From positions 1,025,805-1,089,804 of the forward strand of contig JBAXHT010000001.1 in assembly GCA_037138755.1 (NCBI GenBank): a stretch of 64,000 nucleotides of DNA, in the 5' to 3' direction. The DNA is from Armatimonadota bacterium. Lineage in GTDB: Bacteria > Armatimonadota > Fimbriimonadia > Fimbriimonadales > Fimbriimonadaceae. Shown here in pieces: positions 1 to 64,000 of the stretch. Below the pieces are notes generated by a model. That model made no database searches and was not told where the DNA came from. It saw only the letters and a program-made list of their open reading frames with translations. The first letter of the stretch is position 1, and every line of letters starts with the position of its first letter. Made by a program: the position numbers and the translations under genes.

Positions 1-4
1 ACTC

Positions 5-33
5 TGGAGTGCGCGAAGCAATTCGCGCTTTTT
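5..33 (+). repeat. Single arm of REP-like repeat family, terminator-like hairpin
   Basis: Begins TGGAGTGCG and folds as GCGCGAA, loop GCAA, TTCGCGC, followed directly by TTTTT. That is the shape of an intrinsic terminator read on the plus strand. The same start and CGCTTTT end recur at 32422, 33536 and 58418, so this is probably one arm of a dispersed repeat whose partner, if any, lies left of the window. Confidence 0.6.
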
Positions 34-83
34 CTTCTGATGCGTAGGATTTACTAGACATCAAAGTTCTCAACGACTCGTGG

Positions 84-254
84 TCACTTGGATTCAGTCG
101 AGTTCTCATCGACGTTTGACTGTTGCTTTGGCTTGGAGCTTGGTCCAATACGCAAGTGATCGATTTCGATTGCGCCACCAGTTTTGAAGAACCATAAAAG
201 TGCTCCAGTCACCAAACCGGGAAAACCATACTGGATAAGTGCCGATTCGATCAT
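84..254 (-). CDS. Small single-pass membrane protein, 56 aa
   Basis: Starts MIESALIQYGFPG; residues about 11-23 are hydrophobic (FPGLVTGALLWFF) and would span the membrane once, followed by a polar tail rich in Lys, Gln, Ser and Glu. The ATG at 254 overlaps the TGA of the upstream 455-aa gene as ATGA, so translation is probably coupled and the two proteins may work together. No family is recognised. The length resembles small holin-like or regulatory membrane peptides, but nothing in the sequence shows a function. The coupling and TM segment make it more convincing than a chance ORF. Confidence 0.6.
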   Translation of the reverse strand: MIESALIQYGFPGLVTGALLWFFKTGGAIEIDHLRIGPSSKPKQQSNVDENSTESK

Positions 255-1618
255 GCCGCCACCCTTCCAGTTCGAATCACCCGCAACAGCGTCGCTAAAT
301 CCACCTGCGGCTCAGCTCCGAATGCTTCGTCAAAGTCTCGAATGTCATCAATGAAAGTGGCAACGAAGTCATCTTGAATGCACTCCCAGATACTGTCTCC
401 AGAACTCACCGCGCGCGCAAAAATTGCCAATTTGCGGCGTCTATCCAGTCGCCCAAGTCTACGCTCAACCTCAGCAATATCGACGCCTATCCTTATCGGC
501 CGATCAACGAGCTGGCAAATGAACTTCCTGAGCTTAAGGTCGTGGTTCTCAAAGCAGATAGGATCAATTTTCAGCTTTAGCCTCTCGAGTTTCTCGAGTT
601 CTATCGCGGAGGCTATTAGCCCCGGATCATCCAAACCTTCGCGGAGCTTTTCAGACAATCGTTCCTTCGAGAGGGCGATTATTGCGTGGCGGTCAAAGGA
701 GCCTAGCTCTCGGATTGCGGAGGAAATCGAAGAAACTCCATCTCGGGCAGGAAAATAGTGAATGATCGGCTTGCCCGAGGTTACGCTGTGGGTGCGGTAC
801 CATCCTCTCCCCTCCAATGCCCTAATGTAGGATTTATAGGTGTAGTCGCGAATCCCAAGATGGTCTTGAATCTCCGATGGGGACTCGCCCCGGTTGTAAG
901 CTCTAATCACTCGCTTGTAGTGCTCCGGCAATTGAGTCCAGGCCCGCAGCTGCAAGAATTCTGGCAGTGCGTCCTTTATATAGTTAGCGATTCTAATCCT
1001 GCGTTGTGACAGGACCAAACACTGTTCTTCGGAAAGATCCTCCTTTCCGAGGAGTCGCTTTTTACCGCGGGTCTTCCCCCATATGCCTTCCGCGAATATC
1101 TCGCGACCAGTGCGACGATCTTTGTGGGGAACAAGCTCAAATTCGGGAACATAGCCAGGATTGACGATGTAAGAGGCCAAGTCAGTTTTACCAATAAACT
1201 CCACTTTGTACCGTGCAGATTGTGCGCGCAAATCTCCGACTTCAAGTCCCAAGAAGACAGTTGCTTGCTGGGACACCTCTAGTGGCAAGCCTACTCGGCC
1301 CAGTTCTTGACTAAAACGTTCCAGGTCACGATCCATGTTTGGTGTTTTTGGGTCGGAGATTTCCCTTTTCAGACGAAGTTCAGTCCGCCTGATCCGAGTT
1401 GCGTAGGTCAGAATGCGCCAGAAGAATGTCTCTCTTGTGGCTGCTTTTCCGTGCTTGCTTAGTTTGCCTTCGCGGTACTGGTAGTCCAAGAGCAAAACTC
1501 TTGCAGTTTGCAAGACTTCTTCCTTTTCGGTGGGGATGATTTTTTGACCTTCGTAGGTCCCCCAATAGCTAGAAGCAACTGCTTCGAGAGTGTTGATGTC
1601 ACGTTCAATAGGTAGCAT
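251..1618 (-). CDS. Hypothetical protein with internal HTH-like segment, 455 aa
   Basis: A long soluble protein with no signal peptide or membrane segment. Residues about 228-275 (from LPEHYKRVIRAYNRGESPSEI) resemble a sigma-region-4 or resolvase-type helix-turn-helix, which suggests nucleic-acid binding. The flanking parts are rich in Arg, Lys and Glu and helical in character. No catalytic motif is recognised. It is the first gene of a two-gene unit with a 56-aa membrane protein that overlaps its stop codon. The neighbourhood (a long gene-poor leader and a repeat arm at the left edge) looks more accessory than the rest of the window. Function is unknown. Confidence 0.7.
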   Translation of the reverse strand: MLPIERDINTLEAVASSYWGTYEGQKIIPTEKEEVLQTARVLLLDYQYREGKLSKHGKAATRETFFWRILTYATRIRRTELRLKREISDPKTPNMDRDLERFSQELGRVGLPLEVSQQATVFLGLEVGDLRAQSARYKVEFIGKTDLASYIVNPGYVPEFELVPHKDRRTGREIFAEGIWGKTRGKKRLLGKEDLSEEQCLVLSQRRIRIANYIKDALPEFLQLRAWTQLPEHYKRVIRAYNRGESPSEIQDHLGIRDYTYKSYIRALEGRGWYRTHSVTSGKPIIHYFPARDGVSSISSAIRELGSFDRHAIIALSKERLSEKLREGLDDPGLIASAIELEKLERLKLKIDPICFENHDLKLRKFICQLVDRPIRIGVDIAEVERRLGRLDRRRKLAIFARAVSSGDSIWECIQDDFVATFIDDIRDFDEAFGAEPQVDLATLLRVIRTGRVAA

Positions 1619-2483
1619 TTTTCTCGGGGAAGGATCTGCTCCTTCAATGATACATAAAGTTCAGTTGGTTGCCTGGGTCCATCTTTCCTACCCCTCATAG
1701 GAAATTTTTGATTTTTAGCCGTAAGAAGCATCCCCTGGTTGCGGATGCCAATCGAATAGCCTCTTGAGTCCAGAGGTTGAGATTCCCCGAGCAAACGATT
1801 TGATGCCTCCGCTATCGCACAGTGGTGGCGAAGACGACCAGCCTTCTCCAAGCCGCACGCCAACAAAACTTCTCAGCCGTGAACCTACCGAGACACCACC
1901 ACCCGCCCACCAAACAAAAAGAACAAAACCCGCCCCGCCAAAATTCCACCGAGCGAAGCGAGTCCAAGCTCCCAGACAAGCCACCAAACCCGGACTACCA
2001 CTCAAACGGGGCTGCGGTGGGTGGGAACCGGCGCGATCGGAACGATCGCGCCAAAAGCAAATTGCAGGTTGACAAACCCCGGGTTTCGTTGCCTATATGT
2101 AGATGGATAATTTCTGCAGGCCACGCGCGGGACATCCCGAGCAAGTCAGGACATCTCACCAGCCCCTCAGATGTTTGAGCAAAGCGACGAAAAGGCCCAA
2201 CTTCCAACTTCCGGGCCTACCCACCCCTACCCACCTTTCTTCATAAAGCCGAACACCGTTGAACCTGACTACCCACCAAAATGCGTCGCAGTTCTCTTCC
2301 CAAAAGGAACCGAAACCAGAATTCCGGAAGTCAAACTCCTGTCCCCACTTGTCCCCACCAAAATCGAAAAGTGAGCATCCATTTGAACCCAATGTCCCCA
2401 GCAAAACGCGTCGCAGTTCTCTCTCCCACCGAAAAGCGAAGAACCAATAACGAAATGCCGAAACAAGCGTTAAACTAAATGAG
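1619..2483. other. Gene-poor stretch of about 860 bp
   Basis: No convincing gene: the ORFs here have low-complexity Pro/Thr/Arg-rich translations and no coherent start. The part next to the 455-aa gene contains two hairpins on the minus strand (CCTCT/AGAGG near 1760 and GCATCC/GGATGC near 1730), possibly a structured leader. A perfect 9-bp inverted repeat lies at 2030-2052. A near-identical motif, GCGTCGCAGTTCTCT, occurs twice about 124 bp apart, at 2283 and 2407. The plus strand from about 1860 to 2480 is strikingly rich in A and C. Confidence 0.5.
2030..2052. repeat. Perfect 9-bp inverted repeat, 5-nt spacer
   Basis: GGCGCGATC, spacer GGAAC, GATCGCGCC. No T-tract follows on either strand, so it is not a classical terminator. 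It could be an operator or simple hairpin in the gene-poor region. Confidence 0.5.
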
Positions 2484-3443
2484 ATGCGACGGTTTTACTG
2501 GCTCCCGCTCATTGCCCTCGCCGGCTGCGGTGGAACAAACACCAATGACGGTGCCCAGGCATACAACCGCTCGGGATCGTACGCCGAGACTCCAATTGCG
2601 CCCGGAGTCTCTGGCTACGCCAACGAGATCCTCGCCGTCAGCGCCTTCATCAACGCCGCCGAAATCAAAGACGCCACCGGAGTCAACCGAGTCATCAACG
2701 GGCTCAAAAAACTCCCGATCATCCCCAAGCGGGTCTTCCTTCTCGGAGCAACCGCTACCAACGCCGAATGGTGGAAAAAGCCCCTAGAAGATGCCAAAAT
2801 CTCCGTCGTCCCCGTAGTGGGAGACAAAGAAGAAGGCTGGGATAAAGTCGTCAAAACCCTGGGAGTTGGCAAGCTGCTGAGCAACGGGCCAAAAGACGGC
2901 GGCGTTAACGCTGACGGCCTCAAGGCTGATCAGACGAAACTCTCGTCACAATTCGTCGCCGAAGGAATCCGGTTCGTGGTCGTCAACACCGACACCCCGC
3001 TCAAAGCCGAAAAACCCGGCTCCGTCCCCGGCCTCTGGCTCAAAGGCGCCGTCGAAGCCGCGAAAGAAAACACCGTCGTCATCGGCTGGCGATCGCTCAG
3101 CCCGCTCGGCGAAAAAGACGAGACGCCCGTGATCGCCGCCCCCGGCGCGCTCGGAAAAGCGACCAAAGTCGTCGCCTGGGTCTCATCCTCAGCCGTCGCC
3201 CCGCTGGCAAAGAAGCTGACCGACAAAGGCCCCGTCTCCCTTGCCGTCGGCGGAGGAACCGGAGAAGACAAACTCCCCCACGTCGGCCTGATCGAAGTCA
3301 AAAAGGACGGAACCCTAACCGCCCGGGTCGCAAAACTAAACGAAACTTCTCTGGCAACAACAGTCCTAGAAGCCTCCCTCTGGGCACCAGCACCGAAGGT
3401 GGCACAACCCGCAGCCAAACCCGCCCAGCCAATCAAAAAGTGA
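2484..3443 (+). CDS. Lipoprotein with degenerate metallophosphoesterase-like fold, 319 aa
   Basis: The N-terminus MRRFYWLPLIALAGC is a lipoprotein signal with lipobox LAGC (Cys15), so the protein is probably anchored on the outer side of the inner membrane or in the outer membrane. The body follows the order of calcineurin-like phosphoesterases: VPVVGDKEEGW (109-119) where the family has VPVVGNHD, FVVVNTD (164-170), VVIGWRSL (198-205) where GHxP is expected, and WVSSSAVA (232-239) where GHxH is expected. The metal ligands are therefore absent, implying a pseudoenzyme if the fold assignment is right. The C-terminus is Pro/Ala/Lys-rich. It overlaps the glycerate kinase start (GTGA). The fold call is inference; export is well supported. 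Confidence 0.75.
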   Translation: MRRFYWLPLIALAGCGGTNTNDGAQAYNRSGSYAETPIAPGVSGYANEILAVSAFINAAEIKDATGVNRVINGLKKLPIIPKRVFLLGATATNAEWWKKPLEDAKISVVPVVGDKEEGWDKVVKTLGVGKLLSNGPKDGGVNADGLKADQTKLSSQFVAEGIRFVVVNTDTPLKAEKPGSVPGLWLKGAVEAAKENTVVIGWRSLSPLGEKDETPVIAAPGALGKATKVVAWVSSSAVAPLAKKLTDKGPVSLAVGGGTGEDKLPHVGLIEVKKDGTLTARVAKLNETSLATTVLEASLWAPAPKVAQPAAKPAQPIKK

Positions 3444-4486
3444 AAATCCTCGTCGCACCCAATGCGTTCAAAGGAACCCACTCCTCAGTCGAAGTCGCCC
3501 AAACCTGGGCCGGAGTCCTCGGCGAGAAACACGAGGTCCAAACCCTCGCTCTGAGCGACGGCGGCGACGGCTTCCTCGACGCCATCCACTTCCTCATCCC
3601 CGAACTCTCCCGCCGAACCAGCCTCGTCACCGGCCCTTACCCCGAACAGCGCGTCAACGCCGACTGGCTCTGGGACGCCAGCAACAACATCGCCTACATC
3701 GAAGTCGCCCAAGCCTGCGGCCTCACCCGCGCCACCCAGCCGCTCAGGCCACTCGAAGCAACGAGCTACGGTGTCGGCGAGCTAATCCTCGCCGCCCAAA
3801 GTGCTGGAGCCGTAGACATCTACCTCGGTCTCGGCGGAACCGCCTCAACCGACGCCGGCACCGGAGCCCTCCGCGCCCTCGGCTGGAACTTCGTCAACGA
3901 AGCTGGCCATGACATCGGCCATGACCTGACCAGCCTCAACCGAATGATCGTAGGCGGATCAAAGCCGCCCGAGCTAAACCTAATGACCGACGTCACCAAC
4001 CCGCTCCTCGGCGATCAGGGCGCGGCCATCATCTTTGCTCCTCAAAAAGGAGCGAACCCGCAGGAGGTCCAACGACTGGAAGCCCGCCTCGCCGCCTTCT
4101 GGCTCATCGCGCGAGACCAGTTCAACATGAACCTCTCCTTCCCCGGCAGCGGTGCAGCGGGCGGACTCGCCGCTGGACTTTCGCTCACCGGCCAAGCCCA
4201 CCTCGGCTCCGGCTTCGACCTCATCGCCGACCTCGGTGATTTGGAAGCCAAGATGCGCTGGGCGGACTTGGTCGTCACTGGTGAAGGTGCCTTCGACTCG
4301 CAGTCAATGATGGGAAAAGCTACCGGCCGAGTCATCTCTCTGGCTCAGAGCCAGAGAAAGAGAACAGCAGTCATCGCCGGAAGCATCGCGCCCGGCTCGC
4401 TTCCGCTGGTCGACTTTTCCGTCAGCCTCACGGGCCAATCAATTCGCGATGGCGCAGTCGAGCTGTCAAGCCAACTCGGACTCTGA
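3440..4486 (+). CDS. Glycerate kinase, GckA/GlxK family (348 aa)
   Basis: Phosphorylates D-glycerate with ATP to 2-phosphoglycerate (2-kinase type) in the cytoplasm, feeding glycerate into glycolysis. It shows the family's MKILVAPNAFKGT start, SDGGDGF (about 34-40), GLGGTASTDAG (about 131-141) and VVTGEGAFDSQSMMGKA near residue 280; 348 aa is slightly shorter than the usual 370-380. The start is GTG at 3440, overlapping the stop of the lipoprotein, so the two are probably co-transcribed. The 3' end overlaps the convergent MFS gene by 21 bp. The family is recognised with confidence; whether the product is 2- or 3-phosphoglycerate cannot be seen. Confidence 0.92.
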   Translation: MKILVAPNAFKGTHSSVEVAQTWAGVLGEKHEVQTLALSDGGDGFLDAIHFLIPELSRRTSLVTGPYPEQRVNADWLWDASNNIAYIEVAQACGLTRATQPLRPLEATSYGVGELILAAQSAGAVDIYLGLGGTASTDAGTGALRALGWNFVNEAGHDIGHDLTSLNRMIVGGSKPPELNLMTDVTNPLLGDQGAAIIFAPQKGANPQEVQRLEARLAAFWLIARDQFNMNLSFPGSGAAGGLAAGLSLTGQAHLGSGFDLIADLGDLEAKMRWADLVVTGEGAFDSQSMMGKATGRVISLAQSQRKRTAVIAGSIAPGSLPLVDFSVSLTGQSIRDGAVELSSQLGL

Positions 4487-5626
4487 CGGTGTTCGCTTCG
4501 CTTTCGCTAGGAAAGGAAGCGTTGGCAACAGAAGCAAGGCCGCGACGAAAATCGCGTCCTTCGCCGTTCGCAGCTTGCCGATCGTACCGACCATCGGTCC
4601 CCCAGCGATCTCGCCGAGGCTGTGGGCCTGGCCTCCGAAGCTGAGCAAAGTCGCCCGATTCTCGCTAGGGGCATTGAGGTTGATCCAGGTTTTGATAAGC
4701 GGTTCGATACCTCGACGCAGTGCGCGGCTGACGACGAAGAGAGCTGCGCCGATCCAGATGGACTGAGACAGGGCGAAGCCGGCGATGGTGCAAATCAGGA
4801 CGACAGTCATGGCCGTCAGTGCGCTTGCAATTGACGAGGAGTTGTCCGTTTTGACGCGAAGTTGAACTTGCTTGTTGACGAACATGCCTCCCAAAATCGC
4901 TGCGGTCGAGAACACCGGCCACCAGAAGTCGGTACCAAACGAGCCGACTGCTGGCAGTTGATTGAGGTCCATGATCGCCTTGTTCCAGAGGCGGTCAAAC
5001 CCTTCGGATGCCAGGCCATAGAAGACCGAAACCGCAAGAATCAGAAGCAGAATCTTGGACTTCTGAACCAACTTGTACCCTTCTCGGAATGTCGCCCAAA
5101 AGTGCCTCTGCTCGTCCGATTTGTGAAAGCCTTTCTCGCTCATCGTGGCAAAAGCGACGAATGCAAAGCACATGAAACCGAGTCCGCTCGCCATCATCAC
5201 GGCGGGTAGAGAGACGAGAGTGAACAGGACGGCGATCCAGGCTCCGATGATTCTTCCGATAAATGAAGACTGCTGGCCCTTCAGGAAAGCGGTTCCCGAA
5301 TCGACCCCTGGATCAGAATGGGGTAGCTCGTCCGCTACCCAGGCGTCATGCGCCCCTGACACAAACGTCTCGCCGAACCCAAGAAGAAGTTGGGCGCAGA
5401 TCACGACCCAAGCAACCGGGAAGAGCCCTTCGACAAAGAAGCCCAGCCCAAGAATGAACCAACCAACCGAGGCACTCAGCCGTCGGCTCACCAGGTCGGC
5501 GACCACACCTGTTGGCACCTCGAAGCACATGATCGAGACCTCATAGAGCGTGCCCATAAACACGACCATAAAGTTGTCGAATCCTACCGTTTTGATATGA
5601 AAAACCACATGCATCGTCCAGGCCAT
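4466..5626 (-). CDS. MFS transporter, about 12 TM segments (5' end probably extends further)
   Basis: A major facilitator protein with the EVPTGVVADLVSRRLS signature of the TM2-TM3 loop and hydrophobic helices throughout. It follows the beta-mannosidase gene on the same strand and probably imports sugar, though the substrate is unknown. The first ATG in frame falls in the middle of predicted TM1. The frame stays open upstream to about 5695 and encodes SALNTYQRNCFVEGLLFS, which looks like the missing start of TM1, but holds no ATG, GTG or TTG. A Shine-Dalgarno-like AGAGGT lies about 11 nt before an in-frame ATC at 5686. Either a rare start codon or a sequence error is likely. Confidence 0.85.
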   Translation of the reverse strand: MAWTMHVVFHIKTVGFDNFMVVFMGTLYEVSIMCFEVPTGVVADLVSRRLSASVGWFILGLGFFVEGLFPVAWVVICAQLLLGFGETFVSGAHDAWVADELPHSDPGVDSGTAFLKGQQSSFIGRIIGAWIAVLFTLVSLPAVMMASGLGFMCFAFVAFATMSEKGFHKSDEQRHFWATFREGYKLVQKSKILLLILAVSVFYGLASEGFDRLWNKAIMDLNQLPAVGSFGTDFWWPVFSTAAILGGMFVNKQVQLRVKTDNSSSIASALTAMTVVLICTIAGFALSQSIWIGAALFVVSRALRRGIEPLIKTWINLNAPSENRATLLSFGGQAHSLGEIAGGPMVGTIGKLRTAKDAIFVAALLLLPTLPFLAKAKRTPSESELA

Positions 5627-5701
5627 GCTGAATAGCAGGCCTTCGACGAAGCAATTACGTTGATAGGTGTTAAGCGCGGATCGGATTTGGCTAGGCTACC
5701 T

Positions 5702-8179
5702 CTACTCCAGCGGCGACCGCGTCATCTGCGTTCCATGCTGCCCAGCGAGCGACCTTGCCTCGAAGTAGGCGATTGGTCCGCCGACTCGGAAGTAATAGAC
5801 CCCTGGTTCGGTGATCGTTACGAAGTTATCGTCGAATACCCCGGTGTCTCCATCGACCGAAAGCATGAGATCGACCACCGGATGGTCGATACGGATCGCG
5901 AAGTAGGTTCCCTCGCCAACTTCGTCTTTGGCGATGTTGTTCGAGCCGACGATCGTTTGTGGATTCGCCAAACGTGCCTCTTTCGGCTCCGACAGCAGGT
6001 GCCAGGTGGGAGCCGCGAAGTTGCCTTCGAGCCAGAGAATGGTCTCTGGAACCGAGCATCCCGTCAGGTCGATTTCTCCTGCGACGCCACGCTGGCCAGG
6101 TTCGGAGTCAAACTCGATTTCTCCACTTCGAACAATGTCACCAGTAAGCAAATTGATCAGTCGATACTCGACGAAGAACGGCGGTAGCTCGTCGTAGTCG
6201 TCTTCGTTTCGGTCGTCAACAAAGTGAACCTTGACTGTCTCCTTGACTCGTTCGACAGAAAACAGAGTCTCCCCGTAAAGCCGGCGCAGTTCTTGGGCCG
6301 CGGCCTTGTAGCGTCCACTCGAATCAATAACTGCCCAGCTCTGGACGGGCCAAATGTCGTTCAACTGCCAGATCAATGATCCTCGACAGAACGCGTTCCG
6401 GCGGAAGTGCTCCACGCCCATGCGGAGTGCATCGCGCTGGTTGAGCTGAGAGTAGTAGGTCCAGTCTTCTAGCGATTGGCTCTTTGGATAGTGAAGCTCG
6501 ACGTAGCCGACGAAGGTCGAATACCCCTTACGAGTCTTGTCATGCCATCGCACGGCTGGACTCTGGTAGTCCCAATCCTCGTCGCTAATCGTGTCTTCCC
6601 ACAGAGCGAGCGAGCAAGATGAAGCGAATCCGTATTCCGAGCTAAAACGGGCCTCGGAATCCAGGTAGTATTTCCAATCTCCGCGGCCGTGCCAAGCGTC
6701 CCAGTAGTGCGAGTCGCCGATTTTTCCGCCGTTGGCGTCGGGTTCGGAGTCGCCACACGGTGAGGTATGGATATAACTCGTTTCCGGGTTCAGGGCGGAC
6801 ACGACGGAAGGGAACAGCTTATCGTAAAGGTTTTCGCCGTAGAATCGCGGCGGGTGTTGACCGCCCTTCCAGGTCCACTTCTGCTGCCACATCTGTAGGT
6901 TCTCGTTGTTCCCGCACCAAAGCGCGAGCGAGGCGTGGTGTCGGAGGCGCTTGACGTTGAATTCGGCTTCTGGACGAATCTGTTCTTGCCACTCCTGAGT
7001 GTCTGGGTAATAGGCACAGGCCTGCGGGAAGTCCTGCCAGACCATGATTCCGAGCTCGTCGCAGATCTCGTAAAACTCGTCCATCTCATACATTCCGCCG
7101 CCCCAAATGCGGAGCATGTTGGAACCGAGATCGAGTGCTTGGTAGAGCCGCTCCTCGTACCTCTCGCGCGTGATTGCGGATGGGAAGGAATAGTCCGGAA
7201 TCCAGTTGAAGCCCTTGGCGTAAATCTTTCGACCGTTGACTTCGAACTCGAACGACTCGCCAATCTCATCCTTCTGCCGAAGCAACTTGATGTTCCGGAA
7301 TCCGACCTTGATCGTCTTGATGTCCAAATAGACATTCTCGTTGTCCCCTTCGGGCACGCCTGCGCTGAGTTCGAATAGCGGCTGCTCGCCTGCTCCGATC
7401 GGCCACCAAAGCTCGGGCTGTTCGATTCGGAAAATGCCGTCCGCAGATTCGTACGTCACATCGTCGATCTCGAGCCAATAATGGATCGTCGCCGGACCTT
7501 CGGTCTCGCCGTGCGCTGTCAAGGTGACCGAGCCGTCCTCGTGCCACTCTTGTGTGGCACTCAAATGACTCACACGCGAGGCAAACTCGACAAGGCGAAT
7601 CGGCCGCCAGACGCCGCAACTGACGAGTCTCGGACCCCAATCCCAGCCGTACATGCACTGAATCTTGCGAACGAATGAGCGCTCCTCAAACCTCTCGACG
7701 TACTCGGGAAGCCCTTCCTTTTTGAAGAACTCAGCTTGGCGCTCCAGCCCGACTCGGATTGCCGAAGCGAAATCGATTCGCAACTCATTATCGCCTTCGA
7801 TCAGATGGTCGGTGACGTCTACCTCAAGAGCGACAAACATATTGTCATGTGAGGCGATCTCTTTGCCGTTAAGAGAAACTTTGCAGATGGTGTCTAGGCC
7901 TTCGAAGACCAGCTTTCGCGAAGGCGATCCTTCTTTAGGCTCCCAGTAGAACGTTGTTCTGTAGCTCCAATCAGTCTCGTCAACCCACTGAACGCCGTAC
8001 TCGTTCATGCGCTCGTGAGGGTGAGGAATGATGCCGTGCTGCATCAAATCGAGGTGAACATGCCCCGGAACGACCGCTTCGAGCCACTCAGGATTGCTGT
8101 ATCCCAGCGTCGAACCAGGTACATCGTGCTTGGTTTCAATAAATTCCCAGCCTTCGTGGAGATAAGTCTCAAAGAGCAT
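5702..8179 (-). CDS. Beta-mannosidase, GH2 family (825 aa)
   Basis: Hydrolyses terminal beta-D-mannose from manno-oligosaccharides or N-glycan-type chains with retention of configuration. Sugar-binding and immunoglobulin-like domains occupy roughly residues 1-300 and the TIM-barrel roughly 310-600. The acid/base is Glu426 in WCGNNE and the nucleophile is Glu515 in SSEYGF; KGFNWIPDY (322-330) and MLRIWGGGMYEMDEFYE are typical of family members. No signal peptide is evident, so it probably acts in the cytoplasm on imported oligosaccharide. It is immediately upstream of an MFS transporter on the same strand, suggesting an uptake-and-hydrolysis pair. Confidence 0.93.
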   Translation of the reverse strand: MLFETYLHEGWEFIETKHDVPGSTLGYSNPEWLEAVVPGHVHLDLMQHGIIPHPHERMNEYGVQWVDETDWSYRTTFYWEPKEGSPSRKLVFEGLDTICKVSLNGKEIASHDNMFVALEVDVTDHLIEGDNELRIDFASAIRVGLERQAEFFKKEGLPEYVERFEERSFVRKIQCMYGWDWGPRLVSCGVWRPIRLVEFASRVSHLSATQEWHEDGSVTLTAHGETEGPATIHYWLEIDDVTYESADGIFRIEQPELWWPIGAGEQPLFELSAGVPEGDNENVYLDIKTIKVGFRNIKLLRQKDEIGESFEFEVNGRKIYAKGFNWIPDYSFPSAITRERYEERLYQALDLGSNMLRIWGGGMYEMDEFYEICDELGIMVWQDFPQACAYYPDTQEWQEQIRPEAEFNVKRLRHHASLALWCGNNENLQMWQQKWTWKGGQHPPRFYGENLYDKLFPSVVSALNPETSYIHTSPCGDSEPDANGGKIGDSHYWDAWHGRGDWKYYLDSEARFSSEYGFASSCSLALWEDTISDEDWDYQSPAVRWHDKTRKGYSTFVGYVELHYPKSQSLEDWTYYSQLNQRDALRMGVEHFRRNAFCRGSLIWQLNDIWPVQSWAVIDSSGRYKAAAQELRRLYGETLFSVERVKETVKVHFVDDRNEDDYDELPPFFVEYRLINLLTGDIVRSGEIEFDSEPGQRGVAGEIDLTGCSVPETILWLEGNFAAPTWHLLSEPKEARLANPQTIVGSNNIAKDEVGEGTYFAIRIDHPVVDLMLSVDGDTGVFDDNFVTITEPGVYYFRVGGPIAYFEARSLAGQHGTQMTRSPLE

Positions 8180-8224
8180 TGAATAGAAGTGTACCGAGTG
8201 ATGTAAGGGTATATTGGTTCACCT

Positions 8225-8272
8225 AAACAAAAAGAATCCCGCTTTCAGTTAACTTGCCTGGAAGCGGGATTT
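8225..8272 (-). terminator. Rho-independent terminator of the GapN-like gene
   Basis: On the minus strand AATCCCGCTT pairs with AAGCGGGATT (10 bp), followed by CTTTTTGTTT. It begins 6 bp after the stop of the dehydrogenase gene. Confidence 0.85.
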
Positions 8273-8277
8273 GTTGG

Positions 8278-9897
8278 TCAGAACAAGAAGTCGGTCGTCA
8301 AGAAGTTGCTGCTTCTTGCGGCGAGAATCTCGTTGATGAGGGCCCGATTGGCCTCGGAGTAATCGGTTGCCACTAGCGTGCGAATCGAGAATCGCTTCAG
8401 CGCGTCGGCAACCGACAGGGTTCCTTCGGCTGAGGCCTTTCGCCCGGTGAACGGGAAGGTATCTGGCCCCCGTTGGCACTGAACGTTGATGTTCACCCTT
8501 GAAACCTGGTTCACCATCGCATCGATAAGCGGCCCAAGCACCTTGGGATCGTTCCCGAAGAGCGAAACTTGCTGACCGAACTGCGTTTCGACCGCGTACT
8601 GCATGACTTCGGAGATGTCCTCATAAGCTCGAATCGGGATGATTGGACCGAATTGCTCGACTTCGTGCAGTCGCATCTCTGGAGTAACCGGATACACAAT
8701 TGCGGGCTTCATGAAGTTCTCGATGACCTCACCGCCGCCGTCGTTGACGATTTTCGCGCCCATCGAAATGGCCTCATCGAGAAGTCCGCGTAACCAGGTG
8801 GTCGCATTGATGTCGGCAAGCGGCGTCAGCATTGCACCGGGCTTCCAGGGATGCCCTGCAGGCATTGCGTTGACGGCGGTCGAAAGCTCCGAGATCACTT
8901 CATCGACTCGCGATTTGTGAACGAAGAGGATCTTCAAAGCGGTACATCTTTGGCCGTTAAAGCCAAGCGTCCCGGCAACGAGTTGCGGGATTGTCACCTT
9001 CATGTCCGCATCGGGCAGAACGACGGCGAGGTTCTTTGCGTCCAAGGAAAGGATCGACTTCAGCCGGTGGGGCTTAGGATGATAGGTTTTGAGTTGGTCG
9101 GCCGTCTTGCTACTGCCGATGAACGCCAATAGCTCGACGCCACCATCCTGAAGAAGCGGTGGAATGATCTCGTTGCCCTTTCCGTTGATGATGTTCACGA
9201 CACCTGCTGGGAAGGAGTCTCGGAATGCCTCGAGAAGAGGTGTATTCAAAAGCTGTCCGTAACGCGGCAGCTTCGAGATCACGGGGTTGCCCATGATGAT
9301 CGCCGGAATTAGCGTAGTAAACGTCTCGTTAAGCGGATAGTTGTACGGACCCATGCAAAGCGTCGGACCAAAAGGTGAGCGACGAATTTGTGCCAAGAAG
9401 CCTTTCTCGACGCTGAATCCACTGTTCTTGCGATCCAACTCTTTGAGTGATTCGATCGTATCCTCGATGTACTGGACGGTTCGATCGAACTCCTTCGCGG
9501 CGTCCGGAAGGGTCTTGCCGATTTCCCACATGATCAACTCGACCACGGTCTCACGAACGGCTTTCATCCGAACCACGAAATCCTGCACCGCCGAGATTCG
9601 CTCAGAGACGGTCATGGTCGGCCATTCGCCCTGCCCATTGTCCCAAGCCGATTGGGCGGCTTTCAGCGCGTCGAGGGCTTCGTTGGCATCCAGCACCGGT
9701 GCTGCGCCGAGGGTCGGGCGGACAATGCCGCTGTTCCAATTGAAGAAAAGGCAGGACTGAACTTCGTTGGTCTGCCCTGACCACTCGCGGATTTCGCCAT
9801 TGATGAGGTAGCGGTTGCCACCCTTCACCTCAGGCACCGGTCGGCCATCGGACTGCCAGTTCTGAGGATCAACGGACGAAACGTGTTGGGTCGTCAT
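8278..9897 (-). CDS. GapN-like NADP-dependent aldehyde dehydrogenase (539 aa)
   Basis: An aldehyde dehydrogenase closest in motifs to non-phosphorylating glyceraldehyde-3-phosphate dehydrogenase, which oxidises G3P directly to 3-phosphoglycerate with NADPH production. Visible are the Asn motif GPYNYPLN (Asn186), catalytic Cys318 in FNGQRCTALK, and QCQRGPDTFPFTGRK, the phosphate-binding type of loop in GapN. Oddly, the usual ELGGK motif with the general-base Glu reads SLDAK (284-288). The gene is monocistronic with its own terminator and is divergent from a SARP-like regulator, which might control it. Substrate G3P is inferred from motifs only. Confidence 0.85.
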   Translation of the reverse strand: MTTQHVSSVDPQNWQSDGRPVPEVKGGNRYLINGEIREWSGQTNEVQSCLFFNWNSGIVRPTLGAAPVLDANEALDALKAAQSAWDNGQGEWPTMTVSERISAVQDFVVRMKAVRETVVELIMWEIGKTLPDAAKEFDRTVQYIEDTIESLKELDRKNSGFSVEKGFLAQIRRSPFGPTLCMGPYNYPLNETFTTLIPAIIMGNPVISKLPRYGQLLNTPLLEAFRDSFPAGVVNIINGKGNEIIPPLLQDGGVELLAFIGSSKTADQLKTYHPKPHRLKSILSLDAKNLAVVLPDADMKVTIPQLVAGTLGFNGQRCTALKILFVHKSRVDEVISELSTAVNAMPAGHPWKPGAMLTPLADINATTWLRGLLDEAISMGAKIVNDGGGEVIENFMKPAIVYPVTPEMRLHEVEQFGPIIPIRAYEDISEVMQYAVETQFGQQVSLFGNDPKVLGPLIDAMVNQVSRVNINVQCQRGPDTFPFTGRKASAEGTLSVADALKRFSIRTLVATDYSEANRALINEILAARSSNFLTTDFLF

Positions 9898-9979
9898 CTT
9901 CTACAGTTTGACCGATATTTCTATGAGGGATTCTTAATACTTACCGCTCAGAATCATATTTAACGATAGAATTCGATTT

Positions 9980-11056
9980 GTGGCAGTCGTCGTTCATTTT
10001 GAACCTGAGTTCTCAGTTTATCGAGATAAGGTTCGCCTGCCCGACCTTCCTACCGCAAAATCTCGCGAACTGCTAACTTTTTTGGTTCACCATCGGGGCC
10101 AAAGGTTTGAGCGGAGAATCCTAGAAGAACGCTTCTGGCCCGGGGCCGAGCGGCAGCGCGCGCAATCTTCCCTCAGACAAGCTGTGTTCTCTATTCGCCA
10201 GATCCTTGGCGAGGATGGGCCAATCACCGCAAATCGTCGCCACGTCTTCTGCCGCGCAAGTCAGGTCTCGGTCACCCAAAGAACCACGATTCGGCCGGAA
10301 GGCGGGGTACCCGAGGAGTACGAAGCCCAGCTTCTTGCTTCTTTCCGCACTTTACCGCTTGACCAAACGGTTATCAAAATACAAACCGAACTCGAGCAGC
10401 CAGGTTGGTCGAGCGAAATCCGGTGCCGACTCAGATTTCTGCTCGCCTTCGCCTATCATGAACTTGGGCGATCCCAGTTGGGTCTGGAAATGGTTCGAGA
10501 GCTAGTTCGTGACGCACGAACTGATGGGGAAATGATGATCGCTAAGCATGCTCTTGGGGGCCTCCTTTGGCACAAAGGGAATTTCAAGGAGGGGATCGAA
10601 ACGCTCTGGGAAGCCGCCTCTCTAGCTGAGGATCGGCCTATGGAGCAAGTTCACATTCTCTCGAACATCGCCATCGGAGCGTATGAGGCCAAGAGCGGTG
10701 AGGAACTTCGATACTCAGAATCGCTTGCAAGTCAAAACCTCCGGTTGATTGCCGAGTCCGCGCATCAGATTGTCCTCGACTACGTCCGCGGGCTCGCACT
10801 CATGAGTGAGTATCGCTACTCCGAAGCGTCTCTACTCTTCGAAGCGACACTGATCCAAAGTGCTGCGACTTCCCACCGAATCAGCGTCTATCTGCTAGAA
10901 GCCAATGCTCACGCAAAGCAAAAGCTCGGGCTGGACGACGAAGCGAAGGGACTTCTGGATCAAGCGAAAGCGATGCGGAAGGCGTTCAAGATGCATCCGT
11001 CAACTGTAGAACTGCGCAGACTCCAGAAGCTTCGCGCCACCTTGCGCGAATCTTAG
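9980..11056 (+). CDS. SARP/BTAD-type transcriptional regulator (358 aa)
   Basis: The first 90 residues form an OmpR-like winged helix as in SARP regulators: SRELLTFLVHHRGQRFERRILEERFWPGAERQRAQSSLRQ (given here in its pieces SRELLTFL, ILEERFWPG and SSLRQAVFSIR) is the classic pattern. Residues about 110-350 are helical repeats of bacterial-transcriptional-activator/TPR type. No ATPase domain is present. The start is GTG at 9980. It is divergent from the GapN-like gene with only 82 bp between them, so local control is plausible. In actinobacteria this family regulates secondary metabolism; no such cluster is seen here. Confidence 0.8.
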   Translation: MAVVVHFEPEFSVYRDKVRLPDLPTAKSRELLTFLVHHRGQRFERRILEERFWPGAERQRAQSSLRQAVFSIRQILGEDGPITANRRHVFCRASQVSVTQRTTIRPEGGVPEEYEAQLLASFRTLPLDQTVIKIQTELEQPGWSSEIRCRLRFLLAFAYHELGRSQLGLEMVRELVRDARTDGEMMIAKHALGGLLWHKGNFKEGIETLWEAASLAEDRPMEQVHILSNIAIGAYEAKSGEELRYSESLASQNLRLIAESAHQIVLDYVRGLALMSEYRYSEASLLFEATLIQSAATSHRISVYLLEANAHAKQKLGLDDEAKGLLDQAKAMRKAFKMHPSTVELRRLQKLRATLRES

Positions 11057-11073
11057 CGTGAGTAAAATCGAGC

Positions 11074-11637
11074 ATGGCTCCGACTCTCGAAACTCATCGC
11101 CTGATCTTGCGCCCTGTGCAGATGTCGGATGCGGAGCGCATCCAAGCGCTCTTTGCCTGTTTTGATGTGATCGAGTATTTGGACGGGAGCGTCATTCCCT
11201 GGCCCTATCCTGAGAGCGGCGCGGTAGAGTTTTTGAAATTCATCATTCCCAAAATGGAAGCTGGCGAAACCATAGTTTGGGCTCTGGAGCCGAAGGGTTC
11301 TGACGAGATGATCGGGATTCTGCACCTCAACCAGTTCTCAGAAACAGACCATCGGGGTTTCTGGTTGGGGCGAGATTACTGGGGTCAAGGTTATATGAGT
11401 GAGGCGGTGGCAGCTTCGCAGGACTACTGCTTCGAAGTGCTAGGGATGTCCCGCTTGTTGCTTTCCAACGCCGAACCTAACACGGGCTCGGCCCGCATCA
11501 AAGAGAAGTCAGGTGCAAGGTTGCTCGGATACGAGGAGGCGAAATATTACGCTGGCGGTGGAACTTATCGAACGATGAGATGGGAGCTTTCGGCGGAGGC
11601 ATGGCGAGAGAATCGATCGAAGTTTGGCGAGATCTGA
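11074..11637 (+). CDS. GNAT N-acetyltransferase, RimJ/RimL-like (187 aa)
   Basis: Acetyl-CoA-dependent N-acetyltransferase fold. The start LETHRLILRPVQMSDAERI is typical of the RimJ/RimL/SpeG-like branch, and GFWLGRDYWGQGYMSEAV (about 95-112) contains the Q/RxxGxG-type acetyl-CoA loop in the variant WGQGYM. NAEPNTGSARIKEKSGARLLGY is the conserved C-terminal strand-helix. It begins 17 bp after the SARP-like gene and may be co-transcribed. The acceptor (ribosomal protein N-terminus, amino acid or antibiotic) cannot be told. Confidence 0.88.
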   Translation: MAPTLETHRLILRPVQMSDAERIQALFACFDVIEYLDGSVIPWPYPESGAVEFLKFIIPKMEAGETIVWALEPKGSDEMIGILHLNQFSETDHRGFWLGRDYWGQGYMSEAVAASQDYCFEVLGMSRLLLSNAEPNTGSARIKEKSGARLLGYEEAKYYAGGGTYRTMRWELSAEAWRENRSKFGEI

Positions 11638-11803
11638 AGTTTGAGATGAAGCACACTTTGCCCTTTCATTGAGCAAAGTTAGGGCTACTGTCTCTTGCGG
11701 GCCAATTCCAGCGGATCGAGGTGATATCGCGAACGGGACCAAACGGAAAGGCGCAGCCATCCATTAAAAAGGTTGATATAATTGCAATAGAGGGCGTCCG
11801 AAA

Positions 11804-12262
11804 GTGAATGTATCGAGAGTATCTTGGAGCCTGGTCGATGAATGGCAACGTTCCAGCGACGCTCGCCGTGCCGCGATTTTGCGACTTGGCTACACCCTCC
11901 TGTTCTTCGCGACGCTTCCGTACTGGGTAGGAGCTTTTCCTGAGTTGCGCCCGATCATTCGCCAATTCTTCACTCCAGTGGGGCTGGTGCTCTTCCAATC
12001 GAGCGTTGTTCCGCTCATTGCAAACAATTTGTCCGCGCAAGCCCAACCCTCCAAAGAAAGTGGATCCCCTAATGGCCGTTACATCAGAACGTTCTTAACG
12101 AGTATCTACAGGTGGAAGGATGACCAGAACTGGAAACGACCTTTCTATCGATTCTGCATTTACTTTATCGTCGCCGTTGGTTGGATTTTCGGCACCTTTC
12201 TGGCCGTCTTCTTCGCACCGCTACTCGCATTGGAGTGCATCATCTGGATTCGTGAGCAGTGA
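11804..12262 (+). CDS. Hypothetical membrane protein, 152 aa
   Basis: GTG start at 11804. Hydrophobic segments at about 28-46 (LGYTLLFFATLPYWVGAF), 58-72 and 120-148 (IYFIVAVGWIFGTFLAVF) suggest two or three membrane spans with a basic loop between. No family recognised. It stands alone between a GNAT gene and the decayed minus-strand paralog. The hydrophobic pattern supports a real gene, but the start is uncertain because no strong Shine-Dalgarno is seen. Confidence 0.6.
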   Translation: MNVSRVSWSLVDEWQRSSDARRAAILRLGYTLLFFATLPYWVGAFPELRPIIRQFFTPVGLVLFQSSVVPLIANNLSAQAQPSKESGSPNGRYIRTFLTSIYRWKDDQNWKRPFYRFCIYFIVAVGWIFGTFLAVFFAPLLALECIIWIREQ

Positions 12263-12456
12263 ACGGGGATGACTGCCATCACCTTCGTCCCTATAGGTAG
12301 GTTGCGACCGTTACGGTTGTCAGCATTCTTACTGGTCTGCCTGAATCGGAAATCATTGGGATGGCGTACAGCACTTGTTTCGGTTGCACACCCGTTCACG
12401 CTCCAGCTGAAGACCGGATATCGCGGTAAAGTAGCCAATAGGCTTGCCTAATACAG

Positions 12457-13086
12457 CTACCGAGTTGATCGCTCTATCGGAAACGGAATTGGTCGGTCGG
12501 CACTTGACGCAGGAGGGCTACAGTTGGGATTATTCGCCATCACCAGCATGCAAACCAAGATTCCCACAAAAATCGAAACCACAATCCTCCCAATTCGATG
12601 TGCGGGCTCATCTCAATGCCACGAGAATTCAGATCGACCAGCGTCGCCTCGGGCGCCCAATTCTAAAAGTCGCTTCTGTTCGTTCCAGCTGAGGTCGGGA
12701 ACATAGTCACCCGCACCAGAGTCACTAAGCAACTTGTTGAAATCGATGGGCCTGAATTCCTCGGGAACGTAGTTTACTGGGGGAACGTTTTGACCGATTC
12801 TAGGGGGTGATTCGCCCCGCCGTACCTCCAATTCCCTTAGCCGAGCTTCGAATCCATCCATCCGACCCTTTAGCTCCGCGACCTCGTCCGGACCTCGCAT
12901 CTGGCTCAGAATCCGTCCGATCAACAATGGCGACGCGTCCGTCACCTCCGCAACATCTCGAATCGTCGGGACCGGCTCTGCGAACAGCGCATCCTTCGTC
13001 GCGAGCCTTTACAAAAGCTCCTGCAACTCATCTGCTTGATCTTGCTCGTTAAGCCGCTCCGACTGATCGAGTCGAGAGTGCATCAT
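12457..13086 (-). pseudogene. Decayed third copy of a membrane-anchored HTH-like protein
   Basis: Reading from the ATG at 13086 the frame begins MMHSRLDQSERLNEQ and matches the intact neighbour (SGSRLDQADLLNEQ). It then hits TAA at 13009-13011 exactly where the neighbour has Ala (QELL-stop-RLA against QELLARLA). The frame continues VPTIRDVAEVTDASPLLIGR and meets TGA at 12613-12615. Beyond this it still encodes a membrane span (RIVVSIFVGILVCMLVM) before TAG at 12457. The ATG overlaps the neighbour's TGA as ATGA, so it was once the third gene of the operon. An internal GTG at 12945 could still give a 110-aa remnant. Confidence 0.8.
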
Positions 13087-13580
13087 CTTTGCCCACTCAA
13101 AAACCCTAAGATGATCGTTGCAAGGAGTATGACGCCAATCGCACTGATGATCACTCGCTGCCCGAACAGCCATAGATTTTCCTCCTGAGTAGGTTGCTGG
13201 GAGGCTTCTAAGGCTAAGTAGCGGCGATAGCTCCCCTCATAATCGAAAGCCCCTATCTGGTCATAACGGCGCACAATTTCAAACCGCGTATTGCTGCCTT
13301 GTTGTGCGACCTTTTGTTCCAAACTCGAAAGTCGAGCACGGAAATCGTCGATCTCGCGGATGAGACGAGCCGCATCGACATCTTTTCTCAACTCTGAAAG
13401 AATCCGCCCGATCAACAACGGCGAGGCGTCCGTTGCCTCAGCTACATCTCGAATCGTCGGAACTGGCTCCGCAAACAGCGTGTCCGTCGCCGCCAACCGA
13501 GCCAAAAGCTCCTGCAACTCATCCGGATGAACCTGCTCGTTGAGCAAGTCAGCCTGATCGAGGCGAGAGCCGGAGTTCAA
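13083..13580 (-). CDS. Membrane-anchored HTH-like protein, second of tandem family (165 aa)
   Basis: The probable start is TTG at 13580, overlapping the TGA of the preceding gene as TTGA; longer ORF starts would run deep into that gene. The N-terminal half carries PTIRDVAEATDASPLLIGRI, a helix-turn-helix-like motif shared with both neighbours. A coiled-coil-like stretch follows (RLIREIDDFRARLSSLEQKV). The C-terminus has one membrane span (VIISAIGVILLATIILGFL) with only a few residues after it, so the HTH-like part should face the cytoplasm. Function unknown; the tandem copies suggest family expansion with a regulatory or scaffolding role. Confidence 0.7.
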   Translation of the reverse strand: MNSGSRLDQADLLNEQVHPDELQELLARLAATDTLFAEPVPTIRDVAEATDASPLLIGRILSELRKDVDAARLIREIDDFRARLSSLEQKVAQQGSNTRFEIVRRYDQIGAFDYEGSYRRYLALEASQQPTQEENLWLFGQRVIISAIGVILLATIILGFLSGQR

Positions 13581-14056
13581 GGGCGTCCGGTCATCCCCAG
13601 AAGCGACATCACCCACCCAGCAAGCGGAACCAGGACGAGGAGCGCCGTCGGAAGCAGGATCAGAATTGGGAAGTAGGGCATCAGTTTGTGGTTTTCGTCC
13701 ACGTACCACATGTCTCCGGGGCGGTACACCCCGAGCGGGTCGTTGTTTCGCCAAAACTTATCCATCAACCGGCGATCGCCGGAGACGACCTCGGCGGACA
13801 GTCGTGCCGACCCCAACTTTTTAATCAAGAAATCGTTCCGCTTGATCGCAGCCGTGAGTTCTCTGTCCGACTCACCTCTTAAATCTGAGATTGCGCGCGC
13901 GACCATCAGAGGCTTTAACCCTAGCTCCGAAGCTAACGAACCAATCGTCACCACTTCTCTCGGCGTAAACGCGGCCAAGAAGCGCGTTGCAACCGTCCCT
14001 GCCTCGGCATGCGAGACCGGCGCCGAGAGAATTTCGTCACTCACCAACGAATCCAT
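13577..14056 (-). CDS. Membrane-anchored HTH-like protein, first of tandem family (159 aa)
   Basis: Residues about 30-60 (REVVTIGSLASELGLKPLM) align with the motif of the next gene, marking them as paralogs. Residues about 130-153 are hydrophobic (LILLPTALLVLVPLAGWVM), a C-terminal membrane anchor. In between is a polar linker with WRNNDPLGVYRPGDMWYVDE. It is the promoter-proximal member of a three-gene run joined by 4-bp overlaps. It is divergent from rsgA, with 226 bp between containing a promoter, a small ORF and a structured leader on the other strand. Not recognised as a named family. Confidence 0.75.
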   Translation of the reverse strand: MDSLVSDEILSAPVSHAEAGTVATRFLAAFTPREVVTIGSLASELGLKPLMVARAISDLRGESDRELTAAIKRNDFLIKKLGSARLSAEVVSGDRRLMDKFWRNNDPLGVYRPGDMWYVDENHKLMPYFPILILLPTALLVLVPLAGWVMSLLGMTGRP

Positions 14057-14078
14057 GATCTCCCTATTGTACGAAAAT

Positions 14079-14107
14079 TCGACAAAACGGGATGCTTGTG
14101 ATACAAT
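14079..14107 (+). promoter_or_regulatory. Sigma-70-like promoter toward rsgA
   Basis: TCGACA, 17-bp spacer, TACAAT; each hexamer is one mismatch from consensus. It precedes the small ORF at 14152 and rsgA, and is preceded closely by the divergent paralog gene. Confidence 0.55.
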
Positions 14108-14151
14108 TAACCGACGCCCGAAAGGCGAAATTTCAGGAGGCCGAATATCAG

Positions 14152-14196
14152 ATGACTGTCAACACCACGATCCACCACGCCTCCCGAGCCGCATAA
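14152..14196 (+). CDS. Possible 14-aa leader peptide upstream of rsgA
   Basis: A perfect AGGAGG at 14135-14140 stands 11 nt before ATG; the frame reads MTVNTTIHHASRAA and stops at TAA 14194. The stop sits in a small hairpin (GCCG/CGGC). The strong ribosome site is the main argument, since rsgA itself starts 87 bp later with a weaker site and TTG. It could be a regulatory upstream ORF or chance. Confidence 0.35.
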   Translation: MTVNTTIHHASRAA

Positions 14197-14210
14197 ACGG
14201 CATCTTTCTA

Positions 14211-14265
14211 TTCGGTTCGAGGGGCCCCGTTTCCCCCAAGCGCACCCACTGTGCGCCCGACCGAA
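14211..14265 (+). promoter_or_regulatory. Structured RNA leader just before rsgA
   Basis: Outer arms TTCGGTTCG (14211-14219) and CGACCGAA (14258-14265) pair with one bulge. Inside are the self-complementary GGGGCCCC and a perfect hairpin GCGCAC-CCACT-GTGCGC. The structure ends 17 nt before the TTG start, near a weak ribosome site (AGGAAA), so it could affect translation. No known riboswitch class is recognised. Confidence 0.4.
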
Positions 14266-14282
14266 CTTAGGAAAAACCAGAA

Positions 14283-15419
14283 TTGGATCAAAAACAGAAA
14301 GACTTTGTCAATCGCACCATGGCGGCGATGGACGCAAACGAGCGAAAGAAGGTGCGAGACCGCGCCATCAAGGCTCGAAAACTCGCCTTGTCTCGAATGA
14401 CCTCTCGTCCCGTATTGGACGTGGAGGAGGACGAAGACGACGACACGCCGATTCCCATCCGCAAGCCGACTCTTCCGTTGGAAGAGTTCATTCTTCGTAT
14501 CCTGACCGAAGAGGTTGTGGTACCGCAAAAGCCCGTCGAAACCCAAGTCGGAACCGTTATCGCTCTGCATCGAAAACGGTGCGAAGTAGTCCTCCCAACT
14601 CAGAGGATCGATTGCAATCTCACGCCTGATCAGGCCAAGTGGCAGCAATCCCAGTTCGCAGTTGGCGATTTGGTGAATGTCTACCGCGAGGAAGAAATTT
14701 GGCGCATCAGGGATGTCCAGCCAAGAAAGACCAAACTCTCCCGACCCGACCCCGGCTCTGCCGAGCGCGAACGGGTGATTGTCGCCAATATCGACGTCAT
14801 CGTCGTGGTCGTCAGCGTCAAAGCACCTCCTCTTCATCCCAGAGTGATTGACCGCTACCTCATCGCCATCCAACGCGGTGGGGCCGAGGCGGTGATCGCG
14901 GTGAACAAATCGGACCTTCTCGCTCCAGACGACGATGAGTTCAATCTCCTCGACCCCTACCGCTGCCTCGCTCCGATCATCCGTGTCTCGGCTGCCGCCA
15001 AAAATGGCCTCGATGAACTCAAAACTCATTTGGCAGGGAAGCGATCCGCATTCGTTGGTCATAGTGGAGTTGGCAAAAGCTCCCTGCTCAACGCGCTGAA
15101 GCCTGATCTTGAGCTTGATACTGGAGCGGTCAGCGAAGGCTATGGCCGAGGAACTCACACCACTACCAGTAGCCACCTATGGGATCTCGGCGACGGCACC
15201 GAGATCATCGACACTCCAGGGGTTCGGGCGTTTGGCCTCTTCAAGCTAGACAGGGATGAACTCATTGATTACTTCCCAGAATTCGAGGGGTTATCCTGTC
15301 GCTTTCGAGATTGCTCGCACACTGTCGAGCCAGGTTGCGGAATTCGAGCCGCCGCCGAAGAAGGGCTGATCAATTCGGCGAGGTTTGATACTTATCAGAG
15401 AATTCTGGCCTCGCTTTAG
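14283..15419 (+). CDS. rsgA: Ribosome small subunit-dependent GTPase A
   Basis: A circularly permuted GTPase that checks late 30S subunit assembly in the cytoplasm. Motifs appear in the permuted order G4-G1-G3: NKSD (208-211), P-loop GHSGVGKS (259-266), DTPG (310-313). An OB-fold lies around residues 85-150, and the zinc site is Cys339, Cys344, His346, Cys352. At 378 aa it is longer than usual (about 300-350) because of a charged N-terminal extension of some 80 residues including EEDEDDD. Start TTG at 14283. A promoter, possible leader peptide and structured leader precede it. Confidence 0.95.
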   Translation: MDQKQKDFVNRTMAAMDANERKKVRDRAIKARKLALSRMTSRPVLDVEEDEDDDTPIPIRKPTLPLEEFILRILTEEVVVPQKPVETQVGTVIALHRKRCEVVLPTQRIDCNLTPDQAKWQQSQFAVGDLVNVYREEEIWRIRDVQPRKTKLSRPDPGSAERERVIVANIDVIVVVVSVKAPPLHPRVIDRYLIAIQRGGAEAVIAVNKSDLLAPDDDEFNLLDPYRCLAPIIRVSAAAKNGLDELKTHLAGKRSAFVGHSGVGKSSLLNALKPDLELDTGAVSEGYGRGTHTTTSSHLWDLGDGTEIIDTPGVRAFGLFKLDRDELIDYFPEFEGLSCRFRDCSHTVEPGCGIRAAAEEGLINSARFDTYQRILASL

Positions 15420-15464
15420 CCACACGGGGGGAGTGACTTCCCCCAAGAGCTCCTGGCTCCGAAC

Positions 15465-15830
15465 TTATTTAGACGTTCTCCCGAGTGATCCATGCCGTTT
15501 TGCAAAGATCTTGATAACGATCGTTAACCCAAATACGCCGATGGCGGCTATCCATGTGAATACTCGAACTAGAAGCGCATAAAGTGCGTACTCTCTCGGG
15601 ATCATTTCTACTCCCCAATGCATTCCCACACTCAGCTTGTCATCTATCTGCCTGTATCGCCTTCTCGATTCTTCGTCCTTAAACTTTGCGTTTTCGGCGA
15701 TCTCATCGAACCCTCGGGCTACCTCACCCATAACCTGGTGCCCCCTCTTTCCTCTTTCGATAAGTCCCCGGGCTGTTACTTCGCCACCAACGATCAAGAT
15801 CACCCCAACGGCAAGCGCCCAGATCTTCAC
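15465..15830 (-). CDS. Hypothetical two-span membrane protein, 121 aa
   Basis: The N-terminal segment MKIWALAVGVILIVGGEV and a second near the C-terminus (VFTWIAAIGVFGLTIVIKIF) are hydrophobic; between them is a charged helical stretch (EESRRRYRQIDDKL) that would face one side of the membrane. No family recognised. It stands alone, convergent with rsgA and divergent from sdhA. The pattern of two spans and coherent charge distribution supports a real gene. Confidence 0.65.
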   Translation of the reverse strand: MKIWALAVGVILIVGGEVTARGLIERGKRGHQVMGEVARGFDEIAENAKFKDEESRRRYRQIDDKLSVGMHWGVEMIPREYALYALLVRVFTWIAAIGVFGLTIVIKIFAKRHGSLGRTSK

Positions 15831-15853
15831 GCAATCAATGATATGCTAAAAAC

Positions 15854-15877
15854 GGTCTGCCCGATTAACCGCAGACC
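15854..15877. promoter_or_regulatory. 7-bp inverted repeat upstream of sdhA
   Basis: GGTCTGC, 10-nt spacer, GCAGACC, with the nonamer CGATTAACC also repeated directly at 15862 and 15880. It lies 55 bp before the sdhA start and 24 bp before the divergent 121-aa gene, so it could be an operator. Confidence 0.3.
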
Positions 15878-15931
15878 CGCGATTAACCCAAGACTCTTGC
15901 TATCCAAACTGCGTAGAATAGAGTCACAGCA

Positions 15932-17842
15932 ATGGCAGCACAGCGTACAGTGATCGTCGTCGGCGGAGGGCTCGCCGGACTTATGGCAGCAATGAAGCTG
16001 GCCGAGGCCGGGAACAAGGTCAAAATCTTCAGCGTCGTCCCCGTCAAACGGTCGCACTCGGTGTGCGCCCAGGGCGGCATCAACGGTGCGGTTAACCTTC
16101 GCGGAGAAGGAGATTCGCCGTATCTTCACTTCGAAGACACGATCACCGGCGGAGACTTCCTGAACCACCAGCCCCCCGTCATGCGGATGGCCGAGCGTGC
16201 TCCTGCGATCATTTACCTTTTGGACCGAATGGGTGTTCCGTTCAACCGAACTTCCGAAGGCCTACTTTCCTTCCGCCGCTTCGGAGGCACTCTGAAGCAC
16301 CGAACCGCTTACGCTGGAGCAACCACTGGCCAGCAGCTCCTTTACGCCCTTGATGAACAAGTCAGAAGGTGGGAAACCATGAACCTCGTCGAGAAGTATG
16401 AGGGCTACGAGTTCATCAGCATCATCAAGGACTCCGAGGGTCGCTGCCGAGGCATCACCAGCCAGAACCTTCGAACAATGGAGATCGAGGCATTCGCCGC
16501 CGATGCCGTCGTCATGGCGACCGGCGGAAACGGACTCATCTTCGGAAAGTCCACCAACTCGATCATCAATACCGGTTCCGCAGTTTCGGTTTGCTACCAA
16601 CAGGGCGCCAAGTACGGCAACCCGGAGATGGTCCAGATTCACCCGACCGCAATCCCCGGTGAGGACAAGTGCCGACTCATCTCCGAATCCGTTCGCGGTG
16701 AAGGCGGCCGAATCTGGGTTCCGAGCAACCCAGATGACCAGCGAAAAGGCGTCGATATTCCCGAAGGCGAACGACGCTACATCTGCGAAGAACTTGACAG
16801 CAAATACGGCAACCTCCTCAGCCGAGACATCGTCAGCTTCATCATCTACTGCACCTGCCGAATGGGCAACGGGGTCAAGGGTCGCCAGCAGGTCTACCTC
16901 GACATCACCCAGCTCCATGATAAGCGGGGCGGACCTTGGAGCCGACAGACGATTAACGACAAGCTCGAAGGTGTTCTCGAAATCTACGAGAAGTTCATGC
17001 GCGAGGATCCGATCGAGAATCCGATGCGGATTTATCCAGCCGTTCACTACACCATGGGCGGGCTCTGGGTGGACTACGAAACCAACGGCGACAACACCTG
17101 GGATGTGGAAAGCCCACGTAACCAAATGACCAACGTCCCCGGATTGTATGCCGCTGGCGAGTGTGAGTTCCAATACCACGGCGCAAACCGCCTTGGCGCA
17201 AACGCTCTGCTGGCCTGTTTGGTTGGTGGAGAAATCGCCGCCGAAGGCATCATGGCTTACCTTCAGAAGGGCGACGTTGCCGCGGATTCGCTTCCGTCTT
17301 CTGCTCTGGACGACGCTCGAAATGAGCAACAGTCGATCTACAACACCCTGGCAGGCTCAAACGGCACCGAGAACCCTTACGCACTCCACGCCGAGCTGGC
17401 AGACGTCATGTGGAACAACTGCGGAATCTGGCGCGTTCAGGCCGATCTGGTTAAGGCGCGCGGGTCGCTCGATGATCTGGCGGCTCGGGCTCGACAGTGT
17501 GGACTGACAGATGCTTCTGGCTGGACCAATCAAGCCGTCCCGTTCACCCGTGCGCTGATCAACATGATCGAGCAATCGAAGGCGATTGTCGATGGTGCGA
17601 TAGTCCGCGACGAAAGCCGTGGTGCCCACTTCAAGATGGACACTCCGGAGCGTTCGGACACCGACTGGCTCAAGACCACCTTGGCGAGCTACGACAACGG
17701 CAGGACCAAGTTTGAATTCGAGCCCATCGACTGCCGCTTCATCGCTCCAAGAGCGCGAAAGTATGCCGTCAACCAGATCGGAATCGTCAAAAAGATCATG
17801 GGCGAAAACTTCCTCGAAGGCTTCGCCGGCGCGGCGAAGTAG
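15932..17842 (+). CDS. sdhA: Succinate dehydrogenase/fumarate reductase flavoprotein subunit
   Basis: Oxidises succinate to fumarate and passes electrons through the iron-sulfur subunit to menaquinone at the inner membrane. The FAD-binding start is VIVVGGGLAGLMAA; the covalent-FAD histidine is in RSHSVCAQGGI; HPTAIPGEDKCRLISESVRGE is split across HPTAIPG and ISESVRGEGG, holding active-site residues; GLYAAGECEFQYHGANRLG is the C-terminal FAD motif. The sequence style is that of B. subtilis-type (menaquinone) enzymes, 636 aa. No sdhB or sdhC flanks it, and a strong terminator follows, so the other subunits must be elsewhere. Confidence 0.95.
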   Translation: MAAQRTVIVVGGGLAGLMAAMKLAEAGNKVKIFSVVPVKRSHSVCAQGGINGAVNLRGEGDSPYLHFEDTITGGDFLNHQPPVMRMAERAPAIIYLLDRMGVPFNRTSEGLLSFRRFGGTLKHRTAYAGATTGQQLLYALDEQVRRWETMNLVEKYEGYEFISIIKDSEGRCRGITSQNLRTMEIEAFAADAVVMATGGNGLIFGKSTNSIINTGSAVSVCYQQGAKYGNPEMVQIHPTAIPGEDKCRLISESVRGEGGRIWVPSNPDDQRKGVDIPEGERRYICEELDSKYGNLLSRDIVSFIIYCTCRMGNGVKGRQQVYLDITQLHDKRGGPWSRQTINDKLEGVLEIYEKFMREDPIENPMRIYPAVHYTMGGLWVDYETNGDNTWDVESPRNQMTNVPGLYAAGECEFQYHGANRLGANALLACLVGGEIAAEGIMAYLQKGDVAADSLPSSALDDARNEQQSIYNTLAGSNGTENPYALHAELADVMWNNCGIWRVQADLVKARGSLDDLAARARQCGLTDASGWTNQAVPFTRALINMIEQSKAIVDGAIVRDESRGAHFKMDTPERSDTDWLKTTLASYDNGRTKFEFEPIDCRFIAPRARKYAVNQIGIVKKIMGENFLEGFAGAAK

Positions 17843-17865
17843 CCGGAAGCTACTTCGGATACTCA

Positions 17866-17897
17866 AACGGGGTTGCCAGTTGGCAACCCCGTTTTCA
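17866..17897. terminator. Strong bidirectional terminator after sdhA
   Basis: AACGGGGTTGCCA pairs perfectly with TGGCAACCCCGTT (13 bp, 2-nt loop) and is followed by TTTC. Read on the minus strand the tail is also T-rich, so it can serve the convergent ThuA-like gene that ends 14 bp away. Confidence 0.88.
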
Positions 17898-17910
17898 TCA
17901 CACGGTCAGA

Positions 17911-18573
17911 CTACTTGGCTGCCCAGAGGAATCCGCGTCTCATTAGCTCCTTGGGAACTTCAGCTTCTAGGACATCGGCATGATGCCCAAGAGCATTGTA
18001 AAACACCCGCCCGGCGCCGTACATCTTTGTGTAAACCTGGGGCATCTTGCATGGATTCCCGACGTGCGGACCGTCCACTCCGGGCAGAGGAAAATCGCAC
18101 GTAGCCAGAACGTTCACACCTGGATCGACGTGCAAGTAGTACTGCTCCGAAACCACTTCAAAGTCGGGTAGTCCCGCAGTAATCTCATGCGAATTTGGAC
18201 CCATGTTCACCATATAACGAACTCCGTCGTTCCCCGGATGAGCGACCCATTGTGACCCGGTCATGAACTGCCATTCGGTGTTCGTCCGGAAAGCATCGCA
18301 CATTCCACCGTGGCACCCTGCGATACCGATTCCTTTCTCAGCAACTGCAATGCGGACGGGCTCAAACTGCTCCGGCTTGATTTCGCTCATCGTGTAGACC
18401 GGCACTAACAAGTTGTGCGAATACACAAACTCGGCGTCGGCAAAGGAATCGAGGGTATTCGAAACGGTGACCGAAAAGCCCTCGGCAACCAACAAGTCCC
18501 GGAAGAAGTAGGCAACTTTCTCCGGTTCGTGTCCATCCCATCCACCCCAAACAATCAGCGCACTCTTTGACAT
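17911..18573 (-). CDS. ThuA-like domain protein (220 aa)
   Basis: Matches the ThuA family, a class-I glutamine-amidotransferase-like fold first linked to trehalose utilisation and often fused to or near sugar dehydrogenases. Visible: LIVWGGWDGHEPE at the start, GIGIAGCHGGMCDAFR (Cys in the nucleophile-elbow-like position), then GPNSHEITAGLPDF and EQYYLHVDPG, all typical of the family. No signal peptide. Biochemical role is unsettled for the family. It is monocistronic, divergent from the tricorn-like gene. Confidence 0.87.
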   Translation of the reverse strand: MSKSALIVWGGWDGHEPEKVAYFFRDLLVAEGFSVTVSNTLDSFADAEFVYSHNLLVPVYTMSEIKPEQFEPVRIAVAEKGIGIAGCHGGMCDAFRTNTEWQFMTGSQWVAHPGNDGVRYMVNMGPNSHEITAGLPDFEVVSEQYYLHVDPGVNVLATCDFPLPGVDGPHVGNPCKMPQVYTKMYGAGRVFYNALGHHADVLEAEVPKELMRRGFLWAAK

Positions 18574-18607
18574 CGAGTCCAGCTTACCAACTGAGCACTA
18601 GCTCACA

Positions 18608-18620
18608 AATTGTAACAATT
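18608..18620. promoter_or_regulatory. Small palindrome between thuA-like and tricorn genes
   Basis: AATTGT-A-ACAATT in the divergent intergenic region. A candidate operator; no promoter boxes are clear around it. Confidence 0.25.
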
Positions 18621-18707
18621 CGAAACCAAAACGTACACCCTCCCGGTATAGACTCCCGTAAGAACTTACAGGGCGTGCTTTCGCATCCCGATTTTCTGGA
18701 ATTCACT

Positions 18708-21700
18708 ATGGGATCAGTTACCATCATCGCCCTCGCCACTGCCATGCTAGGCAAACAAGGCGCAACCATCGAACCGCGCCTTCTTCGGCAACCCGACATC
18801 CACGGCAACAATGTTGTGTTCTGCTATGCCGGAGACCTTTGGGTTTCAACCACCGAGAATGGCAACATTGCACGCCGACTCACAAGCGGTAGCGGAGCTG
18901 AATCTCGCCCACACTTTTCTCCCGACGGAAAGACCATCGCCTTTACCGCGACTTACGATGGTTCCGGAAACGTTTTCACAATCCCGCTTGAGGGTGGCGA
19001 GCCAAAGCGACTGACCTACGGAAATAACGACCAATGCCTCGGTTGGACCCCCGACGGAAAGATCATGTTTGCGACTCCAGAGGGCCAGCCCTATGGTGGT
19101 CGTCAGCCTCAACTGCTACTGGTTAATGCGAAAGGAGGGCTCCCACAGACCACTCCGATCAAAGAAATTGCGACCGGAATGATGACTGAAGATGGCAAGA
19201 AGCTGGTTTACAACCGAGTAAATAGCTTCAACTTTAACTGGAGACGCTACCGCGGCGGAACCCAAGGCAAGGTTTCTATTTATGACCTTGCAACAAATGA
19301 ATATTCGGAGCTTCCGGCGAAGCGAGATCAGAATTTCCACCCGCTCGTCGTAGGGAATTCGATCTATTTCATCTCCGACCGAGCCAACGGAACGCTCAAT
19401 CTCTTTAAGAACGAGAAGGGTAAGGACACTCAGCTCACCAACGATAGCCAAAGCGATATCAAGTGGCCAGAGACCGACGGTAAGACGATCATCTACGAGC
19501 GCGACGGCTTCCTTGTCCACTTCGACCCGGCTACTGGCAAAGAGAAGAAACTCTCCCCAAAGATTCTTAGCGAAAACCTTGGTTCTCGACCAACACTGAA
19601 GAATTTGCAGCCATATCTTAGCGATTTCTCGATTTCGCCAAGCGGAAATCGCGTCGCAGTAAACGCGAGAGGAGAGCTCTTCTCAGTCCCGGCTAGAACC
19701 GGAGAGACTCGGAATATGAGCCGGACCAGCGGTGTTCGCGAAGAGGCCCCGCGCTGGTCGCCGGACGGGAAAAGCATTGCCTACATTTCGGACGCATCTG
19801 GAGAAAGAGAGATCTACCTCCAGCCCCAAGGTGGCGGATCTCCGGTTCAACTGACGAACAAGACGGGCTTCCGGATTGAGGGCCTTGTCTGGAGTCCTGA
19901 CAGTAAGTTCCTGGTTATCAACAGCCCAATCGCAGCCTACAAGCTAGACCCTTCAACTAAGCAAATCATCGAGATCGCTGACTTCCCCTACGGCGGAGGA
20001 TCAATCGACGTCTCGCCAGATGGAAAGTGGCTGGCTTACACTCAAGCTGGCACAAATGCTAACAGCGCACTCTGGCTTTACGAAGTCGAAAGTGGCAAAC
20101 GAACGAAGCTCACTGAAGGCTTTTTCAATGACGGATCTGCCGTGTTCGACCGTGAGCGTCCGTACTTGTACTTCTCATCAGATCGCACATTCGAACCAAC
20201 CTTCGGTCGTTTTGAGTTCAGCCTTAAAGTTGAAGATACGACCCGCATGTATGCAGTAGCGCTCACAAAGGACGCTCCGAACCCGTTCCTGGATCGCAAC
20301 GACGAGGAGCCAGAGCAAGGAGCCAAGCCTCCCGAAAAGCCAGCCGCAGCCGCCGCAGGAGAGCCAAAGCCGAGCATTGAGCTCGACGGTATTGCAAGTC
20401 GCATCATGGTTCTGCCGCTCCCTCCAGGGAGCTACAATGCTTTGACTGGCCTCGGCAACGGGTTTGCCTATATATCTGGTGGAGTTCTGTTCCAGTACAG
20501 CCTCGGCTCGAAGGCTCCGACCCCTCTGTACGAAGGCACGGGGTCAGTTGATTTCACTCCAGATCGCAAGAAAATGGCGGTGTTGGGTCGGGGAGGATTG
20601 CAGATCCTGCCTGTGGCACCCGGCGGTCAGCCCGGACCGGGCCGCGTTGATCTTAGCAACGTGGAAGCGGTGATTGATGCTAAAGCCGAGTACAAGCAAA
20701 TTTTCTGGGACGTTTGGCGCTACGAGCGAGACCATTTCTACGACGCTTCGATGGGCGGCCAAGACTGGCTCGCAATCGGCAAAAAGTATGAGGGATACCT
20801 CCAGTATGTTAATCACCGTGGTGATCTTAACTACATTCTGGGCCTACTGATCGGCGAACTCGGAACCGGGCACGCCTACATTCAGGGTCAGGGTGATCTC
20901 GGCCAGGGTTCCCCTCGGATTCCCGTCGGAAACCTCTGTGCCGATCTTGAAGTCTTCGGGGATGGCGTTCGATTCGCAAAGATTCTTCGAGGATTCAACG
21001 ACGAAGAGCCATACCAAACCCCGCTGGGACTCCCAGGGATCGATGTTAAAGATGGGGAATACCTCGTGGCAATCGACGGAAACGCCATCACCGCTGAAAC
21101 GAATCCCTCGGAGTTCCTCGTGGGGAAAGTTGGAAAGACGGTCACGCTGATGGTCAACTCCAAGCCAGGAATGGAGGGCGCGAGGAAAGTTCGCGTGAAA
21201 CCCATTGCGACCGACATCCAGGCTCGCTACTGGGATTTCGTTGAAGGTAACCGGAAAAAGGTCGCCGAACTCTCAGGAGGTCGGATCGGTTACATGCACA
21301 TCTCCAACACCGCTGCCGAAGGTTCGCACGATCTCGTCCGAGGGTTCTACAACCAAACCGACAAAGATGCCGTCCTCGTTGACGAGCGCTGGAACGGAGG
21401 TGGTTACATCCAACCGTGGTTCGTCGATACCCTTGCTCGAAAGAAGAAGGCGATGATCCAGCCTCGCTACGGAGCCGATCAGCCTGAGGCCCCCGTCATC
21501 GAAGGGCCCATGTGCCTTCTTATCAACGGTTATGCGGGATCAGGCGGAGACTTCTTCCCCTACATGTTCCGCCAAGCGGGACGTGGTCCGCTCATTGGAA
21601 AACGAACTTGGGGCGGATTGGTTGGAATCAGTGGTGGGATCAACTTGATCGATGGCGGAAACGTCACTAGTCCCAACTTTGCCATCTACAATCCGGAAAC

Positions 21701-21899
21701 TGGTGAAATCATTGCCGAGAATCAAGGAATTGATCCTGATATCGACATTGATTCTCGCCCTGATCTGATTGCGAAAGGTCAAGATCCACAGCTTGAAGCA
21801 GGAGTCAAATACTTGCTCGAACAGCTCTCAAAGCTGCCTCCGAAAAAGGTTCGCACTAAGGTTCCTCAGGTCGGCAAGAACGGCAAAATCAATCCCTAA
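18708..21899 (+). CDS. Tricorn-type protease (S41) with beta-propeller and PDZ domains
   Basis: A peptidase that degrades oligopeptides, with WD40/TolB-like propeller blades over roughly residues 20-600 (repeated SPDGK and W(S/T)PDGK motifs), a core domain, a PDZ domain around 770-870 and an S41 serine protease domain. The catalytic set matches archaeal tricorn: His722 in GTGHAY, nucleophile Ser945 in NGYAGSGGD and Glu1004 in AENQGIDPD. ATG at 18708 is preferred over the longer frame because it gives a hydrophobic, signal-like N-terminus; 1063 aa is normal for the family. Probably exported or periplasmic. Its likely terminator lies inside the convergent HAD gene. Confidence 0.92.
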   Translation: MGSVTIIALATAMLGKQGATIEPRLLRQPDIHGNNVVFCYAGDLWVSTTENGNIARRLTSGSGAESRPHFSPDGKTIAFTATYDGSGNVFTIPLEGGEPKRLTYGNNDQCLGWTPDGKIMFATPEGQPYGGRQPQLLLVNAKGGLPQTTPIKEIATGMMTEDGKKLVYNRVNSFNFNWRRYRGGTQGKVSIYDLATNEYSELPAKRDQNFHPLVVGNSIYFISDRANGTLNLFKNEKGKDTQLTNDSQSDIKWPETDGKTIIYERDGFLVHFDPATGKEKKLSPKILSENLGSRPTLKNLQPYLSDFSISPSGNRVAVNARGELFSVPARTGETRNMSRTSGVREEAPRWSPDGKSIAYISDASGEREIYLQPQGGGSPVQLTNKTGFRIEGLVWSPDSKFLVINSPIAAYKLDPSTKQIIEIADFPYGGGSIDVSPDGKWLAYTQAGTNANSALWLYEVESGKRTKLTEGFFNDGSAVFDRERPYLYFSSDRTFEPTFGRFEFSLKVEDTTRMYAVALTKDAPNPFLDRNDEEPEQGAKPPEKPAAAAAGEPKPSIELDGIASRIMVLPLPPGSYNALTGLGNGFAYISGGVLFQYSLGSKAPTPLYEGTGSVDFTPDRKKMAVLGRGGLQILPVAPGGQPGPGRVDLSNVEAVIDAKAEYKQIFWDVWRYERDHFYDASMGGQDWLAIGKKYEGYLQYVNHRGDLNYILGLLIGELGTGHAYIQGQGDLGQGSPRIPVGNLCADLEVFGDGVRFAKILRGFNDEEPYQTPLGLPGIDVKDGEYLVAIDGNAITAETNPSEFLVGKVGKTVTLMVNSKPGMEGARKVRVKPIATDIQARYWDFVEGNRKKVAELSGGRIGYMHISNTAAEGSHDLVRGFYNQTDKDAVLVDERWNGGGYIQPWFVDTLARKKKAMIQPRYGADQPEAPVIEGPMCLLINGYAGSGGDFFPYMFRQAGRGPLIGKRTWGGLVGISGGINLIDGGNVTSPNFAIYNPETGEIIAENQGIDPDIDIDSRPDLIAKGQDPQLEAGVKYLLEQLSKLPPKKVRTKVPQVGKNGKINP

Positions 21900-21902
21900 C
21901 GG

Positions 21903-22679
21903 CTAGAGGAGTTCGAGGAGGCCCCCGATGGAAGCAGTTCCGACGGGGGCTTCTTTGTCGACGCCGGTCGTCACTAAAACCCCGGTGCATCCTGCAGCTT
22001 TGGCGAACATCAGGTCGGTATCGATTCGATCGCCCACAACAAGAGTTTCTGACGCGGCTATCTTTTCCGCCTGAAGAACGTGGAAAAGCATGTACGGATT
22101 TGGCTTTCCTATCACGGTGGGTTTGAGTTCCGTACAAGCTGAAAGCGCTCCTAAAATTGCACCAGCACCGGGAGCAAACCGACCACCCGCGAGCGGATAT
22201 GTGGCATCGTTATTTGTTCCGATCAGTCGTGCTCCCCCGAGTACACACTGCAACGCTGAATCCAGCAATTCATAGCTCAAAGCTTCGCGACAGATGCCCG
22301 CGACGACAGCATCCACCGAACCAGACACCGGATGCACCCGCAAGCTATTAAAGTTCACGACCCCAATGCCTTCATCGATCAAGGTTTCAACCAAACCAGG
22401 CTCTCCGACCACGAACACTCGCCGGATGCCGACGGCGGCGCAGTACCGGGCTGCAGCGCGACCACTGGTGAGAATCTCCGCGGGTCGGGCCTGGATTCCC
22501 ATTCTCGCGAGCTTAGCTACGTACGCCGTTTCGGTTTGGCTGGAGTTGTTTGTGGCGAAGAAAATACGTGCGTCAGTCTTTCGTAACTCTCGAAGTGCTT
22601 CTGCTGCGCCCGCGATCACCTGATCACCCCGGTAGATCGTTCCGTCAAGATCAAAAACGTAGCACGAGTAACGTCGCAC
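21903..22679 (-). CDS. HAD-IIA phosphatase, NagD/p-nitrophenylphosphatase type (258 aa)
   Basis: Hydrolyses small phosphate esters (sugar or nucleotide phosphates, phosphoglycolate). HAD motif I is FDLDGTIYRG (Asp10 and Asp12), motif II FFATNNSS, the Lys motif GKPNP, and motif IV GDRIDTD. The C2-type cap lies between motifs II and III, defining subclass IIA. Length is usual. The start at 22679 faces menG across a 92-bp spacer that holds a long inverted repeat. The actual substrate cannot be read from sequence. Confidence 0.9.
   Translation of the reverse strand: MRRYSCYVFDLDGTIYRGDQVIAGAAEALRELRKTDARIFFATNNSSQTETAYVAKLARMGIQARPAEILTSGRAAARYCAAVGIRRVFVVGEPGLVETLIDEGIGVVNFNSLRVHPVSGSVDAVVAGICREALSYELLDSALQCVLGGARLIGTNNDATYPLAGGRFAPGAGAILGALSACTELKPTVIGKPNPYMLFHVLQAEKIAASETLVVGDRIDTDLMFAKAAGCTGVLVTTGVDKEAPVGTASIGGLLELL
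21921..21956 (+). terminator. Terminator of the tricorn gene inside the HAD coding region
   Basis: GCCCCCG and CGGGGGC pair, with inner GGAA/TTCC extending the stem, followed by TTCTTT. It begins 22 bp after the tricorn stop and is fully within the 3' end of the antisense HAD gene. Confidence 0.65.
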
Positions 22680-22705
22680 GGCTCATTCTATTCCACAGTT
22701 CATCT

Positions 22706-22747
22706 CAAAATGATTGTTTCATAAAATTCTGAAACTTCAATCATTTG
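22706..22747. promoter_or_regulatory. Long imperfect inverted repeat between HAD gene and menG
   Basis: Arms CAAAATGATTGTTTCA and TGAAACTTCAATCATTTG match with small gaps around an 8-bp centre. It lies in the divergent promoter region and could be a regulator-binding site or hairpin. Confidence 0.4.
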
Positions 22748-22771
22748 CCGTCGTAGAACGGTATAACTCTA

Positions 22772-23506
22772 GTGAGCAACATGACTCCGCAAACTCCCAC
22801 CCGGCCCATCTGGGAAGCACAAGGCGACGAAAAGCGTCGCGAAGTGCAGGGAATGTTCAGTGCAATTGCGCCGAGCTATGATCGCGCCAATGCGTTGATG
22901 AGCTTCAATTTGCACCAGCAGTGGCGAAAATTCGCTGCTTCGAAACTCATGCTCCGAGAGGGTGACACCGTTCTTGATCTCTGCACCGGCACTGGCGACT
23001 TCCTTCCGATCCACCGCTCTCTAGTCGGAGGCGCGGGAATTCTCCTCGGCATCGACTTTTGCCCTCCGATGCTGGTTCGGGCCGCGAACAAGGACGCGGA
23101 GGCAACCCTTTCGGTAGGAGACGCATGTTCAATTCCCCTGGCAAACCGTTCAGTAGAAGGCGTCTCGGTCGGCTGGGGAATTCGCAATGTGCCAGACATC
23201 GACCAAGCGCACAGCGAAATCTATAGGGTTCTGAAGCCAGGGAAACGATTTGTCAGCATCGACTGTGCCGAGCCACAATCAGCCCTGATTCGGGTTGCAA
23301 CGAGCATCTTGCGAACTCCGATGCTCGGATTTTTGGGGAAGCTCCTTGGTAGCCAAGAAGCATACAAGTACCTGAGCGAGAGCACAGCAAGATTTAAGAC
23401 CAGAGAAGAACTAGCCGCCTCAATGCAGAGCGCTGGCTTCATCGACGTCCACTACAAAAACCTCATGCTGGGCAATATTTGCGTGCATTGGGGGACAAAA
23501 CCATGA
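22772..23506 (+). CDS. ubiE: Demethylmenaquinone methyltransferase, MenG/UbiE family
   Basis: SAM-dependent C-methylation of the quinone ring in the last step of menaquinone synthesis. SAM motif I is VLDLCTGTGDF; GMFSAIAPSYDRANALMS near the start and VGWGIRNVPD are family signatures. 244 aa is normal. GTG at 22772 or ATG at 22781 could start it. The ATGA overlap with the polyprenyl synthase gene makes a compact quinone operon: head-group methylation plus side-chain synthesis. Confidence 0.93.
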   Translation: MSNMTPQTPTRPIWEAQGDEKRREVQGMFSAIAPSYDRANALMSFNLHQQWRKFAASKLMLREGDTVLDLCTGTGDFLPIHRSLVGGAGILLGIDFCPPMLVRAANKDAEATLSVGDACSIPLANRSVEGVSVGWGIRNVPDIDQAHSEIYRVLKPGKRFVSIDCAEPQSALIRVATSILRTPMLGFLGKLLGSQEAYKYLSESTARFKTREELAASMQSAGFIDVHYKNLMLGNICVHWGTKP

Positions 23507-24516
23507 GCCAATCCGCAATCCATATCCTCTCCAACCCTGAGCTCCGAGCCGAACTGCTTGGTCGGGTTTCCGATGAAGTCGCCGAGATCGAGCGCGAAAT
23601 ACGCCTCGCAGTTGACTCGAAAGTTGAGATCATCCGGCAAGTTGCCGATCACACGCTGAGCGCTGGCGGCAAGCGACTCCGCCCCGCATTTGTGATTCTC
23701 GCCGGAAAAGCGGTCAACCCTGACGTGGACGAGGACCGCTTGCGTCGCTTAGGAGCTTGCATGGAGATCATCCATATGGCAACGCTCGTTCACGATGATG
23801 TTCTCGACAATTCGCCTACTCGTCGCGGAAAGCCTACAGCGAGCGCGACGTTTGGGAACATCGCGGCGATCATGTCGGGCGATGTGTTTCTTGCCAAGGC
23901 GATGCTGTTGTTAGCAAACGACGGCGATCTGGATGTCATCCGCACCGTCAGTGCTGCGGTGACAGAGATCGCGGAAGGCGAAGTGCTCGAGATCGAGGCG
24001 AGGGGCGATTTTGACCTGGACGAAACTGCACATCTTAACATCCTCAAGATGAAAACGGCGGCGTTCATTCGCTGCTGCTGCGAAATCGGGGCGCTTGCGG
24101 CAGGAGGCACCAAGGCCCAGGTCGCCGCTCTGGGCAGCTACGGCGAAAAGGCAGGAATCGCCTTCCAGATCGCCGATGACCTTCTCGATTACCGAGGCGA
24201 CAAGGCGAAGACAGGCAAGCCGGTCGCCACTGACTTTCGAGAAGGGCAGGCAACCTTGCCGCTGATCTATCTTCGCGAAAAGCTGAGCGATGCTGAACTC
24301 CAAATCGCGCGAAGGCGATTTGGCGGAACTGTGAACGAAGATGAGATTCGGATGATCTGCGACTGGATGGCAAGCAGAGGGGCTTTCACTCGGTCTGAAG
24401 AAATCGCTCAAAGATACATTGATCAAGCTCAAGCTGACCTGGACACCCTGGAACCAAGCATGGCTAGAGAGATGTTATCCGCGATTTCAGAGTACGTGTT
24501 GGCTCGACAGGCTTAA
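23503..24516 (+). CDS. Polyprenyl diphosphate synthase (menaquinone side chain)
   Basis: Condenses isopentenyl diphosphate units onto an allylic primer to make the long chain for menaquinone. Shows GGKRLRP (substrate binding), first Asp-rich motif HDDVLDNSPTRRGKP, and second Asp-rich motif IADDLLDYRGDK; MEIIHMATLVHDD sets chain-length residues. ATG at 23503, overlapping the ubiE stop by 4 bp, is preferred over an upstream ATG inside ubiE; this gives 337 aa. Chain length (C35 to C45) is not readable. The 3' end overlaps the convergent GNAT gene in a shared TTAA. Confidence 0.93.
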   Translation: MSQSAIHILSNPELRAELLGRVSDEVAEIEREIRLAVDSKVEIIRQVADHTLSAGGKRLRPAFVILAGKAVNPDVDEDRLRRLGACMEIIHMATLVHDDVLDNSPTRRGKPTASATFGNIAAIMSGDVFLAKAMLLLANDGDLDVIRTVSAAVTEIAEGEVLEIEARGDFDLDETAHLNILKMKTAAFIRCCCEIGALAAGGTKAQVAALGSYGEKAGIAFQIADDLLDYRGDKAKTGKPVATDFREGQATLPLIYLREKLSDAELQIARRRFGGTVNEDEIRMICDWMASRGAFTRSEEIAQRYIDQAQADLDTLEPSMAREMLSAISEYVLARQA

Positions 24517-25271
24517 GCCTGAATCATCACGACTGATCCGTAGCGCCGGAAACCGATCCGCTCATACCACTCAACCAGGGCATCGCCGCATTGCAGAACT
24601 GCATAACAGTTTCTAGCTCCTGCCAGGCCAATGAGGTGGCTAAGAACAGTGCCGCCAACGCCCCGATGGCGGCGGTCTGGAGCAACCGCGATGTTATAGA
24701 ACCCGAGCGTATCCCGAACCTGAGACACCATCGCACCCGCTTCGACATTGGGTCCTCGTCGGAAGCGAATCAGCTCACATCTGGCGGTTTTCGCCGTCAA
24801 CCCAGCGATCATCGTGCTGAACTCGTCGTCCATTTCAAAGAAAAATTGGCGGGCAAGAAAATAGGTCAGATCGAATCGATCGGAGGACTCTCTCAAAAAC
24901 TCCAGTTCGGGCTCGGATTTCTGAGGGCGCGGCTTGAGGTACATCAAGTTGAGTCGATTGCCAACTGAAAACCCTGCGCGAGTTGCCATTTCTAGCACCG
25001 CTGAGTCGTCATTTGTGGGGAGCACATAGCTTGTGAAAGGACCGTGAATGTCCTTCTGACGGCGAAGTTCAAGCAGAGATTTTGGAGTTGCACGTGCAAT
25101 CACAGCGACGTTGGTTGCAGGATGATCAAGTTCAGAAAACCATCCCATCACTCCGTCGTCAAAGTATCTCGTTGCTCCAACCGCGCTTTGCGCGATGCTA
25201 AAGTACGTCTCCGTCATGTTGAGACAGCAACGCTCAATGATCTCTTGGTCGGTTAAAGGACGGTGCTCCAC
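24513..25271 (-). CDS. GNAT-family acetyltransferase (about 252 aa)
   Basis: The C-terminal half holds the acetyl-CoA motif VAPDRRHRGVGGTVLSHLI (RxxGxG form), preceded by GFYNIAV and followed by LVEWYERIGFRRYGS, all canonical. The N-terminal half (about 1-120) is a diverged GNAT-like region, so a two-domain form is possible. GTG at 25271 (VEHRPLTDQEI) is chosen; the longer ATG frame runs into the upstream hydrolase gene. It overlaps that gene's end by 19 bp and is probably translated from the same message. Acceptor unknown. Confidence 0.85.
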   Translation of the reverse strand: MEHRPLTDQEIIERCCLNMTETYFSIAQSAVGATRYFDDGVMGWFSELDHPATNVAVIARATPKSLLELRRQKDIHGPFTSYVLPTNDDSAVLEMATRAGFSVGNRLNLMYLKPRPQKSEPELEFLRESSDRFDLTYFLARQFFFEMDDEFSTMIAGLTAKTARCELIRFRRGPNVEAGAMVSQVRDTLGFYNIAVAPDRRHRGVGGTVLSHLIGLAGARNCYAVLQCGDALVEWYERIGFRRYGSVVMIQA

Positions 25272-26440
25272 AAAAGTCCAAATCCAACGCGTCGATTTGA
25301 GACCGAAACTCCGAGATTCAGCCCATTTCCTACGTTTGTTCCGAACCATACTACCGGAGTTCGGGGCGTTAACAGGAAGCTTGCGAAACTCTTTCCAGCT
25401 TGGTCGAATTTCAAGATATCGATTCCCGCGACAACATCAAAGCCGCCCGGGGTTGCTGCCATGGCTCCCAATCGAATGGTTGGTGCAATGAACTTCTTGG
25501 GCAAAACGAACTCCTTTCCGTCCCGCACGGACTCAAAAAAGTCCGCGGCGGCTCTCAATAGTCGACCTTGGACAAAGACTCCTCCATAATGGCCGGTGTC
25601 GATTTCAAGAACTTGGGAGCCAGGTAGAGCCGCGACAAGTTGGTCGGTGCTTTCTGAAGGAATCACAGTGTCGAAACTTGCCCGGATCACAAGAGTTCGG
25701 CCCGGCTCGCGACGAGGTAGATAAGTGCCAGGTTCGACCTTTCGAAGCTCCTCTCGCAAGGAACTCTCGGAATATCCCTTACGACGCAGCTCTTCTTTGA
25801 TCGGCACAACTCGAGATGACTCCCAAAGAACCTTGGCGAGGTCGATTCCGCCGAGAAGAAAGACCGCACTCTTCAAACGCGGGTCGTTGGCATACGACAA
25901 GCTGGAAACGATAGCCCCAAGGCTCGTGCCGTAAATCCCCAGAAGGTTGCCGCACTCCTTTCGTTGCTGAAGAAAGTCCAGCGACCTCCGGACGTCCATC
26001 ACCGCCTGAGTCATCGTGGCTTCTAGCTTCTTCGGGTCCGGCTGAATTGCAAGCTGTCCGCTACTAAACCCGGTTGGAGTTCGGCCCAAGTGATAAGGCA
26101 AGCTCAATATCGCTGCGCCGATTCCGCGCTGATTGAGGTCGAGGGCGAGCGCTCTCTCAATTCGCAGGTTTGACGCACCCCAGTAGTGGAGCACGAGGAC
26201 CATGGCAGAGGGACGATCTGCGTCTTCGGGCAGCAGCACCCGGAGTTGGACTGCATCGTTAACTTTATTCCCTGAATCGAAAGCACTTGGAAAGCTGGCA
26301 AGGAACTCTAACTGACCAGAAGGTGAACTCTGCTGAGCCCAGTTGGCGAAGCCGACCTTTGCAACCTCAAAGGGACGCTGACCGGAGCATAATTGCACCA
26401 AAATTGCGATCAGGATCACAAAACCCGTTCGACAATTCAT
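25253..26440 (-). CDS. Secreted alpha/beta hydrolase (395 aa)
   Basis: N-terminal signal peptide (MNCRTGFVILIAILVQLCSG). The hydrolase core has the nucleophile elbow GTSLGA, acid Asp in SFDTVIP and His in DTGHYGG, in the right order for a serine hydrolase of the dienelactone-hydrolase/esterase superfamily. After the core, about 80 residues form Gly-rich hydrophobic strands (VVAGIDILKF, VGNGLNLGVSVSNRRVGFG) not usual for the fold. Probably periplasmic; substrate unknown. First of two genes on this strand with the GNAT gene. Confidence 0.85.
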   Translation of the reverse strand: MNCRTGFVILIAILVQLCSGQRPFEVAKVGFANWAQQSSPSGQLEFLASFPSAFDSGNKVNDAVQLRVLLPEDADRPSAMVLVLHYWGASNLRIERALALDLNQRGIGAAILSLPYHLGRTPTGFSSGQLAIQPDPKKLEATMTQAVMDVRRSLDFLQQRKECGNLLGIYGTSLGAIVSSLSYANDPRLKSAVFLLGGIDLAKVLWESSRVVPIKEELRRKGYSESSLREELRKVEPGTYLPRREPGRTLVIRASFDTVIPSESTDQLVAALPGSQVLEIDTGHYGGVFVQGRLLRAAADFFESVRDGKEFVLPKKFIAPTIRLGAMAATPGGFDVVAGIDILKFDQAGKSFASFLLTPRTPVVWFGTNVGNGLNLGVSVSNRRVGFGLLWSTVL

Positions 26441-26528
26441 TAAAAAGAGTGTACTAGCAACTTCTTACTCACTAGTAGGCTGAGTTCCGAGGTTCCAGCT
26501 TCCAATAAGGTTAAAGTAGGTTGCTCGG

Positions 26529-29003
26529 TTGATGAAGCATAGCGAAAAAGCGATTAAGGTGGCAAAGGGATTTGTTTCGTCAGTTACGGCGTTCGCCACG
26601 GGCGCGGTGATCATCGGTCTGATTGTCTCCTTTTCGTTGTACAACCGCTATCAAGGTGAAATTCAGAGCATCTTTCGGGTTTACCGACTCGAAGAGTCTG
26701 ACCGAGTCAATCTAGAGAAATTCAAAGTTGAGTCAGCGTTCCAGTCATTGAAAGGCAGCCTGATTGCCGCCTCGCACTCGCCGGAACTTCAGCATGCGAT
26801 CTCGGATCCAGGGTCGAATGATGTCAAGTTAGCCTCAGAGATCCTGCCCACATTCGCGTCGCAGGAGGCAAGGGGGCTGTTTGTTGTTGTACCGTCCAAA
26901 AATTCGCCGCGAATCATTGCTGTTGGTGAGGGATCTCGTAACATCGAAACTCTGCGGTCAGGATTGAAGAACCTGCTGGAGCAGTACAGCCAGAGTTATC
27001 CTGACATGTCTCGGATATGGCTCCAAGACTATCCGGCTTCCGTGACGAACCTTGTTGCAACTCCAGATCCAAAGTCGCTTGTATCTAGGGTAGAAAAGTC
27101 GTTCGTCTACGGAATTCCGCTCTTCGACCAAGGTGGGCGATTTTCTGGCGTCCTGGCAGTCAGCCTCGACGCATCGTTTCTTGAGCGGAAGTTGTCGAGC
27201 TCAGATCGAGCGATCGTTGAAAAGAACAAGAGGTTTGTAGCCTATCCCGCTGGTTTCGGGACTGTCGAATCTTTCTGGCCTGCAGTGCAGAGGGGACAGG
27301 CAACAAACTCGACGATTTATGGTCAGGCTCTTGGCTTGGATATGGCGGATACCAACGGCAAATGGGTTCTTTGGAGCGCCCGCTTTGATACCGATTTTTG
27401 GTCGCGATCTGACGTTGCCGTTCTCAAACAGAATCTTGTCAGCTCCTGCCTCATGACCTGGACTCTGCTCGGATTTGGGATTTTCCTCGTCGCAAAAATT
27501 CGTCGGAAGCAAGAAGATCGGTTCCAAGGTTTGCTCCGCAATTCAACCGAAATCATCTTGCTCTGTGATGAAGTTGGCGAGATTAATCAGGTTGGAGGCA
27601 ACACACGTCAGCTAATTGGGTGGAAGTCGGAAGAACTATCTGGAGTTAATCTATCGCTCTTCCTCTCTGCCGAGACAAGAAGAGACCTTTCAGACCTGCT
27701 TGATATCGTTACCCGGACTCCTCACGCCACTCAGTCAATTCAAGTCCAGATTGAGAAGCCTGACAAAACTCTTCGATGGCATGAACTTGTCGCAACGAAC
27801 TTGCGACATGATCCCGAAGTCGACGGCATAGTCATCACCTTACGAAACATCGAAGCTCAAAAAGCAGGTGAAATGATGTTGATTCAAGCCAAAGACTCAG
27901 CTGAGAGGGCAAATGTCGCCAAGAGCGAGTTTCTAAGCCGAATGAGTCACGAACTGCGGACACCGCTCAACGCTATTCTCGGCTTTAGCCAGCTTCTGCA
28001 GATGAGCGATCTTCAGGAGCACGATCGGGAAAGCGTGGATCAGGTCCTGAAGAGCGGTCGCCACCTTCTGGGACTCATCAATGACATTCTTGATATCAGC
28101 CGGATCGAGACCAACAACATCTCTGTCTCGAAAGAACCCGTGCTGGTATCGGAAGTCGTACAGGATTGCGTGAGCAATGTTCAATTGCTAGCCAAGAGTA
28201 GGGGCATCGAGATCGAACTCAAAGTACCTGACGATGTCTATTTCCGGGCAGATCGTCAGCGCATTGCTCAAGTTGTCATTAACCTTCTTTCAAACGCGGT
28301 GAAGTACAACCGGGAAGAAGGAAAGGTTCTTCTCGAGGTGACGAAGACCCAATCTGACGTATACCTCTCGGTCACCGATACCGGAAATGGCATCGCCGAT
28401 GAGTTGCTTCCTCGGCTTTTCACTCCATTCGATCGCCTTGGGGCGGATCGAAGCCGGGTTGAAGGAACCGGTCTCGGACTATCACTCAGCAAAACCTTGA
28501 TTGAAGCGATGGACGGACGAATCAACGTGCTTTCCAAAGTGGGAGAAGGAACCACGTTCGTCATTGCCCTACCGGCGGCTCAAGCAAAATCGGGAGTAAC
28601 GCTAAAGTTGGTTAATGGCTTTGACGAAAACGAGATCCGCATTCTTTACATCGAAGACAACGAAGTCAACATCGACTTGATGCAACGAGTGTTCGCAGAC
28701 TACAGAAACATCAAGCTCCTCGAGGCCCGCGAAGGCTGGCTTGGCGTTGCGGTGGCTCGAGAACAGGTCCCCGACCTTATTCTTCTTGACAACAACTTGC
28801 CAGATATTGACGCGGTCCGTGTGATTGAGGAACTGCGCTCAAACCCAGTAACTCGGAACATAGATATTTTCGTCATAAGTGCCGACATTACATCAGAGCG
28901 CATCTCAGCTTGTCTCGAAGCCGGTGCCAAGCAGTTCATTCAAAAGCCGATCGATGTCAACAACTTTCTATCTGCCTTAGAGCAAAATCTGAAGGCCGCC
29001 TAA
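26529..29003 (+). CDS. Hybrid sensor histidine kinase with periplasmic sensor, PAS and receiver
   Basis: Order: TM1 (about 15-37), large extracytoplasmic Cache-like region (about 40-300), TM2 (about 302-320), PAS (about 330-450), HisKA with phospho-accepting His474 in SRMSHELRTPLN, HATPase with N-box NLLSNAVKYN, G1 DTGNGIAD and G2 GTGLGLSLSK, then a receiver domain with Asp754 (LLDNNLP) and Lys806 (QKPID). It senses an unknown periplasmic ligand and autophosphorylates. Only 2 bp separate it from the HD-GYP response regulator gene, so the two form a signalling pair. 824 aa, complete. Confidence 0.94.
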   Translation: MMKHSEKAIKVAKGFVSSVTAFATGAVIIGLIVSFSLYNRYQGEIQSIFRVYRLEESDRVNLEKFKVESAFQSLKGSLIAASHSPELQHAISDPGSNDVKLASEILPTFASQEARGLFVVVPSKNSPRIIAVGEGSRNIETLRSGLKNLLEQYSQSYPDMSRIWLQDYPASVTNLVATPDPKSLVSRVEKSFVYGIPLFDQGGRFSGVLAVSLDASFLERKLSSSDRAIVEKNKRFVAYPAGFGTVESFWPAVQRGQATNSTIYGQALGLDMADTNGKWVLWSARFDTDFWSRSDVAVLKQNLVSSCLMTWTLLGFGIFLVAKIRRKQEDRFQGLLRNSTEIILLCDEVGEINQVGGNTRQLIGWKSEELSGVNLSLFLSAETRRDLSDLLDIVTRTPHATQSIQVQIEKPDKTLRWHELVATNLRHDPEVDGIVITLRNIEAQKAGEMMLIQAKDSAERANVAKSEFLSRMSHELRTPLNAILGFSQLLQMSDLQEHDRESVDQVLKSGRHLLGLINDILDISRIETNNISVSKEPVLVSEVVQDCVSNVQLLAKSRGIEIELKVPDDVYFRADRQRIAQVVINLLSNAVKYNREEGKVLLEVTKTQSDVYLSVTDTGNGIADELLPRLFTPFDRLGADRSRVEGTGLGLSLSKTLIEAMDGRINVLSKVGEGTTFVIALPAAQAKSGVTLKLVNGFDENEIRILYIEDNEVNIDLMQRVFADYRNIKLLEAREGWLGVAVAREQVPDLILLDNNLPDIDAVRVIEELRSNPVTRNIDIFVISADITSERISACLEAGAKQFIQKPIDVNNFLSALEQNLKAA

Positions 29004-29005
29004 CA

Positions 29006-30064
29006 ATGGATACCACCACGCTCTTCAACCTGAACATTGTCGTTGTCGACGATGAACCAGCGAACGTCTTGCTATTAAGGCGAGTACTTGAACAGATTGG
29101 ATTTACCCATGTGACTGGCTTTACAAATCCGGTTGACGGCTGGAGCTATGTGGATCAGAACGGAGCAGATCTACTGCTACTTGATCTTCAGATGCCGATC
29201 ATGGATGGTTTTGAGATCCTCGAAAAGCTGCAAGCAAGAGGTATGAATCACAGTTTCATTCCCGTGATGGTCCTCACCGCGGATGCAACTCCAAACGCGA
29301 AGCGCCAGGCCCTGTCATTAGGCGCGAATGATTTTCTTACTAAACCGTTTGAGGCATTTGAAGTCGGACTTCGGGTCAAGAATCTGCTGCGAATGAGGTC
29401 GCTCTATACAAACCTGAGCGATGAAAAGTCGACTCTTGAAGAAAAGGTTGAAGAACGAACGGAAGCGATCAAGAAGACTCAGCTGGAGATTGTGGAGCGC
29501 CTAGGACTTGCGACCGAGTTTCGAGACGACGATACCAAAGAACACGTCACCCGCGTTGGTGAGCTCGCGGGCAAAATCGCCGCGATGCTCGGACTTTCAG
29601 CCGAGTTCATTTCGACGATACGCTATTCAGCTCTGCTTCATGACGTCGGCAAAATCGGCATCTCCGATACGATTCTGCTCAAGCCCGGGAAGCTGACTGA
29701 AGAAGAGTACGAGATGATGAAGCAGCACACAAAAATCGGTGCTCAAATTCTTGGCGGCAGCAAGAGCGAAATCCTCTCGATGGCAGAGGAAATCGCCATC
29801 ACCCACCACGAACGATGGGACGGCCGTGGTTATCCCAATCGCATCGTCGGGCCAGATATTCCACTTTCAGGTCGCATAGTGGCAGTTGTTGACGTCTTCG
29901 ATGCGCTCACCAACGAGCGATCGTACAAGAAGGCGTGGCCCGTCCAGGATGCGCTGGCCGAAATCGAGCGCAATTCGGGCAGCCAGTTTGACCCCATGGT
30001 CGTAGATGCCCTTCTCCAGCTCTTCCCTTGGTATCAGCGTCAAGACGAACAAAAGGCCGCTTAG
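29006..30064 (+). CDS. Response regulator with HD-GYP c-di-GMP phosphodiesterase domain
   Basis: RpfG-like. Receiver (about 8-130) with DDEP, phospho-acceptor Asp60 in LLLLDLQMP and Lys in LTKPF; a coiled-coil linker (EKSTLEEKVEERTEAIKK); then the HD-GYP domain with metal His212-Asp213 in LLHDVGKIGI and HHERWDGRGYP, the GYP signature. It hydrolyses cyclic di-GMP, typically lowering sessility. ATG at 29006 is chosen, directly after the kinase stop; an earlier ATG would lie in the kinase gene. Complete at 352 aa. Confidence 0.95.
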   Translation: MDTTTLFNLNIVVVDDEPANVLLLRRVLEQIGFTHVTGFTNPVDGWSYVDQNGADLLLLDLQMPIMDGFEILEKLQARGMNHSFIPVMVLTADATPNAKRQALSLGANDFLTKPFEAFEVGLRVKNLLRMRSLYTNLSDEKSTLEEKVEERTEAIKKTQLEIVERLGLATEFRDDDTKEHVTRVGELAGKIAAMLGLSAEFISTIRYSALLHDVGKIGISDTILLKPGKLTEEEYEMMKQHTKIGAQILGGSKSEILSMAEEIAITHHERWDGRGYPNRIVGPDIPLSGRIVAVVDVFDALTNERSYKKAWPVQDALAEIERNSGSQFDPMVVDALLQLFPWYQRQDEQKAA

Positions 30065-30094
30065 TCGCTGTCCGCTAGTTCAGGCGAAAAGCGT

Positions 30095-32413
30095 TCAAGC
30101 CCCGTACGGAACCCAGATGTTCTTCACTTGGGTTGCACGTCGCAAGAATTCCTTAGATGGCTGGCCGTGCCAGTCCACGGAGCCTTCCGGCATCGCCCAA
30201 GTCTGCTTGAGGTTCCCGGCCGAGAGCTTTTGGATGCGTTGACCGCCTTCGACCGAGCCGAAGTGCCAGACCGCATTCAATCCCAAATGGTCCCCAAACG
30301 TTGGCTCTAGCTCTGCGTGGACACCGGTTAAAACGTTCCAAACCCCCGAGGGAATGTCGCTAGCTTCGATCACGCGAACGAGCTCCATCGCTGCCAACGG
30401 CGCCTTCTCAGAGGCGACGGCGACGACCGGAGATCCCATTGCAATCAAAGGCAGACAAGCCCCCAAGAATCCTGCTAGTACCGGGGCGGACGGCGCAAAC
30501 ACACCGGAAGCCCCAAGTGGCTCGTTTCGGGTGTAAACCAAGCCCCGAAGCGGTGCTTGATGCACTTGCCCATCGTATTTATCCGCCCACGCAGCGTAGT
30601 GAAGGATTATTGCAATCGACGCTTCAAATTCCTTCTCAGCATCAGCCGAACCGCCTAGTTTGAGCGCCGCGACCATCGCGTCTCGTCCTGCCGTCAGGTT
30701 CTCAGCAAGATAGTAAAGGATCTGGCTCCGCAAAAATCCGGTTGATCCAGCCCAAGCAGAAGCCGCGCCCTCGGCAGCCTCAACTGCGTTCCGGACGTCC
30801 TTCCGATTAGCTCGAGCATACTCCCCACCGATCACCTCGAACGAGAAGCCGCCATCAGGACGAACCTGCTTTCCGCCGATGTAGAGCTTATGGGTGCGAT
30901 CAAGCAAAATCGGTGCCTCACTTACTGAAGACTGAAGACTGAACACTGAAGACTGCGAATCGAACTTAACATACTCGTACAACCCCTCCTTGCCGCCCTC
31001 GCGCCCATAGCCACTCTCCCGATATCCGCCAAAGCCTGCGCTCGCGTCGAACTGGTTAGTGCAATTCACCCATACCGTCCCCGCCTTGATCTGCGCGGCA
31101 ACGTCGTGCGCCACATCGAGGTTCTGAGTCCAAACGCTGCTGGCCAGGCCGTAAGGCGTATTGTTCGCCAACGCAACCGCTTCAGCCGGAGTTCGGAAAG
31201 TCATCGCCACTAACACTGGCCCAAAGATCTCGACCTGAGCAACTGTTGAAGCGGGTTCAACATCCGTCAACAGAGTTGGGGGATAGAACCACCCTTGGCT
31301 CGGCAGAGTGCAAGCGGGCTGAAACTTGGTCGCGCCTTCCTTCACTCCGACTTCGACTAATTCCTTGATCCTCTCGAGTTGGCTGAGGTCAACGATTGCG
31401 CCGATGTCAACAACCTTATCGAGCGGGTTTCCGACCCGAAGCTTGGACATTCGGGTCCGAATCTTGGCGTACGCTTTTTCGGCAATCGACTCTTGAACCA
31501 ACAGCCGAGAGCCTGCACAGCACACTTGACCCTGGTTGAACCAAATTGCGTCCACTAGTCCCTCGACCGCCGAATCGAGATCGGCATCGTCGAACACGAT
31601 ATACGGCGATTTTCCGCCTAGTTCGAGAGAAAGCTTCTTATCGGTATTCGAGGTGACTTGCCGCAGAATGCGGCCCACTTCCGTCGAACCGGTGAAAGCC
31701 AACTTTTGAATTCCCGGATGAGCCACAACTGCCTTCCCAGTCTCTCCATCGCCGGTGACGATGTTCACAACCCCCGCCGGAACCCCGACTTGATCGCAGA
31801 TTTCGGCGAACAGCAACGCCGTCAAAGAAGTGAACTCGGCGGGTTTGAGGATGATCGTGTTTCCCATCGCTAAGGCCGGAGCAATCTTCCAGGCAAGCAT
31901 CAAAAGGGGGAAGTTCCAAGGGATGATTTGGCCGCAGACGCCCACCGGTTTGTATCCAGGAAGTTCTCCTGCCATTAGCGGTGCCCAACCGGCGTGGTAG
32001 TAGAAATGTCGCGAAACAAGGGGGATGTCTAGGTCGCGGGTCTCACGGATCGGTTTGCCGTTATCGAGGGTTTCCAGAACCGCGAAGAGACGCGAATGCT
32101 TCTGAATTTGCCGAGCAATCGCGTAGAGCTTTTGCTGGCGAAGAGCTGGGTTCGCGGCCCATTCTTGTTGGGCTGCGGTTGCGGCGGCAACTGCGGCATC
32201 GACAGTAGCATCCGAAGCTTGAGTGATCTGGGCGATCTCCTCTCCGGTAGCAGGATTGACCGAGGCAAAGTGTGTCGAACCATCCATCCATGCTCCGCCG
32301 ACATAGACTCCGAACTTCCGACCATGAGCATCCAACCACTCATTGACCAGCTTCGCATCCTCCGGCGCGGGGCCGTATTCCATTGTCTCCAAAATCTCAG
32401 TTACCTTGCTCAT
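30095..32413 (-). CDS. Two-domain aldehyde dehydrogenase, ALDH16-like (772 aa)
   Basis: The first domain (about 1-490) is a full ALDH: Asn167 in PWNFPL, Glu264 in LELGGKSP, catalytic Cys298 in QGQVCCAGS, and ESGYGREGGKEGLYEY. The second (about 505-772) has ALDH-like start and Rossmann parts (KLYIGGKQVRP; GVFAPSAPVLAGFLGACLP) but no catalytic Cys or ELGGK motif, as in ALDH16A1 proteins where it is structural. ATG at 32413 with AAAGGGGAAAG just upstream is chosen. It follows deoC, so oxidising the acetaldehyde made by DeoC is a reasonable role. A heptamer repeat lies in the linker. Confidence 0.9.
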   Translation of the reverse strand: MSKVTEILETMEYGPAPEDAKLVNEWLDAHGRKFGVYVGGAWMDGSTHFASVNPATGEEIAQITQASDATVDAAVAAATAAQQEWAANPALRQQKLYAIARQIQKHSRLFAVLETLDNGKPIRETRDLDIPLVSRHFYYHAGWAPLMAGELPGYKPVGVCGQIIPWNFPLLMLAWKIAPALAMGNTIILKPAEFTSLTALLFAEICDQVGVPAGVVNIVTGDGETGKAVVAHPGIQKLAFTGSTEVGRILRQVTSNTDKKLSLELGGKSPYIVFDDADLDSAVEGLVDAIWFNQGQVCCAGSRLLVQESIAEKAYAKIRTRMSKLRVGNPLDKVVDIGAIVDLSQLERIKELVEVGVKEGATKFQPACTLPSQGWFYPPTLLTDVEPASTVAQVEIFGPVLVAMTFRTPAEAVALANNTPYGLASSVWTQNLDVAHDVAAQIKAGTVWVNCTNQFDASAGFGGYRESGYGREGGKEGLYEYVKFDSQSSVFSLQSSVSEAPILLDRTHKLYIGGKQVRPDGGFSFEVIGGEYARANRKDVRNAVEAAEGAASAWAGSTGFLRSQILYYLAENLTAGRDAMVAALKLGGSADAEKEFEASIAIILHYAAWADKYDGQVHQAPLRGLVYTRNEPLGASGVFAPSAPVLAGFLGACLPLIAMGSPVVAVASEKAPLAAMELVRVIEASDIPSGVWNVLTGVHAELEPTFGDHLGLNAVWHFGSVEGGQRIQKLSAGNLKQTWAMPEGSVDWHGQPSKEFLRRATQVKNIWVPYGA
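30924..30955. repeat. Heptamer tandem repeat (ACTGAAG, about 4.6 copies) within coding sequence
   Basis: Four consecutive heptamers (ACTGAAG, ACTGAAG, ACTGAAC, ACTGAAG) plus ACTG. They encode the linker between the two ALDH domains, visible as SQSSVFSLQSSVS. Seven is not a multiple of three, so gain or loss of one unit shifts the frame and would cut off the second domain. Confidence 0.85.
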
Positions 32414-32421
32414 CTTTCCCC

Positions 32422-32540
32422 TTTGGAGTGCGCGATGCAAGTCACGCTTTGTTTTGCATCGACATCAGCCTTCCGGTTTCCACTCCAGTTTGTCAAACTC
32501 ATTCCATCCGTGTGCGGGTGAGGGCACCCGCGCTCCAATT
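32422..32540. repeat. REP-like two-armed element between deoC and ALDH genes
   Basis: Left arm TTTGGAGTGCGCGATGC...CACGCTTTG; right arm on the other strand begins TTGGAGCGCGGGTG and contains the perfect hairpin GCGGGTG-AGGG-CACCCGC. The right end abuts the deoC stop codon and the left end stops just before the ribosome site of the ALDH gene, so it fills the whole gap. Confidence 0.65.
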
Positions 32541-33510
32541 AACCCATCGCGTGGCGATTAAACGCCGAATACCGTCCCGTCAAGAAGTGTTCGAGCTGCC
32601 GCTCAATATCGGCAAGTAGGGTACTAGCACCCAACCGAAACAGCGACGGCGAAAGCCAAGCATCGCCAAGCTCTTCCTTCATCAGCATCAAAAAGTCGAG
32701 CGATTGTTTCGCTGTCCGGATCCCGCCGGCGGGTTTGTAGCCCACCTTCACCCGAGCCATCTCTTCGTACTCTCGGATCGCTCGAACCATCACTAGCGAA
32801 ACCGGCAGGGTTGCGTTTACCGGTTCCTTGCCTGTCGAAGTCTTGATGAAATCCGCTCCGGCCATCATGCAGACCGCGCTGGCCTTCGCAACATTTGACA
32901 GCGTTCCAAGTTCGCCGGTTGCCAAAATCGCTTTCACGTGAGCCTCCCCGCAAGCCTCTCGGAACTGTCGCATCTCCTCATAAAGCGCCTCCCAATCCCC
33001 CCGCAGAACGTGTCCACGCGTGATGACAATATCAATCTCGTCCGCCCCAGCTGCCACGCTCGCCTTGATTTCATGGATCCGCTCACGGAACGGCGAGAGA
33101 CCATGCGGGAATCCGGTCGAAACGGCGGCGACGGGGATTCCAGTGCCCTTTAGGTTCTTAACGCACTCCTCAACGTACTGGTGATAAACGCAAACTGCGC
33201 CGGTGTGCAGGCTCTCCAACCCGAGCTGTTCCAGCATCTCGGCGGAAAGCGGTTGTTTCGCCTTGGCGCAGAGCCGGTGGACGTTTCCGGCCGTATCGTC
33301 ACCGCTCAGTGTGGTGAGGTCCATGCACTGGATCGCACGGATCAGCCAAGCCGCCTGCCATTCTTTCTTCACCGTCCGCCGCCCGCCTAGGGTGGTAGCA
33401 CGTCGCTCGATGGCGCTTCGATTAGCGGTAAGTGACTCGACCCACTCCAAATCAAGAGGCATTCCGGGATTGCGTTTGTGCGTCGTCGCACCTGCGCCGG
33501 AGGTTATCAT
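32539..33510 (-). CDS. deoC: Deoxyribose-phosphate aldolase
   Basis: Cleaves 2-deoxyribose-5-phosphate into acetaldehyde and glyceraldehyde-3-phosphate in deoxynucleoside catabolism. The active site is clear: Schiff-base Lys223 in DFIKTSTG, Lys193 in HVKAILATGE, Lys259 in VGYKPAGG and Asp160 in DEIDIVI. At 323 aa it is the long, animal/DERA-like form rather than the about 220-250-aa bacterial form, with an N-terminal extension of some 70 residues. The downstream ALDH16-like gene probably removes the acetaldehyde. Confidence 0.95.
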   Translation of the reverse strand: MITSGAGATTHKRNPGMPLDLEWVESLTANRSAIERRATTLGGRRTVKKEWQAAWLIRAIQCMDLTTLSGDDTAGNVHRLCAKAKQPLSAEMLEQLGLESLHTGAVCVYHQYVEECVKNLKGTGIPVAAVSTGFPHGLSPFRERIHEIKASVAAGADEIDIVITRGHVLRGDWEALYEEMRQFREACGEAHVKAILATGELGTLSNVAKASAVCMMAGADFIKTSTGKEPVNATLPVSLVMVRAIREYEEMARVKVGYKPAGGIRTAKQSLDFLMLMKEELGDAWLSPSLFRLGASTLLADIERQLEHFLTGRYSAFNRHAMG

Positions 33511-33535
33511 GGCTACAGTTTACAGCGTTAGCGGT

Positions 33536-33656
33536 CTGGAGTGCGGACGCTCGCTTCCGCTTTTCATTCGAGCGACTTGTCGCGGCCAATAGCCGAAAAG
33601 GAAATGGGGGCGACAAGTCGCCCCCATCCAAAGCGCTAACAAGTTCGCGCACTCCA
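33536..33656. repeat. REP-like two-armed element upstream of deoC
   Basis: Left arm starts CTGGAGTGCGGACGC and ends CCGCTTTT, followed by GAGCGACTTGTCGC; the right arm, read on the other strand, starts TGGAGTGCGCGAACTTG, then AGCGCTTT and GGCGACTTGTCGC. The right half holds a perfect 11-bp stem (33604-33627). The right end is 2 bp from the stop codon of the minus-strand gene at 33659. Confidence 0.7.
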
Positions 33657-33658
33657 CA

Positions 33659-34558
33659 TCAGGGCCGAGCGCCGTAGGTGTAAACATCTTCGATCTTCAC
33701 ACCCATTCCGTCCATTCCTTTGAAAACAAGGTACTTCGGTAAAGCCGAGGAGGGGTCGACGTAGAGCTCGACGGGAGTGAAGTCGCCACGAACCTTGAGA
33801 CCGAACTTGTCGAGCTTTTCTCCCTTGTAGGAGACTCCTCGTGAGATGTTCCAGCGGTTCTCTTCCTGAAGAAGGTCCATTAGGTACTCAGAAGGAGTCT
33901 GGCCCGACTGAAGGATCATCGGCTTCCCGTTCTTGGTGCCGAGCGAAGCGACGACCATGGCTTGGTTGGATCGGGTGACCTTCGCGTCCTTTGGTCGCTC
34001 GCCATTTACGGAAACGCCGCTCACCCCACCTTTGCCCATCGTCAAGTTGAGCTTGTCCTTGAGGTCTTGTGGAAGGTCCTTAACTTCCTTGCCGTTCACC
34101 TTGATCGACTTAATCTCGCGGCCGTTAACTTTGGAAAGATTGATTTCGACCTTGCCGCCGACCAGCTTTCCGTCCTTTGGTGCTGGCCCATCGATGAGCC
34201 CACCGCCCATTGCGCCCTCCGGCATGTTGCCCGACCCAATGACCTGAAAGACTCCGTTCTTATCCTTGGGATATCCGGCATTGACCTTCATAAAGACGTC
34301 TCGGTCGACCAAGTTCCCCTTGGAGTCAACGAACTTCGTGGTCTTCTTGTCGCCTTCAACGGTCGTCACCGACTGCATCCGTCGCTCCGATCCCTCGCCG
34401 ACAAACGACTGGATCGTGTAATTCATCGCCTGGCGAAGGGCAGCAGCGACGCGTGAAGGCGTCGCGGCAACCGCCTTCGGCTGCATCAGCATCACGCCAC
34501 CAACCAGGGCGACTGCAGTAACAAGTGTAGGGAGAGTAGCTTTGCGCAGAGTGTTCAT
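33659..34558 (-). CDS. Exported protein downstream of ECF sigma factor (about 299 aa)
   Basis: ATG at 34558 has AAAGG 8 nt upstream and begins a signal peptide (MNTLRKATLPTLVTAVALVGG, cleavage near AVAA). The mature part resembles the LolA/RseB type of beta-rich fold in outline (RVAAALRQAMNYTIQSF at the start, PVELYVDPSSALPKYLVF near the end), but no catalytic motif is present. The frame remains open upstream to ATG 34669, which overlaps the end of the sigma gene and would add 37 charged residues. As the sigma factor's partner it may be a sensor or target; the fold is a tentative call. Confidence 0.75.
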   Translation of the reverse strand: MNTLRKATLPTLVTAVALVGGVMLMQPKAVAATPSRVAAALRQAMNYTIQSFVGEGSERRMQSVTTVEGDKKTTKFVDSKGNLVDRDVFMKVNAGYPKDKNGVFQVIGSGNMPEGAMGGGLIDGPAPKDGKLVGGKVEINLSKVNGREIKSIKVNGKEVKDLPQDLKDKLNLTMGKGGVSGVSVNGERPKDAKVTRSNQAMVVASLGTKNGKPMILQSGQTPSEYLMDLLQEENRWNISRGVSYKGEKLDKFGLKVRGDFTPVELYVDPSSALPKYLVFKGMDGMGVKIEDVYTYGARP

Positions 34559-34655
34559 TTTTTGACCTTTTTGATTTCTCAAGGAATAGATCAACTCGCC
34601 CTTGGCACCCTCTCGCGGCATCTCGGCGCGCAAGTGTTCGACTTCGTTTTGAATG

Positions 34656-35198
34656 TTATTTGGGTTCATAGCTCACCTCTAGAAACGTCCCGCCCAACTG
34701 GACTCGTAACCTCTCTCTTGCATGATGCAAACGAGATTTCACTGTCCCCACCGGGCTGTCCGTCACCTCAGCAATCTCCTCGATCGACATTTGCTGCACC
34801 TCAAAGAGCAGAAACGCCTCACGATAGGCCGACGGCAGTTGATGGAGGGCCGCCAACAAAACCTCGCCCGCTTCCACCGCCGCAAACCTTGGGTCCTCTT
34901 TGGGAGCCAAAAATTCGAGCGGTAGCAACAAGCGCCGTTTGCGACGCCAAGCAATGTACTCACGAAATGCGATCCTGTGAAGCCAGGTCTTCTGGCTCGA
35001 CTCTCCCCGAAACTTGGGAAGTGCCTGGATGGCGTTTACGAAGGTCTGCTGCGCAAGATCCTCGGCGGCCTCAACCTGCCGAGTCAGATGGCGCAAAAAG
35101 CGATAGATGCCGTCGTAATGCTCCGACACCCAAACGTGTAGCGCCTCAGAATCCCCCTGCTTTAACCTATCCAAGTCGGATATCACCCGTGATTCCAT
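34656..35198 (-). CDS. ECF-family RNA polymerase sigma factor (180 aa)
   Basis: Group-4 sigma factor: region 2 at about 25-95 (YRFLRHLTRQVEAAEDLAQQ; FRGESSQKTWLHRIAFRE) and region 4 at about 115-170 with HTH SIEEIAEVTDSPVGTVKSRLHHARERL (quoted as EEIAEVTDSPVGTVKSRLH). No anti-sigma factor with a recognisable zinc-binding domain is adjacent; the next gene on the strand is the exported LolA/RseB-like protein, and a fasciclin-domain gene lies upstream on the same strand. An inverted repeat (35229-35254) sits 30 bp before the start. Confidence 0.93.
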   Translation of the reverse strand: MESRVISDLDRLKQGDSEALHVWVSEHYDGIYRFLRHLTRQVEAAEDLAQQTFVNAIQALPKFRGESSQKTWLHRIAFREYIAWRRKRRLLLPLEFLAPKEDPRFAAVEAGEVLLAALHQLPSAYREAFLLFEVQQMSIEEIAEVTDSPVGTVKSRLHHARERLRVQLGGTFLEVSYEPK

Positions 35199-35228
35199 TG
35201 TTCTCCAAATAACACAGAGAGACTACGT

Positions 35229-35254
35229 CTCGGAAAGGTTGAGTAGTTTCCGAG
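35229..35254. promoter_or_regulatory. Inverted repeat upstream of the ECF sigma gene
   Basis: CTCGGAAA, 10-nt spacer, TTTCCGAG, 30 bp before the sigma start codon. On the minus strand the spacer contains CAACC, reminiscent of ECF -35 elements (AACC), so it may be an autoregulatory promoter or operator. Confidence 0.35.
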
Positions 35255-35263
35255 TCATTATGC

Positions 35264-35297
35264 AAAAAAAAATTCCCCAGAGCCTGTACACGGGGGA
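35264..35297 (-). terminator. Terminator after fasciclin-domain gene
   Basis: On the minus strand a short TCCCC/GGGGA stem with a 14-nt loop is followed by nine Ts. It lies 30 bp after the stop codon. Confidence 0.6.
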
Positions 35298-35326
35298 GAG
35301 TGCCAGGATGGGGAAGAGCTAAGTTT

Positions 35327-35899
35327 TTACTTGGGCATCAATACGTGATCAATTACATGGATCACACCGTTGCTCTGCATGACGTCATAGGTGCTGATCG
35401 CTGAAACGTTGCCCATTTCGTCCTTCAGAACGATGTTTCGAGGGCCGTTCCACATCGCCCAGAGCCAGCCGCCGTTGAGAGTCTTGAGTTTCGCTGAACC
35501 ACTGCCCGCTTTGATCGCCTTTGCAATCGTGTCGTAATCCATCTTTCCAGTCACCACGTGGTAGGTCAGCACACCCTTCAACGCCTTCATATTTTCAGGC
35601 ATCAACAGGTTCTCAACCGCACCCTTTGGCAGCATGGAAAAAGCTGCGTTGGTTGGTGCGAACACCGTAAACGGCCCCTTGCCGCTCAGCGCATCGACAA
35701 GGCCAGCCGCCTTCACCGCAGCAACCAATGTGGTATGGTCGGCCGACTCAATTGCATTCTGAACAATGTTCTTGCTCGCCATCATCGGCATTCCGCCGAC
35801 CATTGGGTTTGCCTTCATCGACATCATCGCGCTCTGCGCGCCTGCCATCACAACTCCGGCAAGCAATAGCCCGCTCATCAAATTACGTGTTAGATTCAT
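35327..35899 (-). CDS. Secreted fasciclin-domain protein (190 aa)
   Basis: Signal peptide MNLTRNLMSGLLLAGVVMAGAQ (quoted as MNLTRNLMSGLLLAGVVMA), a Met-rich spacer (MMSMKANPMVGGMPMM), then one FAS1 domain from about residue 48: TLVAAVKAAGLVDALSG, GPFTVFAPTNAAF, LTYHVVTGKM and SNGVIHVIDHVLMP are the two conserved boxes and their surroundings. FAS1 proteins mediate adhesion or bind small ligands outside the cell. It lies upstream of an ECF sigma gene on the same strand but ends in its own terminator; it may belong to that sigma factor's regulon. Confidence 0.93.
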   Translation of the reverse strand: MNLTRNLMSGLLLAGVVMAGAQSAMMSMKANPMVGGMPMMASKNIVQNAIESADHTTLVAAVKAAGLVDALSGKGPFTVFAPTNAAFSMLPKGAVENLLMPENMKALKGVLTYHVVTGKMDYDTIAKAIKAGSGSAKLKTLNGGWLWAMWNGPRNIVLKDEMGNVSAISTYDVMQSNGVIHVIDHVLMPK

Positions 35900-36069
35900 T
35901 CGTTTCTCCAGGAGCTCAGTACGAACTCTTGAGAGAAGTAAACAGTCCGGCTATGAATGCCAACTGAGGTTCACCTGAACGATTCCTGAAGACTCTTGAG
36001 ATAATTGTTTAGTGATTTAACACAGTACCAATCCGATCCACGAGGCAACAACCTGAAGAGGTTGGAATT

Positions 36070-36110
36070 TGCCTTCCGTTCCCACTACTTCGAGCGAGCA
36101 ACGGAAGGCA
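36070..36110. repeat. Perfect 11-bp inverted repeat after secA
   Basis: TGCCTTCCGTT and AACGGAAGGCA with a 19-nt loop, 10 bp past the secA stop. No T-run follows, so it may act as an RNA 3'-end stabiliser or a factor-dependent terminator. Confidence 0.5.
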
Positions 36111-36119
36111 GGGTGTGAC

Positions 36120-39100
36120 CTATTTGACTACCGAGTAGTGGCAGCTCTTGAACTTTAGCCCGCTTCCGCAAGGGCACGCATCGTTGCGTCCGACCTTTTT
36201 CGGGTCAGTTCCTTCGGGCCAGGGGAGCGTGCCGGGGTCGGCGGTTGTTTGTCCTTCAGCCGGGAGTTCTTGCATCATCATGGCGGCTGCGGATTCAGCG
36301 TCAAGACCCATCATCATTTCTGACGTCACTTCGGGTTGGATTCTGATGTGGAAGATCATCTTGGAGGCTTGCTCTCGGATGCGCTTCAGGGTGCCTTGGA
36401 AGGTGTCGTAGGTTTCGCGCTTGTAGGCCACGAGCGGGTCGACTTGGCCGTAGCCACGAAGGCCGATGCCTTCTCGGATGTATTCGATCATCTGGAGGTG
36501 TTCCATCCAGAGGTCGTTGACTGACCTTAGCATGACGTACTTCTCGGCTTCGATCATCGCTTCGCCGGCTTCGGCGATCTTGGCTTCGTAGGCGGCTTGG
36601 GCGATGCGCTGGACTTCTTCGACGACCGGCTGACCTGGCTCGAACTTCTCGAGGTCGCCGACCGTGGCGTAATCGACCAGCGGAAAGATCTCGTTGACGT
36701 CTTCGAAGAGGACGGAGTGGTCGAAGACTCGCTCGCCGGTCTCTTCGATCATCCAGGCGTTGTCGCAGATGTCGGCGATGACTTCGTCGAGATAGGTGCG
36801 GAGCTCGGTTCGGATGTCCTTCCCAAGCAGAATTTCGCGCCTTAGGCCATAGATGTGCTCACGCTGGGCGTTGAGGACGTCGTCGTACTCAAGAACGTTC
36901 TTTCGGGCTTCGAAGAAGTGGTTCTCGATCCGCTCCTGGGTCTTGGCGATCATCTTGCTGAGGAAGCCAGCCGTGACTTCTTCCATGGGGGGCCATGCCT
37001 TGAGCATGGGGTTGTCCATCATGTTCGGGTTGAAGATCTTCCATAGGTGGTCTTCGAGCGAGACGAAGTACTTGGATTCACCGGGGTCGCCTTGGCGTCC
37101 GGCGCGGCCTCGGAGCTGGTTATCGATTCGGCGCGACTCGTGTCGCTCGGTTCCGAGGATGAACAGACCGCCGAGGGCGCGGACTTCTTCGGCTTGGGTT
37201 CGTCTTTCTTGGTCGCTCAGTGGCAATGGAGGCGCAGCGCGCTCGTGCCCACCACGTCGGTAGGACTTATAGGTGTCGCCGTACTCGTCGATGCCGTCTT
37301 GAGCGGTTTTGACTTGGTCTCGCGCCATGCGGACGAGGTCGTCTTCGACGCGTCCGCCGAGGAGGATGTCGACGCCACGACCGGCCATGTTGGTGGCGAT
37401 CGTAATGGCGCCCTTTCGTCCGGCTTCGGCGATGATGAGTGCTTCTTGCTCGTGGAATTTGGCGTTGAGGACGTTATGGGGGATGCCGTGTTGAAGGGCT
37501 TCGTTGAGGAACTCGAGATTGGTTTGCTCAACTTCCCACTCCTTGAGGCACCAGTCGGTCCACTCCTTGTTGGTGGCGTCGCTGGGCAGGTTGATCTTGC
37601 CGAGGAGCATGGCGACTTCGCTCATGTTGAGCTCGCCGAGGTCGGTTTCGAAGAATCGGCGGGCGTCTTTGGCGTTGTCTCCTTTGATCTCTTTGCTGAC
37701 TTCGACCATGGTCTGCAATCGCCGGGTGACGATGAGCTTCTGGAGGAAGTCGGGTTGGAGACGGGTCGAGACGAGCTCGGACATTTCGATGGATCGGGTT
37801 CCGACCAATGCGGGCTGCTGCTTGGTGTAGAGCCGCAGGATTTCCCAGGCGATCATTCGGAACTTGGCTTCGTGCGACTTGTAGATGACGTCGGGCTGGT
37901 CTAGTCGAAGGCTTGGGCGGTGAGTGGGAACGGTGACGACGTCGAGGCCGTAGATTTTGCGGAACTCGTCTTCTTCGGTCTTCGCGGTTCCGGTCATTCC
38001 GCCGAGCTTTTCATAGAGTCGGAAGAGGTTTTGGAAGGTGATGGTGGCGATCGTCTGGCTTTCGTTTTGGACCTTGACTCGCTCTTTTGCTTCGAGGGCT
38101 TGGTGCAGGCCGTCGCTGAATCGGCGACCGAACATCATTCGACCAGTGTTTTCGTCAACGATGACGACCTCGCCGTTTCGGACGACGTAGTCGATGTCCC
38201 GCGTGAAGAGGCCGTGAGCCTTGACGCTGGCGTTAACGTAGTGGAAGATTTTGGGGTCGCTAGCGATGTTGTCGATGCCCATCAGCTCCTCGACGCGATC
38301 CATACCGGCCTCGGTAAGGCTGGCGCTGTGGTTCTTCTTGTCGGCGGTCCAGTGGGTCTCGGGTTCGAGTTGGACCACGACCTCGTTGATCGAGGCGTAG
38401 ACGCTGACGTCTTCCATGGAAGGGCCGCTGATGATGTGCGGGGTTCGGGCTTCGTCGATAAGGATTGAGTCAACTTCGTCGACGATGGCGAAGTGGAGCT
38501 CGGACATGCTGAGATCCTCTTCGCTGAACGCCATGTTGTCGCGGAGGTAGTCGAAGCCGAATTCGTGGTTGGTTCCGTAGGTGATGTCGCAGGAGTAAGC
38601 TTCGCGGCGGGTACAGGCGCGAAGGTTGAGGTAGCGAGGGTCGCCGAGTTCGTCGCAACCGGGTTCGTATTTGTAGCTTCCGCCGAGTTCGTCGGAGTCT
38701 TCGCCTTGACCCTGGATGATTCCAACGCTGAGGCCAAAGAAGTGGTAGATCGGGCCCATCCAGACCGCGTCGCGGCGGGCGAGGTAGTCGTTGACGGTGA
38801 CGAGGTGGGCGCCTTTTCCGGTGAGGGCGTTGAGGACCAGCGGAGCGGCGGCGACAAGAGTCTTTCCTTCACCGGTTTTCATTTCGGCGATTCGGCCTTG
38901 GTGGAGGACGAGTCCGCCAATGAGCTGGACATCAAAGTGGCGCATGCCGAGGGTTCGCTTACTCACTTCACGGACACAGGCGAAGGTCTCGACAGCAAGA
39001 GCTTCGAGCTTTTCGCCGCCGTTTGCGCGGTGGCGCAGGGAGTGGCAGCGATCTTTAAGTTGCTCTTCGGTCAGCGGTTCAATCTCTTTTTCGAGGGCAT

Positions 39101-39179
39101 TAATTTGCTCGACGAGCGGCATGACGAGCTCGACATCCTTCTTGGAGGTGTCGAAAAGTTGGCGGAGGAATTTGATCAT
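36120..39179 (-). CDS. secA: Preprotein translocase ATPase SecA
   Basis: The motor that pushes unfolded proteins through SecYEG. Complete at 1019 aa: Walker A MKTGEGKTLVAA (near 101), DEVDSILIDEARTPHIISG (quoted as VDEVDSILIDEAR), GTEEDEF-type motifs MTGTAKTEEDEF, and GRAGRQGDPGESKYFVSLED in the second nucleotide domain (quoted as GRAGRQGDPGESK). The C-terminus has the zinc-binding SecB-interacting tail GRNDACPCGSGLKFKSCH. There is an insert around 690-715 (QDGIDEYGDTYKSYRRGGHE) and long insertions near 165-185. It carries the export load for the many signal-peptide proteins in this window. Confidence 0.97.
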   Translation of the reverse strand: MIKFLRQLFDTSKKDVELVMPLVEQINALEKEIEPLTEEQLKDRCHSLRHRANGGEKLEALAVETFACVREVSKRTLGMRHFDVQLIGGLVLHQGRIAEMKTGEGKTLVAAAPLVLNALTGKGAHLVTVNDYLARRDAVWMGPIYHFFGLSVGIIQGQGEDSDELGGSYKYEPGCDELGDPRYLNLRACTRREAYSCDITYGTNHEFGFDYLRDNMAFSEEDLSMSELHFAIVDEVDSILIDEARTPHIISGPSMEDVSVYASINEVVVQLEPETHWTADKKNHSASLTEAGMDRVEELMGIDNIASDPKIFHYVNASVKAHGLFTRDIDYVVRNGEVVIVDENTGRMMFGRRFSDGLHQALEAKERVKVQNESQTIATITFQNLFRLYEKLGGMTGTAKTEEDEFRKIYGLDVVTVPTHRPSLRLDQPDVIYKSHEAKFRMIAWEILRLYTKQQPALVGTRSIEMSELVSTRLQPDFLQKLIVTRRLQTMVEVSKEIKGDNAKDARRFFETDLGELNMSEVAMLLGKINLPSDATNKEWTDWCLKEWEVEQTNLEFLNEALQHGIPHNVLNAKFHEQEALIIAEAGRKGAITIATNMAGRGVDILLGGRVEDDLVRMARDQVKTAQDGIDEYGDTYKSYRRGGHERAAPPLPLSDQERRTQAEEVRALGGLFILGTERHESRRIDNQLRGRAGRQGDPGESKYFVSLEDHLWKIFNPNMMDNPMLKAWPPMEEVTAGFLSKMIAKTQERIENHFFEARKNVLEYDDVLNAQREHIYGLRREILLGKDIRTELRTYLDEVIADICDNAWMIEETGERVFDHSVLFEDVNEIFPLVDYATVGDLEKFEPGQPVVEEVQRIAQAAYEAKIAEAGEAMIEAEKYVMLRSVNDLWMEHLQMIEYIREGIGLRGYGQVDPLVAYKRETYDTFQGTLKRIREQASKMIFHIRIQPEVTSEMMMGLDAESAAAMMMQELPAEGQTTADPGTLPWPEGTDPKKVGRNDACPCGSGLKFKSCHYSVVK

Positions 39180-39258
39180 TTGGGTTTTCTTTTGGCGGCT
39201 TCGGTTGGCGGCGGTGTGCGCCGGAATTCAACCGTGTGGACGAGCTGGTGGGTTTTGG

Positions 39259-39543
39259 TTAGCTCGTGGGACCGTCTCGGGAGCGCAGAGAGGTTGCGAA
39301 GCCGGACTGTTTAAGTTTTGTGCACTCGCGGAAGCTGGCGGGCTGAGTTTCGGCGACCCTGGGGTTTGCGGATTCTTCCTGGGGAGCTTGCTGCTCTTGT
39401 TGCTCGCGCTCTTGCTTGATGACCGACGCGTAAAAGCGGTTCTGAAGGCGCAACTGGGCTTCGAGGCTTTGGGTGTTCGCACCGCTGTGCGAGCCCAGCC
39501 CCTGAAGAATCATCAGGATGAGGAGCGGTAGTGCCTGGAACAT
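39259..39543 (-). CDS. Small hypothetical protein upstream of secA (94 aa)
   Basis: Begins MFQALPLLILMILQGLGS, a hydrophobic membrane anchor or signal, followed by a Gln/Glu-rich helical stretch (RLQNRFYASVIKQEREQQEQQ) that could form a coiled coil. The C-terminal third looks less structured. It ends 79 bp before secA on the same strand and may share its transcript. No family recognised; the hydrophobic start plus coherent helix gives moderate support. Confidence 0.5.
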   Translation of the reverse strand: MFQALPLLILMILQGLGSHSGANTQSLEAQLRLQNRFYASVIKQEREQQEQQAPQEESANPRVAETQPASFRECTKLKQSGFATSLRSRDGPTS

Positions 39544-39678
39544 GGTTCCGATTGCTTGACTTAGATTATGACGTATGGCGGGCAGAGATCATTCCGGCAG
39601 AGAGGTCGTCTCGCGAATTCAGCCTTCGGAATCTGCGAGTTTATTCAGCTGACTCGCGACGACCTCAGTTGTCAGAAC

Positions 39679-40995
39679 TCAAAGTGAGTCGCTCTTTGCG
39701 ATATTGCAGGCTCTACAAAGTAATTGCAGATTGGCTTCGCTTGTCGCACCGCCAAGGCTGAAAGGGATGACATGGTCAAACTCCAAGTACTGCGACGAGC
39801 CACACTGGACACATACCCCGCGGTCTCTCTGCCAAACCGCAGCCTTAACATGTTGAGGAATGGCACGAGAATCCGCTTGCGTCAAAACCACCTGTCGATT
39901 GTGCCGCTGAAGCACGGCGTGTATGATTCTCCCACTAATTGGAGCATCCGCTAAAAAATATCGACCGGAGCCAGCTCGTTTGGTTAGCGACAAGATCAAT
40001 GTGGTACCACTTTCCACTTGGACGGTGGCAACTTTCGACAGCGAGGATTCGAACGGACGTGTGGTGTCAATTAGTGCGATGCGCCTATTGGTGACGACCA
40101 AGTTCCCTGCGACCCCACCTCGTTCCGTCTCGAACAAAACCGGCTCCGAGATGTGAGCAAACTCGCCTGGCGACAACATCATGTGTGTCTGAATAGTTGG
40201 AATCCTGCCTTCTGAGAGTTCCCGGCTAACGTGATAGTAACTCCATTGTTGAGCAAATCGCTCAAACAGTGTTTTATCAATATCGATGAAATCCAAGAGA
40301 GCAAAGAACTTTTCTTCCTCAGCCTCGGATAGATAATGGTCTGAAACCGAACAGGTCCATAATTGACCGGCGAGACTCAAAAGTGTTGTCTCGGATCCTC
40401 TAAGCAGGGTTGGCAAGTCAACCCCCAATAGTCGAGACTGTTCCGTACAAAAATCGAAGAAGACTGGCAGTTCAGAAACACCTAAAGCAAAGCGTCTCGA
40501 TAGTTCCTTCGAAAATCTTTCACACTTCGGAAAAAGATCCGATTCGCACTTTCTACACAAGCCACGCATTCTCGCTGACTTTGCATGTTGACCAATCAGG
40601 ACGAACTGGGAGGTGCACCGGTAGCAATGCAGACCGTTCGGCTGCAAAATCCGGGGCGGGACACTCGATTGAACAACATCGGAGCTGAAGTGCAGTGTCG
40701 TGTTGCCGACCCGGATGACCGACTTTGCACATGCTGGCTGACTCTGACCCTTTGGGATCGCTTTGCCATTACGTTGGGTCCCATTCGTGGAGTTTAAGTC
40801 AGTGACAACGATTCCGCCCTTTTTGGAAATCTGCAGGTGCCACCCTGAAACCAACGGATCCCGAGCAAGCGCTAGGCTATTGCCAGCATTTCGCCCAATG
40901 GTAATCGGCAAGGACGCTAGTTTTAGAGCCTGGCCGGCACAGGGCCCGTCAACTGCGTAAACAGAAAAAGTTTCTCCATTCTTGACTATTGCCAC
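39679..40995 (-). CDS. FHA / zinc-ribbon / PH-like / HNH nuclease protein (438 aa)
   Basis: Four parts can be seen. Residues about 30-105 are an FHA domain (ITIGRNAGNS, Ser50, DLNSTNGT at 66-73), which binds phosphothreonine. C124-C127 and C147-C150 form a zinc ribbon. Residues about 220-260 are helical and TerB-like, and about 278-365 resemble a bacterial PH domain (NLVVTNRRIALID). The C-terminus is an HNH nuclease: Cys395/398, Asp407-His408, Asn422, Cys427/430-Asn431. No signal peptide, so cytoplasmic. The combination suggests a nuclease steered by a phosphorylation signal, perhaps in stress or phage response. No kinase is nearby. Domain calls for the middle are tentative. Confidence 0.8.
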   Translation of the reverse strand: MAIVKNGETFSVYAVDGPCAGQALKLASLPITIGRNAGNSLALARDPLVSGWHLQISKKGGIVVTDLNSTNGTQRNGKAIPKGQSQPACAKSVIRVGNTTLHFSSDVVQSSVPPRILQPNGLHCYRCTSQFVLIGQHAKSARMRGLCRKCESDLFPKCERFSKELSRRFALGVSELPVFFDFCTEQSRLLGVDLPTLLRGSETTLLSLAGQLWTCSVSDHYLSEAEEEKFFALLDFIDIDKTLFERFAQQWSYYHVSRELSEGRIPTIQTHMMLSPGEFAHISEPVLFETERGGVAGNLVVTNRRIALIDTTRPFESSLSKVATVQVESGTTLILSLTKRAGSGRYFLADAPISGRIIHAVLQRHNRQVVLTQADSRAIPQHVKAAVWQRDRGVCVQCGSSQYLEFDHVIPFSLGGATSEANLQLLCRACNIAKSDSL

Positions 40996-41100
40996 TTAAC
41001 TCCTCGGCCTCTTTTAGCCGTACTTGTCTGATTCTATTCCAGGAAAGTGTTGTTATAGGTAGCAAAACTCAGCCAAATGCACAGGAGCGGCGACTAAACA

Positions 41101-41138
41101 CAAGAATCCCTCCTCAGTACACTGAGAAGGGATTCTTG
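41101..41138 (-). terminator. Terminator after dockerin protein gene
   Basis: CAAGAATCCCT and AAGGGATTCTTG flank CTCAGT/ACTGAG, giving a nearly perfect long stem; on the minus strand it is followed by TGTTTAG. It starts 12 bp after the gene's stop and faces the FHA-HNH gene's upstream region. Confidence 0.75.
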
Positions 41139-41150
41139 TGGGCGAGTGGA

Positions 41151-43544
41151 TTACTGTCCGCTTTGGCCCAGGTTCGCTCTTAGGATGGCGAAGTCAAGGT
41201 TTCCGACGGTTCCGTCGCCGTTGAGGTCGGCGCCGTCATTGGCACCGTTACCCAGTGAGCCCCAGACGGAGCGCATGAGGGTGTAGTCGGTGTTGTTGAC
41301 GGTGTTGTTTCCGTCCACGTCACCGTTGGTCAGAGTGTAGCTGAGTCCGCTGGCACCACTGAGGCTGAGAGTGACGTTATTCACGACGCCCAGGAACCGC
41401 TTTGCGGCTTTGACTCGGAGCTTGTAGCTGCCCGAGAGTTGGGTTGTGGTGAAGGTGAACGTGTTTCCTGCGCCGAGACCGGTCAGGTTGACGGTTTGGA
41501 TCACGGCGTTCGTGCTTGCGTTCAGCAGTTCAATGGTGAACGGAATGCTTGCGCTGCTGCCAATGTAGTTGGAGAGCGTGAGCGATCCGCTGACATTCTT
41601 GACCAGTTGGGTAATGGTCAGGCCGTTGGTGAGGCTAGCGGATTGTCCGTCGGGGTTCGTGGCCGTCACAGTTCTGACGCCAACGGTGGCTGTTTCAGCG
41701 ACCGTAACGTTGACCGTAGCCTGGGTCGCGGAGTTCCAAGTGACCGAGTTGACGGTTACCCCTGCGCCCAAAGAAGCTGCGAACCGATCTGGGAACGTTG
41801 CGCCTGGATCGAACAGTCTGGTGCCAGTGATGACGATGTTGCCCGTGAACCCTTGAGATACCGATGCCGGAGAGATAGAAGCGACGGTCGGCGCAGGAGC
41901 GAGAACTTTGAGTACTCGAACAGCCCATACGTTTGTCGCGGCAACATATTCTTGGAACGTCCAGAAGCTTTGTCCATCTCTTGGGTCAATTGTAGTGACC
42001 GAGTAGTCACCCCACCGTTCTGTACCCGAGATCAAGTTAAAGTTCCCACTTCCAGCGGTGTAAGTGACAGGCGCCGTCATGAGGCCGAGTGTGTCGGTTG
42101 CCAGTCGCTCAGTTCCACCAACACCTGGAGAGGTGGCGGAATTAGCGATTGATCCGGCCAGGAAGGCGTGCCCCTGCCGATTCATCGCGATGGCTGGGAT
42201 CCATAGCGAAAGGCTCCCGGTTGAGTCGACCGAAGTTCCAGACTGTGTCAGTGTAATCGTCCCCGAGAACGGGTTTGCGATGTGGTACCACCGGCTACCA
42301 TTCACTGGACCAGTCGTGCTGGCGATCCCTGCCGCCGTTGTTCGGATGTTGTGCGAAGTAAGGACAACTTGGTTCCCGCTTGCATCCCGGAAGATTCTTG
42401 CATTAAACAAGCGATCATCAAGCGCATCGGCGACTTCGCCGCCAAGGATCGGCACGGTGCGAGGGAAGGTGGTTGTCGGGAGAGTCAGGGAGAGATCTGC
42501 CGACGAAGTGAATGTCGTTGGTGCCGTGAATGTGATTCTTCGCGCTTTCATCAAGCTGAAGGCGGCATTATCGACCCCAAGAACAAATGCAGATGTTGCA
42601 CTCGGATCGTCATTCGTGCAAGGCTGCGGCGTCCACATTCCCGCTCCACCTGTACAAGTCGTAAAGATTGTTACCGGTGCTGATCCTCCCGAGATCAAAC
42701 TGGCCTTGGGTAGTGCGCACACTAACGTGCCAGGTGCGCCTGTCGTTGGGAAAAGGTTGATGCCAATGTAGATCCCGTTGTTGTCCACTCCGAGAGTGTC
42801 GTAATCAGAAAATCCTGTTGTGCTTGGCGTAAAGGAAACCATCGTCCAAGTCGTCGTCGCGCTGTTAACATCCTCTCTGGAACTGAACGCAACAACGACC
42901 TTGTTACCAGGATCTGCATTTGTTGTAATGGCCGTAATGAACCAGCGGTTTGTCAATCGATCAAAGACGACTTTAGGATCCGATATTCCGAGTGAGGCCC
43001 CGAGAGGCGAGAAAAACACGTCGGCATCGAAGTTCATCGAGTTCGCCGTCGTGGTGCCGGTGCGGGTGTAAGACCGGATACGTCCGTTCGCCGCGGCGAT
43101 GACGGAGGTGAGTCCTGCATCGCCAGTTGAGTCAGGCGGTGTATACGGAGATTCATTAGAATTTGGCCCAGCCCACGACGCGCCGACAGCGAACAACGGT
43201 TGGCGATCCAAGTAGCCCTTCTCGTCACTTGATCCACCAATGATTGGCCTGTTTGCCTTCAGTGGTTGCTCAGGAGGGGTAATCCTGTTCGCGAAGGGAG
43301 GCCAGCTTGCGACCGCTGGCGCGAGGGGATTGTCCGCTTTGATTTCCCGCTCTCGTTCCGTTTCCTCATTCTTGATGACTCGTTTCTTAGTCGGAATGAG
43401 AGGATTTGGAATTAGCAAAAGCTGAGCGTTTGTCGTAACGACAGGCCCCTGACTGAGTTTGACAACTGCGGTTTGAGCGTAACTGGCCGTTAGCGCAAGT
43501 GCTAGGCCTAGCGAAGCGATCAGTCGAGTTGGTTTGAGTTTCAT
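41151..43544 (-). CDS. Secreted protein with IPT/TIG-like and dockerin domains (797 aa)
   Basis: Signal peptide MKLKPTRLIASLGLALALTASYAQ (quoted as LIASLGLALALTASYA). A large middle part (about 110-540) has aromatic-rich beta motifs but no catalytic family I recognise. Around 555-645 is an IPT/TIG-like immunoglobulin fold (PTVASISPASVSQGFTGNI). The end is a type-I dockerin with two Ca-binding loops, DVDGNNTVNNTDY and DLNGDGTVGNLDF. The dockerin may bind a cohesin or serve as a Ca-stabilised module, common in secreted proteins of this kind of bacterium. ATGA overlap with the PEP-CTERM gene makes one operon. Confidence 0.85.
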   Translation of the reverse strand: MKLKPTRLIASLGLALALTASYAQTAVVKLSQGPVVTTNAQLLLIPNPLIPTKKRVIKNEETEREREIKADNPLAPAVASWPPFANRITPPEQPLKANRPIIGGSSDEKGYLDRQPLFAVGASWAGPNSNESPYTPPDSTGDAGLTSVIAAANGRIRSYTRTGTTTANSMNFDADVFFSPLGASLGISDPKVVFDRLTNRWFITAITTNADPGNKVVVAFSSREDVNSATTTWTMVSFTPSTTGFSDYDTLGVDNNGIYIGINLFPTTGAPGTLVCALPKASLISGGSAPVTIFTTCTGGAGMWTPQPCTNDDPSATSAFVLGVDNAAFSLMKARRITFTAPTTFTSSADLSLTLPTTTFPRTVPILGGEVADALDDRLFNARIFRDASGNQVVLTSHNIRTTAAGIASTTGPVNGSRWYHIANPFSGTITLTQSGTSVDSTGSLSLWIPAIAMNRQGHAFLAGSIANSATSPGVGGTERLATDTLGLMTAPVTYTAGSGNFNLISGTERWGDYSVTTIDPRDGQSFWTFQEYVAATNVWAVRVLKVLAPAPTVASISPASVSQGFTGNIVITGTRLFDPGATFPDRFAASLGAGVTVNSVTWNSATQATVNVTVAETATVGVRTVTATNPDGQSASLTNGLTITQLVKNVSGSLTLSNYIGSSASIPFTIELLNASTNAVIQTVNLTGLGAGNTFTFTTTQLSGSYKLRVKAAKRFLGVVNNVTLSLSGASGLSYTLTNGDVDGNNTVNNTDYTLMRSVWGSLGNGANDGADLNGDGTVGNLDFAILRANLGQSGQ

Positions 43545-44224
43545 GCTGAGTTCCTCTTTCGTCGGGCGAGGGCGGCGAGACCGAGGCCGAGGGCGGCAAC
43601 GGAAGCGGGCTCGGGGACGACTTCGATGTTGAAGTTGTAGTTGCTGGATCCAGCAGCTGTGAATGATTCGTTAAGAGCTGATGAGCTCCAGTTATCAGCG
43701 GGGTTCGCGCCATTGAGTGCAGAGAAGATCGTCAGAGTGCGAACAGTTCCGTTCGCGAGGGCGCCGATATTGAGAACGATATCAAAGGCTTTGCTGCCAG
43801 CGCCATCGATGGATCCGAAGTTGCCGGTGATCAAGGTAGAGCTCGCATAGGTGCCATAAGGTCGAGTTCCCGAAGCTCCGAAGCCTCCGCCTTGCTGAAC
43901 GCTAGTGCTGCCAGAAGAGAAAGGCGCGCTCCAGGTCAGGGAGTTAAAGGTCAGTCCGCTGCCAGCGGGAGTTGCACTTGCCCCGACCGTCGAGGTCTGG
44001 TCGTAACCGAACATTGTGTCCAGTCCGATCAGGTTGCCCATGCCAGTCGTCTTGGCGTACAAAGCCAACGAGACCGTGGTGTTGGGAAGGACGTAGATGG
44101 TCGAAGGAGTGAGAGCCGACGCGTCGCCGGTTTTGTTCACCCAAAAGCTCAATGTTTGTGCCTGGGAGAGGGTCGCCGCTCCAAGAATGCACGCTCCAAT
44201 CAGGAATCGATTTGCCGTAATCAT
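43541..44224 (-). CDS. PEP-CTERM sorted exported protein (227 aa)
   Basis: ATG at 44224 begins a signal peptide (MITANRFLIGACILGAATLS). The C-terminus is a textbook PEP-CTERM tail: VPEP motif, hydrophobic helix ASVAALGLGLAALA and ARRKRNSA, recognised by exosortase for surface anchoring. The mature part is Ser/Thr/Gly-rich and beta-like (a cohesin-like outline from TPSTIYVLPNTTVSLALYA is possible). The downstream gene on the same mRNA carries a dockerin, so a matched surface pair is conceivable. No exosortase gene is in the window. Confidence 0.88.
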   Translation of the reverse strand: MITANRFLIGACILGAATLSQAQTLSFWVNKTGDASALTPSTIYVLPNTTVSLALYAKTTGMGNLIGLDTMFGYDQTSTVGASATPAGSGLTFNSLTWSAPFSSGSTSVQQGGGFGASGTRPYGTYASSTLITGNFGSIDGAGSKAFDIVLNIGALANGTVRTLTIFSALNGANPADNWSSSALNESFTAAGSSNYNFNIEVVPEPASVAALGLGLAALARRKRNSA

Positions 44225-44248
44225 CTCTAAATACCAATCCACTCGAAA

Positions 44249-44274
44249 TAGAATTCGAATTGTTACGAATTCTA
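44249..44274. promoter_or_regulatory. Perfect 9-bp palindrome upstream of the PEP-CTERM operon
   Basis: TAGAATTCG, 8-nt spacer, CGAATTCTA, 25 bp before the start codon. Spacing and symmetry fit a repressor operator. Confidence 0.5.
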
Positions 44275-44342
44275 ACACACTGTGTGAGGTTTCGGAGTGG
44301 TTATTCCCGAACTGTGGAAAAGCTGGCAAACAGTGTTAGGTA

Positions 44343-44693
44343 TTAGTGCCGTCCACGGCTCTTGGAGTACAGATAAATTCCGCGGTTCGCGACCATGGAG
44401 CCGGAGCCGGCCATGAAGAGAAGGAAGACGATTTTGACGATGATGTCGGCGAGGGCGTTGACGGTGGTGGCAACGTCTAGGGGCTTGCCCGGTTCGATTT
44501 TTAGGGCGACTTTGGGAGGGACTTTGTACATGTCGTAGGCCAGTTGGAAGACGAGCAGAATGAGGGCGATCCCGCCTAGGAAGACGGCGAGGCCGACGAG
44601 CGAGCCCAGCCAGTCGCGCCGGCGTGGTTGAAAGGACGCCTGGGCAGGGCCGGTGCTTTCCTCTTCCCGTACCTCGTCGCTCATGACATTCAT
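44343..44693 (-). CDS. Hypothetical two-span membrane protein (116 aa)
   Basis: A charged N-terminus (DEVREEESTGPAQ) precedes TM1 (SLVGLAVFLGGIALILLVF, about 31-50) and a second span (IIVKIVFLLFMAGSGSMVA, about 84-102), with a short loop holding KVPPKVALKIEPGKP. It starts 6 bp after the MFS gene stop on the same strand, so the two are co-transcribed. No family recognised. Confidence 0.8.
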   Translation of the reverse strand: MNVMSDEVREEESTGPAQASFQPRRRDWLGSLVGLAVFLGGIALILLVFQLAYDMYKVPPKVALKIEPGKPLDVATTVNALADIIVKIVFLLFMAGSGSMVANRGIYLYSKSRGRH

Positions 44694-44699
44694 ATTAAC

Positions 44700-45977
44700 C
44701 TAGTGCGCCATACCGACGGTGGGTTCATTGTCGTTGGCTGGGTCGGACGGCTTGAGCACGAACCAGGCCAGCACAGCGGGGATGGTGGCAAGGGCAGCTC
44801 CATAGAGGTACGGATAGCTCGGGTTGTGCTGGAAGAGCCAGTTGGCGAATAGGGGTCCGATGATTCGGGCAAGCGATCCGAGGGACTGGGTGAGGCCCAT
44901 GATGCTGCCTTGCATCTCGCGCGGCGCGCGGCGCGAGACCAACGAGTTCATGCTCGGCATGGCCAGACCGTTGGTGAGGCCGAGAGCGATGGTGCCAAAG
45001 ATGCCTGGGAAGTACATCGGGATGAACGGTACGGAGGCGAACACCGGGATGAATGCGGTGTAAAAGATTCGGACCGTCTTGAGTTCGCCGAGCTTGGGGA
45101 TGATGACACGGGAGAGGCCCCCTTGAGTGATGGCTCCGGTGATTCCCACGACGAGCAGAATTACCGAGCCGAACGTTTTGACGTGCTCTTGCGCAACTTT
45201 GAAGATCCAGGTTGGCTCGGCGAGAAGGCGGAAGTAGGTCGTCTCCAAGTTGGTGAACGTGAGATTCATCATGAAAAACATCCCTAACAGGATCGCCAAG
45301 CCCGGGACGTTGAGTGCCTCCTTGAGAGTTGTAATGAACGACTTCTTTCCGGCGTCCTGGCGCGTGGTGTTCGACTCTTTAACGAGCAGGTAGACGAGGA
45401 CAAAGTTGATTGCAGATAGAATCGCGGCGGTGTAGCCAAGCAAAAGCGGGCTATCTTTACCTAAGGTGAGAAGTCCGGCTCCAAGGGCGGGCCCGATAAT
45501 GAATCCGACTCCAAAGGCGGCGCCTAGGAGGCCGAGTTTGGGGCCGCGTTCTTCGGGGGTGGTGACATCGGCAACGTAGGCGAAGGCGACGCCTAGGTTG
45601 GCAGCAGCGACTCCGCTCAGGGCACGGGAGAGCCAGAGAAGCCAAATGTTGTCGGCGTGGGCGTAGAGGGCGTAGGCGACGACACTGAGCGCGCTGGAAC
45701 CCAGAAGCACAATTCGGCGACCACGAATGTCGCTGAGACGACCGAGCCAAGTGCCCGTCAGCAGCTGAGCAATGGAGTAGACGGATTGTCCGAAACCAAC
45801 CATCAAACCGACCTGAACAGCGGTCTTCGGCATCCCCAGAAACTGAGTAGCCAACCCTTCGCCGCGTAGTTGCAAGTCCGGAATGAACATGGCGAAGCCA
45901 AGCAAATCGAGGAAGACCGTGAAGATCAGAGGCAACAACGATGGGGCAGATTTTTTCGCTGTTGCAGAGTCTTGCAT
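44700..45977 (-). CDS. MFS transporter, TetA/multidrug-like (425 aa)
   Basis: Twelve hydrophobic helices. After TM1 (LLPLIFTVFLDLLGFAMFIPDL) comes the motif-A loop WLGRLSDIRGRRIVLLGSS, and motif C-like GAAFGVGFIIGPALGAGL in TM5, which marks antiporter-type exporters of the drug:H+ family. ATG at 45977 is chosen; the longer frame upstream has no homology-like features and crosses the divergent promoter. It is divergent from the sugar ABC genes and shares their 102-bp control region. Substrate unknown: drug efflux or sugar efflux. Confidence 0.88.
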   Translation of the reverse strand: MQDSATAKKSAPSLLPLIFTVFLDLLGFAMFIPDLQLRGEGLATQFLGMPKTAVQVGLMVGFGQSVYSIAQLLTGTWLGRLSDIRGRRIVLLGSSALSVVAYALYAHADNIWLLWLSRALSGVAAANLGVAFAYVADVTTPEERGPKLGLLGAAFGVGFIIGPALGAGLLTLGKDSPLLLGYTAAILSAINFVLVYLLVKESNTTRQDAGKKSFITTLKEALNVPGLAILLGMFFMMNLTFTNLETTYFRLLAEPTWIFKVAQEHVKTFGSVILLVVGITGAITQGGLSRVIIPKLGELKTVRIFYTAFIPVFASVPFIPMYFPGIFGTIALGLTNGLAMPSMNSLVSRRAPREMQGSIMGLTQSLGSLARIIGPLFANWLFQHNPSYPYLYGAALATIPAVLAWFVLKPSDPANDNEPTVGMAH

Positions 45978-46024
45978 ACGAGAACCGAGAATACCTTTCG
46001 GGTCACGATCTTGAGAAAACGAAC

Positions 46025-46044
46025 TTGTGAATTCGTATTCACAA
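46025..46044. promoter_or_regulatory. Operator-like palindrome, MFS/ABC divergent region
   Basis: TTGTGAAT-TCGT-ATTCACAA, a perfect 8-bp arm palindrome. It overlaps TTCACA, the likely -35 of a promoter whose -10 is TAATAAT at 46059-46065. The position fits repression of the ABC operon by a LacI- or GntR-type factor, none of which is in the window. Confidence 0.6.
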
Positions 46045-46079
46045 AATTGCAAAGTAGTGTAATAATGGTTCTGAGTTCG

Positions 46080-48506
46080 ATGAAGAGCCGCTTTCTTTCC
46101 GTCGTTGGTTGCCTGATGGGGCTGTTTGTGGGTGTGGTTGCCCAGCCTGCCCGCCGAGAGGTTGTTTTCTGGGGGCTTTCCATGGGTCCAGACTCGAAGG
46201 GTCAGGATGCGGTTCTGCGAGAGTTTGAGAGGCGCAACCCGGACATCAAGATCAAACTGCTCAGCATGGGTGCCGGCAAGATGGACCCTCAGAAGCTGAT
46301 GACTTCGATTGTTGGAAACGTCGCTCCCGATGTTATCAACCAGGATCGTTTCACGATTTCGGATTGGGCTTCGCGGGGAGCATTCCTTTCGCTCAACAAC
46401 TACATTGCCAAGGACAAAGGGAAAGACCCACTGTGTCCGACTCCTGAACAGTATTATCCAGCGACTTGGGCGGAAGCTCAGTATGAGGGGCAAACGTATG
46501 CGATTCCAACCGGGGCCGACAACCGTGTTTTGTATTGGAACCGCAAAATTTTCAAGGAGAGTGAGGCGGAGCTTGTACGAAATGGGTGTGATCCAAACCG
46601 TGCGCCCCGCACATGGTCCGAACTGTTGAAGTACAGCAAAGCGATCACCAAACTAGACAAGAATGGTCGGTTGGTCCGTGCCGGGTTCATGCCAAATTTC
46701 GGCAACTCCTGGCTGTACATGTTCGCGTTCATGAACAATGCCCAGTTCCTGAGTAAGGACGGCAAGACTTCGACAATGGACACGCCGGAGGCTCGAGAAG
46801 CCCTGGACTTCATGGTCGAAGGCTACAAGATCGTCGGCGGTTACGAGAACTCGGAGAAGTTTAAGAGCGGATTCCAGGGTAAGGAGAACGATCCGTTCAT
46901 TCTTGGTCAGGTCGCAATGAAGATCGACGGAGAGTGGATTCTTAATGACCTAGCTCGGTACTCGCCCTCGCTTGATTTCCAGTGTGCGCCGCCGCCTGTG
47001 CCGGATGATCGATACAACAAAGTCGGGCGGTTCAAAGACGAGAAGGATCAGTTCATCACCTGGGTTGGTGGATTCTCGCTTGCGATTCCGAAGGGTGCAC
47101 GGAATCCAGAGGATGCTTGGAAATTCATCAAGTTCATGACCTCCAAAGAGGGTCGGATGATCGAGTACCGGGCTCAGGCGGCCTGGGAAAAGCAGAGAGA
47201 CCGAACCTTTATGCCCCGCCAGATGGCGCACAAGGAAGGCAACGAGGAAGCGGCGACGGTGTTTGCGCCAAAGTTTGGCAACTACGGCCAGGCCCTGGCA
47301 ATGCACACCCAGATGGCGAATTTTAGCCGGATTCGCCCGGCGACGTTTGTCGGTCAGCTCATTTGGCAAGAGCACGTCCGGGCGATGGAGGCGGCCTGTT
47401 TTGGCAAGGAAACAAGCCAGAAGGCTCTGGCCTCGGCGCAGGCAAACGTTCAGCGGGATCTTGATGCGTTTTTTAACAAGAGTCAGTACCCTGTCATCGA
47501 CCTGCGCCTTCCTGGAGTGGTCGGAGTAGTAGGGCTGGCGGGGTTCGTCGGCTTCTTCATCTGGCAGTTCAAAAAGGAGCGTATTGGCAAGCTTGAACGG
47601 CAAGAAGCAAAGTGGGCTTATCTATTCATTTCGCCCTGGGTGCTTGGCTTTATGTTGCTTACCATTGGGCCAATGATGGCTTCGCTGTTCTTCACCTTCA
47701 CTCAGTGGGACGTTCTCAACGAGGCCCGATGGGTCGGCATGAAGAACTACCAGGACATGTTTGGAAGCGATTGGAAGATGGTGAGCAAAGCTCTCGGCAA
47801 TGCTGCCTACCTGGCTGGAGTTGGCGTTCCGTTAGGGCTGACAACTGGATTGCTCATTGCACTCCTTTTGAATGCTTCTGCCCGAGGTATTAGGGTTTAC
47901 CGCACAGTGTTTTATCTTCCTGCGATTGTTCCAGGCATTGCGAGTGCGGTGCTTTGGTCTTGGGTTCTCAACCCAGAGCCGGTCAAAGGGTTGATCAATG
48001 CTTATTGGAATGTAACACTGACGCCTTGGCTCGGGGTTCAACCACCGGGATGGATACAGTCCGCTGAGTGGGCAAAACCGGCTTTGATCTTGATGGGCCT
48101 TTGGGGAGCTGGCAGCGGAATGGTTTTGTGGCTTGCCGGCCTCAAGGGAGTTTCGAGTAGTTTGTACGAGGCGGCCTCCTTGGATGGCGCGAATGCGAAG
48201 CAGACGTTCTGGTCGATCACCTTCCCACAGCTCACACCACTGGTGTTCTTTAATACGGTTATGGGATTCATTGGGTCGCTCCAGGAGTTCGACCGTGTGT
48301 ACGTTATGCGACCTTCTTTGGATGGCCCGGTTGGGCCGGATGACTCGATGATGACTCCTGTTTATATGCTGTTCAACAACGGTTTCGGCTTGTTCAAAAT
48401 GGGATACGCGTCAGCCTTGGCGTGGTTAGTTTTTGTCATCGTTGTGATGATCACGTTCCTGCAGTTTAAGCTGAAGGATCGCTGGGTCCATGAGGAGGTG
48501 AAGTGA
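46080..48506 (+). CDS. Sugar-binding protein fused to MalF-like ABC permease (808 aa)
   Basis: The N-terminal signal/anchor (MKSRFLSVVGCLMGLFVGVV) is followed by a family-1 extracellular solute-binding protein (about 25-460: EVVFWGLSMGPDSKG, FERRNPDIKIKLL, VGGFSLAIPKGARNPEDAWK). A membrane span near 480 leads into a MalF-type permease (about 510-808) with KWAYLFISPWVLGFMLLTIGP and the EAA loop YEAASLDGANAKQTFW. Normally these are separate genes; fusion tethers one binding protein per permease. ATG at 46080 is preferred because 46065 would lie in the -10 region. The second permease follows with 1-bp overlap. No ATPase is nearby. Confidence 0.9.
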   Translation: MKSRFLSVVGCLMGLFVGVVAQPARREVVFWGLSMGPDSKGQDAVLREFERRNPDIKIKLLSMGAGKMDPQKLMTSIVGNVAPDVINQDRFTISDWASRGAFLSLNNYIAKDKGKDPLCPTPEQYYPATWAEAQYEGQTYAIPTGADNRVLYWNRKIFKESEAELVRNGCDPNRAPRTWSELLKYSKAITKLDKNGRLVRAGFMPNFGNSWLYMFAFMNNAQFLSKDGKTSTMDTPEAREALDFMVEGYKIVGGYENSEKFKSGFQGKENDPFILGQVAMKIDGEWILNDLARYSPSLDFQCAPPPVPDDRYNKVGRFKDEKDQFITWVGGFSLAIPKGARNPEDAWKFIKFMTSKEGRMIEYRAQAAWEKQRDRTFMPRQMAHKEGNEEAATVFAPKFGNYGQALAMHTQMANFSRIRPATFVGQLIWQEHVRAMEAACFGKETSQKALASAQANVQRDLDAFFNKSQYPVIDLRLPGVVGVVGLAGFVGFFIWQFKKERIGKLERQEAKWAYLFISPWVLGFMLLTIGPMMASLFFTFTQWDVLNEARWVGMKNYQDMFGSDWKMVSKALGNAAYLAGVGVPLGLTTGLLIALLLNASARGIRVYRTVFYLPAIVPGIASAVLWSWVLNPEPVKGLINAYWNVTLTPWLGVQPPGWIQSAEWAKPALILMGLWGAGSGMVLWLAGLKGVSSSLYEAASLDGANAKQTFWSITFPQLTPLVFFNTVMGFIGSLQEFDRVYVMRPSLDGPVGPDDSMMTPVYMLFNNGFGLFKMGYASALAWLVFVIVVMITFLQFKLKDRWVHEEVK

Positions 48507-50242
48507 TGCCGAGCGGAACACTTTTTGCAATTGGTGTACTGGCTTCGTGGGCAGCGATCATCTTTGGGCTCAAGATGGTTAGCCAGCTGTTCTTCATCGG
48601 AACGCGGCAGCTAGACTCGGACCCTCGCCGAACCCGGTCTGAGCTGACAACCAACTCCATTTTGACGGCAGTTTGCGCCATGATCGGAGCAGCTTTTACC
48701 AGGCCGTTCGCTTCTGGCTCGTTCAAGCTTCCACTTGTTTGGTTCGTGATGCCTTGGACGGCGTGGCTTGGACTTGGATGCGCTGCGCTGATTGTCGCTC
48801 GGTTGATCCAGTCGACGACGGCAATTTCGGCTCAAGAACGGGTTGAAAAGCTGAAGGCGGTGGTCGGACTTGGTCTTGCGGTGTTGGTGTTTGCTGGACT
48901 TTACTGGTACGACCCAGCGAACAAGATTACGATCTTGCAGGGCGGGATTCCGTTCTCGCTCATGACTGCGGTTGGAGTCGTATTCATGGCCGTTGCTGCG
49001 GTGGGAACAATGGTCGTGACCGCTCACTCGGCGAATGCCCGTGGTCTAGGGAAGACCATTATCACCCAGCTAGCCCTTCTCGCTGGCTCGGTGGTCTTCG
49101 GAGTGCCGTTCCTCTTCTTGCTCGTCACCTCGTTCAAAGAAGACAAAGATATGAGCTCGCCGAACGGGATTGTCTGGATCCCCAAGGTGACGGAGACGGT
49201 CCCATATTTGAGTCCCGACAAGGCGAAGAAGCACTACGAAACCACTTTTGAAGGGAAGACTGTCGAGGGCTTAGAAATTGGTGAGGAAAACGGGAAGGTG
49301 AAGATTGACATCTTCAAGCCGATCTCGATTCGAGGAACGACCTTTCTCGCCGACCGAACAGCTCTGAAGGAAGTGCCGGTGCAGGCAAAGGTCTACACGG
49401 CGAAAGTTGGGAACGAGACCGTGACTGGATTTGAGTCGGACAGCTTGGCAGACGGCTCACGAGTTTTGCAGATCATGGAGCCGCTTGCAAAGAAAGGCAC
49501 GTCGGTAACGGTGACACCGGATAAGACCGAGGCGGTTCGCCATGTGGGTCTTCGCACGGAGAACTATTCCGAGGCCTTGAGTTACCTTCCGGTCGAGACT
49601 CTTAACGGTTTGGTTTATGTCAAGAACACCCTGATCCTGGTGGTCATGAACGTTTTCGGGACGATTCTGGGTTCGAGTATCGTCGCGTATGCGTTCTCAC
49701 GAATGAAGTTTCCGGGCAAGGAGAAGATGTTCTCGATCCTGCTCGCGACAATGATGCTCCCTGGGGCGATTACACTTTTGCCCCAGTTCCTCATCTTCCG
49801 AACGCTGGGTTGGATCGATACGCTCTATCCGCTGTGGGTTCCGGCGTTTTTTGGGTCTGCGTTCAACATCTTCTTATTGCGTCAGTTCTTCTCCCAGATT
49901 CCGATGGAACTTGAGGATGCGGCAAAGATCGACGGGTGTTCGTACCTGAAGACGTTCTGGTCAATCATGATTCCACAGATCAAGCCGGCGCTTGCCGTAA
50001 TCGCGATCTGGACGTTCATGGGGGCCTGGAACAACTTCATGGGCCCGCTGATCTACATTAACTCGCCAGAGAACATGCCCCTGAGCTACTCGCTTGCGCT
50101 GTTCAAGGGCGACCGAAGCGGCGAACCAGGTCTCTTGATGGCGTTCTCGACATTGACGGTAATTCCGGTTATCGCGCTGTTTGCATTTGCTCAGCGGTAC
50201 TTCATTGAGGGTGTGACCCTGTCGGGGTTAGGTGGTCGTTAG
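48506..50242 (+). CDS. MalG-like ABC permease with extra N-terminal and inserted domains (578 aa)
   Basis: The C-terminal 250 residues are a MalG-type permease (NTLILVVMNVFGTILGSSIVAYAFSRMKFPGKE; EAA loop ELEDAAKIDGCSYLKTFWSI, quoted as EDAAKIDGCSYLKTFW). Two unusual additions: about 190 residues with four or five hydrophobic spans in front, and about 125 residues inserted between WIPKVTE and the usual NYSEAL stretch (containing KVKIDIFKPISIRG, KVYTAKVGNETVTG), probably an extracytoplasmic beta domain. Normal members have about 280 aa. ATG at 48506 is chosen for its GAGGAGG site 7 nt upstream. Confidence 0.88.
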   Translation: MPSGTLFAIGVLASWAAIIFGLKMVSQLFFIGTRQLDSDPRRTRSELTTNSILTAVCAMIGAAFTRPFASGSFKLPLVWFVMPWTAWLGLGCAALIVARLIQSTTAISAQERVEKLKAVVGLGLAVLVFAGLYWYDPANKITILQGGIPFSLMTAVGVVFMAVAAVGTMVVTAHSANARGLGKTIITQLALLAGSVVFGVPFLFLLVTSFKEDKDMSSPNGIVWIPKVTETVPYLSPDKAKKHYETTFEGKTVEGLEIGEENGKVKIDIFKPISIRGTTFLADRTALKEVPVQAKVYTAKVGNETVTGFESDSLADGSRVLQIMEPLAKKGTSVTVTPDKTEAVRHVGLRTENYSEALSYLPVETLNGLVYVKNTLILVVMNVFGTILGSSIVAYAFSRMKFPGKEKMFSILLATMMLPGAITLLPQFLIFRTLGWIDTLYPLWVPAFFGSAFNIFLLRQFFSQIPMELEDAAKIDGCSYLKTFWSIMIPQIKPALAVIAIWTFMGAWNNFMGPLIYINSPENMPLSYSLALFKGDRSGEPGLLMAFSTLTVIPVIALFAFAQRYFIEGVTLSGLGGR

Positions 50243-50994
50243 ATAATCCAGCCTTCGAGCTTTGTGATTGGAAGGGTTGGCATTTGGCACCCGTTTGAGT
50301 ACCATGCTCGAATCTGATCGACCGCGATGAGGGCATCAAGAACGTCGCCCTCAGAATCCCGGATCGCGGCTTCTCTGACATCTGGCGAAGCCTTCAAACC
50401 AAGCCTTTCGAAAATAGTTTGGCGAATTTCTTCGTTCCCTTTCTCGGCCTTGTAGCTCTCTCGTCCTATTGCGTCTCGGACCAGCTTTCCGGGAAAGACC
50501 TCGACGACGGTCGTTTGGGAATCTTTTGGCCGGACCGGAAGGATCGAGTGTGCTGAACGTTCGAGGATCGGCAGGAGCCTGGCCGCCATTCTTCCGACCG
50601 GTGGGCGGCCGAACTTCATGGAGCTGAATGCGTTCGAGTGCTGATCAGTGAGGCGTTTCGGCTCTTTGGTGCCGAGAGGTCTGACTTCACGAAACGCGGT
50701 CACCCGTTCTTCGAGAACCCGCAACGACTGATCTGGCGCGATTCTCCCCAACTCTTTCGCGATTCCGTTCCAGTCCATCTCCGGAAACAAAGTTCCGCAG
50801 AACTCCACGGGGTATCCGAAGGGAGAGTCGATTCCGACGATCCCTTCGGCGGTCTTTAACCAAGTTTCGAACTCGGTTAGCGAGTGGATTTTCGTAACAC
50901 AATCGGCAACTGGTCCATTTGCCGAGACAATCACGATCGGCTTCATAGAGCTTGGGGCAGAGCTAAAGTCGACGCCGTGGAACACCATGGACAT
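50239..50994 (-). CDS. DUF429 family protein, RNase H-fold predicted nuclease (251 aa)
   Basis: Begins with the family signature GVDFSSAP (acidic first strand), followed by GIVGIDSPFG and the C-terminal DVLDALIAVDQIRAW, which places the third acidic residue; together they look like an RNase H-type metal-binding triad. The family's biological role is not established. It is convergent with the sugar permease and shares its stop region (TTAG), and sits downstream of the 396-aa membrane protein with only 33 bp between. Confidence 0.8.
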   Translation of the reverse strand: MSMVFHGVDFSSAPSSMKPIVIVSANGPVADCVTKIHSLTEFETWLKTAEGIVGIDSPFGYPVEFCGTLFPEMDWNGIAKELGRIAPDQSLRVLEERVTAFREVRPLGTKEPKRLTDQHSNAFSSMKFGRPPVGRMAARLLPILERSAHSILPVRPKDSQTTVVEVFPGKLVRDAIGRESYKAEKGNEEIRQTIFERLGLKASPDVREAAIRDSEGDVLDALIAVDQIRAWYSNGCQMPTLPITKLEGWII

Positions 50995-51027
50995 TACTTT
51001 AGCAGTTCTATGAATCGGACGGACCAG

Positions 51028-52218
51028 TTACTTCAGAAGAATCCGAAACACCGCCTTGCCGCTCAGTCCACCCGGGAGCCTCGTCGCCGAAACGGCACGG
51101 GATTCCATGTCGATGGCTTCAATAATCTGCTTTACGGGCTGAGCGGCCTCTTCGAAGTCTTTCAGAAGCTCCTCTTTCTTATCGCGCAGTTTTTTCAGCC
51201 GAGCATTGAATAGGCCAGAGATTGAGCCTTGGAACGCACCGGCATTTCCGTTGTTCGTTGCGTCCACGGAAGCTCCCCCTAGGCCCTCGATTGCTTTCTG
51301 CACTTTGTCGGCCGCGCTAACTGGAACGATAATCAAAACGCCCTGGGCTTCGACCGAACCTTCTTCGGTCATATGCGTAAAGCTTCTTCCGGTACCGCCG
51401 TTTGCGGATGCGATTCCCAAAATCCTGCTCTGACCGCTCGAAGGTTCGGGGCCGCTCAGAGACATAGCTACGTACTTCTCGGACGCGAACTTTGATCCGG
51501 GATTATCTCCGGCGGAAGGCTTCTTGCCGTTGGGATCAGGCAAGCCTTGGTTTGGATCCACTCCTGGAGTGATTCCAGTTCCATTGGCGTCCGGGAGACC
51601 AGGACCAGGCTTGAGCGGCGCTCCCGGGTCGAACGGAATCATACCGCCGACGTTCCCGCGCATCGGGGAAGGCAAATTGTAATCTTCGGGGTTGAAGCCG
51701 CCGCTGGGACGCTCTAGAAGCTTGCCCTGAGTTTGGGGAGGAGGAATTGGGAAACCACCATTGAGAGGCATCCAAGGGTCAAACTCTGCTGTGGAAGCGA
51801 GCTTGCGAAATGGGTTCGACACGGCAAGCAACGGAACTTCAGGCTTAGCCATGGCCGCGGCAGGGACGATCTTCTCGACCACCTTAGTAATCGTCTGAGG
51901 TTCCATTGTAAAACGACCCAAAGCGAGTCCTCCCATCAGGAACAGGGCCGCGATGAGCGGTCGGCTCTTGTAAACCGGCTCCTGGACCGGAACGTAAACA
52001 GGTCCCTGGTCCGCCTCGACCCGGGCTAGAACTTGCTCGAAGGCGTCGGGAACGATAGCCCGTTCAGGTGCAACTGGCTCGGCTTCGGTTGACGCAAGAT
52101 TAAGCCCCTCGACGATGTCGAGTTGGGGTTGATCCACGTTACTCCCTTCGGGAGCTTGCCAGCCAGAATCGTTCAAATCTCTCAGACCACGTAATTGTAT
52201 CGGGAATATCAAAACCAA
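51028..52218 (-). CDS. Single-pass membrane protein with Pro/Gly-rich region (about 396 aa)
   Basis: An acidic cytoplasmic N-terminus (about 1-85), one membrane span around 88-105 (RPLIAALFLMGGLALGRF), a Pro/Gly/Asn-rich exported stretch (about 150-235, PDANGTGITPGVDPN) and a C-terminal alpha/beta region with a coiled-coil-like helix (NARLKKLRDKKEELLKDFEE). The layout resembles anti-sigma or DUF4349-like proteins, but no zinc motif is seen. The ATG at 52218 lies by a promoter-like TACAAT, so TTG at 52176 (LNDSGWQAPEG) may be the real start. Role unknown. Confidence 0.75.
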   Translation of the reverse strand: MVLIFPIQLRGLRDLNDSGWQAPEGSNVDQPQLDIVEGLNLASTEAEPVAPERAIVPDAFEQVLARVEADQGPVYVPVQEPVYKSRPLIAALFLMGGLALGRFTMEPQTITKVVEKIVPAAAMAKPEVPLLAVSNPFRKLASTAEFDPWMPLNGGFPIPPPQTQGKLLERPSGGFNPEDYNLPSPMRGNVGGMIPFDPGAPLKPGPGLPDANGTGITPGVDPNQGLPDPNGKKPSAGDNPGSKFASEKYVAMSLSGPEPSSGQSRILGIASANGGTGRSFTHMTEEGSVEAQGVLIIVPVSAADKVQKAIEGLGGASVDATNNGNAGAFQGSISGLFNARLKKLRDKKEELLKDFEEAAQPVKQIIEAIDMESRAVSATRLPGGLSGKAVFRILLK

Positions 52219-52388
52219 ACCTCAATTGATGCTAAAAGCAAAGCAATGAGGTGATGATCTCAGATAATCGAACTCATTCGACCTAGCAAACGTTCCGAGT
52301 TTTTGGGTTTACAGTAGTTTGGCGGGGTTGGTTGGCACGGGAGTCTTATGCCATGGCCATCTGTGGGTTGGTGTGGCAAAATGGTTGG

Positions 52389-53069
52389 GTGCGCCGTGCT
52401 TTTACCTTGATTGAGCTGCTTGTGGTGATTGCGATCATCGCGATTCTTGCCGCGATTCTGTTTCCAGTGTTTGCTCAGGCGAAGCAGGCGGCTAAAGCGG
52501 CTTCTTGTATGTCGAATCTTCGGCAGTTGGACATATCGTTCGTGATGTACCAAAGCGACAACGACGACCAATTTCCGCTGGGCGCTTACGGCGACGCGAC
52601 TTCGACGGTGATCTGGCACGACATGATCAACCCTTACGTGAAGAACAAGCAGGTCTGGCTGTGCCCTTGTTCTTCGGTCAGCAAGTTTGACCAGAGCGGG
52701 GCGGAGACGTCGCACTTTGGCTACAACGTCCGGTACTTGACTAACCTGGAACTGGACTTTTCAAATCTGGATACGCAACGGGCAGTGACCTCGACTTCAC
52801 TGGGTGATCCGGCAGGGACGGTGGCTTTGTCGACAGGACGGGCCTCGGTGGTGGGTTCTTGGTGTGGGGATGATGGGAAGTTCTTGCTTCGTCCGTCGGA
52901 TTATTTGAATATCAGTGGCTCGGCGGGCTTCGACTGCTGGGGCATTCCGGATCCGAACGCGATGGAGAACGCGATCATTGCGTGGGCGGATGGCCATGCT
53001 TCGAAGAAGAAGATGTCGGCGTTCTATCTCGGTCAGACTCCGACTGATCGGTACTTTGATTTGGAGTGA
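52389..53069 (+). CDS. Type-IV pilin-like protein, DUF1559-style (226 aa)
   Basis: Starts with a classic prepilin leader [19 protein letters not shown] cleaved before FTLIE, continuing [20 protein letters not shown] and the SNLRQL motif typical of pseudopilin-like proteins in planctomycetes and armatimonads. Near the C-terminus WADGHASKK corresponds to the H-X9-DG box. The prepilin peptidase and assembly ATPase are elsewhere. GTG at 52389 is chosen because family members begin right before RRAFTL. Such proteins are typically exported and form minor fibres or surface structures. Confidence 0.88.
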
Positions 53070-53154
53070 TTGGAGTTACACAGTTGCATGGTTGCGTAGG
53101 AGCTGGCTTGCGACCTGGGACCGCAAGTTCTTGTTATCGTGTTAGAATTGGGGG

Positions 53155-53778
53155 GTGGAGCCGACACCTGCGACGCATGCCTCGAAGTTCACACTGATGC
53201 AAGGTGTGATTACGGGTGTCGTGATCGTCGTGATTCTGGCGATACTGTGGCCTACGTACACCGGAGATCATCGAATCGCGGGGAAGTCGCGTTGCCTGTC
53301 GAACCTCAAGCAGCTCACCACGGCCCAACAGATTTACGCGTCTGACTGGGACGACGCGATCTCGCACAGCTATACGTTTGACGGACCGGCGGCACAAGCA
53401 GAGTTCTACGAACAGAACCTCCCGTATCTGAAGAATCCCAAGATTTTTCTGTGCGGAGAGTCGGCGAACTATCTGTCGGATCGGAACAATTCCGGGAAGC
53501 ATGTTGACTTCCAGCACTTTCCTCTGATTCTGAAGCAGGTGGGCCAGGACAGGCTCATTCATCTTGACAAAATCGACGCTCCCGATAAAGTCGCCTGGAT
53601 GCACGACCCGATTCTGAAGATCGCCAAAGTGCCGGGAGGCGAGGAAGTGGAGACGAACCACAAGAAGAACCCAAATGGGTTCGTTGTTTCGTTTTTTGAT
53701 GGTCACGCCAAGTGGACTCCGACTCTGAAAGGCGGCCCCACTGGGGCGATGAGCACCGACGGGGTGTGGCTCAAGTAG
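53155..53778 (+). CDS. Pseudopilin-like protein with degenerate leader (207 aa)
   Basis: Related to its upstream neighbour: KFTLMQGVITGVVIVVILAI stands where [16 protein letters not shown] is expected, then CLSNLKQLTTAQQIYASDWDD and, near the end, FFDGHAKW. The leader has Lys before the cleavage site and Gln at position 5 in place of the invariant Glu, so normal prepilin cleavage and assembly are doubtful; it may be a membrane-anchored relative. GTG start at 53155 after GGGGG. The 3' end overlaps the convergent flavoprotein gene by 8 bp. Confidence 0.8.
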   Translation: MEPTPATHASKFTLMQGVITGVVIVVILAILWPTYTGDHRIAGKSRCLSNLKQLTTAQQIYASDWDDAISHSYTFDGPAAQAEFYEQNLPYLKNPKIFLCGESANYLSDRNNSGKHVDFQHFPLILKQVGQDRLIHLDKIDAPDKVAWMHDPILKIAKVPGGEEVETNHKKNPNGFVVSFFDGHAKWTPTLKGGPTGAMSTDGVWLK

Positions 53779-55129
53779 CTGAGGCATCACTCGCGGCAGA
53801 CTCTCCCGCGACGTAGCCCGTCGCAAACGCAGCCTGCAGGTTGTAGCCCCCCACAGGCCCCGCGACATCGAGGACTTCGCCGCAGAGAAACAGGCCAGGG
53901 ACTAGGCGGGACGCCATGGTTTGGTGGTCGACTTCGGCGAGGTTGACTCCGCCGGCGACGACTTCGCCTTTTTCGAGGGGCACGGTTCGGACGGCGCCGA
54001 GGGGGAGGGATTTGATGGTTTCGACGAGCCGGACGCGAGGCTTCTTTTCGAGTTTGGCGAAGAACGTGTACTCGTCGATTCCGCATTGGCGGAGGATATA
54101 GGGGGCAAGACGCTGGGGGACGGAGTCGGCGATGAAGCTGCTGACGGGTCTCCGTCCATCCTGGCGCAGGATTGCCTCGGTGATCTGTGGGTGGTCGATT
54201 CCGGGGGCGAGGTCGGCTTCGAGTTTGATCTCGCCTTCGGCGAAGTTCTCGGCGATGAGGCGGCTGATGCCGAGGACGGTTGGACCGGAGACCCCTTGGT
54301 GGGTGAAGAGCAGGTCACCTTGCCAGCGGGCGATTTCTTTTCCGTTCCTTTTTGCTTTTAGGGTGATGTCGTCAAGAGAGACGCCGCTGAGTTCGGGGTC
54401 GAAGGGGTCGAGCTCGAGATAGACCGGGGCGAGGGCAGCGGTGAGTTTTTCGACGGTGTGGCCGAGGTCGCGGGCCCATTTCCAGCCGTCGCCGGTGGTA
54501 CCGCTATTGGGGTAGCTCGATCCTCCGGCGGCGAGGATGATCTTGTCGCACTGAATGATTTGATCATTCAGTCCGGCGCTTGTGGTGCCGGTTTGGAGCA
54601 CATCACTGAGGAGGGCTTTGGCACCGAAGCGGGGTTTGTCGTCTTTTTGGGCGTACCCTTTCGCTTTCTCGAACGGGGCACCGGTTCGGACTCCGGTGAC
54701 TCTTCCGTTCTTGATTAGGATTTCCTCCACAGGGGTGTTAAGGCTGACTTCGACCCCTGCTTCGTCGAGGTAGTCCTGAAGGATCTTCACAACGTCTTTG
54801 GCGGTTTGGTGGACCGGGAAGATTCGTCCGTCGGGGCGGGTGTAGACCTCAAGACCCCTCTCCGTAAACATTGGGACGATCTTTCGATTCGGAAATCGGT
54901 TGACGGCGGAGCGGATGAAGTCGGCTTCGTTTTTACGGAAGGCGCGGATGACGTCGCCGATGGGGCCATCGTGGGCGATGTTGCACTTGCCTCCTCCCGA
55001 GATGAGGATCTTGGTGCCGATCCGGCTCGTCTTTTCGAGGACCAGCACTTTCTTTCCAAGAGACGCCGCTCGCCAGGCTGCGAAGATGCCCGCCGCTCCG
55101 GCTCCGATGACGACCACGTCGGGTTTCAC
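53771..55129 (-). CDS. HI0933-family flavoprotein (NAD(P)/FAD-dependent oxidoreductase)
   Basis: Rossmann FAD motif VVVIGAGAAGIFAAWRAASLG at the start, LISGGGKCNIAHDG (about 45-58, family hallmark), then KIILAAGGSSYPNSGTTGDGW and the C-terminal GLFLCGEVLDVAGPVGGYNL. BaiN/YhiN-like proteins carry FAD and have been linked to bile-acid reduction in gut bacteria; in soil-type organisms the substrate is unknown. GTG at 55129 is chosen because the longer frame adds unrelated sequence crossing a repeat arm. 452 aa, complete. Confidence 0.92.
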   Translation of the reverse strand: MKPDVVVIGAGAAGIFAAWRAASLGKKVLVLEKTSRIGTKILISGGGKCNIAHDGPIGDVIRAFRKNEADFIRSAVNRFPNRKIVPMFTERGLEVYTRPDGRIFPVHQTAKDVVKILQDYLDEAGVEVSLNTPVEEILIKNGRVTGVRTGAPFEKAKGYAQKDDKPRFGAKALLSDVLQTGTTSAGLNDQIIQCDKIILAAGGSSYPNSGTTGDGWKWARDLGHTVEKLTAALAPVYLELDPFDPELSGVSLDDITLKAKRNGKEIARWQGDLLFTHQGVSGPTVLGISRLIAENFAEGEIKLEADLAPGIDHPQITEAILRQDGRRPVSSFIADSVPQRLAPYILRQCGIDEYTFFAKLEKKPRVRLVETIKSLPLGAVRTVPLEKGEVVAGGVNLAEVDHQTMASRLVPGLFLCGEVLDVAGPVGGYNLQAAFATGYVAGESAASDASAT

Positions 55130-55172
55130 TAGATGATTATGGAAGGTTGTCCGGTCGAGATCGCGCCCTTGG

Positions 55173-55197
55173 GCGGGTGGGGGCGTCCGCGCTCCAA
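55173..55197 (-). repeat. Single arm of the REP-like family
   Basis: Read on the minus strand: CTTGGAGCGCGGACGCC followed by CCCACCCGC. It matches the right arm of the 32422 element (TTGGAGCGCGGGTG). It lies between the divergent flavoprotein and small secreted protein genes. Confidence 0.5.
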
Positions 55198-55244
55198 GAG
55201 ATTCGGTCAACCTTTTCAACTCTTTCACCCTCAGAGACTCTGTT

Positions 55245-55649
55245 ATGCACAAACTCGCGCTCTCTTTCATCATCCTCGCTATCGCGATTGCCGCCCATGC
55301 CGACATCGTTGGGAAGTGGAACGGTTCCGTCGATCAGTCTGGAATTAAGATCAGCGGTGGGACGATGCAAATGCCTACGATCCTGATGGAAATCAAGAAG
55401 GACGGCACTTACGTGAACACCTACAAGCAACCCACAGGCGAGCGAAAGGTCACCGGGAAGTGGGTGCGCAAAGGGAACGACCTTCTGCTCACGCCGGACA
55501 AGATGACCGGCAACAAGCCACCTGCCCTGACCATCTCGAAAGATGAGAAGATGATTACGATGAAGGTTCAGGCAAAGATGGGTTCGGCCAATGACGCCGC
55601 GAAGAACGGGACTCCGCTAGAGCTGAAGATCGTTTTTAAGCGAGCGTAA
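55245..55649 (+). CDS. Small secreted protein, lipocalin-like outline (134 aa)
   Basis: Signal peptide MHKLALSFIILAIAIAAHA, then DIVGKWNGSV, which opens many small beta-barrel (DUF/lipocalin-like) proteins, and several short beta strands (TYVNTYKQPTGERKVTGKW, DLLLTPDKM). No cysteines. Shares its start pattern with the next gene (DVSGIWRGKL), so the two are likely paralogs. Periplasmic or secreted; function unknown. Confidence 0.82.
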   Translation: MHKLALSFIILAIAIAAHADIVGKWNGSVDQSGIKISGGTMQMPTILMEIKKDGTYVNTYKQPTGERKVTGKWVRKGNDLLLTPDKMTGNKPPALTISKDEKMITMKVQAKMGSANDAAKNGTPLELKIVFKRA

Positions 55650-55697
55650 GCGAAAAACTATCAACCAAATGGCTCTCGGCGATCTCAAAACACTTGA

Positions 55698-56171
55698 ATG
55701 AGAAAACTTGTGATTGCTTATGCCGTCCTCGCCGCCGCAGTCGCCGCCAACGCCGACGTTTCGGGCATCTGGCGTGGCAAACTCACGCCACCAAAAGATA
55801 AACCTGCAGACTTCAACACATTCGCTCCCGACATCGTTCTGGAACTCTTAGCAAACGGGAAGTGCAAAATAACGTTCGACAACTCGGAAATGGCTAAGCA
55901 ATCCGGACACGAGTTCCCAAACCGAGTTTTCGATGGGGTGTGGACCCAGGACAAGAATGTGATCAAGATCACCGCCCTTATCAATGGCGTCAAACGGCCA
56001 CTTTCCGCTTTACAGGAACTGATCGTGGCTACCGATGAGAAGCAGTTGACATCTAAGGGCTCCGCCAGAACGGGAACACCCGACGGGCGAGGAGGAATCT
56101 CGGATACGAACGAAACCAAACCGTTGAGCTATGTGTTTACTCGACCGAAATCCGAGAAAAAGCCAGGCTAG
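55698..56171 (+). CDS. Small secreted protein, paralog of the preceding one (157 aa)
   Basis: Signal peptide MRKLVIAYAVLAAAVAANA followed by DVSGIWRGKLTPP and alternating beta strands (DIVLELLANGKCKITF, VFDGVWTQDKNVIKI) in the same order as the upstream gene. The C-terminus is charged and probably flexible. The pair lies 48 bp apart and is likely co-transcribed. Stop codon shared with the convergent PAD gene in CTAG. Function unknown. Confidence 0.82.
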   Translation: MRKLVIAYAVLAAAVAANADVSGIWRGKLTPPKDKPADFNTFAPDIVLELLANGKCKITFDNSEMAKQSGHEFPNRVFDGVWTQDKNVIKITALINGVKRPLSALQELIVATDEKQLTSKGSARTGTPDGRGGISDTNETKPLSYVFTRPKSEKKPG

Positions 56172-57385
56172 CGCGGCTCGTTCGCGGTAATGCAGTGAAT
56201 ACCACCGCCGCCCAGGTTCACGGAGCGTGTTTCGATTGCTACGACCCGGTGTTTGGGAAATAGCTTTTTGAGCTGCGCTACGGTCTCACGGTCCTTACGC
56301 TTTAGGGCAATCGGGGCGCCGGGGCGGTAGAGCTTGGAAGTGAGAACCACGCCGTTGGTGATGAGGAAGTTGAGATAACTGGCGGCGTGGGCGACCTTGA
56401 TGGGCTTGCCTTTGGGGAACTGGTGGGCAGGGCGGTAGTTGAGGCTCGCCATAAAGTCATAAACCGGGTCGCCGGGTCGAAGCGTTTCGATGTGAAGGTC
56501 GGCGGCGGCCATTCGGTGAATCTTGAAGGGCTTACCATGGATGTCCCTCGCGGCCTTTAGAACCTGGTAGTTGGCCTCCATGCGCTCGCGGTTTCGGCGG
56601 GCAAGGTCAGACTTCTTGGCTTCGGCCTCAGTAACCTCGGCGCAGACGATGGTGTGAGCATCGACAAACCGGGCAATGTTGTCCATGTGCCCGCCGGTGG
56701 TGACGGGCATGTAGATTTCACCCTCTGGCAGGTGGAGCGGGCCGCTGAAGAAGAGGCCGTCTTCGATGATTCCGCTATCGAGCCAGATGATCTTTTCGAC
56801 GCCCATCGCGGCTTTTAGGCGGGCATCAATTTCTTCGAACGTGAGGTCCGGGTTTCGCTGGGTTTCGACCTCTTTGACGAACATGGCGACGCCGTCGCCG
56901 TTGGCTTCGCGGTCGCCGCCTTCGCCGATGGTCTCACTTTTGCGCGTCGGGACTTTGAGCTGACCGGCGAGGAAACGGTCAATCTTTTCATGCTGGACGG
57001 AGGTCGGATCGGTCGTTTTTTCGTAGCCCCAGTAGTTGAACCCGAAGTCGAGGATGGTTTTCTGCTTGCCGTTGGTGATGAAAAATGGCCCGAAGTCGCG
57101 CATCCAGATTTCGGAGTAGTCCGCGACGCGGAGATTGAGGCGTTTTTGTGGAAGCTGTTTCCTGACCTGCTTGCGGATAGCCTCACTGGGGACGAGCATT
57201 TCGACGGTGACATTCTTCGTTAGCTCGCGAACGATTTCTTTGGTCGTTGCCGCAATGCTCAGCCCCTTCTTATGATCGTAAGTCGGCCACGCCATCCAGA
57301 CGGCACGCTGCGGAGCGAATTCGGCGGCGGCTTGTTGGGGAGCATCGACGCAAAGCACGGCGGCGGCGAGCAATGTCGTTATCAC
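56168..57385 (-). CDS. Agmatine/peptidylarginine deiminase family protein, exported (405 aa)
   Basis: Guanidine-hydrolase superfamily. Core motifs: EIWMRDFGPFF, GHMDNIARF (active-site His and Asp) and the catalytic Cys398 in GGGGIHCIT. By family it would convert agmatine to N-carbamoylputrescine or deiminate peptidyl-arginine. Unlike cytoplasmic agmatine deiminases it starts with a signal-like segment (MITTLLAAAVLCVDA), so it may act in the periplasm. The next gene on the strand upstream is a thermospermine-synthase-like enzyme, linking it to polyamines. Confidence 0.87.
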   Translation of the reverse strand: MITTLLAAAVLCVDAPQQAAAEFAPQRAVWMAWPTYDHKKGLSIAATTKEIVRELTKNVTVEMLVPSEAIRKQVRKQLPQKRLNLRVADYSEIWMRDFGPFFITNGKQKTILDFGFNYWGYEKTTDPTSVQHEKIDRFLAGQLKVPTRKSETIGEGGDREANGDGVAMFVKEVETQRNPDLTFEEIDARLKAAMGVEKIIWLDSGIIEDGLFFSGPLHLPEGEIYMPVTTGGHMDNIARFVDAHTIVCAEVTEAEAKKSDLARRNRERMEANYQVLKAARDIHGKPFKIHRMAAADLHIETLRPGDPVYDFMASLNYRPAHQFPKGKPIKVAHAASYLNFLITNGVVLTSKLYRPGAPIALKRKDRETVAQLKKLFPKHRVVAIETRSVNLGGGGIHCITANEPR

Positions 57386-57459
57386 GTTCGGAGTTTACAC
57401 CCCAGAGAATTCCTCACCCCCTCATTCCTCCTCTTCACAAGTGGAGAGGGGGACTTTCC

Positions 57460-58389
57460 TTACGCTGTCCAGACGAATGGCTCGGCATCGGTGAGGATGC
57501 GAGCGGAGTTCTTTTGGGCTTCGATCAGATACTCGGGAAGGGTGAAGCAGGCGTTGTGGAATCGGCCGGTGTAGTAGCGGTTCTTGACTCCTCTTTGGGC
57601 GAATCTGGCTTCGATTTCTTCTGAAGTCAGAGCCATTGGGTCGTGCTTTTTGGAGGCAAGAACGAAGCCCCAAGGCTGGAAGAAGGTGGTGACGATTCCG
57701 TAGTAACCGTAGACGTAGGGGAAGACTTCCTTCATCGATTCGAGCGTTTCGATGCAGGAGACCATGCACTCGGGGTAGTTCTCGTTGGCGGAACCGGCTT
57801 GCATGGCGAAGACTCCGTCTTCGCTCATGGCGTCGGCGGCGATTTGGAAGTATTCCTTAGTGAAGAGGAACTGGCCGGGGCCGTCTTCGTGGGGGTTCGG
57901 GAGGTCACTGAGGATGACGTCGAAGTTTGCACCCTTGTGGTCGACGAGCCATTGCCGGGCGTCAGTGTGAAGGAGTTCGGTGCGAGGATCTTCGAACGCG
58001 CCTTGGTGCCACTCGGGCATGTGAACCTTAACCATATCGACGAGTTCTTCGTCGATGTCAACCATGACGGCTTTCTCAACAGTGTTGTGCTTTAGGGCTT
58101 CTCGGAGCGTTGCGCCTTCGCCACCGCCGCAGACGACCACCGACTTCGGATTCGGGTGGAGGGTCATCGCAGGTTGGCTCATGCACTCGTGGAAAACATA
58201 CTCATCCATGATCGAGGTCTGGATGTTGTAATCCAGGAAGAGCGATTTTCCGAACCGGGGGATGTCGCAGATCTGGTACGTCTGGTACTCGGTCTTGCCT
58301 TCAAGGATCATCCTCTCGACTCGGTACTGCCAGATTGCCGCACTGGTGTGCGTTTCGTTGATAAAGATTCCGGTTGCGTCGCTGCTCAT
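57460..58389 (-). CDS. Aminopropyltransferase, thermospermine synthase (ACL5)-like (309 aa)
   Basis: Transfers an aminopropyl group from decarboxylated SAM to a polyamine. The SAM-binding loop is VVVCGGGEGATLREALKH; VDIDEELVDMVK holds the acidic residue binding the ribose; SDLPNPHEDGPGQFLFTKEY matches the DLADPxExGP...LYTKxFY pattern of ACL5-type enzymes rather than the DSTDPxGP of ordinary spermidine synthases. QAGSANEN and PWGFVLASK also fit. So the product may be thermospermine or another tetraamine. Just upstream of the deiminase gene on the same strand. Confidence 0.88.
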   Translation of the reverse strand: MSSDATGIFINETHTSAAIWQYRVERMILEGKTEYQTYQICDIPRFGKSLFLDYNIQTSIMDEYVFHECMSQPAMTLHPNPKSVVVCGGGEGATLREALKHNTVEKAVMVDIDEELVDMVKVHMPEWHQGAFEDPRTELLHTDARQWLVDHKGANFDVILSDLPNPHEDGPGQFLFTKEYFQIAADAMSEDGVFAMQAGSANENYPECMVSCIETLESMKEVFPYVYGYYGIVTTFFQPWGFVLASKKHDPMALTSEEIEARFAQRGVKNRYYTGRFHNACFTLPEYLIEAQKNSARILTDAEPFVWTA

Positions 58390-58417
58390 TTGCCCAGGCT
58401 ATTGTGACATATCCTGA

Positions 58418-58546
58418 TTTGGAGTGCGGAAACTTGTTACCGCTTTTGAATAGCACGAGCTATGCTCGGCGTGTAGATAGACACCACCTTCCGGTCGCGA
58501 CAAGCCGCTGGCAAGTCGAAGCGGGAACAAGTTTCCGCACTCCAAA
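58418..58546. repeat. REP-like two-armed element between fabI and speE-like genes
   Basis: The arms are nearly identical inverted repeats of about 28 bp: TTTGGAGTGCGGAAACTTG then TTACCGCTT (left) against TTCCCGCTT (right). The middle (about 70 bp) includes GCGACAAGCCGC. The right end directly touches the fabI stop codon. No ORF inside. This is the clearest copy of the family. Confidence 0.8.
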
Positions 58547-59311
58547 TTAAACGGCCATGACGTTGTAGCCGCTGTCAACGAAGATAATCTGGGCGGAGAC
58601 GCCTTTGCTGAGATCGCTGATCAGATACAGAGCGGCTCCGGCGGCTTCTTCTTGGCCGTATTCGCGTTTGAGCGGGGCGGTGTTTTGGACGGATTTGATG
58701 AAGTCGCTGAGTCCGCTCACGCCTCGGCCCGAGATGGTGTTGACGGGGCCGGGGGAGACGGTGTTGACGCGGATTCCGCGGTCGCCAAGTTCGGTGGCGA
58801 GGTAGCGGACGCTGCTCTCCAAGGCGGCTTTGCAGAGGCCCATCACCTTGTAGTTGTTCATCACCCGGGTGCTACCGATGTAGCTGAGGGTGACGATGCT
58901 ACTGTCTTCCTTCATCAGCGGCTCGAGGGTTTGGCAGGTCTTGATCATCGAGTAGACGCTGGCGTTCATCGCCGTATTGAAGTCTTCGAGGGTGGTGTCG
59001 AGAAAGCGACCAGTGAGGGCTTCTTTGGGCGCAAAGCCGACGCTGTGGACCAGGAAGTCGAGCTGGCCCAGCTTGGCTTTGACCTGGTCATGAAGAGCTT
59101 CGTATTGCTCGGCGAACATGAAGTCGACGGTAACCGTCTCGAATCGCTCTCGTCCGTCCAGGAGCTTGTTGACGCCTTCGAGAAGTCGCTCGTTTTGTGC
59201 GCCGACGCCAACGATTGCGCCCTCTTGGTTCGCTCGATCGGCGATCGCCCAGCCGATGGAGTTTTTGTTCGTGACGTTGAGGACGAGACCGGTTTTCCCT
59301 TCGAGAAGCAT
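58547..59311 (-). CDS. fabI: Enoyl-[acyl-carrier-protein] reductase, FabI
   Basis: NADH-dependent reduction of trans-2-enoyl-ACP in the last step of type-II fatty-acid elongation. Nucleotide motif LVLNVTNKNSIGWAIA, SVGFAP, and the catalytic residues Tyr144, Tyr154 and Lys161 in the same spacing as E. coli Tyr146, Tyr156, Lys163. PGPVNTISGRGVSGLSDF is the substrate-loop signature. 254 aa, normal. Start ATG at 59311; the Rieske oxygenase gene is divergent 47 bp away. Target of triclosan-type inhibitors by family. Confidence 0.96.
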   Translation of the reverse strand: MLLEGKTGLVLNVTNKNSIGWAIADRANQEGAIVGVGAQNERLLEGVNKLLDGRERFETVTVDFMFAEQYEALHDQVKAKLGQLDFLVHSVGFAPKEALTGRFLDTTLEDFNTAMNASVYSMIKTCQTLEPLMKEDSSIVTLSYIGSTRVMNNYKVMGLCKAALESSVRYLATELGDRGIRVNTVSPGPVNTISGRGVSGLSDFIKSVQNTAPLKREYGQEEAAGAALYLISDLSKGVSAQIIFVDSGYNVMAV

Positions 59312-59358
59312 GATTTGGATTATGACCGGTTTTGCTGCACCGCGGCTAAACTACAACC

Positions 59359-60441
59359 ATGAGCTACCACGTTGACCCGGAGATCAAGAAAGCTGAAACC
59401 TTGCCTTCGAGTTACTATATTGATCCCTCCGTGTGGTCCGCCGGAAAAGATCGGTACTTCGCGCCTAGTTGGCAGTTCATCGGCGACGACTCGATGGTCA
59501 AAGTTCCGGGGCAGGTTTATCCGTTTGAGCTTTTGCCGGGGTATTTGGATGAGCCGTTGGTGTTGACTCGGGACTCGCAGGATGCTATTCGGTGTTTGAG
59601 TAATGTCTGCACCCACCGAGGGATGCGCCTGTGCGAAGGCGCGGGGAACGAGCGGTTCCTGCGATGCCGGTACCACGGTCGGCGGTTTGGGCTGGACGGG
59701 CAGATGCAGCACATGCCGGAGTTTGAAGGTGTTGAGGGGTTTCCTCGGGCGGAGGATCATCTAACTTCGGTGCCGCTGCATCGGTGGGGGCCGTTACTGT
59801 TCACCTCTTTGAATCCGGCTCGGTCCTTTGAGGAGGAGTTCAAGCCGATGCTTGACCGAATTGGGTGGTTGCCTCTCCACGAGTTTCGACATGATCCGGC
59901 GAATTCTCGGGACTACGTGGTGAAGTGCCACTGGGCGTTGTATTGCGATAACTATCTTGAAGGCTTCCACATCCCGTTCATACACGCCTCACTGAACGAG
60001 GTCTTGGAGTACGAGAACTACAACACGTATTATTACGATTCGTTCAATCTCCAGCTAGCTGAAGCAAAGGGAACCGAGGGCTGCTTTGATCTACCAGCTT
60101 CGTCGCCGGATTTTGGGAAGAACATCTCGGCCTACTACTATTGGCTGTTCCCAAACCAGATGCTCAACTTCTATCCTTGGGGGCTAAGCGTTAATGTTGT
60201 GCGTCCGATCTCGCCGGAGCTCACGCGGGTGTCGTTCATTCGGTACGTCTGGGATGAATCAAAGATCGGTGTCGGTGCGGGTGCGGAGCTTGATCGAGTG
60301 GAACGGGAGGACGAGCAGGTTGTAGAGCTTGTTCAGCGCGGGATGAAGTCGCGGTTCTATTCGACAGGAAGGTTCTCACCGAAGCGGGAGATTGGGACGC
60401 ATCACTTCCATCGGCTGTTGGCGGAGCGTCTGAGCGAGTGA
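59359..60441 (+). CDS. Rieske non-heme iron oxygenase, catalytic subunit (360 aa)
   Basis: The Rieske [2Fe-2S] site is Cys84-His86 and Cys103-His106 in CTHRGMRL and RCRYHG. The catalytic iron motif DNYLEGFHIPFIH gives two His ligands and its bridging Asp. This is the alpha-subunit architecture of ring-hydroxylating and choline/carnitine-type monooxygenases. It needs a reductase and perhaps ferredoxin, none of which are in the window. The GNAT gene starts inside its stop (GTGA), so they are co-translated. Substrate unknown; SRPBCC domain is single and normal length. Confidence 0.9.
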   Translation: MSYHVDPEIKKAETLPSSYYIDPSVWSAGKDRYFAPSWQFIGDDSMVKVPGQVYPFELLPGYLDEPLVLTRDSQDAIRCLSNVCTHRGMRLCEGAGNERFLRCRYHGRRFGLDGQMQHMPEFEGVEGFPRAEDHLTSVPLHRWGPLLFTSLNPARSFEEEFKPMLDRIGWLPLHEFRHDPANSRDYVVKCHWALYCDNYLEGFHIPFIHASLNEVLEYENYNTYYYDSFNLQLAEAKGTEGCFDLPASSPDFGKNISAYYYWLFPNQMLNFYPWGLSVNVVRPISPELTRVSFIRYVWDESKIGVGAGAELDRVEREDEQVVELVQRGMKSRFYSTGRFSPKREIGTHHFHRLLAERLSE

Positions 60442-60965
60442 GCGTGGAACGGCTTGAGCTTGTGTTAGGGGTGTTTGATGAGAGGGATCGCACCGCTCTT
60501 GTGCGCTTATGGACGGACCCTCAAGTGCGAGAGTTTCTCGGCGGGCCGGCTTCGGCGGAGCGGGTAGAAGCAATGCTCTCCAAGTTCTTGACGCCTTCGG
60601 TAGGAAACCCGGATCGCGTCGATTATGCTCTGAGAGATGCAGAGTGTCTGGCGGGCGTCATCACGTTTTCGCCCCACACGGACGGCGGCGACATCGAAGT
60701 ATCTTATCTACTCCTGCCCGAATGGTGGGGTCGAGGAGTCATGCGGTTGGGATTACTCGATGCCTTGCGCGTGTATGCAGAAGAACGTCAGGTGGAGCGT
60801 GTGATCGCAGAAACTCAGGCCGCGAACGAACGCTCATGTCGCCTATTGACTAGGCTCAAGTTTCGTCTAGATCGTGAATTGGTGCGATTTGGAGCCGAGC
60901 AGCACATTTACTCCCTTGCGATGCCTCCGAACGAGCTGCCCCGCTACTTATCTCAGGCCTGGTGA
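60438..60965 (+). CDS. GNAT N-acetyltransferase (175 aa)
   Basis: RimJ/RimL-like: ERLELVLGVFDERDRTALVRL opens the fold, YLLLPEWWGRGVMRLGLLDAL holds the acetyl-CoA loop (WGRGVM), and ETQAANERSCRLLTRLKF is the following strand-helix. GTG start at 60438 overlaps the Rieske oxygenase stop by 4 bp, so it is made with that enzyme. The acceptor cannot be told; modification of the oxygenase's product is only a possibility. Confidence 0.85.
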   Translation: MSVERLELVLGVFDERDRTALVRLWTDPQVREFLGGPASAERVEAMLSKFLTPSVGNPDRVDYALRDAECLAGVITFSPHTDGGDIEVSYLLLPEWWGRGVMRLGLLDALRVYAEERQVERVIAETQAANERSCRLLTRLKFRLDRELVRFGAEQHIYSLAMPPNELPRYLSQAW

Positions 60966-61080
60966 GCTTACGACCCGTCGCGTGCCCAAGGCCAATCCCC
61001 ACCCGAGAAGAGTCCGATCCCGCCGCATTCGCTCTTGGATCAGCCTCTCCTCGGGACCCGTGCCCTACGCGGCGGAGCCG

Positions 61081-61476
61081 CTAGATTTTGCCGTGCGGGA
61101 GTTTTATGGGGTCCGCTGACTTGGTCTGCTCCGCGTAATCCGCTCGTTCCATTCGGTAGAACCCTAGCGAGAAGAGGAGCCACTGGGCGAGGAAACCGGA
61201 GATCGTTGAGCCGAGTTTGTCTTTGATGATGGCTCCGATAAACAAAAAGACAAGCCCTTCGATAAAGAGTTGGAACGAGGCTTTGCTGCGAAAAACTGAC
61301 CAAGGGAGGAGCGGCAGGAGTACGGCAGCACTGAAGTCAGGGGCAGCGTTGCCGCCCGAGAGTCGATTGCTAACCCAACCCGCCCAGGCGTACGAGCTGA
61401 CCAAAACGAACCCAGCCTCTACGGCGAAAAGCGATGCTCTTTTTGAATTGCTTCGGTCCAGGAGTACGCCGGTCAC
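61081..61476 (-). CDS. Hypothetical membrane protein (131 aa)
   Basis: Hydrophobic segments near residues 18-36 (VEAGFVLVSSYAWAGWVS), 48-60, 70-84 (IEGLVFLFIGAII) and 88-108 (ISGFLAQWLLFSLGFYRM) suggest three or four spans. No family recognised. Alone on its strand between the GNAT gene and a 255-aa membrane protein, with 39 bp to the latter. Moderate support from the hydrophobic pattern. Confidence 0.6.
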   Translation of the reverse strand: MTGVLLDRSNSKRASLFAVEAGFVLVSSYAWAGWVSNRLSGGNAAPDFSAAVLLPLLPWSVFRSKASFQLFIEGLVFLFIGAIIKDKLGSTISGFLAQWLLFSLGFYRMERADYAEQTKSADPIKLPHGKI

Positions 61477-61515
61477 AGCTTTATGATACGCGACCCTGAG
61501 TCCTTCCGCATTGCC

Positions 61516-62283
61516 TTAGCCCGGAGAGAACTCCCAATACAGGTACCAGCTACCTTTCAGTCGTCGAAACGCAACTTGAGCTTGCCCAGGAACTGGTTCC
61601 TGGGCGTCGAGAGTTGGAAGGATTGGCGACGGCGTAGCACTAGCGAATGCGAAGCCCTTTCGGGTGTGAGTAGCGAGGAAGAAGTAGGTGCGCCATTGTG
61701 GAAGCAACCAAACTGAACCACGCCTAACGAGCGTTCCTTCGAGGCCGATTTTATCGAAGGTGTCGCGAATTTCCTTTATGGACCTCAGTTGTTGGAGAGA
61801 GCAACTGTCTTCGGGTGGATCGGACCACGATGGGCCTACCCTGTTTATCCCTTTTGATTGGGAGAGGAGTCGTGCCAAGCGATTGAGATGATCTTGGTTA
61901 GAATCAAAACTTGCGACAAGAGCTGAATCCAAGGGCGGTTCGTTGCCGATCCGTGCTGCACGCCGAAGAGTTGCCGGAAATCCAACGAGCCATACAAAGG
62001 TCAGTAATGCACAGAACCACTTGGCTCGAGATGTGGTACGTTCAAGTTTTCCAGGGTCAACCGTGGCTCCCACAATCAGGCTTAGGATGGCGACCCAGGG
62101 TCCTATGAACACAACAGCGAGTCCAAACGCGATTCCCGGGGCTAGTGCCGTGCAAACTAGCAGGAACAAGGATCCGAACCAGATCAGTGAGCAGCAAGCG
62201 GTGAAGATTCTTGTTAAATAAGTTGACGCGACAGACTTAGAGCGCTCGGCGGTTGATGCGTTCAGGTCTTCCCCTCGAGTCAC
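61516..62283 (-). CDS. Hypothetical membrane protein with soluble C-terminal domain (255 aa)
   Basis: Three spans are seen: about 25-45 (IFTACCSLIWFGSLFLLV), 47-75 (GIAFGLAVVFIGPWVAIL) and 88-108 (WFCALLTFVWLVGFPATL). The remaining 145 residues are soluble, with KEIRDTFDKIGLEGTLVRRGSVWLL and an aromatic C-terminus (GSWYLYWEF). No catalytic motif recognised. Lies on the same strand as its two neighbours. Confidence 0.6.
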   Translation of the reverse strand: MTRGEDLNASTAERSKSVASTYLTRIFTACCSLIWFGSLFLLVCTALAPGIAFGLAVVFIGPWVAILSLIVGATVDPGKLERTTSRAKWFCALLTFVWLVGFPATLRRAARIGNEPPLDSALVASFDSNQDHLNRLARLLSQSKGINRVGPSWSDPPEDSCSLQQLRSIKEIRDTFDKIGLEGTLVRRGSVWLLPQWRTYFFLATHTRKGFAFASATPSPILPTLDAQEPVPGQAQVAFRRLKGSWYLYWEFSPG

Positions 62284-62325
62284 CTCTTGATTGTATCAAA
62301 AGTCTGAGTATGATGTCTCGGTGGA

Positions 62326-62856
62326 CTATCGCGGGCCGTTCCCGATCGGAACCCCAACCATTGCCGATAGCAACTCCGCAACCCCCAACGCCTCGGAGTC
62401 CAGGTTGTGTTGAACGATTTGTCCGGGAAGGAAATCGTCCCACATCATCCAGTCGGGCCAGAGGGAGTTGTTGACGAATTCGCCTTGACCGTAAAAGCGA
62501 AAGAGGGTGAGTTCGCGGTCGTCGGTGAGCCAGAGGCCGACTTTGTAGAGGTCCTCGGAGTCGTGAGAGACCCAATCGTTGCCCATCATGTCGTTGTAGG
62601 AGTAGATGATTTCGTGGATGCGGTCGAAGGCAATGACCTTGCGGGAAGTGAACGCCCAGAATCGGCGGTCTTGGATACGGATGATTCGGCTTTTGGGGTC
62701 GATGGAGACTCGGCGTTTGCGTCCGCCGGCGGTAATCAGGGCGGTGCGCCATCCTGATTCGAGGATGAGAAGAGACCCTTCTCGGCGCACGAAGGGCCGC
62801 GGGGCAAAGGCTTTGGTGATGAGCCGAGAGGCGACTGAGCTGAGGATGTCGCTCAT
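62326..62856 (-). CDS. Hypothetical protein (176 aa)
   Basis: Soluble, beta-rich: SLLILESGWRTALIT, KRRVSIDPKSRIIRIQDRRF, ELTLFRFYGQGEFVNN. The repeating short strands are reminiscent of a PH-like or small barrel domain, but the call is weak. The N-terminus is amphipathic (MSDILSSVASRLITKAF). Precedes a 42-bp gap before the membrane protein gene. Function unknown. Confidence 0.7.
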   Translation of the reverse strand: MSDILSSVASRLITKAFAPRPFVRREGSLLILESGWRTALITAGGRKRRVSIDPKSRIIRIQDRRFWAFTSRKVIAFDRIHEIIYSYNDMMGNDWVSHDSEDLYKVGLWLTDDRELTLFRFYGQGEFVNNSLWPDWMMWDDFLPGQIVQHNLDSEALGVAELLSAMVGVPIGNGPR

Positions 62857-62878
62857 CTAGGTTAAGGATAGCTGAATC

Positions 62879-62906
62879 CCCTCTCCGTATTGAGATGGAG
62901 AGGGTT
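62879..62906 (-). terminator. Hairpin after typA
   Basis: CCCTCTCC and GGAGAGGG form a perfect 8-bp stem 10 bp past the stop codon of typA; only GGATT follows on the minus strand, so termination efficiency may be low. Confidence 0.45.
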
Positions 62907-62915
62907 GGCTAGGCA

Positions 62916-64000
62916 TTAGACCAGGACTTCGGCACGCCGTTCGGAGACTCGGCGCTCGGAGTGGTCGAGGACCTTTTTTCGGAAACGAAGCTGCTTCGGC
63001 GTGACCTCAAGAAGCTCGTCGTCGCGGAGCCAGGCGAGAGCTTGCTCAAGCGAGAAGTCCTTGTGCGAGTCCAGAACCGAGGTGGCTTCCGAGTTAGCGG
63101 AGCGGATGTTGTTCGCGGCCTTTTCCCTCGTGCAGTTAACGATCATGTCTTCGTCGCGGCTACAGGCTCCGACGATCATTCCGGCGTAGACTTCGGTCTG
63201 GACTGGGTAGAACAGGGTTCCGCGCTCCTGGACGTCCTCGTAGGCGTATCGCGTGATCTTGCCCGGATCCTTGCTGATCAAGGAACCTTGGGTCCGGCTG
63301 GCAACTTCGCCCTTATATGGCTTGTAGCCGTCGAACAAGGAAGAGATTAAACCAAGGCCGCGCGAGAGGGTCAAGAAGGTGGATCGGAAGCCGATGAGAC
63401 CACGAGTTGGGACGGAGTATTCGAGCGATTGGGTGCCGTTGTCGTTGACGCGCAGGTCGAGCAGGTCGCCCTTTCGGCGGCTCATTTCTTCCATGACCGA
63501 ACCAACTGCGTCCTCGGGGACTTCGAGGGTCGCGATCTCGTAAGGCTCTTCGATCTTGCCGTTATCGTCCTTCTTGTAGATAACTTGTGGTCGCGAGATC
63601 TGCATCTCGTAGCCTTCTCGGCGCATCGTTTCGATGAGGATCGCGAGTTGGAGTTCGCCTCGGGCTTGGGTCTTGACGGTGTCGGTGGCGGCAGTGTTGT
63701 CAATCTTGACCGAAACCGAAACGGCTTCTTCTTTCTCGACTCGCTCGCGAATCTTGTGGATGGTGAGGAATTTACCGCCGTCCTTTCCGCTGAGCGGGGA
63801 GTTGTTGGCGTAAAAGTTCATCGACAGGGTGCTTGGCTCGACCTTAATGGCGGGGAGGGCTTCGCTGGTGTCGTTGTGAGCGATGGTATCGGAGATCAGG
63901 ACGTTGTCGAGACCAGCGAGCATTGCGATCTCGCCAGCGGCGACGGATTCGGTTTCCTTGAGCTGGATTCCCTCGTACGTCCAGAGCTTGGTGACGTTGA
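62916..64000 (-). CDS. typA: Translational GTPase TypA/BipA, 3' part (cut at window edge)
   Basis: The C-terminal part of the ribosome-binding GTPase TypA/BipA, which helps 50S assembly and stress growth. Visible motifs are VSVKIDNTAATDTVKTQARGELQLAILIETMRREG (quoted as ARGELQLAILIETMRREG, domain III), RPQVIYKKDDNGKIEEPYE, then RKGDLLDL, VPTRGLIGFRSTFLT and the BipA-specific C-terminal domain YPVQTEVYAGMIVG with TPKQLRFRKKVLD. The frame continues to the right edge (VTKLWTYEGIQLKETESVAAG), so roughly the N-terminal 250 residues, including the GTPase domain, are outside. Confidence 0.95.
   Translation of the reverse strand, partial: NVTKLWTYEGIQLKETESVAAGEIAMLAGLDNVLISDTIAHNDTSEALPAIKVEPSTLSMNFYANNSPLSGKDGGKFLTIHKIRERVEKEEAVSVSVKIDNTAATDTVKTQARGELQLAILIETMRREGYEMQISRPQVIYKKDDNGKIEEPYEIATLEVPEDAVGSVMEEMSRRKGDLLDLRVNDNGTQSLEYSVPTRGLIGFRSTFLTLSRGLGLISSLFDGYKPYKGEVASRTQGSLISKDPGKITRYAYEDVQERGTLFYPVQTEVYAGMIVGACSRDEDMIVNCTREKAANNIRSANSEATSVLDSHKDFSLEQALAWLRDDELLEVTPKQLRFRKKVLDHSERRVSERRAEVLV

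What the first reader, a model, noticed from the sequence alone, without database searches (positions are those of the whole stretch)
39679..40995. FHA-zinc ribbon-PH-like-HNH protein: a nuclease with a phosphopeptide sensor
Seen: FHA motifs (GR34-35, Ser50, STNGT), two CxxC pairs, a PH-like stretch and a full HNH motif with zinc-binding Cys pairs in one 438-aa cytoplasmic protein. FHA domains bind phosphothreonine; HNH domains cut DNA. I know of no standard family with this order. Inference: nuclease held in check or recruited by a Ser/Thr kinase, fitting a defence or DNA-damage role.
Basis: partly seen in the sequence, partly recalled or inferred. Interest (0 to 1): 0.65.

Follow-up and report, generated by a model that had tools for sequence, protein, structure and literature searches.

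The report
Phosphothreonine-sensor version of a TerD-type nuclease
This bacterial gene encodes a probable DNA-cutting enzyme that carries a phosphothreonine-binding (FHA) domain where its closest known relatives, found in bacteria with a tellurite-type (Ter) stress system, carry a TerD domain; it looks like an accessory, probably anti-phage, nuclease rewired to protein-kinase signalling.

Summary
The 438-aa ORF has an FHA domain (Pfam E 2.8e-11), a CxxC...CxxC zinc ribbon, a PH-like domain and an intact HNH nuclease (E 1.7e-11). Homologs show an ancient core, (ZnR)-TerB-PH-HNH, with changeable N-termini: TerD (Deinococcus, Nocardia, one relative in the same phylum, prophages), extra TerB repeats (Planctomycetota), nothing, or FHA (only this genome and one other in the family). 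The Deinococcus TerD form is probably DRA0057, noted in the literature as an endonuclease fused to TerDEXZ; in D. radiophilus it lies inside a Ter operon. Genomes with the TerD form hold 12-21 TerD matches; carriers of the other forms hold none. Catalytic residues are invariant. The gene is missing from the same site in a close relative, is AT-rich and patchily distributed; relatives lie inside prophage tail modules and beside a methylase-Z1 helicase pair. Best reading: an accessory DNase, probably anti-phage, whose Ter-signal sensor was exchanged for a phosphothreonine sensor. Nuclease activity, phosphopeptide binding and defence are inferred. No kinase is linked to the FHA forms. New variant of a known kind.

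The parts
39679..40995 (-). whole gene, 438 aa, FHA-zinc ribbon-TerB-like-PH-like-HNH
   Evidence: full-length homolog with the same order in G077 (L032:1102-2484, 36% identity)
41000..41004 (-). Shine-Dalgarno AGGAG upstream of the GTG start
   Evidence: sequence
40681..40968 (-). FHA domain (residues 10-105); likely phosphothreonine contacts R35, S50, T70, N71
   Evidence: Pfam; model and Foldseek; residue check
40546..40626 (-). zinc ribbon, C124/C127...C147/C150
   Evidence: aligned in FHA and TerD relatives
40210..40503 (-). TerB-like helical domain (residues 165-262) with the D219...E226-E227 motif
   Evidence: Pfam TerB in homologs (L074 6.8e-15, L047 3.3e-6); family profile finds PDB 2ou3 TerB-like protein; profile-profile comparison 93%
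39877..40170 (-). PH-like domain (residues 276-373)
   Evidence: model pLDDT mostly 90-95; PH-superfamily fold matches
39682..39867 (-). HNH nuclease domain (residues 377-438): C395/C398, D407-H408, N422, C427/C430, N431, K434
   Evidence: Pfam; invariant in 14 homologs; matches to McrA, Cas9/IscB and Cap5 HNH
39595..41127 (.). segment missing (replaced by about 200 unrelated bases) at the same place in the close relative G001; approximate edges

Best explanation
A stand-alone accessory DNA nuclease belonging to a dispersed (ZnR)-TerB-PH-HNH family that works as an effector in stress or phage conflict. In the commonest ZnR-bearing form a TerD domain tunes the nuclease to the Ter stress system. 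Here an FHA domain sits in that place, in a lineage whose sampled carriers have no TerD at all. Proposed mechanism: a Ser/Thr kinase phosphorylates a partner (or a loop or neighbouring copy of the protein itself) during infection or stress; the FHA domain docks on the phosphothreonine; this recruits or clusters the protein, with the TerB and PH-like domains acting as regulatory or docking modules; the HNH domain then cuts DNA. Shown here: architecture, conserved active site, sensor difference between sister clades, its match with presence or absence of TerD, recent gain or loss at this locus, prophage carriage of relatives. Inferred: phosphothreonine binding, DNA cutting, kinase control, anti-phage purpose.
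For: FHA and HNH above curated cut-offs with intact binding and catalytic residues. Same order in a second genus, G077. TerD forms on the same core: G101, Nocardia, Deinococcus, prophages. D. radiophilus form lies in a cluster with TerD genes, a vWA protein, ATP-grasp and phosphoribosyltransferase genes and a DUF475 gene. TerD matches: 12-21 in four genomes with the TerD form, 0 in eleven genomes with other forms (Fisher p 0.0007; species not independent). Tree: FHA clade (with sensorless G162) 91/93 and TerD clade 90/96. Gene absent at the syntenic site in a relative with 95% identical SecA; GC3 0.517 against a median near 0.63. Found in 4 of 291 genomes of the phylum. Relatives between prophage tail genes and beside a Z1 helicase and cytosine methylase. 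Kinase domains are present in the genome.
Against: No activity is shown. No kinase, phosphatase or defence gene lies next to either FHA form; the neighbours are housekeeping genes. Most chromosomal relatives also sit alone among unrelated genes. Only two FHA forms are known, and in the second the Asn of STNGT is Ser. PADLOC gives only weak HNH matches.
Confidence: 0.5

Rival explanations
1. A DNA-damage or repair nuclease: kinase signalling after damage recruits the FHA domain, and the HNH domain trims or processes DNA ends for the cell's own benefit.
For: FHA domains serve DNA-damage signalling in eukaryotes (Rad53, MDC1 and RNF8 FHA folds are among the fold matches); the TerD form occurs in D. 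radiodurans and D. radiophilus, and TerB/TerZ genes are listed among radiation-response candidates (PMC1978522).
Against: Patchy distribution and single-gene presence/absence, prophage tail-module positions and a methylase/helicase neighbour fit conflict better than core repair. DRA0057 was reported missing from D. rubellus Ant6 (PMC10614293).
Confidence: 0.2
2. A restriction-like nuclease that recognises modified or foreign DNA directly (McrA-like); the FHA and TerD parts only set oligomeric state or location, and no signal is needed.
For: The HNH domain matches McrA and Type IV/II restriction models weakly; in L119 a sensorless member sits by a C5 methylase and a Z1 helicase; sensorless members exist (G162, G493, L118, L119).
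Against: No DNA-modification reader domain was found; the TerD/FHA difference, matched to absence of TerD from the genome, points to signal input.
Confidence: 0.15
3. A selfish or homing-type HNH gene, or a decaying chance fusion with no cellular role.
For: HNH genes are often selfish; phages carry many similar small HNH genes; the gene is mobile on an evolutionary scale.
Against: Not in an intron or intein; four other domains are kept at about 30-40% identity over large distances with an invariant active site; full architecture kept in two genera.
Confidence: 0.1

Closest known systems
DRA0057 of Deinococcus radiodurans, a TerDEXZ/CABP-endonuclease fusion (PMC10614293, citing Makarova 2001); probably the gene at L112:7092-8723
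   Same: Same core order ZnR-TerB-PH-HNH, about 36% identity over the core
   Different: N-terminal TerD instead of FHA; in D. radiophilus in a Ter cluster, whereas the window's genome has no TerD. The locus-tag identification is from gene order and is not confirmed by a tag in the record.
Ter stress-response systems (TerB/TerD; Anantharaman et al. 2012, known from memory, text not held)
   Same: TerB-like domain in the protein; TerD relatives join Ter clusters
   Different: No TerD gene found in the genomes with the FHA form
McrA/Cap5/IscB-type HNH nucleases
   Same: HNH fold and motif
   Different: No SRA-like, SAVED or guide-RNA part found; Cap5 reads a cyclic nucleotide, here a phosphothreonine sensor is proposed
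FHA effectors and scaffolds (FhaA/FhaB, OdhI/GarA, DgcB)
   Same: FHA fold with phosphothreonine contacts
   Different: None of those carries an HNH nuclease (general knowledge)

Membership tests
FHA domain proteins | FHA fold with Arg, Ser, Thr/Asn phosphothreonine contacts | tested here: met
   Pfam 2.8e-11; Foldseek TMt about 0.8-0.9; R35, S50, T70, N71 present
FHA domain proteins | binds phosphothreonine peptide | not testable with these tools
   needs a binding assay
HNH nucleases (PF01844) | DH...N...CxxCN motif with two zinc CxxC pairs | tested here: met
HNH nucleases (PF01844) | metal-dependent DNA cutting | not testable with these tools
   needs an assay
TerD-ZnR-TerB-PH-HNH nucleases (DRA0057-like) | ZnR-TerB-PH-HNH core | tested here: met
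   core tblastn to Deinococcus, 37-39% identity, best E 9e-40; alignments
TerD-ZnR-TerB-PH-HNH nucleases (DRA0057-like) | N-terminal TerD domain | tested here: not met
   FHA instead
Ter system component | TerD genes in the genome or operon | tested here: not met
   no TerD in G000, G077 or G162; other Ter genes not searched
TerB domain | TerB sequence/fold | tested here: inconclusive
   window protein alone gives no Pfam TerB hit; homologs and profiles do; structure search did not list TerB among the top 50
Known anti-phage systems (PADLOC-DB) | whole-protein match to a defence model | tested here: not met
   only weak HNH-limited matches

The most novel reading that the evidence does not exclude
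A phosphorylation-gated DNA nuclease for phage defence in which a bacterial Ser/Thr kinase signal, read by an FHA domain, replaces the Ter signal as trigger; the (ZnR)-TerB-PH-HNH core is a general effector chassis onto which bacteria and prophages plug different alarm sensors.
Probability: 0.3. Interest if true: 0.75.

Novelty: new variant of a known kind. Interest (0 to 1): 0.5.

Why it matters
The biochemical output of the widespread Ter system is unsettled. A family in which one nuclease core carries either TerD or a sensor of known logic (FHA) suggests that TerD acts as an input domain controlling DNA cutting, and it offers a testable pair: same nuclease, two sensors. It would also give a simple example of kinase-gated DNA defence in bacteria.

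Tried and rejected
Search of viral contigs with the single protein found nothing; the family alignment then found prophage members. Defence-gene neighbourhood of the window: none seen, neighbours are SecA, PEP-CTERM-like proteins and an MFS transporter (read from the translations). Conserved neighbourhood across homologs: none beyond two members beside an ion channel gene and one beside a kinase gene. PADLOC and NCBIfam membership: no whole-protein match. TerB by structure search: not in the top 50, PH folds dominate. Further FHA forms: none among 150 HNH-like ORFs in the fetched loci, which is a motif scan of a limited, partly redundant set. Literature searches for DRA0057 and FHA-HNH found no functional study; the 2012 Ter paper is not held. 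A first guess that the D. radiodurans gene was DRA0282 was dropped on gene order.

Full report
Observation. The ORF 39679-40995 on the minus strand encodes 438 aa from a GTG start with a good Shine-Dalgarno. Pfam finds FHA (residues 31-97, E 2.8e-11) and HNH (395-436, E 1.7e-11), both above their curated cut-offs. Four cysteines (124, 127, 147, 150) form a zinc-ribbon pattern. An AlphaFold model with 14 sequences (mean pLDDT 80.4, pTM 0.51) puts residues 10-105 in an FHA fold (target TM about 0.8-0.9 to FhaA, OdhI, GarA and DgcB). A second model of the part after the FHA domain (pLDDT 85.7) shows a helical domain, a PH-like barrel (Vps36 TMt 0.57, talin F3 0.66) and the HNH helix-strand elements. 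Domain placement relative to one another is not well defined (pTM 0.5-0.6).

The missed domain. The helical middle carries the D219...E226-E227 pattern of TerB-like repeats. The window protein alone gives no Pfam TerB match, but homologs do (L074 6.8e-15, L047 3.3e-6, L077 2.9e-6), the family profile finds the TerB-like PDB entry 2ou3 (2.5e-4), and profile-profile comparison with a set of TerB sequences gives 93% probability. That set includes TerB repeats of family members themselves; against one stand-alone TerB sequence the probability is only 9%. I call it TerB-like, not proven TerB.

Family. In the held set of the window's phylum (291 genomes) only four genomes encode the core: this one (FHA), G077 in another genus of the family (FHA, same full order, 36% identity), G162 (no sensor) and G101 in another family (TerD). 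Outside the phylum: Nocardia and allies with TerD-DUF2510-ZnR-TerB-PH-HNH, Planctomycetota with TerB repeats before PH-HNH, Deinococcus radiodurans and D. radiophilus with TerD, and prophage or phage contigs with TerD or no sensor. The C395/C398, D407-H408, N422, C427/C430, N431 and K434 positions are invariant across 14 diverse proteins, so the nuclease is under selection.

Sensor difference. FHA and TerD forms share the zinc ribbon and everything after it; TerB-repeat forms lack the ribbon. On a tree of the core, FHA forms plus sensorless G162 form one group (91/93) and TerD forms another (90/96), sisters when rooted on the TerB-repeat forms; several branches are long and the root split is weak (63/77). 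The direction of the exchange is not established. TerD matches number 12-21 in the four whole genomes with the TerD form and zero in eleven genomes with other forms, including the two FHA carriers; the fusion proteins themselves count among the matches, and the species are not independent. In D. radiophilus the TerD form stands in a Ter gene cluster: ATP-grasp, phosphoribosyltransferase, HAD, AIM24 and StiP genes on one side, TerD, vWA, TerD, TerD and DUF475 on the other. In Deinococcus sp. QL22 a stand-alone terB is found beside TerD-TerD-vWA-TerD, so the fusion may fill the terB place; that is a comparison of two clusters only.

Accessory behaviour. In the close relative G001 (SecA 95% identical) the order MFS, small gene, PEP-CTERM-like, large PEP-CTERM-like, secA is the same but the FHA-HNH gene is missing; about 200 unrelated bases stand in its place. 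The gene has GC3 0.517, second lowest of 40 window genes compared (composition profile). This fits gain by transfer, but loss in G001 is not excluded. Prophage relatives sit in tail modules: in L120 the TerD form is on the opposite strand, with an anti-repressor and a tape-measure gene on one side and tail genes on the other; L122 and L123 lie near lysozyme, baseplate and anti-repressor genes. In L119 a sensorless form lies next to a Z1-domain helicase (PADLOC Type II helicase, 4.7e-86) and a C5 cytosine methylase. These are positions in which phage-borne and cellular defence genes are often found (general knowledge), but they are not proof of defence.

Kinase link. Three kinase-domain matches exist in the window's genome and three in G077, none near the gene. 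One Nocardia-type TerD form has a protein kinase gene next door (L105), a single case. So the kinase step is inferred from the FHA domain alone. In the G077 protein the Asn of STNGT is Ser, which may weaken or alter binding.

Known and new. The TerD form of D. radiodurans, DRA0057, was listed as an endonuclease fused to the TerDEXZ/CABP family (PMC10614293, citing Makarova 2001). I equate it with the gene at L112 from gene order near bphP, which rests on memory of the locus tags. A 2020-21 jumbo-phage survey proposes that phages use Ter parts against superinfecting phages (PMC7824862). I found no description of an FHA form, in a library that lacks most subscription papers, including the 2012 Ter analysis. 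I therefore rate it a new variant of a known kind.

Noticed in passing
L106:8518-9324 and L107:10814-11560: Two TerB-repeat PH-HNH genes of the Planctomycetota search (G660, G504) each have an ion channel gene (Ion_trans) as nearest downstream neighbour; possibly a functional pair.
   Followed up: partly
L105:7836-9863: A Ser/Thr protein kinase gene lies directly next to a TerD-form nuclease in G315.
   Followed up: no
L119:4935-9389: Sensorless ZnR-TerB-PH-HNH gene, Z1 helicase and C5 methylase side by side in a phage-like contig; may be a restriction-like cassette.
   Followed up: partly
L049 (L064) and L062: Nocardia crassostreae holds two copies of the TerD form, one intact and one broken by a frameshift in the record.
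   Followed up: no
L098:6880-7100 (G001): The site that holds the FHA-HNH gene in the window holds an unrelated short stretch in G001; the site may be an accessory slot.
   Followed up: no
L109:10253-11758: Another TerB-containing protein is encoded right after a TerB-repeat PH-HNH gene in G674.
   Followed up: no
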